Assembly (NCBI GenBank): GCA_003224145.1
Contig: QHYN01000238.1
Coordinates: 1-41,639, forward strand
Length of the DNA: 41,639 nt
Direction of reading: 5' to 3'
DNA from: Acidobacteriota bacterium
GTDB lineage: Bacteria > Acidobacteriota > Terriglobia > Acidiferrales > UBA7541
The notes under the pieces are model-generated. The model searched no databases. It was given only the letters and a program-made list of their open reading frames with translations, and was not told the origin of the DNA. This document shows, one piece after another, positions 1-41,639 of this stretch (the first letter of the stretch is position 1; the number at the start of each line of letters is the position of its first letter). Both the position numbers and the translations under genes were made by a program.

Positions 1-773
1 TTGGCTGGCATGCCATGGGTGCAGCTACCGGCCCCGCAAAGCTGGCGGTTGGGCAAACGCTGGTGACCGACAGCTCTTCGCGCGCCAGCATCACGCTGGA
101 CGAAACTGGCCGCATCGAAATCGACCCGAGCTCGCGGCTCCGCCTGCTCGCGAGCGGTCCCGGCCGTAAGCGGCTCTCTCTCGAGCGCGGCACCATTCAC
201 GCCACCATTTGGGCGCCTCCTGGTCAGTTTGTTGTGGATACGCCGTCGGCCGTGGCCGTGGATTTGGGATGCGTTTATACCCTGCATGTGGACGATTCCG
301 GCGCCGGCCTGTTGCGCACCACGATGGGCTGGGTCGGCTTCAAGCTCAACGGCCACGAATCGTTCATCCCCGCGGGGGCCGTGTGCGCAACGCGGCCCAA
401 AACCGGGCCGGGCACTCCGTACTTAGAGGATGCTTCCCCTTCGTTTCGCGATGCGCTATCCAAATTTGATTTTGTCGCCACCACGCCGGCTGAGCGCAAT
501 GCTCTTCTTGGCATCATCCTGACAGACGCGCAGGAAGAAGATGCGCTGACACTGTGGCACTTGCTATCGCGGGTGAGCGATGCGGATCGCCCTGGCGTTT
601 ATGATCGTCTGGCCGCCCTCGCTCCCCCACCCGAAGAGGTTACGCGCGAAGGCATTTTGCGCCTGGATCAGAAGATGCTGGATTCCTGGTGGAACTCGTT
701 CGGCTACGGCGACGTTTTCCTTTGGCGCACGTTCGAACGCGACTGGACGCAATCTCCGCCCACCGCCAAGTGA
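1..773 (+). CDS. FecR-domain protein, 5' truncated by window edge
   Basis: The frame is open to the left edge, so the true start lies outside; the first internal ATG is at 15. The visible part has a FecR-type beta-rich domain (about residues 8-110 from that ATG): a region on default values and decoration (VGQTLVTDSSSRASI), then ERGTIHATIW, then FVVDTPSAVAVDLG, the usual order in FecR-like sensors. The C-terminal ~110 residues are helical and unassigned. Proteins of this kind normally have a cytoplasmic anti-sigma part or a single membrane anchor before the FecR domain, which would be in the missing portion. Its partner sigma factor, if any, is not in the window. Family assignment is fairly secure; its regulatory target is unknown. 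Confidence 0.75.
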   Translation, partial: GWHAMGAATGPAKLAVGQTLVTDSSSRASITLDETGRIEIDPSSRLRLLASGPGRKRLSLERGTIHATIWAPPGQFVVDTPSAVAVDLGCVYTLHVDDSGAGLLRTTMGWVGFKLNGHESFIPAGAVCATRPKTGPGTPYLEDASPSFRDALSKFDFVATTPAERNALLGIILTDAQEEDALTLWHLLSRVSDADRPGVYDRLAALAPPPEEVTREGILRLDQKMLDSWWNSFGYGDVFLWRTFERDWTQSPPTAK

Positions 774-898
774 TTTTTCACCGTGCCGCAGAGGGCATCT
801 TCGCCCGTCTATACACCTATTCACCTGTCCCCTCTGGCCATTACACGTTCGCCACGAAACTTCTCCGCATTCCGTTATGGACCGTGAAGACCAGATGT

Positions 899-926
899 CC
901 GGTTATGCGACTAATCGGGACTTAGC
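899..926 (+). repeat. 28-nt imperfect dispersed repeat, copy A
   Basis: This 28-nt segment matches the segment at 32337-32364 in the same orientation at 22 of 28 positions (shared cores GCGACT and GGGACTT). Both copies lie just past the 3' end of a low-GC minus-strand gene. Origin and function are unknown. Nothing else is recognisable between 774 and 968. Confidence 0.45.
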
Positions 927-968
927 AAGCGATTGACTGTATTCCATTGCCTTGCAGGAGTTGATGCT

Positions 969-2012
969 CTAGTGCGCCGAGAGTGTTTTCGTCTTTGGCG
1001 TTAGCAACACCACCGCTTTTGCCTGCGTGGTCTGAATTTCGTCAATCGCAAAAATCGCAACTTCGTAGGTAAGCGATGGGTCGGCATCGAGATAGATAGC
1101 GCAGTTCGTCCGACTTCCGAGTTGTTGCCGCAATAATCCTGCCAATTCTTGTGGCGAAGTCTTCGTCGAATTCAGATACCAATTCTCTTTTTTGTCTACG
1201 CGGACTATCCAGGCTTCGCCACACGAACGGCTTTTTGCCATTGGCGACAAATCACTCAGAACGAAGAGGCCTACGGAGAAATGGTAATAGCTCCAAATAG
1301 AGCCAAAGAAGAAAATCAAGACAGTTACGATTACCAAAGAGATTTGGGAGTACAGAAGCCCCACAAATGGCAAGGCGGGAAGGCACATCCTCGGAATTGA
1401 CCTTCGCCGGAGAGGGTGAAGTTCAATATCTTCTGCCCTCAGAATGGACATACCGATTGGTTTTTTATTGAGCCGCCTGCTGACCTGCGGACGAATCATT
1501 AAGACAATTCCAGTACCCACAGAAAATACGGAAAGCCAAGTTAAGGATACGTACATGTCACTTGGAGAAGGGTGGGTCTGTGCTTTCAATCTTGGATTCC
1601 CTGCATTGAGACAGCTCGCTCCGGGCAAGATTTCTGCATCGAACGCATATCGTGTGCCAACGCCGATAAAATCAGCAATCGTGAGACCCGTATCCTCCCA
1701 AGGGCTTGACCCCTGAACTATCAATTGTCCGTCGTCGCTGGATAAAACGAACCGAGTTTTTAGTACGTATCGCGGTCTGCAATCAGGAGGAATTCGGAAT
1801 CGTTTGTCAGTCTCGATGTCGACATAAAACAGAGTGTCGGGGTTCGCGGTGAATATGCCGGTCGTGATATGCCCGGGTGAAAGTGAAACGGGCATATCCA
1901 ATACAACAAGCGGGCGCGGAGCAAGCCTGGGGAGCGCATACGTCAGTAATACGGCACCAAAGAAGACCAAACCGACGCCTACTCGGCCTGTGAGGGGAGT
2001 TCGCATATTCAT
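969..2012 (-). CDS. Membrane protein with C-terminal ExbD/TolR-like domain
   Basis: 347 aa. The chosen ATG (2012) has GGAG about 7 nt upstream. It has an N-terminal hydrophobic anchor (residues ~10-30), a ~120-residue extracytoplasmic part, a hydrophobic segment near residue 160, a second hydrophobic stretch around 215-250, and a C-terminal ~85-residue domain. That last domain reads like the periplasmic domain of ExbD/TolR: WIVRVDKKENWYLN, then an SPQELAGLL helix, then IYLDADPSLTYEVA and a closing VVLLTP strand. Classical ExbD is only ~140 aa with one membrane segment, so this is an enlarged version. No exbB/tolQ neighbour is visible. Base composition is AT-richer than most neighbours, hinting at transfer. 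The domain call rests on motif resemblance only. Confidence 0.6.
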   Translation of the reverse strand: MNMRTPLTGRVGVGLVFFGAVLLTYALPRLAPRPLVVLDMPVSLSPGHITTGIFTANPDTLFYVDIETDKRFRIPPDCRPRYVLKTRFVLSSDDGQLIVQGSSPWEDTGLTIADFIGVGTRYAFDAEILPGASCLNAGNPRLKAQTHPSPSDMYVSLTWLSVFSVGTGIVLMIRPQVSRRLNKKPIGMSILRAEDIELHPLRRRSIPRMCLPALPFVGLLYSQISLVIVTVLIFFFGSIWSYYHFSVGLFVLSDLSPMAKSRSCGEAWIVRVDKKENWYLNSTKTSPQELAGLLRQQLGSRTNCAIYLDADPSLTYEVAIFAIDEIQTTQAKAVVLLTPKTKTLSAH

Positions 2013-2351
2013 TCAGACTCCACAGCAACAGAATCAGTTCCCTCAGTCCTATCATCCGCAACGACCGGGAGAGTCTGGCCCGCAAACGATGATTAATCTT
2101 GCAGAATTCGTCGTCAATTACCACAACCGAGAGGGACACGGTCGAGCTAACTAGCCAACTCCTGATTAACGCGCTTACCGGACAGCTGAATTCACCGTTG
2201 TGAATTCACCCTTGCTTCCCCGGAGTCCACTCCATCTACACAAGTTCTTGCCGTCATGCCTTGTCTCACCGTTCCAGGGTTAACAGCTATCCCCTTCTTG
2301 GCGTCTTGTCTCCTGAAGGTCGAAATCATTCAAAAGGAGATAGAAAAATCT
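2013..2351. other. Divergent intergenic region
   Basis: 339 bp between two divergently transcribed genes. Apart from the inverted repeat at 2188-2207 and the ribosome-binding site (AAGGAG, near 2335) of the rightward gene, I see no convincing promoter, RNA or small gene. Confidence 0.5.
2188..2207. promoter_or_regulatory. Perfect 8-bp inverted repeat, possible operator
   Basis: GAATTCAC and GTGAATTC are separated by 4 nt, in the spacer between two divergent genes. The symmetry and position suit a dimeric regulator site, but a simple hairpin is also possible and no regulator gene is adjacent. Confidence 0.3.
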
Positions 2352-3071
2352 ATGACACGCCAACAGATTCGTTCCACTCGGTTCGCAATAGCTCTCGTCG
2401 CAGCATTGCTGTTATTCGCCAGCATCGCTCAGGCAGGACCGCCGCTCATCTGCCATACCATTGAAATCGGACAAGCAAAATCGCTGCCGTGGATCAGCCA
2501 CAGTTGGAACCTCAGCGGTGGCGAGAACTACGACACGAAGAATCTCGTCAAGGACACGCTGGAAATCCTCAAGCCGGACACTCCGGTCCTCGTTCGCATG
2601 GAGACCCTGCGCCGCGCTACGCTTTACGCGCGCAAAGATCCCGTGGCGGCGAAAGAGCTGCTCGCGCGGCTACACGCCCGCGCGACGTCCGCCGAATCCG
2701 CCAGCAAGCCCGACGCGCTGGCGTGGTTCGACGCCGGCTACCTTGCCGAAACCTACAAGCAGTGGATTGGGCAGAATCTGCCGCACATGACCGACGGCAT
2801 GCGCATGGACGCCAATCCAGCCTCGGGTGTGGATGGCTACGCCCTGGTGAAAAAAGCCATCGCCCTGCGCGGCAACGACCCGCAAATGGAGTTTGCCGCT
2901 GCGCTGATCACTCTCTCCGGTCCGCAGGAGGCGCACCGCCAGCACGCCCAAAAAGCCATCGCCGGCGCCAAGACCGACGCGGCTCTGGCGCAGAATCTCG
3001 CCGCGCGCTTCATTGGCCCGCAGTCCGAGACCATGTCCGAATTGCTCGCTAAGAACTCGACCGCTAACTAG
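2352..3071 (+). CDS. Secreted protein of unknown function
   Basis: 239 aa. The start at 2352 was chosen because it has an AAGGAG site ~10 nt upstream and opens directly into a signal peptide (basic n-region, ALVAALLLFASIAQAG, cleavage after AQA). Starting further upstream would add 32 residues of no signal-like character. The mature protein starts with a CHTIEIGQAKSLPW-type segment and continues as helical, alanine-rich sequence, possibly tetratricopeptide-like helix pairs (MRRATLYARKDPVAAKELLARL). I do not recognise a named domain or catalytic motif. Exported, probably periplasmic. Confidence 0.7.
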   Translation: MTRQQIRSTRFAIALVAALLLFASIAQAGPPLICHTIEIGQAKSLPWISHSWNLSGGENYDTKNLVKDTLEILKPDTPVLVRMETLRRATLYARKDPVAAKELLARLHARATSAESASKPDALAWFDAGYLAETYKQWIGQNLPHMTDGMRMDANPASGVDGYALVKKAIALRGNDPQMEFAAALITLSGPQEAHRQHAQKAIAGAKTDAALAQNLAARFIGPQSETMSELLAKNSTAN

Positions 3072-3088
3072 GTGGATTGGTGCTGATG

Positions 3089-3110
3089 GGGGCGCAGCAT
3101 GCTGCGCCCC
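3089..3110. repeat. REP-like perfect palindrome, copy 1
   Basis: GGGGCGCAGC-AT-GCTGCGCCCC is a perfect 22-nt palindrome 17 nt after the stop codon at 3071. With its flank (TTGTAGGGGC on the minus strand) it resembles the palindromes at 3428-3447 and 3510-3527, so all three look like members of one dispersed family. It could also stop transcription, but it has no T-run. Confidence 0.5.
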
Positions 3111-3161
3111 TACAAGCAATACTCACGAATTCAATTCGTTTTTTGAGATCAAAGGTCGCTC

Positions 3162-3190
3162 TTGACATCTGCCACTGACTCAGGCATAAA
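3162..3190 (+). promoter_or_regulatory. Predicted sigma70-type promoter for the SAM-II leader
   Basis: A perfect -35 box TTGACA (3162-3167) is followed by a 17-nt spacer and a -10-like CATAAA (3185-3190). The predicted transcript start near 3197 lies just upstream of the aptamer-like structure at 3213, as expected for a riboswitch leader. The -35 box and spacing are strong; the -10 box is moderate. Confidence 0.55.
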
Positions 3191-3212
3191 CAATGTAGCT
3201 GCGGTTGCGGCG

Positions 3213-3263
<51 letters not shown>

Positions 3264-3283
3264 TGGTAGAGTTTCTTGAGAGA

Positions 3284-3316
3284 CCCTCCGAGCACTTTGG
3301 CACGGAGGGTTTTTTG
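3284..3316 (+). terminator. Intrinsic terminator behind the riboswitch
   Basis: CCCTCCG (3284-3290) pairs with CGGAGGG (3303-3309) around a 12-nt loop and is followed by six Ts. It starts about 20 nt after the aptamer, so it is probably the expression platform. A small competing hairpin (GTTTC/GAGAC, about 3271-3284) just precedes it and could take part in switching. Confidence 0.8.
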
Positions 3317-3364
3317 TTGTTCCCCCTCCCTGCTGCCCTAATCGAATTTTCATCGCCAGTTACA

Positions 3365-3415
3365 CGTGTCATCGTGAGCGCAGCTCGTGTCATCCTGAGC
3401 GAAGCGAAGGATCTC
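3365..3415. repeat. Tandem GTCATCSTGAGCG dispersed repeats
   Basis: Two 21-nt units, CGTGTCATCGTGAGCGCAGC and CGTGTCATCCTGAGCGAAGC, lie head to tail and end in GAAGGATCTC. This sequence type is familiar as a high-copy intergenic repeat in acidobacterial and some other genomes. Here it lies in the leader of the threonine-synthase-like gene. Confidence 0.55.
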
Positions 3416-3427
3416 TTACGCTCGGCC

Positions 3428-3447
3428 GGGCGGGGCAAGCCCCGCCC
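3428..3447. repeat. REP-like palindrome, copy 2
   Basis: GGGCGGGGC-AA-GCCCCGCCC is a perfect palindrome flanked on its right by CCTACGA, the same GTAGGGGC edge (minus strand) as copy 1. Confidence 0.5.
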
Positions 3448-3509
3448 CTACGACCCGGAACGGGAGAGGAATGCTAGGAACTCCATCGGCACGCTCGCGA
3501 TTTGTAGAG

Positions 3510-3527
3510 GCCGGGCTTTAGCCCGGC
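3510..3527. repeat. REP-like palindrome, copy 3
   Basis: GCCGGGC-TTTA-GCCCGGC is preceded by TTGTAGAG, matching the edge of copies 1 and 2. It ends 13 nt before the start codon at 3541, so a transcript hairpin here could affect translation. Confidence 0.5.
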
Positions 3528-3540
3528 AAGAGGCAACCTT

Positions 3541-4800
3541 ATGTCCGTCCATTACGAACTCCGATGTCGCGAATGCGGCAAAACCTGGGGCAACGTCCCC
3601 CGCTCGTTCTGCGAAGACTGCTTCTCTCCGCTCGAAATCGCCTACGATTACGATTCCCTCAGGAAACTTGCCCGTCGCGAAGACCTTTCAAACCGCGCCT
3701 TCAATATGTGGCGCTATTTGGAACTGCTCCCGCTCCCTGAAGATTTCGCTGCACCGAATGCCATCGGCGGCACGCCGCTGGTCGCTTCGCGCAAGCTGGC
3801 CGCACACTGGGGCCTGAAGAATCTGTATCTCAAGAACGACGCCGTCTGCTTCCCTTCCCTATCGTTTAAGGACCGCGTCGTCGGCACGGCGCTGACCGCC
3901 GCGCGCCGCTTCGGCTTCGAGACCGTTGGCTGTTCCTCGACAGGCAACCTGGCCAACGCCGTCGCCGCGCAAGCCGCACAGCAAGGCTTTGACGTCTGCG
4001 TCTTCATCCCTGCCGATCTCGAACCCGCCAAAGTATTGAACACGGCCGTTTATGGCGCGCGCATCGTGCGCATCAACGGCAACTACGATCACGTCAATCG
4101 CCTCTGCGCGCAAATTGCCGACCGCTTCCACTGGGGCCTCGTCAACGTCAATCTGCGCCCTTACTATTCCGAAGGCTCGAAAACCCACGGCTACGAAATC
4201 GCCGAGCAACTCGGCTGGACGCTTCCCGATAACGTTGTCGTGCCCATGGCCGGCGGTTCGCTCATCACCAAAATCGCCAAAGCGTTCCAAGAGCTCGTCA
4301 CGCTGGGCTGGGTCGAAGCCAAGCCCGTGAAATTCTTCGGCGCGCAAGCTACCGGCTGCTCGCCCATCGCCGATGCCGTGAAGCGCAATCTTTTGCGCTT
4401 CCAGCCGCAGAAGCCCAACACCATCGCGCGTTCTCTGGCCATCGGCAATCCTGCCGATGGCCCCTTCGCGATGAAGCTGATTCGCGAATCCGGTGGCTGG
4501 GCCGAAGACATTTCCGATCCGGAGATCGTTGCCGCCATTAAGCTGCTTGCCGAAACGGAAGGCATTTTCACGGAGACCGCAGGCGGCGTCACGGTGGGCG
4601 TCACCAAAAAACTCATCACCCAGAATCGCATCAAGCCGGAAGAAAGCACGGTCGTTTGCATCACCGGCAACGGCTTGAAAACGACCGACGCTATCGCTGC
4701 CGAATTCCCGGCCAGCGAAGCTATCGCCCCGCGCCTGGATGCTTTTGAGGCTTACCTCGATGCACAGCTCGGCACTACGGCCGCGACAGCCAAGGCTTGA
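3541..4800 (+). CDS. thrC: Threonine synthase-family PLP enzyme (zinc-ribbon type)
   Basis: 419 aa. An N-terminal zinc ribbon (C9, C12, C24, C27) precedes a fold-type II PLP catalytic domain. The Schiff-base lysine is K110 in SLSFKDR, followed by a phosphate-binding SSTGNLANA segment and a VVPMAGGSLITK segment. The family converts O-phosphohomoserine to threonine. The upstream SAM-II-like riboswitch is unexpected for threonine synthesis but natural for methionine synthesis, and the next gene encodes a CysO-like sulfur carrier. I therefore consider a second possibility: use of O-phosphohomoserine with a protein thiocarboxylate to make homocysteine, as CysM does with O-phosphoserine and CysO. 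That is inference. The ATG at 3541 has no strong ribosome-binding site. Family call firm, exact reaction open. Confidence 0.85.
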   Translation: MSVHYELRCRECGKTWGNVPRSFCEDCFSPLEIAYDYDSLRKLARREDLSNRAFNMWRYLELLPLPEDFAAPNAIGGTPLVASRKLAAHWGLKNLYLKNDAVCFPSLSFKDRVVGTALTAARRFGFETVGCSSTGNLANAVAAQAAQQGFDVCVFIPADLEPAKVLNTAVYGARIVRINGNYDHVNRLCAQIADRFHWGLVNVNLRPYYSEGSKTHGYEIAEQLGWTLPDNVVVPMAGGSLITKIAKAFQELVTLGWVEAKPVKFFGAQATGCSPIADAVKRNLLRFQPQKPNTIARSLAIGNPADGPFAMKLIRESGGWAEDISDPEIVAAIKLLAETEGIFTETAGGVTVGVTKKLITQNRIKPEESTVVCITGNGLKTTDAIAAEFPASEAIAPRLDAFEAYLDAQLGTTAATAKA

Positions 4801-4900
4801 CGAAGCAATGCAAAAGCAGATTCCTCGACTTCGCAGGCCGACGCGTTCGCAAGAGACGAACGCGGAAGAAAACGTCGGCCTGCTCCGCTCGGAATGACAA
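4801..4900. repeat. Dispersed GTCATTCCGAGCG-type repeat with internal long hairpin
   Basis: On the minus strand the element starts GTCATTCCGAGCGGAGC and ends GCGAAGTCGAGGAATCTGC, the two halves of a common intergenic repeat. Between them lies a long hairpin: outer arms GCAGGCCGAC (4833-4842) and GTCGGCCTGC (4874-4883), inner arms GCGTTCG (4843-4849) and CGAACGC (4857-4863). It separates the threonine-synthase-like gene from the sulfur-carrier gene, leaving 173 bp between them. Confidence 0.55.
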
Positions 4901-4973
4901 GTATTAGGTTCTGTAGCTGATTATTGGAAGCTGAGGATCGAAGATTCATTCGGATTCAAGGAGCCAAGAACAC

Positions 4974-5258
4974 ATGCCAGTGACGATTGAAATTCCCACC
5001 GCTTTCCGCCGCTTTACCGACGGCGCTCCGCGAGTTGACTGTAGCGCCACGACCGTTGCCGAGGCTCTGGACGCGCTCACCAGGCGATTCCCGGACCTCT
5101 CGCGCCACGTGCGCGACGACACCGGGCAGATCCGCCAGTTCTTAAACGTCTATCTCAACGAAGAAGACATCCGCTTCCTCGGCGGCGAATCCTGCAGTCT
5201 CAAGGAAGGCGACCGCGTCCTCCTCGTCCCTTCCATTGCCGGAGGCTCCAGCCTCTAG
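4974..5258 (+). CDS. CysO/MoaD/ThiS-type sulfur carrier protein with capped diglycine
   Basis: 94 aa with an AAGGAG site about 12 nt before the ATG. It is a ubiquitin-fold protein; the segment FLNVYLNEEDIRFLGG and the end VLLVPSIAGG closely follow actinobacterial CysO as I remember it. Such carriers are activated at the terminal glycine to a thiocarboxylate that donates sulfide. Here the diglycine is followed by Ser-Ser-Leu, so the protein would have to be trimmed by a JAMM-type protease before activation, as reported for the Wolinella HcyS system. Neither that protease nor the adenylating enzyme is in the window. Its place after the PLP enzyme suggests cysteine or homocysteine synthesis rather than molybdopterin or thiamine. 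Confidence 0.85.
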   Translation: MPVTIEIPTAFRRFTDGAPRVDCSATTVAEALDALTRRFPDLSRHVRDDTGQIRQFLNVYLNEEDIRFLGGESCSLKEGDRVLLVPSIAGGSSL

Positions 5259-5432
5259 GAACAAACCGAGGTCGGCGCCGCGTGATGCACCCCGACTCTT
5301 TTCGAGACGTATCTTCCGTATCCTGTCCACCGGCGGCGGTCCCGTCTCGGCCCTTTGGGCCGCGTGGCAAAATTCTGGGAACATTTTGTCACGCGATTCC
5401 GTTCCTTCGTTAACACCACAAGGAGTGTTCCC

Positions 5433-6038
5433 ATGCGTATAGCCATCCGCATCCTTTCCCTGGCAGCCCTTTTCGCACCTGTAGCCGTCGCGCAAACCAA
5501 TAAGATTGAGGTCAGCAACCTAGGCGACCACCCGTTCCAAGTGGACTACCCGTCTGGTAGCCAGCTCAGCATCCGCGTCCGCTCCGGGGACGTCCGGATC
5601 GTCGGCAGCGCCGACAACAAGGTCACCGTCAAGGTGGATGCAAGGGACCCGGACAGAGCCAGGGAGGTCAAAGTTCACTTCGAGCGCTTGGACAACTCCG
5701 CCGAATTGAACATTTCCGGCGGCCCGAAAAACGACATCCGCATCACTGTGGAAGTGCCAAAGGCCACGGGCCTCTTCGTCCGCATGCCCTTCGGGCAGCT
5801 CGAGATCAGCGACGTTACCGGCGATAAAGACGTGCAGCTTCACGCTGGCGAACTGATTGTCCACGTCGGCAACCCAGCCGACTACTCTCACGTGGATGCT
5901 TCCGTTACCTCGGGCGGCCTCGAGGCGCCTCCCTTTCACGAAGACCACGGCGGCCTCTTCCGCTCCTTCGAGAAGAGCGGCAATGGCAAGTACAAGCTTC
6001 ATGCCCACGTTGGCGCCGGCGATCTCACTTTACGCTAA
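5433..6038 (+). CDS. Secreted DUF4097-like beta-helix protein
   Basis: 201 aa. The ATG at 5433 was chosen for its AAGGAG site and because it opens a signal peptide (MRIAIRILSLAALFAPVAVA, cut near AQT). The mature protein is built of short beta strands with repeated patterns such as LSIRVRSGDVRIVGS, ELNISGGP, GQLEISDVTGD and GAGDLTLR. These resemble the DUF4097/DUF2807 family of putative adhesin-like or envelope proteins. There are no catalytic residues that I recognise. It is probably periplasmic or surface-exposed. Transcribed alone. Confidence 0.65.
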   Translation: MRIAIRILSLAALFAPVAVAQTNKIEVSNLGDHPFQVDYPSGSQLSIRVRSGDVRIVGSADNKVTVKVDARDPDRAREVKVHFERLDNSAELNISGGPKNDIRITVEVPKATGLFVRMPFGQLEISDVTGDKDVQLHAGELIVHVGNPADYSHVDASVTSGGLEAPPFHEDHGGLFRSFEKSGNGKYKLHAHVGAGDLTLR

Positions 6039-6104
6039 GCATTTCTCAACTATATTTTTAGGCAGTCACCGCAACCTTTTGATGTAGGCGGTGTTTGTGT
6101 GAGT

Positions 6105-6212
6105 ATGAGGCTTCGACTAGTTATCTACGCTCTCGCTTCCCTCGTCCTGCTGGCGTTTCACGCGCCCGCAAAGGCCCTCGTCTCCCTCCTTTCGGACTAC
6201 CGCGAGTTCTAA
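6105..6212 (+). CDS. Possible small hydrophobic secreted peptide
   Basis: A 35-codon frame starting MRLRLVIYALASLVLL resembles a signal peptide or single membrane anchor, with a possible cleavage near APAKA. No strong ribosome-binding site is visible. It lies alone between a plus-strand gene and the 3' end of a minus-strand gene, so it may be a chance frame. Confidence 0.25.
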   Translation: MRLRLVIYALASLVLLAFHAPAKALVSLLSDYREF

Positions 6213-6265
6213 CCCCTCAGCCCCCTCCGCGGCGGCCTGTTCTTTGCTGGATTCTGTTTCTTAGG

Positions 6266-7279
6266 CTACGTCCGCGGCTTTTCCCATCTCCCGCCCTCGG
6301 CCGCACGGAACACCGCTTCAATGACCGCCATATTAGCGATGGCATCTTCCAGTGGAACAGGGACTTCCCCTCCGTCGCGAATCGCCCTCGAAAACGCATC
6401 GCCCTGAATCGTGTACTGATCGCAGACGGGAATCATTTCCGTCGTTATGCCACTGCCGAAAACGTCTCTCCCATCATCGATAGTGATTTCGCATGGCCGG
6501 TCGTTCGGCGCATTGAACGGAATCTTGATTTCAATGCGTCCCTTCGTCCCTAGAAACTGCATGCGCTGATACGGCACAAGCTGCGTGCCGCAGGTGAAAA
6601 CCGAGTGCCCGGACGGAAACTCCATGACCGCGGACGTCAGCCGGTCCGTCCCGAACTCGGGGTCTCTCTCCATCGCCCCGCACACTCCCAAGGGTTCCTC
6701 TCCGAACATCCAACGCGAAGTGGTAATGGGGTAGCAGCCGATATCGAGCAATCCGCCGCCGCCCCACTCGCTCACGTTGCGCACATTTTGCGGGTCGCGA
6801 TTAAAGTAACTGAACGCCCCTACAATCGTCCCCAATTCCCCGATGACGCCTCGCTGAATCAGTTCTCGCGTTCTTAGCCATTGTGGATGCGTCTTTACCA
6901 TGAAGGCTTCGCCGATCTTCACGCCGCAGCTATCGCGCACTGCGAGCAGTGTCTTCGCTTCCGCCACCGTGAGACTGATGGGCTTCTCGCACAATACGTG
7001 CTTGCCCGCCTCCGCGGCCTTGATCGACCACGGCACATGCAAATGATTCGGCAGCGGATTGTAGACCGTTTCGATCTCCGGGTCCGCCAGCAGCGCTTCG
7101 TAACTTCCATAGGCCTTCGGGATTCCCAGTTTGGCCGCCGCGTCTTCCGCCTTTCGCGCGTCGCGCGAAGCAATGGCTGTGATTTCGCACCACTCCCCTT
7201 TCTGCATCGCGGGAATCACCTTCTTGACCGCAATCGCCGCTACTCCGAGCACTCCCCACTTCACCTTGTTTGGCTTCAT
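6266..7279 (-). CDS. Gfo/Idh/MocA family NAD(P)-dependent oxidoreductase
   Basis: 337 aa. The N-terminal Rossmann fold begins KVKWGVLGVAAIA, where the usual GxGxxA is altered to GVAAIA. The conserved CEKPISL segment of the family is present, with its lysine in the usual place for catalysis. The C-terminal alpha/beta domain includes GGGLLDIGCYPI. Members oxidise or reduce sugars, inositols and related compounds; the substrate cannot be told from sequence. It resembles the dehydrogenases annotated as D-xylose 1-dehydrogenase or dihydrodiol dehydrogenase. No sugar genes are adjacent. Confidence 0.85.
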   Translation of the reverse strand: MKPNKVKWGVLGVAAIAVKKVIPAMQKGEWCEITAIASRDARKAEDAAAKLGIPKAYGSYEALLADPEIETVYNPLPNHLHVPWSIKAAEAGKHVLCEKPISLTVAEAKTLLAVRDSCGVKIGEAFMVKTHPQWLRTRELIQRGVIGELGTIVGAFSYFNRDPQNVRNVSEWGGGGLLDIGCYPITTSRWMFGEEPLGVCGAMERDPEFGTDRLTSAVMEFPSGHSVFTCGTQLVPYQRMQFLGTKGRIEIKIPFNAPNDRPCEITIDDGRDVFGSGITTEMIPVCDQYTIQGDAFSRAIRDGGEVPVPLEDAIANMAVIEAVFRAAEGGRWEKPRT

Positions 7280-7481
7280 TAGAACCCCTCAAGTTGCTGG
7301 CTTTTTCTATGAATCCCCCTCCGCGTTCCAATACAATTTCTCTGCGCGCGCCAATCATACTCTCGCGGTGGGTCGCCCAAGGTATGGCGCTGGCATGATC
7401 GGCTCTCTCGTTCTTCCCAAACGCCGATAGTGTCACATTTTCTAGGTCTTAAACGCGGTTCTGTGCTATCTTTGCGCGCCA

Positions 7482-8177
7482 ATGAAGCTCGCCTGCAAAA
7501 GCCAATACATCGGCGACGTCGTTGTCGTCCGCTGCGAAGGACGGATTGTCGCCGGGGAAGAAGTGCAATCCCTTCGGCAGGAAATAGAGAAGTCCCTTCT
7601 GGAAACGAAGAAATTTGTTCTCCATTTGGGGAGCGTCGCCTACATCGATAGCGGCGGATTGGGCGCTATGGTTCGCTTGCTCGGGACCCTCCGGGCCGAG
7701 CGGGGAGATCTCAAGCTTTGTGAATTGTCCCCTTTTCTGATGCACGTCTTTGAAGCTACCGATTTGAAAGGAATATTTCACACTCACCAAACCGAACGGG
7801 AAGCGATCCAAGCCTTTTCCCATCGTCCGCAGGAGTCGGTCCAGGTTTCTCGCAGCTCGCGTCCAAAAGTGATCTGCGTCGACAGTTCCAGCGATCTTCT
7901 GGCTTATCTCAGCGCGATTCTTAAGCGCTGCGATTACCAGGTTTACACAACAAAACATCTGTCGGACGCCACCACGCTGGTAAAGAGCACGCATCCGCGC
8001 CTTGCCATTTGTGGCCCCGCAACGCAAGAGAGCGTCCAGGCTTTCGAGAAATTTCGTGAAGCCGATCCCGCCATGCAGATCCTGATTCTCCCCGCTGATT
8101 TTCAGGCTTCAGAAGCCGGCCAGGCCGGATCGGATCTCGTCGAGCGAATCGGAGCTCTGCTTGGCGCTCATGGATAG
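7482..8177 (+). CDS. STAS-domain (anti-anti-sigma-like) protein fused to degenerate receiver
   Basis: 231 aa. Residues ~5-105 form a STAS domain like SpoIIAA/RsbV, with VAYIDSGGLGAMV around the serine (S57) that is phosphorylated by anti-sigma kinases in the family. Residues ~125-228 look like a response-regulator receiver: VICVDSSSDLLAYLSAIL fits the first strand and helix. The strand that normally carries the phosphoryl aspartate reads RLAICGPA instead, so phosphotransfer at the usual site is unlikely. The protein probably acts as a partner-switch module in a general stress or signalling cascade. No partner kinase or sigma factor is adjacent. Confidence 0.7.
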   Translation: MKLACKSQYIGDVVVVRCEGRIVAGEEVQSLRQEIEKSLLETKKFVLHLGSVAYIDSGGLGAMVRLLGTLRAERGDLKLCELSPFLMHVFEATDLKGIFHTHQTEREAIQAFSHRPQESVQVSRSSRPKVICVDSSSDLLAYLSAILKRCDYQVYTTKHLSDATTLVKSTHPRLAICGPATQESVQAFEKFREADPAMQILILPADFQASEAGQAGSDLVERIGALLGAHG

Positions 8178-8268
8178 CCCTTAGGTCTATCCCTTCCGCT
8201 CAGGTTGTGCCGGTTCGTAACGAGGACTTATTCATTCTCGCTGACCAGTTCCACTGCTCTGAGTCTGC

Positions 8269-8817
8269 TTACGGTTTTGCGCTCGTAGCGTAGGGGCTTG
8301 CCGCGCGGTATCTTTTTTCAAATTCTTCCCTCGTGCAGATCGTCTTTAGGTCCGTGACGCGGTCGATGCACAAGACTCCATCGAGATGATCGATTTCGTG
8401 TTGCAGCAGCTCGGAAAGATTCCTTTCTTCGCCGGCCCGAACTTCCTTCCAGTCTCCACGCAAATCCTGATATCGCACGGTGATCTCGCGGTTTCGCTCG
8501 ACTTGCATGAAAATGGATAAAAAGCTGAGGCAGGCATCCCACACCACGATGCGATCAGCGCTGCGCTGCGCGATCACTGGATTCAGCATGGGCCAAGGCT
8601 CTTCGCCCGGCAAGCGCAGAAAGATCACGCGCAGGCCCACTCCAATTTGAGGTGCCGCGATCCCGCGCCCATATCCTGTCGTTCTGTGCCAAAACGCCAG
8701 CGTTCCTTCCAAATCCCCCACCAGCGCGCGAATTTCGGGCGCATCCGCACCTTCCACTTGCTTACAGACCTCGCGCAATCCCGGGTCCCCGAGTTGCAAC
8801 ACCTTGCGAACCGCCAT
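8269..8817 (-). CDS. def: Peptide deformylase
   Basis: 182 aa from the ATG at 8817, preferred over the upstream GTG because GGAGG lies 5 nt before it. It removes the N-terminal formyl group from nascent proteins. Motif 1 is GIAAPQIG (52-59). Motif 2 is DACLS with metal ligand C96, where EGCLS is usual. Motif 3 is HEIDH with H140, E141 and H144. All metal ligands and the catalytic glutamate are present, so it should be active; the altered second motif suggests a divergent subclass. No fmt gene is adjacent. Confidence 0.9.
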   Translation of the reverse strand: MAVRKVLQLGDPGLREVCKQVEGADAPEIRALVGDLEGTLAFWHRTTGYGRGIAAPQIGVGLRVIFLRLPGEEPWPMLNPVIAQRSADRIVVWDACLSFLSIFMQVERNREITVRYQDLRGDWKEVRAGEERNLSELLQHEIDHLDGVLCIDRVTDLKTICTREEFEKRYRAASPYATSAKP

Positions 8818-8948
8818 GGCCGCCTCCACTGGCTCTGACGATACCCCGATTCTTGACCTCCGAAAAGACCCCTATTCTGCTATCATCGGGCGTGCGGCCA
8901 GCTCCATGGGACGGCTGACGCGGCACAACTTCTGAGGAGGAATAGCCA

Positions 8949-9515
8949 ATGCGAAGAGGACTCTCCGTCCTACTGTTGGGTATGCTCGCTGTGAGTGCAG
9001 CACCCTCCGTCAACCGGCTCTGGGGGCAAGCAGAAAAGAAAGACGCCATGCCCGAACCAACCGTCAAGGTCGGGGACATGGCGCCAGATTTCACCTTGAT
9101 GGACACCAAGGGGAAGCAAGTTTCGCTGCACGACTTCCGCAGCAAGAAAAACGTCGCACTCGCGTTTTATATCTTTGCGTTCACCGGTGGTTGAACGAAG
9201 CAAATGCAGAACTTCCAGCAGAACTTGCAAAAGCTGGAAGCTGCAGACACCCAAGTATTGGGTGTAAGCATGGACAGCATGTTCAGCAATGGCGCCTGGG
9301 CTGAAAAAATCGGCGTCACTTTCCCCTTGCTAAGCGACTGGGGCGGCGACGTCACCAAGCAATACGGCCTCTACAATCCCAAATACAAAGCGGCGCGCCG
9401 CATCAACTACCTGATCGACAAGAGCGGCAAAGTCATCGAGATGCAGATCGACAGCGAGGCCATCGATCCAACCAAGATCGTGACGCTCTGCGAGCGCCGC
9501 AAATCCGAGAAATAG
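8949..9515 (+). CDS. Peroxiredoxin (AhpC/TSA-like), probable selenoprotein with UGA-encoded Sec82
   Basis: The gene is read through an in-frame TGA at 9192-9194, giving 188 aa. Before it lies a signal-like N-terminus, then VGDMAPDFTLMDTKGKQVSL and FAFTGG; after it, TKQMQNFQQ continues the same peroxiredoxin fold in the same frame (VLGVSMDS, FPLLSDWGG, INYLIDKSGKV). In peroxiredoxins the residue at the TGA, third after the threonine (TxxC), is the peroxidatic cysteine, so selenocysteine is the natural reading. A stem-loop begins 10 nt after the TGA. The only cysteine is C181, a possible resolving residue. AGGAGG precedes the ATG. A nonsense mutation is the alternative, but the intact downstream frame and exact position argue against it. 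Confidence 0.85.
9192..9245 (+). promoter_or_regulatory. UGA codon and predicted bacterial SECIS hairpin
   Basis: After the UGA, TGCAG (9205-9209) pairs with CTGCA (9241-9245) and, past a two-A bulge, CTTCCAGC (9212-9219) pairs with GCTGGAAG (9233-9240). That makes 13 base pairs with a 13-nt loop starting AG. The loop begins 26 nt after the UGA, within the distance usual for bacterial SECIS elements, and has a G in its first two bases. Such hairpins bind SelB and recode UGA. Confidence 0.75.
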
Positions 9516-9718
9516 CTCGCGCCAACACGCCGCCAAAACGGAATTCCCTGAAGTTCCAGGGAGAGTCTGCCTGCAGTTCCGACTTTCCATGCCGTTCTGC
9601 CCTTGGTCTGCGGCGGAACCGCCGCAAATTCTTCATCGGCATTCTCCAAGTCCCAATCGTCGCTTGACAAGAATCTTTTTGTACTCTGGTTCCCCCATTT
9701 GGAATAAGATAGTGCCTT

Positions 9719-9748
9719 TTACGCATCCAGTGCCGTCGGGGTGCGTAA
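9719..9748 (+). other. Hairpin in the leader of the pilin gene
   Basis: TTACGCATCC pairs with GGGTGCGTAA over ten pairs (one G-U) around a 10-nt loop, ending 57 nt before the pilin start. It has no T-run, so it is not a terminator. Purpose unknown; the rest of 9516-9805 shows nothing definite. Confidence 0.35.
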
Positions 9749-9805
9749 CCGTTCGCCGTCTCCGCAGGACGCAGCCGCACGCGTCTCTTGTCGTAAGGAG
9801 AGCTC

Positions 9806-10276
9806 ATGCGAAATCAAAAAGGATTCTCTCTGATTGAGCTGCTGCTGGTCGTGGCGGTCATCTTAATCATTTCGGCGATTGCCGTACCTAGTTTTCTGCG
9901 TTCGCGCATGCGTGCTCATGAGGCGAATACGGTTGCTGCGCTCCGGGTCATCGTTACCGGTGCTATTGCCTATTCGAGCGCCTACCCGAATCTCGGGTAT
10001 CCTGCACAACTGACGAATCTGGGCGGTGCCAATCCCTGTACTCCTGCACCCAGCCAAGCCTGCTTGGTGGACGATACCCTGGCGCAGGGGCTTAAGGACG
10101 GCTATACGTTCCAATTCACGGGGGATGGCCTTACGCCATCCTATAGTTTCACTCTTACGGCAACTCCTCAGGTCGTCGGCTCTTCGGGTCAAAATATGTT
10201 TTGTACAGACCAGACGGCTGTGGTTCATTACGACTCAACCGGGGCCGGCTGCAGCAACGTCAGCCCCACCTTGTAA
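9806..10276 (+). CDS. Type IV pilin / type II pseudopilin-like protein
   Basis: 156 aa with AAGGAGAG before the ATG. A class III leader MRNQKG is followed by FSLIELLLVVAVILIISAI, the prepilin peptidase site and hydrophobic N-methylated helix of type IV filament subunits, including the glutamate at mature position 5. The globular part has four cysteines that may form one or two disulfides (NPCTPAPSQAC and C183-like pair near the end, FCTD and GCSN). Such proteins assemble into pili or secretion pseudopili in the envelope. No assembly genes are nearby, so this is probably an orphan major or minor pilin. Confidence 0.85.
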   Translation: MRNQKGFSLIELLLVVAVILIISAIAVPSFLRSRMRAHEANTVAALRVIVTGAIAYSSAYPNLGYPAQLTNLGGANPCTPAPSQACLVDDTLAQGLKDGYTFQFTGDGLTPSYSFTLTATPQVVGSSGQNMFCTDQTAVVHYDSTGAGCSNVSPTL

Positions 10277-10431
10277 CGGTTGGCCGGATTGCCCGCTCTT
10301 TCACCCCAGGCGATGCACGCCGGAACCACCGGCCAACGCCACACTGAAACTTCAAAGAGCCCAACTTCAGCGATCTCGCCGACCGACCGCGCAAAAACCG
10401 CTCGAGCCTCTGCCTCTCTGCCGACACCGCG

Positions 10432-11508
10432 CTACGATGTGACTGTCAACTCCTCTTTGCTGATTGCCAGCCGTCCGCGCCTGGTCGGCAAGCATTGCGG
10501 ATACTTGTCCTGCAAAAAATGGACCAGCCGTTCGCGCACGTAGCAGCGCAAATCAAAGGCGCGAGAAGCATCCGGCGCGCTCATCATGGCCCTCATCTGA
10601 ATCGTGTTCTCGGTCAAGTCGGTTACCTGCAATGCCCAGGTGTGGCCGTCCCACAAAGGAGTTTCTCGCAGGACTCTGCATAGCTCTTGCCGGACCGCTT
10701 CCACAGGCACAGTGTAGTCGGCGTACACCATTGCCGAGGCCAGAAGTTGCGTCGTAGTCCTTGTCCAGTTCTGGAAAGGCTTCTCGATAAAATACGTCAG
10801 CGGCAGGATCAACCTTCGCAAATCCCACAGCCGGACGACCACATAGGTCGTCTCAATCTCTTCGATCCATCCCCACTCGCCTTCCACCACGACCGAATCC
10901 TCAAGTCGAATCGGCTGCGTCAGCCCCACCTGAAGCCCCGCAATCAAGCTCGCAAAGGTGTTGCGTGCAGCCACACCCACAATCAGTCCCGCAATTCCCG
11001 CGGAAGCCAGCACGCTCGCGCCAATCTGCCGCACGCTCGGAAACGTCATCAGCATGACGGCCACGGTCAAGGTCACTATGGTTACGTTGGCCACGCGCTG
11101 CATCACTCGCACTTGCGTCCGTACGCGTCTCGCCAACATCGTCTCCGTCGTGTCCGTCTGATAGCGAAGTTCGACGAAACGCGAGAGAAAGCGCGCCAGC
11201 GCAATGAACAGCCATCCGATGGCCGCGATCGCGCCCAACTCCATGGCATGAAGCAGGATCGCTCGCACCATCCCCGAAGTGGGCGCGAGCGCAAGAATGG
11301 GCGCGGCCACCGCGAAAATCAGGATCACGCGAGTCGGCAGCTTCACCTGCTTTAGCAAGGCGATCCCGGAAATCGACTTCCGGCGCTTCGTCAGCCGTTC
11401 GCCGAAAAAAAAGAAAAAATGGTGCAGGAGTAGGATGAGCGTGATGCCGATCGCCAGCGTCGTTGCGGAAGCGATCCATAAGTGCTTGTCCAGCAAAATC
11501 TGGTGCAT
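10432..11508 (-). CDS. MscS-family mechanosensitive channel
   Basis: 358 aa with AGGAGG about 11 nt before the ATG. Several N-terminal membrane helices (residues ~10-30, 65-85, 95-115, 145-165) lead into the family core: the pore helix ASAGIAGLIVGVAARNTF and the start of the beta domain, LTQPIRLEDSVVVEGEWGWI. The cytoplasmic C-terminal domain follows. Channels of this family open on membrane tension and release solutes after hypo-osmotic shock. The length is close to that of MscS-like proteins with one or two extra helices. Convergent with the pilin gene. Confidence 0.88.
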   Translation of the reverse strand: MHQILLDKHLWIASATTLAIGITLILLLHHFFFFFGERLTKRRKSISGIALLKQVKLPTRVILIFAVAAPILALAPTSGMVRAILLHAMELGAIAAIGWLFIALARFLSRFVELRYQTDTTETMLARRVRTQVRVMQRVANVTIVTLTVAVMLMTFPSVRQIGASVLASAGIAGLIVGVAARNTFASLIAGLQVGLTQPIRLEDSVVVEGEWGWIEEIETTYVVVRLWDLRRLILPLTYFIEKPFQNWTRTTTQLLASAMVYADYTVPVEAVRQELCRVLRETPLWDGHTWALQVTDLTENTIQMRAMMSAPDASRAFDLRCYVRERLVHFLQDKYPQCLPTRRGRLAISKEELTVTS

Positions 11509-11827
11509 AAGTCGAAATCCTCCTGAGGGCCACTAGTGTGCGCCATCTTTGCCCCGTTCGTGAAGAGGAGTGCCGGCCGAATTCCGATGCCCTCGTTGCT
11601 TGGGCAGCCAAAGATCGTTGGCACGTACCGTCACCCCATTCGCGGCGCAACTGCGCGTTTGCACTTTGAAATGTTCCAATTTTGAGAACGGGGACACCCC
11701 ACACCCCCCTTGCGAATCGAAAGAGTGCGGAACCTCTTGAAGTAAATACAGAATCGTTCGAATGGGCGCGTAAGAGATAGAAAACACAGGGGTAGAGCTC
11801 ACGGGGGACCGTACAACCGCTGAAGGG
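11509..11827. other. Intergenic stretch without recognised gene
   Basis: 319 bp between the mechanosensitive channel gene start and the 3' end of the toxin gene. Apart from the ribosome-binding site of the channel gene I see no coding frame with credible features, no hairpin with a T-run and no RNA gene. Confidence 0.5.
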
Positions 11828-12256
11828 CTACGGAATGGTCAGGCCGATGGCGGTGGCGAGAGAGGCTAGTTTTTGGTCAAATGTGTAGAAGGCATCGGCC
11901 TTAAGAACGAGCGCGCCTGCGACATGCAGCACGTCGAGCGTGCGGGTTCCCAAAAGGGGAGTGTGCGTTCGAGCAATTCGCTCCGCTTGCTGGTAGGCAG
12001 CGGAGGGAAGCGGGACGATCTGCACCACACCTTGCTCGATATCTTGGCGAAACAAAGCATAGACTTTCTTCGCTTCGGCGGGCTGCAGTTCTTTTCGGAA
12101 AAGCCTCAGTCCGACGGCGTTGAGGATTTCGATTTTCCCCACCTCGGTAAGGAGCAGAGGCAGGTCCGCGCGCTTCATCTTGGCGGAGGCCCTGGCGGAA
12201 TTCGCGTCGAGAACATAAAGGGAAAACAAGAAGCTGGCGTCGACGCAGGAGGTCAA
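11828..12256 (-). CDS. PIN-domain toxin (VapC-like ribonuclease)
   Basis: 142 aa from a TTG start that overlaps the antitoxin stop (TTGA) and is preceded by AGGAG 6 nt upstream. PIN-domain acidic residues are visible: D6 in SCVDASFL, E43 in KIEILNAV, D108 in TRTLDVLHVA and D127 in YTFDQKL. VapC toxins cut tRNA or rRNA with Mg2+ and are held inactive by the co-translated antitoxin. The start overlap indicates translational coupling with the upstream gene. Confidence 0.85.
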   Translation of the reverse strand: MTSCVDASFLFSLYVLDANSARASAKMKRADLPLLLTEVGKIEILNAVGLRLFRKELQPAEAKKVYALFRQDIEQGVVQIVPLPSAAYQQAERIARTHTPLLGTRTLDVLHVAGALVLKADAFYTFDQKLASLATAIGLTIP

Positions 12257-12498
12257 AAGCGCTCCTCGCGATCTAGAGCGATGATTTCCGCACCGGAAAC
12301 TTTCATGCGTTTCTTGCCGAAGATTTTTTTCAGGCGTGCCAGGAAATCGGGGTGGCGGACGCGCGTGGCAGGCTTCGGCGGGAGGAGGCGGGCAATGACG
12401 CGTTTGCGCTTGGTGATGTGAATTTCCTCGCCGTCGCGGAGCAGGTCCTCGACAGCAGAGAAACGGTACCGAAGATCGCGAACAGTGGCTTTCTTCAT
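12253..12498 (-). CDS. Antitoxin of the VapBC-like pair
   Basis: 81 aa from the ATG at 12498; another ATG lies three codons upstream at 12507. The N-terminal part MKKATVRDLRYRFSAVEDLL followed by GEEIHITKRKRVIARLLP matches Phd/YefM-type antitoxins, in which this region dimerises and binds DNA. The basic C-terminal tail would cover the toxin active site. The stop codon overlaps the toxin start. An inverted repeat at 12498-12519 overlaps this start and is a likely autoregulatory operator. Confidence 0.8.
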   Translation of the reverse strand: MKKATVRDLRYRFSAVEDLLRDGEEIHITKRKRVIARLLPPKPATRVRHPDFLARLKKIFGKKRMKVSGAEIIALDREERF

Positions 12499-12519
12499 GT
12501 GATGCATTTTAACATCACA
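12498..12519. promoter_or_regulatory. Inverted repeat over antitoxin start, likely operator
   Basis: TGTGATG (12498-12504) and CATCACA (12513-12519) are perfect inverted copies 8 bp apart (15-bp centre spacing). They cover the start region of the antitoxin gene, where toxin-antitoxin complexes usually bind to repress their own operon. No ordinary ribosome-binding site is visible here. Confidence 0.5.
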
Positions 12520-12590
12520 GAATGAAGATGGCAAGAGAATCGTATGTTTCGGTTCGCGAAAAATAGGGCGGGAAGGGGACCATCATTCTC

Positions 12591-13157
12591 ATGGCACGAA
12601 TTAGATTTCTAAATCCTAATGAGCCCGAACAGCCGGCGCACGGGGTCTATCGGTGGTACTGTCTTCGGGATCGGGAAGAGTTCACTCTTTACGTTGGCAG
12701 TACGGGAAAAAGGGACAAAAGCCTCAGCAGCCCGAGCACACTTCGGAGAGGTATCCTGGAGGCCACCAGGAGCAGCCTGACAAGCGACAATGGATCAAAG
12801 CTCGACACTGATTTCATCGTTGGCACCGCCATCCTTTACTTCAAGGCTGAAGGCTTTGATTGCTGTTGGGAGCATGTTTTGAATCCAGTTGATCCATTTT
12901 CAGCCGCTTTCATAACTAAGAACGAAAACCGCATCTTTGCGGTTCACGATCTTAACTTCGTCTGTTGGACACAATTGATTAAGACTTCACACAATATTCA
13001 GGTTCTTGGGCCTGGTTTACCTCAAGAAACGCAAGGCACAATTCCAGTTCTAATACCAAACGCCAGCAGCACGATTGGCTGTCCTCACGTGATAGGTGGC
13101 CTTGGAAGCTACACGGGAGAAGTTCTGCAAGCCCAAATACTGGATGGCCGTTTCTGA
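12591..13157 (+). CDS. Hypothetical protein with GIY-YIG-like N-terminus
   Basis: 188 aa. Residues 18-20 (GVY) and 34-36 (YVG) with the 13-residue gap, followed by GSTGK and an RR pair at 52-53, resemble the core of GIY-YIG nucleases. The C-terminal half is unassigned and I cannot place the catalytic glutamate with certainty (the WEHVL segment is one candidate). The gene is AT-richer than its neighbours and stands beside a toxin-antitoxin pair, suggesting acquired DNA. It could be a restriction- or mobility-related nuclease or a non-catalytic relative. Confidence 0.5.
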   Translation: MARIRFLNPNEPEQPAHGVYRWYCLRDREEFTLYVGSTGKRDKSLSSPSTLRRGILEATRSSLTSDNGSKLDTDFIVGTAILYFKAEGFDCCWEHVLNPVDPFSAAFITKNENRIFAVHDLNFVCWTQLIKTSHNIQVLGPGLPQETQGTIPVLIPNASSTIGCPHVIGGLGSYTGEVLQAQILDGRF

Positions 13158-13336
13158 AAAATGAGCGGTATCCGTTTACAAGCATAAGAGACTCGCAAGG
13201 TGGAGTTCACTGGGTTCACATTACTCCCGACCAAGAAGCCCCTATATTCCCGCGTCCGACCAAATGACGCCGGGGCCAATTGCCTACCGAAGTTTTGCCG
13301 CGAGTTGCAGGAGTGCTAGAATCGGCTTGATCAGCC

Positions 13337-14758
<1,422 letters not shown>

Positions 14759-14782
14759 CAACGATCGGCTCGGAGTCACAGT

Positions 14783-15136
14783 GTGAGCAGCGTCAAAAAT
14801 CCTAAACAAAAGAAGCGGCTGAGCCTGAAGCACGATCGCCGAAACGTCTTTGGAGAAAACTCCAAGGCGAGCAGGAAGAATATCGCAAGAGGAAAGCAGC
14901 GCCGCCAGATGAATGAGCGCAGGCAAATTGCACAGGTACTCGGCAAGCTGACCGGTCAAGTCGATGACGATGTGGCTTCTGACGCTGAGCTTCAAGTGAA
15001 GCTGACGATTACACATAGCAAGAACCGAGGTTTTGAAAAGTTACCGGACAAGCCGCTCAGCGAAGTTATTCAGCGGAAAATGGAAAGAAGACGTGAAAAA
15101 GGAATTTTAGGAGTTGTGAAGAATGGAACCGTTTAA
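14783..15136 (+). CDS. Small basic protein of unknown function between leuC and leuD
   Basis: 117 aa from a GTG start with GGAG about 9 nt upstream. The N-terminal half is very rich in lysine, arginine and asparagine ([36 protein letters not shown]) and the C-terminal part again ends in KMERRREKG. It is likely soluble and may bind nucleic acid. No known domain is recognised. Its last 14 nt overlap the leuD start, so it is translated with the operon, but its AT-richer sequence differs from leuC and leuD, suggesting later insertion. Confidence 0.6.
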
Positions 15137-15764
15137 TACACATACGGGGCTGGTCGCGCCGCTGGACCGCGTCAACGTGGACACCGACCAGATGGTGCCC
15201 AAGCAATTCTTGAAGGCGCTGACGCGAGAGGGATTTGGGCGGATTCTTTTTTACGACTGGCGCTATCTTCCCGGCGAGATGCCGAATCCGGAATTCGTTT
15301 TGAATTATCCGCGCTATAAAGGCGCATCGGTCCTGCTGGCGCGCGCGAATTTCGGCTGCGGCTCCAGCCGCGAGCATGCGCCATGGGGCGTCAAGGACTA
15401 CGGCTTCCGCGTCATCATTGCGCCGAGCTACGCGGACATTTTCTACAACAACTGCTTCAAGAACGGCATTCTTCCCGCCACTTTATCGGAAGAGCAGGTC
15501 GAGGAACTTTTCCAGCGCACCGAAAAGGAAGAAGGCTATTCGCTTTCCGTGGATCTTCCAAGCCAGACCATCAGCGACGAGCACGGCCTGCGCTACAAAT
15601 TTGAAATTGTTCCGTCACGCAAGGAAGTTTTGTTGAAGGGCCTCGACGACATCGGCACTTCGCTGCAGCACGCCGCCGCGATCGACGCTTACGAAAAAGC
15701 GCACGCGGCCACCGCCACCATGTACGACCCCGTCGACGTGAAGTATTACTCCAACGGCCGCTGA
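15123..15764 (+). CDS. leuD: 3-isopropylmalate dehydratase small subunit
   Basis: 213 aa with AGGAG before the ATG, which lies inside the end of the preceding small gene. Typical LeuD features are [20 protein letters not shown], the [14 protein letters not shown] segment, and [13 protein letters not shown] around the substrate-binding loop. It partners LeuC in the leucine pathway. The full family length is present. Confidence 0.95.
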
Positions 15765-15792
15765 CGAAAAATGAGGAGGACACAAACAAGTT

Positions 15793-17505
15793 CTATTGGG
15801 ATTGATACACGGTGCGGCCGCCCATCACGGTGCGAAGCACGCGCGTTTTTGTATATTCGCTGGGCGGAACTTTCGTAAGATCGTTCGAAAGGATGATGAA
15901 ATCAGCGTATTCGCCCTGTTTTAGCTCGCCCTTCTTCCCTTCTTCAAATTCGGCGTAGGCCGAGCCGCTGGTGTACGCGTGAATACAATCGTCCAGCGAA
16001 ATTTTTTCCTGCGCTTCCCAGCCGCCTTTCGGGCCGCCGTTGGGCCGTTCGCGAGTGACGCAAGCGTACAAGCCGCGGAAAGGGCTGATAGGCTCCACGC
16101 TGTAATCCGTTCCGAACGCCAGGCGAACGCCATTTTTCAGCATGGTGGCCCAGGCATACGCGCCTTTGATGCGCTCCTTGCCGATGCGATCCTCCGCCCA
16201 GCGCATGTCCGTGGTCTGGTGAGAAGGCTGCATGGAAGCAATCACATGAAGCTGCGCGAAGCGCTGAAAATCCATCGGCGCAACGACCTGCGCGTGTTCG
16301 ATGCGGTCGCGACGGTCGCGAGGCCGGCTGGCCTTGGCGACGGCTTCGAAAACGTCGAGCGCAATGCGATTGGCGCGATCGCCGATGGCGTGAAAGGCAA
16401 GCTGGAATCCGGCCTTGTCGCGTTCGATGGCCATGGCCTGTAGCTTTTCGGGATCGTAAGTCAGAATCCCGGTGGTGGAGGGGTCATCATTGTAGGGTTC
16501 GAGCAGAGCCGCGGTGCGCGAGCCCAGAGCTCCATCGGTGACGGCTTTCAATGCGCCGGTCTTTAACCACGGATCCGTGGTGCCGCCCTGAGCGCGCCTA
16601 TTCTGCAAATCGTCGAGCGGCGCATTGAACGGCAACCACTCCGTGATGCGCACGGTGAGTTTGCCTTCTTCTTTCAACTGTTGGTAAACCTGAAAATCTT
16701 CCCACGCGGAGTTGTCCTGAACGGAAGTCACTCCATTCTGCGTGACGTTTTTAAGCACCAGCTCAATTCCCCGCCGGCGTTCTGCCTGTGAAGGATCAGG
16801 AATCCGCACCTTCACCAAGTCCATCGCCGCCGCTTCTTTCAACATGCCTGTCGGCTCGCCCAAGGCATCGTGCTCGATCTCGCCCCCCGGCGGATTCGGC
16901 GTGGTCTTGCCGATTTCCGCTTTTTTCAGCGCGAGCGAATTCGCGACAGCAACATGGCCGGAGACGTGTGTGAGGATGACCGGGTTTTTGGGAGCAACGG
17001 CATCGAGCTGCTGGCGGTTCGGGAATTTTTTCTCGGCCCAGAGCGTGTGATCCCATCCTCCACCCGTAATCCATTCTCCTTCTTTGCGGTGCGCGACGGC
17101 TTCGGCAACGCGTTTCTGCATTTCTTCGGCGGAAGGCACACCTGTCAGGGGAACTGCCAGCGCCTCTGCGGCCGCACCGCCCAAGTGCACGTGCGCGTCA
17201 TTAAACCCCGGCATGACGAATTGACCGTGAAGATTCACGGTCTCCGCGCCTTCCTGGCTGCCGCCACAGTCGAGCAAGACGTGATCCATTTTTCCGATGC
17301 AACTGATCATTCCGTCGGTCACGGCCAGGGCTTCCGCCCAAGGATGCTCGGGATCGTTCGTGTAGATGCGGCCGTGCGTGTAGTACGTCGTGTGGCTCGG
17401 TTTACTCTGCGCAGCAGTTTTCGAATGGAACGCGATGGCTCCGAGAACTGGCCCGAACGCGAGAAACCCAAGAACAAATGGCCGGCAAATCGTTTTCCTG
17501 TTCAT
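15793..17505 (-). CDS. Secreted YtcJ-like amidohydrolase
   Basis: 570 aa with a signal peptide (FVLGFLAFGPVLGAIAF, cut near AAQS). It belongs to the metal-dependent amidohydrolase superfamily: strand-1 motif NDAHVHLGG, mid-domain TDGALGSRTAAL, HAIGDRANRIALD, later FGTDYSVEPISPF. This matches the amidohydrolase_3/YtcJ subgroup, with hydrolysis of an amide or related bond in the periplasm; the substrate is unknown. Its ATG overlaps the stop of the M20 peptidase gene (ATGA), so the two are translationally coupled and may act on the same peptide-derived compound. Confidence 0.88.
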   Translation of the reverse strand: MNRKTICRPFVLGFLAFGPVLGAIAFHSKTAAQSKPSHTTYYTHGRIYTNDPEHPWAEALAVTDGMISCIGKMDHVLLDCGGSQEGAETVNLHGQFVMPGFNDAHVHLGGAAAEALAVPLTGVPSAEEMQKRVAEAVAHRKEGEWITGGGWDHTLWAEKKFPNRQQLDAVAPKNPVILTHVSGHVAVANSLALKKAEIGKTTPNPPGGEIEHDALGEPTGMLKEAAAMDLVKVRIPDPSQAERRRGIELVLKNVTQNGVTSVQDNSAWEDFQVYQQLKEEGKLTVRITEWLPFNAPLDDLQNRRAQGGTTDPWLKTGALKAVTDGALGSRTAALLEPYNDDPSTTGILTYDPEKLQAMAIERDKAGFQLAFHAIGDRANRIALDVFEAVAKASRPRDRRDRIEHAQVVAPMDFQRFAQLHVIASMQPSHQTTDMRWAEDRIGKERIKGAYAWATMLKNGVRLAFGTDYSVEPISPFRGLYACVTRERPNGGPKGGWEAQEKISLDDCIHAYTSGSAYAEFEEGKKGELKQGEYADFIILSNDLTKVPPSEYTKTRVLRTVMGGRTVYQSQ

Positions 17506-18782
17506 CGGGAGTTCTCCTCTACCATTCCGGAAATTCCCAGGACGGTCAGCAACGCGCGCTTCAGACCGGCTTCACGCCCGGCCGGTTCGTACCATTCTTG
17601 CAGCGAATGCGAACCGCCCCCGCTTCCGCCTGCGCCGATGGAGATGGCGTCGATTCCGAGGGAGAGAGGAATGTTGGCGTCCGTGGAGGAGCGCTCGAGG
17701 CGCGATTCGTTTCCGACATATTCATCGGCGGCACGAAGAGCAGCCAGCAGTGGTGAATCGGGTGACAGTTCCCCGCCCGGCCGGCTTCCTAGCAATTCCA
17801 CCTTCCATTCGAGGCTGCCTTTCGAACGGTCCCGAGGAGGCTCCATCTCATCCCGCACGCCGGCTGCGATGCAATCACGAAGCGCGGATTCGAGCCGCGT
17901 CAACTCCTCCTCACTTTCGGAACGGATGTCCACCTTAATGCGTGCTTCGTGCGGCACGGAATTGACCGATGTACCGCCTTCGATCTGGCCGATGTTGAAC
18001 GAGGTGCGCGGACTGGCCGGCACTTTTGTATTGATGAAGCGAACGGAGCCGCGGACCAGCGCATTGATGGGATTGGGCATACCGAAGTCCGACCAGCTAT
18101 GCCCACCAGGGCCGGTGACCTTCGCTTCGAGGCGGCGCGAAGCGAGCGCTTTCGTGGTGACATGTTCAATGCCCGAGCCGTCGAGCACCACAACGGCTTT
18201 GAGTTTCGAACGATAGGCCTCGATCAGTTCGCGCATTCCGCGGAGATTGCCTTCTCCTTCTTCTCCAACATTTCCCGCAAAGAGTATCGTGCGTTGGGTT
18301 TTGAGACGCGCGAATTGCATGGCACGCGCCAACGCCAAGAGCGCGGCGAGCCCCGTGCCATTGTCGGAAATGCCCGGGGCCATCATGCGGTTGCCTTCGT
18401 GCCGCACTTTCACGTTGGTGCCCGCCGGAAAAACCGTGTCCAAGTGCGCGCTGACCAGGATGATTTCTTTTTCATCCGCGCCACGCAGTTCTCCGATGAC
18501 GTTGCCCATTTCGTCGACTTGCACGGCTAATCCCGCTTCGGCCATCAATTCCTTGACGGCGGCGGCGCGCTGCTGCTCTTGATAGGGAGGGGCGGGAATT
18601 TCCGTCAGGCGGGCCTGCTCGTCATTGATCCAGGAATGATTGTGGCCAAACCAGTCAAGAGCCGCGCGCACCTGCGGGTTCCCCGTGAGCCGGGAAGCTG
18701 GAGCCTGGCGCTGTGCGTGCGAGGGAGCGGCGGAGCGAACCGGCATAATCAGAAGAATAGCGCAAACGAGCGCGTGTTTCAC
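17502..18782 (-). CDS. Secreted M20-family metallopeptidase
   Basis: 426 aa from a GTG at 18782 with AGGGTAA upstream, giving a clean signal peptide (VKHALVCAILLIMP...HAQ). An upstream start (18833) would overlap the preceding gene. M20 zinc motifs are visible: SAHLDTVFPAG, GISDNGTGLAALL and GNVGEEGEGNLRG, then the dimerisation domain with GGHSWSDFG. Enzymes of this family remove amino acids from peptides or hydrolyse acyl amino acids. It precedes and overlaps the amidohydrolase gene and follows the synthase gene at 18809 by 26 bp, so all three may share a transcript. Confidence 0.85.
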   Translation of the reverse strand: MKHALVCAILLIMPVRSAAPSHAQRQAPASRLTGNPQVRAALDWFGHNHSWINDEQARLTEIPAPPYQEQQRAAAVKELMAEAGLAVQVDEMGNVIGELRGADEKEIILVSAHLDTVFPAGTNVKVRHEGNRMMAPGISDNGTGLAALLALARAMQFARLKTQRTILFAGNVGEEGEGNLRGMRELIEAYRSKLKAVVVLDGSGIEHVTTKALASRRLEAKVTGPGGHSWSDFGMPNPINALVRGSVRFINTKVPASPRTSFNIGQIEGGTSVNSVPHEARIKVDIRSESEEELTRLESALRDCIAAGVRDEMEPPRDRSKGSLEWKVELLGSRPGGELSPDSPLLAALRAADEYVGNESRLERSSTDANIPLSLGIDAISIGAGGSGGGSHSLQEWYEPAGREAGLKRALLTVLGISGMVEENSR

Positions 18783-18808
18783 CGTTACCCTGCACGGCGC
18801 CCTTCGTT

Positions 18809-20044
18809 TCAACGGCGTGCGGCCTCCGTACAAAGGGCGCGAATCTCAGCGTCGGTGAGCACGCGCGCAGATTGCTTGGCGGCGTCCAAGATGCGGCCAA
18901 CCAGGGCATCCTCGGCGGAAATCTGGTGGCATGCGAGCCAATATAGAACATTGGATTTCCCGCTCATGGGACCGATTTCGATGATCTGATCCAGTCCGAA
19001 CAAATGCGCGGGCACGCCGCTATAAACGGCATCGGCCAAAAAGCGATCCTGCTTCTGCATGGCTTTGACAATCGCAGCCGCGTGCACGCCGGTCGCGGTC
19101 CGGAAGGCATCGTGGCCAATGACGGGATAATTCGGGGGGATCGTCGTTTTTGTGGCCGCAGCAACTTTCTCGCAATAAACTTTGAGATGGGAAAGATCGC
19201 GATCGATCAGACCCATCAACCGCAGATTCACCAGCATTAACTCCATGGGCGTGTTGCCGACGCGCTCTCCCAAAGCGTTGGCCGCGGCGTGGACTTGATG
19301 CGCGCCAGCAGCAACGGCGGCCAGCGAATTGGCGATGGACAGGCCACGATCGTTGTGGCCGTGCCAGTCGACGCGGATTTTCTCGCCGGAGGGCTCCACC
19401 ACTTCGTTGATGACAAATTTCACGAGGTTGAATGCGCCGTTGGGCGTGGCGTGGCCCACGGTGTCACAGAGAACGACAGCTCGGGCACCGTTTCGAATTG
19501 CGGTGGAATACAAACGCTTGATCGTTTCCGGGTCCGTTCGAATGGTGTCTTCCGTGACGTACATCGAAGGAAGACCATGCTGGACCGCAAACTTCACGGC
19601 GTTTTCCGTAGTTCGCTCGAGATGATCGACGGTCCAGTCTTCCACCAGCCGCCGGATGGGGCTGGAGCCCAGAAACGTCGCAGCTTCAATGGCGACGCCC
19701 ACGCGCTGAGAGATGTCCACGATGGGGCGAATGTCGTTTTCGTGAGTTCGGGCCGCACAGTTCGGCTTGATCCTCATCCGGTTCGTGGCGATTTCGCGAG
19801 CCAGCGCTTCGGTGTCGGCCACGGCGCGAGGACCTGCTCCCGGGAGGCCGATATTGACTGCGTCGATTCCGAGCGATTCCATCAGATGTAGAATTTCAAT
19901 CTTATCGTCGATGGTGGGATCAAATACCGAAGGGTTTTGCAGACCGTCACGCAGTGTTTCGTCGTCCAACAGCACGCGCGTCCCGGGAGGAATTTGCGGT
20001 GGCGTGTCCACGTTCCAGTCGTAAATCCATTCGCTTTGCTGCAT
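18809..20044 (-). CDS. Isopropylmalate/homocitrate synthase-type DRE-TIM enzyme
   Basis: 411 aa. The DRE-TIM core is plain: LLDDETLRDGLQ, VNIGLPGAG, TVDHLERTTENAV, ALGERVGNTP and the metal-binding VDWHGHNDRG. Enzymes of this type condense acetyl-CoA with a 2-oxo acid. LeuA is usually over 500 aa with a C-terminal regulatory (leucine-binding) domain; that domain is missing here, so feedback control by leucine is unlikely and homocitrate, citramalate or related synthase activity is possible. leuCD about 3 kb away on the other strand makes leucine synthesis plausible. The exact substrate is not determined. Confidence 0.8.
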   Translation of the reverse strand: MQQSEWIYDWNVDTPPQIPPGTRVLLDDETLRDGLQNPSVFDPTIDDKIEILHLMESLGIDAVNIGLPGAGPRAVADTEALAREIATNRMRIKPNCAARTHENDIRPIVDISQRVGVAIEAATFLGSSPIRRLVEDWTVDHLERTTENAVKFAVQHGLPSMYVTEDTIRTDPETIKRLYSTAIRNGARAVVLCDTVGHATPNGAFNLVKFVINEVVEPSGEKIRVDWHGHNDRGLSIANSLAAVAAGAHQVHAAANALGERVGNTPMELMLVNLRLMGLIDRDLSHLKVYCEKVAAATKTTIPPNYPVIGHDAFRTATGVHAAAIVKAMQKQDRFLADAVYSGVPAHLFGLDQIIEIGPMSGKSNVLYWLACHQISAEDALVGRILDAAKQSARVLTDAEIRALCTEAARR

Positions 20045-20077
20045 GGCGGCCTTGGGGTGGCTCCTGAAGTGGGAGTT

Positions 20078-20320
20078 CTAATTTCGCAGCGTGTAGCTTT
20101 GCGGCTGCTGCGCGGGATCCGGACGGTAGAGCGTCTTGCAGAATTCGCAACGGTAGATTTCCGCCTTCGGCCCAATGAGTGCGGCCACCTCCTTCGGGTA
20201 GTCGTACCAGCGTTTCAAATGGCCGTTACAAAGCTTGCCCTTCTCGTCTTTTTCATCACAAGCGCGCTGCTTCGGCTTGCGAGTCTTGATTTTGGGCGAC
20301 GTCGCTGTCTCTTCGGGCAT
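20078..20320 (-). CDS. Small hypothetical protein with CxxC motif
   Basis: 80 aa from the ATG at 20320, chosen because AAGGA lies 6 nt upstream and it avoids overlap with the aldehyde dehydrogenase gene. Four cysteines, C...C near the middle (RACDEKDEKGKLC) and CEFC further on, could bind one zinc as in small zinc ribbons. The lysine-rich N-terminus and low-complexity flanks suggest a nucleic-acid or ribosome-associated protein, but nothing is recognised. It lies in a minus-strand run between aldehyde dehydrogenase and the synthase gene. Confidence 0.55.
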   Translation of the reverse strand: MPEETATSPKIKTRKPKQRACDEKDEKGKLCNGHLKRWYDYPKEVAALIGPKAEIYRCEFCKTLYRPDPAQQPQSYTLRN

Positions 20321-20330
20321 GGGATCCTTT

Positions 20331-21902
20331 CTAGAAACCGTGGTCACGGAAAAAAGTCTTCAATGCGCTGCGGGCGTGGCGCAACCTGGCGACGCCGCCG
20401 CCGGAGAATTCAAATTGCAGAAAGGCGTCAGCGGCACGCTCAAGTTCCGTGCCGTAGCGGTACCACCAGGGCTTTTGGCTCCGCGGCAGACGGTCCACGT
20501 CGATATATTTCATCTGCACCATTTCGAGCAGTCCAGCCCGGCCATGCGTGCGACCCCAGCCGCTCGCTCCGCGCCCGCCGTGCGGCGCCTCCGCAATTCC
20601 AAAGTAGCTGATGGCATCGTTCACCATCACTGCTCCGGCACGGAGCCGCTTGGCAATCGATTTCCCTTTCTCCGCGTCATTAGTCCAAACGCTAGCCGCA
20701 AGGGCAAAAGGCGAATCGTTGGCGCGCTGAACCGCCTCTTCAGCATCTTTTACCGTTTGAATCGCGAGGATGGGACCGAAGGTTTCCTCCTGAAAGAGTT
20801 TCATTGACGAATTGACACCAACGATGACGGTCGGTTCAAAGAAACTCGGGCCAAGATCTCGGCGTGCGTTCCCGCCGCATAAAACTTTCGCGCCGTACGA
20901 TACCGCATCGTTGACCAAATCGCTTATGCGCTGGACATGGTGCGGCCGAATGAGTGGACCAACATCAGTGGCAGGATCAGTGCCGGGACCCAGCCGCAGC
21001 TTCTTCGTTTTCTCTACGCAGAGGTCAACGAACTCTTGCGCGACCGCTTGCTCGACGAACAAGCGCTCCACTGACAGGCACACCTGCCCACAATTGGTGT
21101 AACTGCCCCAAACCGCAGCGCTTGAGGCCACGTCCAAATCCGCGTCCGCAAGAACGATCATCGCGTCTTTGCCGCCGAGTTCCAGGACCGTGGGAATGAG
21201 CTTCTTTGCGCAAGCTTCGGCGACGCGTTTGCCGGTCGCTACGCTTCCTGTAAATAGGACTTTATCTGGAGGGGCGTCAATCAGGGCTTGGCCAACGTCT
21301 CCTCCGCCCTGAACGACAGTGACAAGGTTTTGCCGAAACCCAGCGTGCGTAAAGAGCTTTTGGATGAGTTCCCCGCACTGAGGAGTGAATTCGCTAGTTT
21401 TGCAGACGACCGCATTTCCTGCCGCAAGGGCAGGAATGATTTGGCTCATCGGGATGGCCAGCGGGTAATTCCAAGAGGAAATGATTGCAATTATGCCGAG
21501 AGGTTCATAGGCAAGATAACCGCGTTTGGCTTTCGCCGCCAGACTGTGGTGGCGCACTGGCTCTGTGCGAAGAGCGGCCGCGGCGTTCCTGGACCAATAC
21601 TCTGCGGAATCGAGCGCAACAAAAATATCTGCGAAGAGCGCTTCGACGCGCGGCTTCCCGGACTCGCGGACCACGGTGTCCGCCAATTCATTGCGCGAGG
21701 CCAGCATGCGCTGGCGCAAGTTGCGCAGTTTCGCACAACGTTCTTTGACGGAAAGCTCCGCCCAGTTCGATTGAGCAATTCGCGCGCGTACGATGATCTC
21801 CGGCACAAGCGCCGCTGGGGTTTTTTCAACCTGTGCAAAAACTTCCCCGGTCGCCGGATTGATCGACGGCAGCGTATCAATGGGAATGGCTGTGGCCGCC
21901 AT
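20331..21902 (-). CDS. NAD(P)-dependent aldehyde dehydrogenase
   Basis: 523 aa. The ALDH signature LELGGKDAMIV holds the active-site glutamate, and NCGQVCLSVERL the catalytic cysteine. The cofactor-binding FTGSVATGKRVAEA segment and the family oligomerisation end are present, with some C-terminal extension (the last ~30 residues). It converts an aldehyde to its acid; the substrate class cannot be inferred. It resembles succinate-semialdehyde or aldehyde dehydrogenases of the large ALDH clan. Confidence 0.92.
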   Translation of the reverse strand: MAATAIPIDTLPSINPATGEVFAQVEKTPAALVPEIIVRARIAQSNWAELSVKERCAKLRNLRQRMLASRNELADTVVRESGKPRVEALFADIFVALDSAEYWSRNAAAALRTEPVRHHSLAAKAKRGYLAYEPLGIIAIISSWNYPLAIPMSQIIPALAAGNAVVCKTSEFTPQCGELIQKLFTHAGFRQNLVTVVQGGGDVGQALIDAPPDKVLFTGSVATGKRVAEACAKKLIPTVLELGGKDAMIVLADADLDVASSAAVWGSYTNCGQVCLSVERLFVEQAVAQEFVDLCVEKTKKLRLGPGTDPATDVGPLIRPHHVQRISDLVNDAVSYGAKVLCGGNARRDLGPSFFEPTVIVGVNSSMKLFQEETFGPILAIQTVKDAEEAVQRANDSPFALAASVWTNDAEKGKSIAKRLRAGAVMVNDAISYFGIAEAPHGGRGASGWGRTHGRAGLLEMVQMKYIDVDRLPRSQKPWWYRYGTELERAADAFLQFEFSGGGVARLRHARSALKTFFRDHGF

Positions 21903-22020
21903 AGCGCGATTCTAACCGATTTTATCGTTCAGGGAAGGCCAACCAACTATGCTTGCTGGTGACGGAGCACCTCGTCTCGACCACGAGCCGGGCGTTTGGC
22001 TTCACCAACTGAGGGCCAGC

Positions 22021-22803
22021 TTAGGGCTTGCCGACTCGCCACGCTTCTTCGTGGCGGACTTCCACCATCACCAATCCTTGGGGCGGAACCGTGGGACCGG
22101 ACTTCGAACGGTCCTTAATTTCGTACAAGCGGTCGATGTCTTCCGGCTTGAGTTTGCCGCGACCGACGTCGAGGAGCGTGCCCACCATCTTACGCACCAT
22201 GTAGCGGAGAAAGGAGCGGCCGCTCACGGTGAAGAGCAGTTCTTCGTTGTCCGCGGAGCGCGCGAGTTCCGTCGAATAAATCTCGCGCTCCGTGGAATGC
22301 TCGTGTTCATCGTCCTCCGAGCCTGTCGAGGCCGCGAAGGATGCAAAGTCGTGCGTGCCCACAAACCTTGCTGCTGCGTCGCGCATGGCATCTTCATCGA
22401 GCGGAAACGGATAATGCAGGACGTACCGCCAGACCGCCGGCGGCACGACTTTCCCGCGATACAAACGATAACGGTAGGTTTTGCCGCGCGCGGACCAGCG
22501 CGCATTGAAATCCGGGCCGACCTCCTCGGACCCAACGATGCGAATCGCCGGCGGAAGCAAGGCGTTCAGCGCGCGCTGAAATTCCTGAGCCGACAAGGGA
22601 GATTGCGTGCGAAAGCTGGCCACTTGTCCCAGGGCGTGCACGCCGGCATCTGTGCGGCCAGCGCCATGCAGAATAATCCTTTCCTGCGTCAGACGCTGGA
22701 GTACATGGACGATTTCGCCCTGAATCGTGGGCTTGTTCGCCTGCATTTGCCAGCCGTGGAAATCCGTGCCGTCGTAGGCGATGGTGAGTTTGAAATAACG
22801 CAT
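22021..22803 (-). CDS. truA: tRNA pseudouridine(38-40) synthase
   Basis: 260 aa, normal length. N-terminal YFKLTIAYDGTDFHGWQ and the catalytic GRTDAGVHA segment with D52 identify TruA, which makes pseudouridine in the anticodon arm of many tRNAs. The later RSFLRYMVRKMVG segment is also typical. It follows pyrE by 21 bp on the same strand, suggesting cotranscription. Confidence 0.95.
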   Translation of the reverse strand: MRYFKLTIAYDGTDFHGWQMQANKPTIQGEIVHVLQRLTQERIILHGAGRTDAGVHALGQVASFRTQSPLSAQEFQRALNALLPPAIRIVGSEEVGPDFNARWSARGKTYRYRLYRGKVVPPAVWRYVLHYPFPLDEDAMRDAAARFVGTHDFASFAASTGSEDDEHEHSTEREIYSTELARSADNEELLFTVSGRSFLRYMVRKMVGTLLDVGRGKLKPEDIDRLYEIKDRSKSGPTVPPQGLVMVEVRHEEAWRVGKP

Positions 22804-22824
22804 GAGGGGGAGGGGACATCCGGA

Positions 22825-23442
22825 TCAGGGAGCGGTGCGCACGAAACGGCTGCCGGGTTTCACGGCAGGGCTGCCGCTGCGGCAGAGCGGACAATCCTCG
22901 GGTTCGTAGCTGGCGATGGGAACCTGGATCAGCGATTGTGCTTCCACCTCAAATTCGATCGTGCCGCCGCTGCGGTCGATCAGCGCGCCGGCAGCCACCA
23001 CGCGGCCGCCCGCTTCTTCGACAACTCGTATGGTCTCCTCGGTTGAACCACCCGTGGTCCAAACGTCCTCCACCACGAGAACATGCTGGTCGGGGCGGAT
23101 ATCGAACCCGCGACGCAGGGTCATCATTCCGCTCGCGTCGCGCTCCGCAAAGAGGGCGGGCACACCACCGCCAAATTGGTTTTTCGGTTCCGGCAACGCC
23201 CGGGCAACTTCCTGACCGATGATCAATCCTCCGATCGCCGGCGAGACGACCGCATCAATGCGCACATCGGAGAAGAGCGCCGCCAGCGCTTGTCCGAGCT
23301 TTTCCGCGAAGCGCGGATACTGCAAGACCAGCGCACACTGCACGTATGTGCCACTGTGAAGCCCGCTGGAGAGCTCGAAATGGCCGTGACGGATGGCGCC
23401 GGCCGTCTCGAACATTTTCAGGATTTCTTCTCGCTTGAGCAT
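22825..23442 (-). CDS. pyrE: Orotate phosphoribosyltransferase
   Basis: 205 aa. It transfers the phosphoribosyl group from PRPP to orotate in pyrimidine synthesis. The PRPP-binding motif VLVVEDVWTTGGS and the N-terminal GHFELSSGLHSGTYV loop are clear. A C-terminal extension carries CPLC and a proline-rich tail, seen in some bacterial PyrE proteins. It heads a minus-strand pair with truA. Confidence 0.93.
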   Translation of the reverse strand: MLKREEILKMFETAGAIRHGHFELSSGLHSGTYVQCALVLQYPRFAEKLGQALAALFSDVRIDAVVSPAIGGLIIGQEVARALPEPKNQFGGGVPALFAERDASGMMTLRRGFDIRPDQHVLVVEDVWTTGGSTEETIRVVEEAGGRVVAAGALIDRSGGTIEFEVEAQSLIQVPIASYEPEDCPLCRSGSPAVKPGSRFVRTAP

Positions 23443-23509
23443 GGTCCGAGCTAACCGTTCGCCGCTCCTAACCGTCGAAATGTCAGCAGCCTAGCCGTGG
23501 TGTCCTTCG

Positions 23510-23538
23510 TTGTCAAGGAACGGGTCGCCTGTTAGACT
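23510..23538 (+). promoter_or_regulatory. Predicted sigma70 promoter for the TolC-like gene
   Basis: TTGTCA (23510-23515), a 17-nt spacer, then TAGACT (23533-23538). This would give a ~205-nt untranslated leader before the gene at 23751. That leader (in the 308-bp gap 23443-23750) shows a small GC hairpin (CCCCGTGCGGGG) but no riboswitch I recognise. Confidence 0.45.
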
Positions 23539-23750
23539 GCTTTTTCGTTTGGTCGGCGTGATTCAGAGCTTGCAGCGGCTTCCAGTCCGTCCCCGTGCGG
23601 GGTAAAGGCAAGGTGGTTGAATCTCGGTTTGCAACCCCAAAACGGTCAATTATTTGAAACAAATTCCATTCTACGAACGTTTTACAGATTTGAGTCCAGC
23701 TCAGTACAAATTAAGTCCCTTGGGGAGAAATCTTGAGGGTAAGGAGCCCT

Positions 23751-25826
23751 ATGACTTCGCCTAGTGTGACCCCGATCCAGTCGGGATCGCTGTTTGCTCG
23801 ACCGCTGCTGGCCGCCGTGCTGGCCATGACGCTTGCAGGGGGACCCGGCTCTCCTGCCTTTGCGCAGGAGCCGCAGCAACCCCCTCCGGCTCCGCCGGCG
23901 AAAACAACTGCGGCGCCGATACCGGTGTCGCTCGGGTCGGCGAAGCATAATTTCACGCGTGCGCCTAGACCGTTCCCAAACCTGATTGCTCCATACCGCG
24001 CGATTAAGATCGAGGAAACCAGTGTCGCTAATTCGCCGCGCGTCGAGCAGCTCGTTCATGAGGGAAAGCTGGAACTCTCGCTTCAAGATGCTGTGGAACT
24101 TGCCCTGGAAAACAGCGTGGACATCGCGGTGCAGCGCTATTATCCCTGGATCGCGGATGTCGGCATTCTCAAGGCATCGTCAGGCTCCTCCGGGTATGGG
24201 ACTCCGGGCGCAGCCATCGCTGCCTCCTCCGCCAGTCTCAACCCCTTTGCGTTCACGATCACTTCTTATGATCCTCTGCTCACGTCCTCGGTCTTTTTCG
24301 ACGATCGCAAGACACCCATCAACAACCCGTTCATTTCCGGAACCGGAACTTCCGCGACGGCCGCTTCGATCGTAAGTCACACGGCCACCTACAACACGCA
24401 ATATTCCCAGTATTTCCCGACGGGAACGAGCATGAGCGTCACCTATGACAACACGCGATCTTCCAACAGTGCTGCGGCCAACTTTTTTAATCCGGCGGTG
24501 CAATCCTCGATCTTCGTCTCGTTTAGCCAGAACTTGCTTAGTGGCTTCGGACTGACCGTGAATCGCCGCAATATCCTCATCGCCAAGAACAATCGCAAGA
24601 TTGCCGACTTGGCCTTCGCGCAACAGGCCATCACCACCACCACGAATACTATTACCGCGTACTGGGAGCTCGTTTACGCGCGAGCGAATGTCAAGGTGCA
24701 GGAGCAAGCCGTAGCGGTTTCCGAAAAGCTCTATAACGACAACAAGAAACAGCTTGAAATTGGAACGATGGCCCCCCTGGACGTGACTCGCGCCGAAGCC
24801 CAATTGGCGACCGACCGCCAGAATCTTATCGTCGCCCAAACCGTGCAGCTCCAGGACGAACAGACGCTGAAAAACGCCATCACCAGGAATCCCCTGGATC
24901 CTCGCCTCGTCAACGTCGAGATCATCCCGACGGACAAGCCGAGCACCCCGGAACAAATTGAAGCTCCCAGTTTCGAAGAGGCGCTGCGAGAGGCCTACAC
25001 AAAACGCCCGGACCTCCTGGAGCAGGAGTACAACTTAAAGAACGCGGGCATTGACGTGAAAGCCACTCACAACGCGCTGCTGCCGACAGCAACGCTGAGC
25101 GCTCAATACGGAACCGTAGGGCTGAGTGGTAACTCGCTTATAAAGGGGACCAGTAAACTGATCAGCAGTGAGGTACCCATCGTGGATGCAAGCGGCAATC
25201 CCGTGTCTGTGAATGGCACCCCGATTTTCGAACCTGCTTTTTCCACGCCTACCACTGGCACGTCGCAGAGTGGTTTCGGCGACGCCATGAGCTCCGTGTT
25301 TCACAATAACAACCCGGACTATGCGGTCGGCGTAAGCATCACCATTCCCATTCGCAATCGCTCCTTGCAGGCGGATAACCAGCGTTCCATGCTCGTCCAG
25401 CGGCAGCTCGAAACACAAATGCAACAGTTGAAAAACGCGGCTTTGCTCGACGTGCGCAACACCTACATCGCTTTGGAACAGGACCGCGCGCGTGTGGAAG
25501 CCGCTAGTAAGGCACGCGAACTTCAACAGCAGACCTTTGAAGCCGAGCAGAAGAAATACCAACTCGGTGCGTCCACGGTCTACCAGGTCATCTTGACGCA
25601 GCGCGATTTTGTCACCGCTCAAGGCACGGAGCTTCGTGCACTCGCCGACCTGGTCGAAGCGAGAGCCAACTACGAGCGCGCGGTCGGGCGCACACTGGAG
25701 GTCAACCGAGTGACTATCGCCGACGCCAAGACCGGCGAAGTGGAACGCGAGACGCTCATCCCCGGCACCTTGCACGGCCAGGTTGTCGGCACCGAGAAAC
25801 TTTTCTCCGACGCCGACCAAAAGTAG
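23751..25826 (+). CDS. TolC-family outer membrane efflux protein
   Basis: 691 aa. The ATG at 23751 is used for its AAGGAG site; a TTG six codons upstream has none. A signal peptide (LLAAVLAMTLAGGPGSPAFAQ) is followed by a proline-rich linker and two TolC-type repeats: LSLQDAVELALENSVDIAVQ and SFEEALREAYTKRPDLLEQE, with long helical coiled segments (QQAITTTTNTITAYWELVYA, LLDVRNTYIALEQDRARVEA). It would form the outer membrane channel of a tripartite efflux or secretion system. It is longer than TolC (~470 aa), with extra sequence at the start and between repeats. No pump or adaptor gene is adjacent. Confidence 0.9.
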   Translation: MTSPSVTPIQSGSLFARPLLAAVLAMTLAGGPGSPAFAQEPQQPPPAPPAKTTAAPIPVSLGSAKHNFTRAPRPFPNLIAPYRAIKIEETSVANSPRVEQLVHEGKLELSLQDAVELALENSVDIAVQRYYPWIADVGILKASSGSSGYGTPGAAIAASSASLNPFAFTITSYDPLLTSSVFFDDRKTPINNPFISGTGTSATAASIVSHTATYNTQYSQYFPTGTSMSVTYDNTRSSNSAAANFFNPAVQSSIFVSFSQNLLSGFGLTVNRRNILIAKNNRKIADLAFAQQAITTTTNTITAYWELVYARANVKVQEQAVAVSEKLYNDNKKQLEIGTMAPLDVTRAEAQLATDRQNLIVAQTVQLQDEQTLKNAITRNPLDPRLVNVEIIPTDKPSTPEQIEAPSFEEALREAYTKRPDLLEQEYNLKNAGIDVKATHNALLPTATLSAQYGTVGLSGNSLIKGTSKLISSEVPIVDASGNPVSVNGTPIFEPAFSTPTTGTSQSGFGDAMSSVFHNNNPDYAVGVSITIPIRNRSLQADNQRSMLVQRQLETQMQQLKNAALLDVRNTYIALEQDRARVEAASKARELQQQTFEAEQKKYQLGASTVYQVILTQRDFVTAQGTELRALADLVEARANYERAVGRTLEVNRVTIADAKTGEVERETLIPGTLHGQVVGTEKLFSDADQK

Positions 25827-26156
25827 CCAATCGCGAACATTCTTAAGCCGGCTCGGGCAATCCAATCCGGCCAGCTTTACCTTTTTCGTATCCACACGCG
25901 AAGGGGATTAACGGCTTACAGCGCCACCATCTCGCCTGAACGAAGCAGGACGCGCGAGCGCGCGTCGAGGCGAAATTCCCAAATGAGTAATTACAGGCAG
26001 ACGGCACGCTTTCCGGCTGGAACCCAAGTTATCGGGAAATGATCACCTTTTGATGAGGACTTCCAGGGCCTCACGTGGTAATTTGCCCAAGCCGCTGGCC
26101 CTCAGAACTGCACCCAGGGACGGGGATCAGTGAACGTTCATCTTCGAGGAGAAAAC
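25827..26156. other. Intergenic stretch without recognised gene
   Basis: 330 bp between the TolC-like gene and the DUF1264 gene. It has only the ribosome-binding site GAGGAG for the latter near 26146. No terminator with T-run, promoter pair or RNA is evident. Confidence 0.5.
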
Positions 26157-26690
26157 ATGAATTACAAGTTCGCTTTTTTCAGCGCGGTCGTGATGACGGG
26201 AATTCTTGCCTTGGGATCCCGCAGCAGCCCCCAGCAGGAAAAGCCGCGGACCCCGGCAGACGGCCACGAAATTCACGTTCTTGCCCCGCACCAGATGGAT
26301 GGCAAGGTGATGGGGCCCTATCATCATTACTGCAAGGCCGTTTCGAGCGAAGTGCTGGAGTGTCTGATTTACGAGTCCACGGAGCCCAATGCGCTGCTCA
26401 AACAGGTGGAATACTTCGTGGCCAAGGGCGTCTCGCGCTCCAACGTCTCCCTCGACACTTGGAACAAGTTTTATCATGATCACGCGGTCGAAATCGCCAC
26501 CGGACGCGTGCAGGTCTTGGATCGCACTCCCGAAGAGGCCAAGAAAATTGCCGAAGCTGCCGCTCAGACCGACGGAATCATCTTCCATCTTTGGTGGCCC
26601 GACAACGCGAAAGCCCCGAGCGGTGTCGTCAAACACCCGCAGTCCGTCGGCCACAAGGAATTGACCGCCAACGAATACAACGCCAAGTAG
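26157..26690 (+). CDS. DUF1264 (OBAP-like) secreted protein
   Basis: 177 aa from the ATG at 26157, with GAGGAG 6 nt upstream. The N-terminus NYKFAFFSAVVMTGILALG acts as signal or anchor. The following GPYHHYCKAVSSEVLECLIYES, VEYFVAKGV, and TWNKFYHDHAVEIATGRVQVL match the DUF1264 family, named for oil-body-associated proteins in plants but common in bacteria with unknown role. Histidines and cysteine in HHYC suggest metal binding. It precedes the sulfite-oxidase-type gene by 33 bp and may be part of that electron-transfer unit. Confidence 0.75.
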   Translation: MNYKFAFFSAVVMTGILALGSRSSPQQEKPRTPADGHEIHVLAPHQMDGKVMGPYHHYCKAVSSEVLECLIYESTEPNALLKQVEYFVAKGVSRSNVSLDTWNKFYHDHAVEIATGRVQVLDRTPEEAKKIAEAAAQTDGIIFHLWWPDNAKAPSGVVKHPQSVGHKELTANEYNAK

Positions 26691-26723
26691 ACGGCTGTGT
26701 TGATGTCAAGCGGGAGATCCCGG

Positions 26724-27893
26724 ATGATTTCGCGACGCGAGCTTCTCAAAGACGCCTCCTTTTTGCTGGCGGCCGCAGGCGCAGCCCAGCCTGTGCTCAG
26801 TTGGGCTGCCACCCAATACGACGTGCCGACAATTCCGGGCAAAGACGGAATGATTTTGCGTTCCTTCCGCTTCCTTGATGTCGAGATGCCAATGGAATTC
26901 CTGAACTCGTGGATCACACCCGTCCCGCACTTCTTCGTGCGCAACCACATGCACGAGCCGAGTACAGTCGATGCCGCCGAGTGGCGCCTCAGTGTGACCG
27001 GGGAAGTGGAAAAACCGTTTACGCTGAGCCTTGCCGATCTCGGCAAGGTCGAATCGCACACGGTTATCAACACACTGGAATGTGCCGGTAATGGACGTGC
27101 TTTCCAGCATCCCTCGGTTCCGGGCATTCAATGGCAGCGGGGGGCCGTCGGTACGGCCCGGTTCAGCGGTCCTCGCCTTCGCGACCTGCTGCAACGCGCG
27201 GGCGTCAAAACCGCGGGCAAGCACGTAATGTTCCGCGGCCTGGACGAAGTGCCCGGGAAAGTGCCGCCATTTATCCGTAGTATTCCAATTCAGAAGGCAA
27301 TGGACACGGACACCCTGGTGGCCACGCAAATGAACGGTGCGCCGCTCGAAAAGCATCACGGATTCCCCGCCCGGGCCTTAGTTCCCGGCTGGATCGGGGC
27401 CGCCTCCTGCAAGTGGCTCACGGAGATCAAGATTCTCGACAAGGAATTCGACGGCAACTTCATGAAGCCGGGATATCGCTTTCCCAACCAACCCGTTGCC
27501 CCGGGCGGCTCAGTCAATCCCGACGACGCGCATCCCGTCACCGGGCTGAATGTGAAGTCTGTGATTGCGAGCCCGGCTGACGACTCCAAGGCAAAGCGGG
27601 GCGTAGTTCCCATTCGCGGCGCTGCCTGGGCAGGCGAGGCCGACATCGCGAAGGTTGAGGTCTCCACGGACGCGGGCGCGACTTGGTCCCCAGCGCGGCT
27701 CGCCGCCGATCATGCCAAGTATGCTTGGCGACTCTGGAGCTACTCATGGGAGGCCGCCAAGAGCGGCGAGTACACCATCCTGTCGCGCGCCGCGGACACC
27801 CAAGGCCGCTCTCAACCCGAAACCGCCGCCTGGAATCCGAGCGGCTATCTTTACAACGCCATCGATCAGGTGAAGATCCATGTCGAAGCCTAG
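26724..27893 (+). CDS. Tat-exported sulfite oxidase-family molybdoenzyme (SorA-like)
   Basis: 389 aa. The ATG at 26724 has GGGAG upstream and starts the Tat leader SRRELLKDASFLLAAAG. The molybdopterin domain includes NTLECAGNGRAF, with C120 as the expected molybdenum ligand, HHGFPARALVPGWIGAASCKWL, and the C-terminal dimerisation domain with VPIRGAAWAGEADIAKVEVS. The family oxidises sulfite to sulfate in the periplasm. The stop overlaps the start of a small cytochrome c gene by 14 nt, the arrangement of SorAB sulfite:cytochrome c oxidoreductases. Other oxyanion substrates cannot be excluded. Confidence 0.88.
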   Translation: MISRRELLKDASFLLAAAGAAQPVLSWAATQYDVPTIPGKDGMILRSFRFLDVEMPMEFLNSWITPVPHFFVRNHMHEPSTVDAAEWRLSVTGEVEKPFTLSLADLGKVESHTVINTLECAGNGRAFQHPSVPGIQWQRGAVGTARFSGPRLRDLLQRAGVKTAGKHVMFRGLDEVPGKVPPFIRSIPIQKAMDTDTLVATQMNGAPLEKHHGFPARALVPGWIGAASCKWLTEIKILDKEFDGNFMKPGYRFPNQPVAPGGSVNPDDAHPVTGLNVKSVIASPADDSKAKRGVVPIRGAAWAGEADIAKVEVSTDAGATWSPARLAADHAKYAWRLWSYSWEAAKSGEYTILSRAADTQGRSQPETAAWNPSGYLYNAIDQVKIHVEA

Positions 27894-28206
27894 CGCACTG
27901 ACGATTCTTGGCCTGGTTACAACCTGCGCGCCCTTGTTCTGGGCGCAGTCGCCGCAGGCGCCCGATCTCCCGCCCGGCGAGATGCAGGCCAAGGCTCGCA
28001 CTGCCTGCCTCGAGTGTCATGAAGCGCGCATTATCCTGCAACAGCGGCTCAACAAGGCTGCCTGGACGCGGGAAGTCGACAAGATGATCAAGTGGGGCGC
28101 CCTGGTGGGTCCCAAGGATCGCGATCCTCTGATCGACTACTTCAGCGTAAACTTCCCGCCGGAAAAAGCACCCGAACCCGCTGTGCGCGTGAAAAAGAAG
28201 CAGTAA
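27880..28206 (+). CDS. Small periplasmic c-type cytochrome (SorB-like)
   Basis: 108 aa with a signal peptide ([17 protein letters not shown]) and one haem motif CLECH (C43, C46, H47). The remainder ([26 protein letters not shown]) is like the small subunit of sulfite dehydrogenases and related single-haem proteins, where a methionine in the M-K-W-G region is the usual second haem ligand. It overlaps the molybdoenzyme gene by 14 nt, so it is translationally coupled and is probably its electron acceptor. Confidence 0.85.
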
Positions 28207-28281
28207 TCACCCACAATCGCACCGCAGCGAAAATACAGTCCTCTGCCATGCGACGCGACCAAACATTCGATCAGGCTACGC

Positions 28282-28310
28282 TTGCCCACCCGCAGCCTTT
28301 CGAATAGCAT
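28282..28310 (+). promoter_or_regulatory. Possible promoter for the methylmalonyl-CoA mutase operon
   Basis: TTGCCC (28282-28287), a 17-nt spacer, then TAGCAT (28305-28310). Each box matches the sigma70 consensus at four of six positions, so this is only a weak prediction. Confidence 0.25.
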
Positions 28311-28363
28311 TAATCTGTGCAACAGCCGAGAGCTTGTTTCAACGCAACCGGAGAGCCACAAAC

Positions 28364-30082
28364 ATGAGCGAGAAGCCCAGAGGAACTACGCAAACCGCGC
28401 CTCCGGCTGACGCTTCCTCGACTCCGCGCAAACCCGCCGCCAAAGAACTCGCCTGGGAGAAGAACACCCTCCAGCCAACCTTGGAAAAAAGCCTCGAGCG
28501 CCAGACCGAATTCACGACGGTCTCCGGCCATCCCATCCGGCGGCTCTATACCGAAGCCGACCTACCCAACTGGGATCCTGAGCGCGATCTGGGCTTCCCC
28601 GGCGAACCACCTTATACGCGTGGAATACATTCCACCATGTACCGCAGCCGCCTCTGGACCATGCGTCAATTTGCCGGCTTTGGCACCGCCGAGGATACCA
28701 ACCAGCGCTTCCGCTATCTGACTTCGCAAGGGCAGACCGGCCTATCCACTGCCTTTGATCTCCCCACTCTTATGGGCTACGACTCCGACCACCCCCTCGC
28801 CGAGGGCGAAGTCGGAAAATGCGGTGTGGCCATCAGCTCCCTCGCGGACATGGAAGTCCTGTTCGATCACATTCCGCTCGCCAACGTGACTACCTCGATG
28901 ACCATCAATTCTCCTGCGGCCGTCATCTGGGCCATGTACCTCGCCGTCGCCGAAAAGCAGGGCGCGGACTGGAAGAAAATCTCCGGCACTCTCCAGAACG
29001 ACATCCTCAAGGAATACATCGCACAGAAGGAATACATCTACCCTCCTGAGCCCTCGATGCGCCTGGTCATTGACACGTTTGAATTCGGCGTAAAGAACAC
29101 CCCCAAGTTCAACACGATCTCCATCAGCGGCTATCACATCCGCGAAGCCGGCTCGACGGCCATCCAAGAATTAGCTTTCACTTTGCGCGATGGGTTGGAA
29201 TACGTCGAATGGGGCATGCGCCGCGGCATGGACATTGACCAATTTGTGCCGCAGCTCTCCTTCTTCTTCAACGCCCACAACGATTTCTTCGAAGAGATTG
29301 CCAAGTATCGTGCCGCCCGCCGCATCTGGCACAAAGCCATGGTCGAACGCTACAAATCGAAGAACCCGCGCTCCTGGGCGTTGCGCTTCCACTCGCAAAC
29401 CGCTGGCTGCTCCCTCACGGCGCAGCAGCCCTATAATAACGTCGTGCGCACGGCGCTCCAAGCGCTTGCCGCAGTCCTCGGCGGCACGCAATCCCTGCAT
29501 ACGAATTCGCTGGATGAAGCCTGGGCCTTGCCCACCGAATTCGCTGCCACCATCGCGCTGCGCACGCAACAAATCATCGCCCACGAAACCGGTGTGACCA
29601 ACACCGTCGATCCGCTCGGCGGCTCTTACTTCGTCGAGACGCTCACCAATGAAGCCGAGCGCGGCGCGTGGGATTACATTGAAAAAATCGATTCCATGGG
29701 CGGCATGGTCGCGGCCATCGAGCGCGGCTATCCCCAGCGCGAAATCGCCGAAGCTTCCTACCGCTATCAGATGGCCGTGGACAGAAAAGAAAAAATCATC
29801 GTCGGCGTGAACGATTTTGTCTCCGAAGAAAAGCCTCTGGAAACCTTGCAAATTGACGAAACCGTGGCCCGCCGCCAGGCCGACCGCCTCCGCAAACTCC
29901 GCGCCGAGCGCTCGCAAGCCGAAGTGGACCGCCGCCTCAACAGCCTCCGCACCGCCGCCAAAGGCAACGAAAATCTCATGCCATTCATCTTCGACGCCGT
30001 CAAATCCTACGCCACGCTCGGAGAAATCTGCGACGCCATGCGCGACGTCTTCGGCACCTACGAAGAAGTCGCCATCACCTGA
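28364..30082 (+). CDS. Methylmalonyl-CoA mutase, catalytic large subunit (split form)
   Basis: 572 aa from the ATG at 28364. It carries the TIM-barrel catalytic domain: [40 protein letters not shown], and [20 protein letters not shown]. It has no B12-binding domain; that is encoded separately at 30579. The pair interconverts methylmalonyl-CoA and succinyl-CoA with adenosylcobalamin. This two-gene form is common in archaea and many bacteria. The intervening 467-bp cassette (30095-30561) separates the two genes and probably entered an original operon. No ATPase chaperone (meaB) is in the window. It could also be the isobutyryl- or ethylmalonyl-type mutase, but the sequence is closest to the methylmalonyl-CoA type. 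Confidence 0.9.
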
Positions 30083-30094
30083 CTCTTGTTTTTC

Positions 30095-30123
30095 TTCTCT
30101 GTGCCCTCTGTGTACTCTGTGTT
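30095..30123 (+). repeat. Left terminal inverted repeat
   Basis: It reads as three 9-nt units ending in CTCTGTG (TTCTCTGTG, CCCTCTGTG, TACTCTGTG) and a final TT. Such CTCTGTG-rich tracts look like a low-complexity repeat but are matched precisely in inverse at 30533-30561. Confidence 0.7.
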
Positions 30124-30135
30124 AAAAAGACCTTA

Positions 30136-30516
30136 ATGGATGACACCGCACTCACCCGCGCGATCATCGGCGCTGCAATTGAGGTGCACAAGCTATTAGG
30201 TCCGGGCCTGTTGGAATCGGCATACGAAGACTGCCTATGTCATGAACTTGCGCTTCGCGGTATTCATTTCGAAAAGCAGAAGCCCATCCCGCTTGTTTAC
30301 AAAGGAACAAAGCTGGAATGTGGATTTCGCCTGGACTTGCTTGTTGAAGGCAGGGTCGTCGTTGAGCTCAAATCGGTTGATGGTCTTGGCCCGATCCACG
30401 AAGCAATAATATTGACTTATCTGCGACTCTCCGGGCACCAGCTTGGACTGCTGAATCAATTTCAATGTGCCGGTCTTGAAAGATGGCGTTCGCCGATTCA
30501 TCATGCCCCCCAATAG
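30136..30516 (+). CDS. GxxExxY protein (PD-(D/E)XK nuclease-like fold)
   Basis: 126 aa. The name-giving motif is GLLESAY (G24, E27, Y30). Further on, [15 protein letters not shown] has the D-x(n)-E-x-K layout of PD-(D/E)XK nucleases. The family is widespread and scattered in bacteria, with unknown role. Its ATG is 13 nt after the left inverted repeat. Composition is AT-richer than the flanking mutase genes. It is carried in the IR-bounded cassette within the mutase operon, suggesting selfish or passenger behaviour; no function in methylmalonyl-CoA metabolism is implied. Confidence 0.85.
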
Positions 30517-30532
30517 CAACAAGACGTCTCTC

Positions 30533-30561
30533 AACACAGAGTACGCAGAGAGCACAGAGAA
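30533..30561 (-). repeat. Right terminal inverted repeat
   Basis: On the minus strand it reads TTCTCTGTG, CTCTCTGCG, TACTCTGTG and TT. It differs from the left repeat at two positions out of 29. Confidence 0.7.
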
Positions 30562-30578
30562 GAGGCAACAGAGGCACA

Positions 30579-30980
30579 ATGCCTGAGAAGAAAATACGAG
30601 TGCTGATTGCCAAGCCCGGGTTGGACGGCCACGACCGGGGCGCCAAAGTCATCGCGCGCGCGCTCCGCGACGCCGGAATGGAAGTCATCTACACCGGCCT
30701 GCGCCAGACGCCGGAGATGATCGCTTCCGCTGCCGTGCAGGAAGACGTCGACGTCATCGGCCTGTCCATTCTCTCCGGCGCCCACAACACGATTTGTCCG
30801 CAGCTCATGAACCTCCTTCGCGAAAAAGGGATGTCCGACGTTACCGTGCTCGTCGGCGGCATCATCCCCGAGGGCGACATTCCTGCCCTAAAGCAATCGG
30901 GCATCGCCGAAATCTTCCTTCCCGGCACTTCCACGCAAGACATCGTCGAATTCATCCACAAGCGCGTTTCGCAACACTAG
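30579..30980 (+). CDS. Methylmalonyl-CoA mutase small, B12-binding subunit
   Basis: 133 aa. The start ATG at 30579 follows an AGAGG site; longer upstream frames run through the cassette and are not credible. The cobalamin-binding motif DGHDRG supplies the lower axial ligand H18, and later segments [14 protein letters not shown] and [11 protein letters not shown] belong to the same fold. It complements the large subunit at 28364. Its stop overlaps the stop of the convergent rsgA gene by 4 nt. Confidence 0.93.
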
Positions 30981-32050
30981 TCCCGTTTCTTGTGCCGGTA
31001 CATTTCTCGCACTCCCCTCATCAACTGTTTGACCCGCTGGTTGTATTCTGCTCGCGCTTCCGGATCCATCTTCCGCCGCAGGAATTCCTGTTCGCGCTGC
31101 AGCTTCCGCCGATTTTCGAGCCGTGCCGGATCCAAGACGCCCGCATCCAGCGCCGCTCGTACCGCGCAGCCCGGTTCACCTTCATGGCGGCAATCGCTAA
31201 ATCGGCACTGTTCCGCCAACTCGTCGATGTCGGCAAAGGCCTGGGCCATCCCTTCCTCCGCGTCCCACAATTGCAATTCCCGCAATCCCGGCGTGTCCAT
31301 AAGCAACGCTCCCCCAGGCAAAACAAAAAGCTGTCGCGCCGTTGTCGTATGCCGCCCCCGGCTGTCGCTCTCGCGGACTTCCCGTACTTCCTGTCGCGCG
31401 TCTCCTAGAAGCCGGTTCGCGAGCGTCGATTTGCCGACTCCCGAAGAACCCAGCATCGCCAGTGTCTTCCCCGGCCGAAGTAGCGGCTCCAGTTCCCGCA
31501 AACCTTGCCCCGTTTTTGCGCTGACCACGCACACCTCCGCTCCCAACGCGACTTTCTCCATCTCCGCCGCCTTTTCCCGAGCGTCTCGGCAAGTGTCCGC
31601 CTTGTTCAACACGACGACCGGCTTCGCTCCTGATTCCCAGCACTGCGCCAGATAGCGCTCCACGCGCCGCGGATTGAAATCGCCATCCAGCGCAGAAACC
31701 AGCAACACTGTGTCCACATTGGCTGCCAGCACTTGTTCGGCGATCTTCTTCCCCGGCGTTTTGCGCACAAACGCACTGCGTCGCGGCAGCACCTCTCGAA
31801 TTAGCGCGGGGCTGTTCGCAGTATCGAGTTCCACCGCCGCCCAATCGCCCACGGTCGGCCAATCCGCACCCTCCTCTGCAGCCAGGCGCAGCTTTCCCGC
31901 CGCTTCCGCCATGCGCTCCCCGAAATCACCGGCAACGCGCCAGCACCCGCGGTGCTGCGCCACGACTCGCGCTGGCATCGTGCTTTCACGATCGCTGTCG
32001 CTCCAAACGGCCTCAAAATAGCCATCCCATCCCCATTGAATAATGGACAC
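30977..32050 (-). CDS. rsgA: Ribosome small subunit-dependent GTPase A
   Basis: 357 aa from a GTG at 32050, chosen for the AGGAGG 8 nt upstream; the frame also opens at a GTG at 32077. It is a circularly permuted GTPase: an OB-fold N-terminus, then G4 NKAD, then G1 GSSGVGKS, then G3 DTPG. A zinc-binding C-terminal part follows ([14 protein letters not shown]). RsgA helps the last steps of 30S subunit assembly. It converges on the mutase small-subunit gene, with a 4-nt overlap of the stop codons. Confidence 0.92.
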
Positions 32051-32379
32051 TGCAGGATCCTCCTGCGGCCATGCCACAACACACGGCCGCCGCTAATGCC
32101 AAATCAAAACAGCATTCGTTCTAAGTGGATTGGAATTGCGGGAGGGATGCTGCGGTCAGTTCATGCCAGCCGCGGAGACACACCCGCCCGCAAGGACTTT
32201 GCTCGTGGTTCGCACAGGCGCCTCCGTGGCTGAATTGAGCAATGCTGCACTACCGCACAGCATCGCCCTGAATCAAATCTTAGCGACGCGTCCAGTCCGA
32301 GTCAACACTCAAACTATTTGAGTAGCACCTTAGTTTCCGACTACGCGACTCATTGGGACTTGGCCCGATAAACGGTTCG
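32051..32379. other. Intergenic stretch holding a 28-nt repeat
   Basis: The gap holds the rsgA ribosome-binding site and one copy (32337-32364) of the 28-nt repeat described at 899-926. No RNA gene or credible coding frame was identified. Confidence 0.5.
32337..32364 (+). repeat. 28-nt imperfect dispersed repeat, copy B
   Basis: Matches 899-926 at 22 of 28 positions, same orientation. It ends 15 nt past the stop of the minus-strand gene at 32380. Confidence 0.45.
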
Positions 32380-33252
32380 TCACGCAACCCACGCAAACCA
32401 GATTCCCACAACTCGCCACGCGCTGCTCTCTTTAGCCAAAACGAGGTCGTACCCCCGGGCATCTTTTGGGCCATTGTAAATCTCTAAGGATACCAATGCT
32501 CTGTTCCGCTGCCTGTTGAACGTAAGTTCCTCGACTGAAGTCTTGCTCCGTTCTTCTTGCGCGAAGAACGTGCCATCCAAAACGATCTTCTTGATCAGTT
32601 CCTCATCACTTAAAGACTGTTCAGTTGGCGTTTGTCTCGGCGTGGACTTGCTCTCCGCCCACTGAATCGCTTTTCCAATTTCTTCGACACCCAGGACATC
32701 CACTTTCGCGACTTTGCGTAATTCCGCTAGTGAATCACCCCCTCCTCTCATGCCCAATGCCAGCGCCGCACAAACTGCGGAAAATGCCGCCTCATCATCG
32801 TCAGCAACAATTTGGGCCCTTTCGATCGTGTTTCTTAGAAAATCCAGGTCGCTCTCTGATTTCGTCTCAACTAGCCCACCAGCTAGAAAGCAGGACATCG
32901 CAGACTCTGTCTCCTTGTCCTTCTCGGCTTTAACGGCATTTCGGAGTGCTTGCATCCCCTGCTGATTTCCAATATAAGCCAAGCCTCGAGCCGCACCGCC
33001 CCTTTTCTCTTCGTCGGCGTCGGACAGGAACTTAATTAACGAAGGGACAGCTTCGTTGCCCATGGTAAACAATCGCCTGATTCCGTTCTCGTCGTCAGCC
33101 AGATTTCGCCGAACCCTCTCCTGAATGTTATGGCGTCGCAGGTTCCCTTGTTTCTCGATTCCGCTTTGCTGGGTCTGAGAAAACATTACTGTAGTACTTG
33201 CGAGGATGTAGGCAAATGTCAGAAGGCCGATTCGCGAAAAAATTAGTCTCAC
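32380..33252 (-). CDS. Secreted HEAT-repeat-like protein
   Basis: 290 aa with a signal peptide (LTFAYILASTTVMFSQ). Middle residues form HEAT-like helix pairs: GNEAVPSLIKFLSDADEEKR, ARGLAYIGNQQGMQALRN, VCAALALGMRGGGDSLAELR. The C-terminal ~70 residues are a mixed-fold segment ending VVGIWFAWVA. HEAT repeats usually bind other proteins; no enzyme motif is seen. The gene is AT-richer than its neighbours, like the ExbD-like gene at 969, and shares a repeat type at its 3' end with it. Confidence 0.65.
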   Translation of the reverse strand: MRLIFSRIGLLTFAYILASTTVMFSQTQQSGIEKQGNLRRHNIQERVRRNLADDENGIRRLFTMGNEAVPSLIKFLSDADEEKRGGAARGLAYIGNQQGMQALRNAVKAEKDKETESAMSCFLAGGLVETKSESDLDFLRNTIERAQIVADDDEAAFSAVCAALALGMRGGGDSLAELRKVAKVDVLGVEEIGKAIQWAESKSTPRQTPTEQSLSDEELIKKIVLDGTFFAQEERSKTSVEELTFNRQRNRALVSLEIYNGPKDARGYDLVLAKESSAWRVVGIWFAWVA

Positions 33253-33372
33253 ACATCCACCGTTGATTTGCAGCCGTCAACCAAGCGCAAATCAGCTTGC
33301 ACAAATATATGATAATGAACTCAAGCCGTCGGAAAGGCGATAACGGCAAACTGGGGGCTGCAATGCCCCAGC

Positions 33373-36267
33373 TCAGTGAACGATCTTCCCTTCCGTGTCC
33401 CGGATCTCCATCTTGCCGAGATTCAGCTTCTTCATCCCCTCTTCGATCTTCGCCCGGTCCCCCACGGCCAGCACCACGATCTTTTCCGGATGAATGTACT
33501 TCTGCGCCATTGCTTGGGCCTGCTCCGGAGTCACGGCATCGACAATCTCCGGCAATTTCGAAAAGTAATCCAAGGGCAAATCGTAAACAAAAAGTTCGGC
33601 AAACGTTCCCGCAGCGTCGGTGCCGCGCTCGAACCGCCCCGGCATCGACCGCGTAATCGAATCTTTCGACAACTTCATCTCTTCGGCCGTCATCTGCGTG
33701 TCGCGCATCCGCCGCAGTTCGTTGAAAATTTCCGTAGTCGCGGGGGCCGTCACATCCGTCCTCACGTCCGAGTAGGCAAGGAATGGCCCCGGCTGGCGAT
33801 GATAAACAAAAGATGATCCCGCGCCGTAAGTATAGCCATGGGCTTCGCGCAAATTCATGTTGATGCGGCTCGAGAACAATTCCCCCAAATCGGTGTTCAT
33901 CACTTCCAGTGGCGCATAGTCCGGCGTCGAACGCGCCGCCCCCAGCTCGTAGCACTCCAGCGTCGTTTGGGGGGCGCCCGGCCGGTCAACCAAAATCAAA
34001 CGCGCATCCGTGCTCTCGAGCGCTCCTATTGCTGTGGCCGCCGACTTTCCCTCCTTCCACCCGCCGAACTCCTTCTCCAACAGCGGTTTCAGCGTGGCGA
34101 GCTGGATATTTCCCGCGACGATCAACGCCGCATCATTCGGGAAATAATGCTCCTGCCAGAACTTCAGCAAATCCTCTCGCGAAATGGTTTTCAGCGAATC
34201 GGCGGTCCCAATATCCGGATAGCCGTAAGGATGATGAGTCCCATAGAGTGCCGTCCTCATGACCCGCGACGCCACGGAGAACGGCTCATCCTTTTCCTGC
34301 ACGAGGGCTGCTTCCCTCTCCTTCCTCACTCGCTCGACCTCCTCCTTCGGGAAATTGGGATGCAGCGCCACGTCGGCCAATAAGTCCAATGCATCGGGAA
34401 AATTTCGTGTCAGCGCCTGCGAGCCAACAAGGGAACTATCCATCGAGGCCCGCGACACCAGCGTCGCACCCAAATCCGCAGCGCGATCCGCGATCTGCAG
34501 CGCGTTCCGCGTGGTCGTTCCCTGCTGCAGCATTCTTGCGGTGAAGCTGGCCAGCCCGGGCCTGTCTACAGGATTCGCGCCACTCCCCGAACGCAGCACC
34601 AGGCTCGCCGCCACTAGCGGCAGTCCCGGCCGCTCGCTGTACAGCACGGTTAAGCCATTGGAAAGCTTGAATTGCTCCGGCACCGGCAAATGCAGCGGAC
34701 TTGACGGCCCCGGCTTCGGCGCCTCTTTGCGCCATTCCGCGTCTGCATTGACCGGTTCACCTCCGGTCTTTGCCGTGTCCTTCTGTTCGGCCTTCGGGGT
34801 GGGAACTTCCGCGCCAAGCTCCTGCTTCCCCTGGACTCCGTACACCACGACTCGCTGATTGCTGTTGAGCTGCGCCTGCGCAAAGGCTTGCAGCGATTCG
34901 ACCGAGGCATCCTCATACCGCGCAATGTCCGCGGCGAGAAAATCCGGTGTGCCCAGAAAATGGTTGTAGCTATTCAAACGGTCGGCCACTCCCCCAAATC
35001 CTCCCAGCGTTTCCAGTCCCTCAATGATTCGTGATTCCAGCACGTTTCGCGCACGGACCAATTCTGCCTCTGTCGGTCCGCTGGTCCGGAACGCATCCAA
35101 CTCCGTATTGATGGCCTTCTCCAGATCATCTGGTTTCACTCCCGGCCGCGCCGTCGCCTGCACCTGGAACACCGACCCGAGTATCAGCGATTGCTGATTC
35201 GCTGCCACATCCAGCGCGATCTGTCTTTCATAGACTAGCTTCTTGTACAGCCGGCTCGACTTCCCTCCTCCCAGTACTGTGGCCGTAAGATCCGCCTCCG
35301 CGTCGCCCGGTTTGAAGATCGGCGAACTGAGCCATGCCATGTAAACACGCGGCAGTTGAACATTGTCTTGAATCACAGAACGTCTCTCCGAAGCGATCGG
35401 CGGCGTTTTCGCCTTGATTTTCGGCACATCCTCCCCGCGCTTCAGCGAGCCAAAATACTTCTGCACTAACTCCTTGGCTCGCTCCGGCTGAAAGTCCCCC
35501 ACAATCGCCAGGCTCGCATTATTCGGTGCGTAGTACAGCTTGAAGAAATTTCTCACGTCCTCGAGCTTGGCCGCTTGGATGTCCGCGTGCGATCCAATCA
35601 CGTCCGCGTAGTAAGGGTGATCCTTTGGAAAAAGTTGGTGCATCATCCCTTCTTCCACAATTCCATAGGGAGCGTTCTCCATGCTTTGCCGCCGCTCGTT
35701 TCGCACCACATCCTGCTGATTCGAAAGGCTGGCCTGATCCAGCTTGTCCGGCAGGTAGCCCATGCGGTCCGATTCCAGCCACAGCGCCAGCTCCAATTGG
35801 TTCGCGGGCAGCGTCTCGAAGTAATTCGTGCGGTCGAAATCCGTCGTCCCATTGATGTCGCTTGCACCGGCAGCTTCGAGGAAATGAAAATGGGAATTCC
35901 CGGGCACGTGCCGCGACCCTTCGAACATCATGTGCTCAAACAAATGGGCGAAGCCCGTCCGCCCGGGCAACTCGTTCGCCGGCCCCACGTGGTACCACAA
36001 ATTCACCGCCACCATGGGCAAGCGGTGGTCCTCCGAAAGAATCACCTCCAGGCCGTTCGCCAGTTTGTATTTCTCGAATTTCAGTTGTGGCACTTCCAGC
36101 GGCGCACGCTTGGGAGCAGCCTTCTTGGCTTGCGTCTCTGGCTGCGCCTTCTTCGCACCCTGCGCGGGCGCTTGTGGCGGAGCTGGTTTCTGTGCGGAGG
36201 ATGCCATCGCAAGGACCAGAAATCCCGCTACTCCCAACGTCAAAACATTCGTATAGAGCTGCCTCAT
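33373..36267 (-). CDS. Two-domain M16 zinc metalloprotease (pitrilysin family)
   Basis: 964 aa from the ATG at 36267, which has AAAGGA upstream and starts a signal peptide (VLTLGVAGFLVLAMASSAQ). Two M16 halves are joined: the first has the inverted zinc motif HLFEH in GFAHLFEHMMFEGS and a later glutamate-bearing helix; the second (FTARMLQQGTTTR) lacks HxxEH, so it should be structural. An alanine, lysine and proline-rich linker follows the signal peptide. Pitrilysin-type enzymes degrade peptides in a chamber between the halves; here it would act in the periplasm. Confidence 0.92.
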   Translation of the reverse strand: MRQLYTNVLTLGVAGFLVLAMASSAQKPAPPQAPAQGAKKAQPETQAKKAAPKRAPLEVPQLKFEKYKLANGLEVILSEDHRLPMVAVNLWYHVGPANELPGRTGFAHLFEHMMFEGSRHVPGNSHFHFLEAAGASDINGTTDFDRTNYFETLPANQLELALWLESDRMGYLPDKLDQASLSNQQDVVRNERRQSMENAPYGIVEEGMMHQLFPKDHPYYADVIGSHADIQAAKLEDVRNFFKLYYAPNNASLAIVGDFQPERAKELVQKYFGSLKRGEDVPKIKAKTPPIASERRSVIQDNVQLPRVYMAWLSSPIFKPGDAEADLTATVLGGGKSSRLYKKLVYERQIALDVAANQQSLILGSVFQVQATARPGVKPDDLEKAINTELDAFRTSGPTEAELVRARNVLESRIIEGLETLGGFGGVADRLNSYNHFLGTPDFLAADIARYEDASVESLQAFAQAQLNSNQRVVVYGVQGKQELGAEVPTPKAEQKDTAKTGGEPVNADAEWRKEAPKPGPSSPLHLPVPEQFKLSNGLTVLYSERPGLPLVAASLVLRSGSGANPVDRPGLASFTARMLQQGTTTRNALQIADRAADLGATLVSRASMDSSLVGSQALTRNFPDALDLLADVALHPNFPKEEVERVRKEREAALVQEKDEPFSVASRVMRTALYGTHHPYGYPDIGTADSLKTISREDLLKFWQEHYFPNDAALIVAGNIQLATLKPLLEKEFGGWKEGKSAATAIGALESTDARLILVDRPGAPQTTLECYELGAARSTPDYAPLEVMNTDLGELFSSRINMNLREAHGYTYGAGSSFVYHRQPGPFLAYSDVRTDVTAPATTEIFNELRRMRDTQMTAEEMKLSKDSITRSMPGRFERGTDAAGTFAELFVYDLPLDYFSKLPEIVDAVTPEQAQAMAQKYIHPEKIVVLAVGDRAKIEEGMKKLNLGKMEIRDTEGKIVH

Positions 36268-36464
36268 CACCGTTTTCCTTTCGAAATGGCACAGATTGAC
36301 TGTCAAACGCCGGACCACGCTCGCAGGTGTCCTAAATGACCCGTTGCTAGCTTACCTTGCTTCTCAAAGGGTGCAAATGCATTATCCGAGGACACGTCGA
36401 TTTCGAACTGGAAATTGGATTTTCGCGCAGGCTTAGACTGCTTGGAAATTTAACCGAGGTCAAA

Positions 36465-38909
36465 CTAGGAGAATACCTTCGGACGCACAAGGTAGCGCTC
36501 TAAGATCTCATCCAGCTCCTGGGGCCGTATCGGCTTGGACAAATAATCGTCCATGCCGGCAGTTACGCATTTCTCCCGGTCGCCTTTCATTGCGTGAGCA
36601 GTGAGAGCGATCACCGTCAGTCGTCGATCAGTGCCTATTTCTTTCTGGCGAATCGCGCTTATTGCTTCAATGCCATCCATTTCCGGCATCTGGATATCCA
36701 TGAATACCAGGTCGAACTTTGCTTTCCCGAGCGTCTCCAGCGCTTCCCGCCCGTTGCCGGCCACTACCACACGATGTCCGCGCTTCTCCAACAAGCGTGT
36801 GGCCAGCCGCTGGTTCACAAGATTGTCTTCCACGAGAAGCACGTTCAAGACAGATTCAGGGTCGCGTTCGTCGTGCAATGAATATCGGGTAATTAACGGG
36901 ATGGCGCCCTTGCTCTCGCGCGCTCCGAGAACTCGCGCAATGGCTTCGCGCAATTCCGACTGACGGATCGGTTTCAGCAGGTAAGCGGAGATTCCCAGTT
37001 TATTGCAACGCTCCGCATCTCCCCGATGGCCGGCGGAAGTTAGCATCATGATCGTTGCCGTCGATAACTCCGGCCTCTGCCGGATTCGTTCCACGAGCTC
37101 AAAACCGTCCATCTTTGGCATGTGCATGTCCAGCAGGATCAACCCGTACGGATCCTCCGCTCTCCGTGCAGCGGGTAACTCCGCCAATGCATCTTCCCCA
37201 CCTTCCACCGAAGTGGACCGCATTTCCCACCGCTTCAGCATGCCTTCGAGAATCCGGCGGTTCGTGCGATTGTCGTCGACCACCAGAACTCTCACGCCCC
37301 GCAAAATCTCCGGAGGCGCGGCCTTTCCTATTTCAACTCTTTCGGGATCAACGACAGCGACTGGCAACGTAAAGTGGAACCTGCTTCCCTTTCCAACTTC
37401 GCTCTCCAGCCATATCTTTCCACCCATCTTTTCCAGCAACCGCGTCGAAATTGTCAGTCCCAGCCCGGTTCCACCGTATTTTCGTGTCGTGGATGTGTCC
37501 GCCTGCGCGAACGCATCAAAAATCACTTTCTGCTTTTCGGGCGGAACGCCAATTCCCGTGTCGGCCACCTCAAAATGTAAAACTCGATCTTCTTGGCCCC
37601 CCGCATCGACTTGCACTTTTACGGCGACTTCCCCTTCGTGCGTGAACTTGATGGCATTGCCCACAAGGTTGATCAAGATTTGATTCAATCGGTTGGCGTC
37701 TGCCCGCACCATTTCCGGAACCTCCGGCGCCAATTCGCAGAGTAGCTCCAGCCCCTTTTCGTCTGCCCGAAGAGCAAGCGTTCTGAGGTTTGATTCCAGG
37801 CTGTCGCGCAGGTTGAACGGACGGATATCGATATCAATCCTGCCTGCTTCGATTTTGGAGAAATCGAGAATGTCATTGATGACTCCAAGCAGCGAATCGG
37901 CAGAGAGCTTGACGGTGTCGAGATATTCCCGCTGTTCCGACGTAAGCTCGGTTCCGAGGGCCAGGTCCGCCATCCCCATGACACCGTTCAGGGGAGTCCG
38001 AATCTCATGGCTCATGTTCGCGAGGAATTCGCTCTTCGCGCGACTGGCCTCCTCTGCCGTTTCCTTGGCACGCTGCATTTCGGCTTCGGTCCGCTTGTGC
38101 TCTTCGATTTCTTTTCGGAGTTCCTCGGTCCGCTCTTGGACACGAATTTCGAGCTCATCCTTGGCGCTCAGCAGCGCGGCATCACGCTGCTGAATGCTCT
38201 CCAACATGTGGTTGAACGAACCGACAAGCGCCCCGACCTCGTCATTTCCTACAGGGGTGGCTCGCAGAGAATAGTCCTCTTTACTGGAAACCCTGCCGGC
38301 AAGCTCTGCTAACTGCAAGATGGGCGACGTGATCTTGTGGAGCAACGGCGACGACACGATATACGCCAGCAGAACAGACAGGAGCAACACAAGCGCGGAA
38401 ATCTTCACATACTCCCGGGTTTTTGCCTGAAGCACACTCAGGTCGGAGACGATGGCAATCGCACCAACGTTTGTTTGGTCAAAAATTACCTGACGAGACA
38501 ACGTGATCTTTTCATCGTCAAATCGTGCCCCGTCCTCGCTCCGGGCAGGGATCTCAAAGGTACGCGGCAGGCCGGGGCGACGATATTCGGCAAAAACCTT
38601 GCCACCGCGGTCGTACAAACAACCCGCCATAATGTGCTTTTCACTCTGCAATGCTCCCAGCATCTCGCGCGCCGACTTCCGGTCATTAAACATCAACGAG
38701 GCGGCCGTATTCGCTCCCAACGTGTCCCCCAGGGCGGACAGTTCACTGGCCAGCATCGCGCGATAATTGGCGCGCTCGTACAGGGCATAACCAACGCTTG
38801 CCAGACCGAGGGCCAGACAGCTTGTCGCCAGTATGATCGCGGTTAGTTTCTGGTGAATCGACGATCTTCGAAAAGATTTCATTTTATCGGCCGTCCTTAC
38901 CATACCCAT
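36465..38909 (-). CDS. Hybrid sensor histidine kinase, two receivers
   Basis: 814 aa. Two membrane helices (~21-42 and ~169-188) enclose a periplasmic sensor (CHASE8-like by its [14 protein letters not shown] and [12 protein letters not shown] segments). A HAMP region, a coiled coil, and HisKA with H301 ([11 protein letters not shown]) follow, then HATPase with [10 protein letters not shown] and GTGLGLTIS. Receiver 1 has D594, receiver 2 D738. This is the BarA/RpfC-like layout without a phosphotransfer domain. Several ATGs (38909, 38903, 38882) are possible starts. It follows the YfiR gene by 25 bp, last gene in the apparent TonB receptor operon. Confidence 0.9.
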
Positions 38910-38934
38910 TCTTCTTAAGTTTGCCGCTGGCGCT

Positions 38935-39669
38935 TTAAGTAACTTTAAATTCCGGGTGGTTCACTCCCGTTTGCAACATGACCATCATCTGTTCTGGCGA
39001 TGAATTCGAAAGCTCGCTGCCCCCTGAATCGCCGTTTTGTTGTTTGACCACTCGGGCTAAGACGAGCAGTCTGGAGCTGATCTTCAGCCCCGCTCGTAAG
39101 GCTGCATCCAGGTTGACGTCGAAGCGTACTTCTTTGTCTTCCAGACCAAACTGAACCATTCCCCCACGCGCGGCGAACTGGGCTATCTCTCCTACGGTGA
39201 GGATGTTGGATCCCGCGGCTGTGGAGAGGATTTGGACAACCTGTTTCCTTTCGGAAGAACTGATGTAGAGAACATGGCAACCGCCGACTTCCTTGTCGTT
39301 CCGCACGTGGCGAATTTGCACTAGCCTGCCGTTGGGGGTCTGTTTAGAAACCATCGATGCCAAAGACTCTCCGAAAGGATCGCGACCGAGAATGCACAGA
39401 ATAGTTGGGGCCTGAGCGTTGGGGTAAGCCGAGGCCGGCCATTCGACGAACCGCGTGAGGTTGTAAAGTATGGCTGCTTTCAATTCGTACTCACCGGCCG
39501 AGTCCCCTTGGGCAGCAGCGATCTGCGGGACTGCCGCCTGCGTCGCCAGCACGAGCCAGAAAACCAGGCGCACGCGAGACATTCTAGGGATCGAACGAGC
39601 ATCGCGTTTGCCCCGTCGCCGTGCCTGCCGTTTCTTCCCTGAGCGAGATGTCTGCAGCTGGAAGTTCAT
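38935..39669 (-). CDS. YfiR-family periplasmic protein (DUF4154)
   Basis: 244 aa from the ATG at 39669; a TTG further upstream overlaps the receptor gene. The basic start is followed by a signal segment ([20 protein letters not shown]) and the YfiR fold: [62 protein letters not shown]. YfiR proteins control membrane-bound signalling enzymes (diguanylate cyclases in Pseudomonas). Here the neighbour is a hybrid kinase with a periplasmic sensor domain, so this protein probably modulates it. Confidence 0.82.
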
Positions 39670-39683
39670 GTACTTCTTCGTCT

Positions 39684-41639
39684 CTACCTCTCGCTCCAAT
39701 GTGGCCGATAAATCAGTTTTACTCGAAAGTTCCGCCCGTCTTGGGGAATCGCGGTTTGCACGTGTTCGAGGCCTCCGGAGTCGGCGTAGCGCTTATCGAA
39801 AACATTGTAGAGACCCGCGGAAACGTCGAAGTCTTCCTTGAACTTGCGCGCATATACCGTGGCATTCATGACGAAGAACCCGCCCAAATCGGTTTGAGCG
39901 ATGGTCCTTCTCCGGCTGGTGTATTGCGCGTCGAAACTGGCAAAGAGCTTTTTCTGCGCCAGGGGAATACTGAGATTGCACTTGGCCAATTGTTTCGGAG
40001 AATTGGTCAAAACGTTATCGGTCACGATGCTCTCAGAGTATTGCAGGGAATGCGAAATTGCCCCTTGCAAGCCGCCCGGCCACTTTGCTCCCACCTCCCA
40101 TTCGATGCCCTTGGCTTGCAAGGGGACGGAATTCGTATACACCGGGAGACCAGTGAGTGGATCCCTCGTCTGTTCGATCAGATCGTCAATGCGATTCAGA
40201 AACCCCGCGCCGGACACGGTATAGGTTTTCCCGAAACGATGCTCCAGGTCCAACTCCCAGGTGCGAATCCTCTCCGGCCGCAAAGCAGGGTTCGCCGTGT
40301 TGCTCTTGTTGCCGGAATAGAAGCTTTCAAAGCTGTTCGGAGCGCGGAAGGCCCAGCTGTAGGTCGCCCTGACGTCTGTTCTAGGGGTTGCACGAAAAAC
40401 CAACCCTACACGTGGACTGAGCGTGTTTCCATACTTTTCATGCCAATCATCGCGTAGGCCAACCACGATAGCCAAGCCTTTGCGAATGGAATACTCGTCC
40501 TGAAAATAGACGGCATATTCCCGCGATGAACGGTGATCGTCGAAGTAGAGAGTATAAGGCTGGATGTCGTAATTCACCTGCTGCTGTTGTAGATCCTGGC
40601 GCCACTCCGTGCCGAGCGTGACGCGGTGGCGCCGGAAGAAGACTCTGGAAGCGTCGCCCTGAAAGTCCAGCCAAGTTCCGTTGGCCGCATCGTAGTTTTC
40701 GGTGAACGGGGGGATGCCGGTGCCTGCATAGTCGGTGACATAAATTCCGTGATAGTCGTACCAATCATAAGAAAGCCGTCCCAAGGTTTCCCAGTTTCCA
40801 AAGGTGTGGCTGTACTGCACGTCGGCGTAACCACGAGCGTCTGTCGTCCGCGTTCGCGAGTCGTTAAAGACCGTGCCGAATGAGGCCGTCGGAATGTGCT
40901 TTGTGCGCGACCCTTGAACCACATGAATGTTGAAATCCCGGTAGATGATATCCGCGAACACGTTGTACGACTGGTCTCCATCGGCGTCTACGGCGAACCC
41001 GTTGTTCGTGGCCGGGCTGTCAAATTCCGGATAGAACAGGCGCTTGTTGCCCTTGCTGTTGTAGAAGGATCCGGACACGAGCGTCTCCAGGCCGTTGTCA
41101 AAGCGCTCGCCAAAACTCACTCGGCCCTTGTAGGAGTTCCAGCTTCCGGCCCTGGTGGAAAGTTCCGTGGCGTTCAGGTCGCGGCCTCGCTTGGTGATCA
41201 CGTTGACGACCGCAGCGAACGCTCCCGTGCCGTAAATGGAGGAATTGGGCCCGCGAATGATCTCGATCCGTTCGATGAGATCCATGTCGACCGGGAACTC
41301 CGTCCCCACATAAGCTCCGTCAAAGATGTTGTCGTTGATGCGGTGGCCATCCAACAAGAAGAGGATGCGCGCGTTGTAGTCTCCGGGCCGCGATAATCCC
41401 CGCACGCCTACATAGCTGTAATTGCGATCGTAAATCACATAGAAACCGCGAACGGTCCGCAGTACGTCCGCCAGCGTTCGATAACCGTACTTCCGGATTT
41501 CCTCAGCTGTGACTACGGTTACCGAAGTGGGAGTATCAGCGGCTTTCTGGAGAAACTTGGAAGCACCGTAAACCGAGTCCACTTTGAGTTTTGCGAGTTG
41601 TTCAATACTCATCCCGCTGAGGTCGGCTTGACCCGGCTC
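39684..41639 (-). CDS. TonB-dependent outer membrane receptor, 5' truncated by window edge
   Basis: The frame is open to the right edge; the first visible residues (DLSGMSIEQLAKLKVDSVY) are mid-protein, so the start with its signal peptide lies outside. The plug domain is visible (SVTVVTAEEIRKYGYRTLAD, VGVRGLSRPGDYNARILFLL, IRGPNSSIYGTGAFAAVVNV) and so is the 22-strand barrel down to the end. BtuB/Cir-like receptors take up cobalamin, siderophores or other ligands. The stop overlaps no gene but lies 14 nt before the YfiR start. The gene order receptor, YfiR, kinase suggests that ligand binding feeds a signalling path. Confidence 0.9.
   Translation of the reverse strand, partial: EPGQADLSGMSIEQLAKLKVDSVYGASKFLQKAADTPTSVTVVTAEEIRKYGYRTLADVLRTVRGFYVIYDRNYSYVGVRGLSRPGDYNARILFLLDGHRINDNIFDGAYVGTEFPVDMDLIERIEIIRGPNSSIYGTGAFAAVVNVITKRGRDLNATELSTRAGSWNSYKGRVSFGERFDNGLETLVSGSFYNSKGNKRLFYPEFDSPATNNGFAVDADGDQSYNVFADIIYRDFNIHVVQGSRTKHIPTASFGTVFNDSRTRTTDARGYADVQYSHTFGNWETLGRLSYDWYDYHGIYVTDYAGTGIPPFTENYDAANGTWLDFQGDASRVFFRRHRVTLGTEWRQDLQQQQVNYDIQPYTLYFDDHRSSREYAVYFQDEYSIRKGLAIVVGLRDDWHEKYGNTLSPRVGLVFRATPRTDVRATYSWAFRAPNSFESFYSGNKSNTANPALRPERIRTWELDLEHRFGKTYTVSGAGFLNRIDDLIEQTRDPLTGLPVYTNSVPLQAKGIEWEVGAKWPGGLQGAISHSLQYSESIVTDNVLTNSPKQLAKCNLSIPLAQKKLFASFDAQYTSRRRTIAQTDLGGFFVMNATVYARKFKEDFDVSAGLYNVFDKRYADSGGLEHVQTAIPQDGRNFRVKLIYRPHWSER

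Follow-up and report, generated by a model that had tools for sequence, protein, structure and literature searches.

A predicted exported seleno-peroxiredoxin in an Acidobacteriota genome and its TGA-containing relatives

The codon TGA normally acts as a stop. A peroxiredoxin gene that carries an in-frame TGA at its catalytic position raises the question whether this codon encodes selenocysteine (Sec) and, if so, what kind of peroxiredoxin is made. The gene analyzed here lies in a stretch of 41,639 nucleotides, henceforth the window, corresponding to one contig (C333) of the 4.79-Mb genome of a soil bacterium of the Acidobacteriota (359 contigs, 95% complete). According to the original prediction, the TGA replaces exactly the catalytic cysteine of a TxxC motif and is flanked on both sides by peroxiredoxin coding sequence. 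Both points hold: codon 82 lies in the motif TGGU (...FYIFAFTGGUTKQM...) and is aligned with Cys in 44 relatives, and a single match to Pfam AhpC-TSA (PF00578; E 2.3e-35, 121.7 bits, curated cut-off 26) spans residues 41-164 of the read-through product, covering model positions 1-123 of 124. The motifs CxxC and UxxC are both absent from the protein. Gene callers had been expected to miss or split the gene, and the table 11 open reading frame (ORF) listing indeed breaks it into two ORFs, 81 and 103 aa long, while none of the 15 families listed from NCBIfam 20.0 passes its cut-off with the window protein; such genes are therefore likely mis-annotated. The features of the gene are collected in Table 1.

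Table 1. Features of the predicted seleno-peroxiredoxin gene, in window coordinates.
Feature	Position	Strand	Basis or remark
Predicted seleno-peroxiredoxin coding sequence	8949..9515	+	188 residues including presumed Sec82; stop TAG 9513-9515
Likely ribosome-binding site AGGAGG, 8 nt upstream of ATG	8935..8940	+	sequence
Signal-peptide-like N-terminus, residues ~1-28, hydrophobic core	8949..9032	+	hydrophobicity heuristic
Ile75, at Pro of peroxiredoxin motif Pxxx(T/S)xxC	9171..9173	+	column counts
Thr79 of TxxU motif	9183..9185	+	Thr 89, Ser 2 among 91 TGA rows
TGA at the peroxidatic site, presumed Sec codon 82	9192..9194	+	frame, alignment of relatives
SECIS-like hairpin, 5 + 8 pairs, loop 9220-9232	9205..9245	+	RNA fold prediction, shuffles, recoding
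Arg151, aligned with Arg116 of Mycobacterium tuberculosis AhpE	9399..9401	+	alignment
Cys181, only other cysteine besides codon 82, candidate resolving residue	9489..9491	+	predicted last helix, column counts

The TGA codon, its relatives and the selenocysteine machinery

A search for relatives within the phylum covered 396 genomes. Its 64 top-ranking rows (E 2.2e-27 or better) each contain a single TGA; in G203 the matched stretch contains a TAG too. A first group of 52 loci (L031-L082) comprises the window's own copy, 29 loci from the 396-genome search (L032-L060) and 22 others (L061-L082); all 52 carry TGA at the codon corresponding to residue 82. Where the original prediction had reckoned with close relatives showing a different residue and a decayed frame, the 51 nearest relatives keep the TGA and the frame is kept. 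Together with 60 regions from further down the match list and three of the genome's own genes, 115 loci were obtained, with 91 TGA and 24 TGC or TGT codons at this position; nine listed rows (eight of one genus, and G151) were left out of the 60-region draw. In 20 further regions without TGA, lower in the list, the residue is Cys throughout (20/20), and at the level of sequence these additions agree with the reading as an exported seleno-peroxiredoxin. All 135 aligned loci, window included, comprise 91 with TGA and 44 with Cys, a proportion that is not a phylum frequency because the loci were chosen by similarity to the window. The Cys orthologues suggested as a check are thus what every non-TGA locus aligned turned out to be (44/44). 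One of them (L119, two internal stops) was left out of the tree and the column counts, leaving 43 Cys rows.

The nearest named relatives, at 80-88% identity to the window protein, are Acidobacteria metagenome-assembled genomes, mostly from subdivision gp2. A plasmid search returned 81 records with relatives, counted by similarity alone and all below 60% identity. Neighboring genes are common to the window and 13 of the 22 loci L061-L082, namely the close relatives L061-L072 and L082, and not L073-L081. Among the 29 distant loci (L032-L060; ~1.5 kb of flank each), none matches a window neighbor that could represent a conserved operon partner. Downstream of the window gene (9806-10276) lies a gene judged by eye to be pilin-like (start FSLIELLLVV), with two matches, in relatives L067 and L068. 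One genome (G157) contains two copies of an exported-type TGA peroxiredoxin (L047 and L083).

Substitution rates were compared without gaps on either side of the TGA. Against 12 close relatives (L061-L072), the 50 codons before it gave dN 0.02-0.12 and dS 0.66-1.54 (dN/dS ~0.01-0.18), and the 100 codons after it dN 0.03-0.07 and dS 0.50-0.85 (dN/dS ~0.06-0.13). The more distant L073, L076 and L078 have dN values of 0.14-0.25 and dS values of 1.0-1.6, with saturation in two of the six cases. Purifying selection acts on the coding sequence before and after the TGA. With a TGA at the peroxidatic site and a frame conserved on both sides, the gene has the hallmarks of a TxxU Sec-peroxiredoxin.

The predicted Sec machinery is present in the genome as well: selA (C90, E 1.2e-169), selB (C178, E 3.5e-109) and selD (C231, E 8.4e-103) were all found, as was a tRNA-Sec (C342; 66.4 bits) with anticodon TCA according to ARAGORN, and the lack of selABCD that would have told against the prediction is not observed. 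A second match to RF01852 (C158), just over cut-off, was rejected as a tRNA-Sec, since ARAGORN calls it tRNA-Trp.

Other genes of this genome also carry a TGA. An in-frame TGA occurs in selD (L028; ..VKAAGUAAKLSP..), at the presumed active-site position, which makes selD itself a selenoprotein candidate. An AhpC-TSA gene on C354 (L003 1501-1884; ..PKANTSGUTIEA..) represents a second TxxU peroxiredoxin, in which an N-terminal extension was not found and C181 is absent. A further AhpC-TSA gene on C341 (L005 1501-1890), with its TGA in ..SADWUPFCKGQ.., probably encodes a UxxC peroxiredoxin-like selenoprotein; it has no tblastn match to the query and stands outside every count.

The hairpin downstream of the TGA

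A 13-bp hairpin starting 10 nt after the TGA, with a suitable loop, had been proposed, and it is present in the predicted fold of positions 9192-9260: a 2-nt bulge separates the 5 and 8 pairs, and the large loop (13 nt) has G as its second base. The predicted RNA thus shows the stem-loop directly after UGA and the G in the apical loop that characterize a bacterial SECIS. An Rfam search of 8900-9550 gave no match at E up to 1, which is weak evidence either way because, to our knowledge, Rfam has no family for bacterial SECIS elements in general.

The window hairpin (-18.2 kcal/mol) has a z-score of -2.5 and is matched by 3 of 200 dinucleotide shuffles; single-locus values are not decisive, because the 54 nt after codon 82 in 24 Cys loci have a median z of -0.88 (mean -0.46), with 11 of the 24 below -1 and 3 below -2. 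In the codon-aware test used for the SECIS assessment, in which the 18 codons after the TGA were recoded synonymously, 12 of 5000 sequences fold as well as the window. Over the 91 TGA loci, the mean z of the 54 nt after codon 82 is -1.85, with 73 loci below -1 and five above 0 (L045, L048, L094, L099, L136); grouped by identity band, the means are -2.39 (24 loci), -1.61 (20) and -1.68 (47). Three stretches further down (90 loci each) have mean z-scores of 0.18, -0.01 and -0.17.

Pairing was also evaluated in alignments. Across the window's group (29 distinct sequences), 94.8% of the upper-stem cells are paired, a level reached in none of 500 shuffles, and sliding the partner by one column reduces pairing to 43.1% or 54.3%. 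The consensus fold recovers seven of the eight upper-stem pairs; in 8 of the 29 sequences, stem positions 28 and 42 do not pair. Two of the eight stem pairs are changed on both sides, 91 of 500 shuffles do as well, and partners slid by -1 give five two-sided cells versus four in the real register; as related rows are not independent, such pair-change counts overstate the number of events. A distant group (37 sequences) has another hairpin layout, with a 3-nt loop; the same caveat applies to its pairs 24-32 (UA 29, CG 8) and 21-36 (GC 16, CG 5, AU 3, unpaired 13). Considering codon, selection, machinery and hairpin jointly, we regard the window protein as almost certainly a selenoprotein.

Active-site motif, second cysteine and N-terminus

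The peroxiredoxin active-site motif is given as Pxxx(T/S)xxC in the available part of PMC8945050. In the window protein Thr79, Sec82 (from TGA) and Arg151 are in place, and the Pro is replaced by Ile75. A conserved Arg is a feature of the peroxiredoxin active site; Arg116 of AhpE is presumably this residue, and the Arg at position 151 is shared by all 43 Cys rows and by every TGA row except the truncated L082 (90 of 91). Position 75 in the 91 TGA rows is V in 43, P in 26, I in 20, S in 1 and A in 1, compared with Pro in all 43 Cys rows.

C181 occurs in 74 of the 91 TGA rows; among the 43 Cys rows compared, in a search that covered the window's phylum (396 genomes), no Cys form with C181 was found. 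We refer to these 74 rows plus L082, which is cut off before that site, as the C181 set. All 75 loci have TGA, and the motif Pro is absent from 64 of them (Val, Ile or Ser there). The set does not form one supported clade in a tree of 114 rows (91 TGA and 23 Cys, built without the 20 later Cys loci), on which the Sec/Cys label needs at least 7 changes. The window falls within a 62-row branch of modest support (85/75) that is entirely TGA and holds 61 of the 65 Pro-less rows, its 62nd row (L036) having Pro; we therefore do not count Pro loss in the TGA rows as many independent events.

N-termini were scored by a hydrophobicity heuristic, not a signal-peptide program. A hydrophobic N-terminus (score above 1.8) was counted by hand in 72 of the 75 set loci; of the 16 TGA rows outside the set, L139 alone has one, and 8 had no callable extension. 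Judged by this heuristic only, export of the window protein is highly probable. The signal-like N-terminus, the lone Cys181, the missing motif Pro and the restriction of the near relatives to TGA were all absent from the original prediction.

The alignment contains additional TGA peroxiredoxin groups (TPVU, TPTU and others: L112, L123, L126, L132, L137, L142, L096, L105-L108, L113); the TPVU/TPTU-type groups lack C181 and have no hydrophobic N-terminus by the heuristic. Nested among the TPVU-group forms, beside L096 (support 95/86), is a Cys form, L115 (G009:C12:85995-86420), a possible Sec-to-Cys change in a peroxiredoxin.

Function, competing explanations and distribution

We consider it very likely that the window gene encodes an exported seleno-peroxiredoxin, and expect with good confidence, from fold and site, that it acts as a peroxidase. 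TxxU peroxiredoxins are already known, and the gene adds a variant among them. In the excerpts available, they appear as an established Sec family (PMC13188914, PMC9312934, PMC1088965), with 91 members in 78 organisms in a 2016 count (PMC5029168); for Acidobacteria, three families and four selenoproteins are given (PMC1794560), and for Occallatibacter riparius three known selenoprotein genes (PMC12013277). The main texts of the 2022 and 2026 reviews contain no word beginning Acidobacter. Within the titles and abstract openings searched, the C181 set is undescribed; supplementary files fall outside that scope, and the set may be listed somewhere.

Four known systems resemble the window protein in part. 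PrxU of Eubacterium acidaminophilum (NF040737) shares the peroxiredoxin fold and Sec at a peroxidatic TxxU (PMC13188914, in excerpt); the window protein, however, scores 68.8 bits against that model's cut-off of 270, and its signal-like N-terminus, its lone cysteine near the C-terminus (Cys181) and the Ile/Val in place of the motif Pro may be further differences. PrxQ/BCP (NF006960) is the best NCBIfam profile by E-value (6.1e-25), yet the score is 88 bits against a cut-off of 140, and the Cys relatives compared keep Pro and lack C181 (43/43). The UxxC thiol-disulfide oxidoreductases of the peroxiredoxin-like type, for which C341 carries a candidate, share Sec on an AhpC-TSA fold (PMC13188914, in excerpt) but have UxxC where the window protein has TxxU. 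AhpE of M. tuberculosis shares the fold and the aligned Arg: the closest solved structures to an AlphaFold model of the protein (mean pLDDT 69.9, 16 sequences) are AhpE (1xvw, 4x1u; E 3.8e-15, 30-33% identity), followed by Sulfolobus Bcp4, which places AhpE and archaeal Bcp-like proteins closest among the solved folds; by sequence, the first solved match is 2ywn, a peroxiredoxin-like protein. AhpE has only one Cys according to the part of PMC8945050 available. Its peroxidatic residue is Cys, not Sec, and no equivalent of Cys181 is named, whereas the window gene has TGA and a conserved Cys181 with a putative resolving role, in contrast to the AhpE subfamily, which has only one Cys and no resolving Cys. 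We see the protein as AhpE-like and probably exported, perhaps with C181 as its resolving residue.

In the mechanism that we propose, SelB and tRNA-Sec would decode UGA 82 with the aid of the downstream hairpin, as gene content, conservation and RNA statistics suggest, and the signal peptide would direct export of the product. Given the fold and the site, the substrates that Sec82 would reduce in the envelope are hydrogen peroxide or organic peroxides. Cys181 may then resolve the selenenic acid by forming a selenenylsulfide, either inside one subunit or across two. A thioredoxin-like protein of the envelope, itself supplied by a membrane protein of the CcdA/DsbD type, may in turn reduce this bond. 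A candidate for the membrane protein is the DsbD_TM (CcdA-like) gene at C349:26078-26848, ~250 bases before an AhpC-TSA match; in the flanks of the 22 and 29 loci, no conserved neighbor names a reductant. More speculatively, the inherent acidity of a selenol may make loss of the motif Pro tolerable, and would also suit an envelope exposed to acidic soil.

The resolving role of Cys181 is a hypothesis that we somewhat favor. A one-selenol seleno-peroxiredoxin, in which a small thiol or thioredoxin-like protein resolves the selenenic acid as in AhpE and Cys181 serves another role, would be in keeping with the nearest solved folds. Cys181 sits in the last helix of the model (174-187), which is of low confidence; pLDDT falls below 50 both at loop 77-83 and at 170-185, the regions of Sec82 and Cys181. 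We nevertheless consider this alternative unlikely, as the only other cysteine of the protein is kept in 74 of 75 set loci, the last being cut off, and in none of the 43 Cys rows. Absence of the motif Pro from the window protein and from 65 of 91 TGA rows would also fit an exported selenoprotein with a peroxiredoxin fold whose main role is in thiol-disulfide or other redox chemistry, not in peroxide reduction; retention of Thr79, Sec82 and Arg151 and the lack of CxxC and UxxC make this rather improbable. That the TGA is a true stop, in a pseudogene, an assembly or sequencing error or two short proteins, accords with the two ORFs of the table 11 listing and is highly improbable given the TGA shared by 91 loci, the purifying selection before and after it, the SECIS-like signal and the full Sec machinery. 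Reading of TGA as another amino acid, by a tryptophan code or suppression, found no support and has a negligible probability in view of Cys in 44/44 non-TGA relatives and the tRNA-Sec with anticodon TCA.

The distribution of the C181 set was also compared with that of selA. The 53 set loci from the 396-genome search lie in 52 genomes (hand count), of which 48 have a strong selA match (E 6.9e-91 or better); over all 396 genomes, 250 pass the selA cut-off. The four exceptions are G140, G226 and G314, with none listed, and G266, with a weak match (completeness 91%, 77%, 88% and 72%, respectively). In the window's class, the selA cut-off is passed by 10 of 47 genomes. Six genomes have a close homologue (E-value 1.3e-54 or lower), and all six belong to these 10 (2e-5 by a hand-calculated hypergeometric test that ignores kinship). 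Among the 37 genomes of the class that lack selA, the best match was inspected in 8 (L147-L154) and is each time a Cys peroxiredoxin that keeps Pro75 and lacks C181; the other 29 have best matches no better than E 2e-21.

The branch appears to be widespread and to exist, so far and in the sampled genomes, in the selenium form only. With 75 loci, no Cys form in the sampled genomes, an altered active-site motif and a fixed second cysteine, these ideas are testable in one small enzyme. A broader proposal, which we hold to be evenly balanced between true and false, is that of an ancient, exported, Sec-only branch of Acidobacteriota peroxiredoxins, in which a genome without Sec machinery would lack the gene instead of carrying a Cys form, and in which selenium would have relaxed the near-universal motif Pro and the resolving C181 would have arisen with it. 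If this Sec-only reading is true, part of the Acidobacteriota, a dominant soil phylum, would depend strictly on selenium chemistry to defend the envelope against peroxides.
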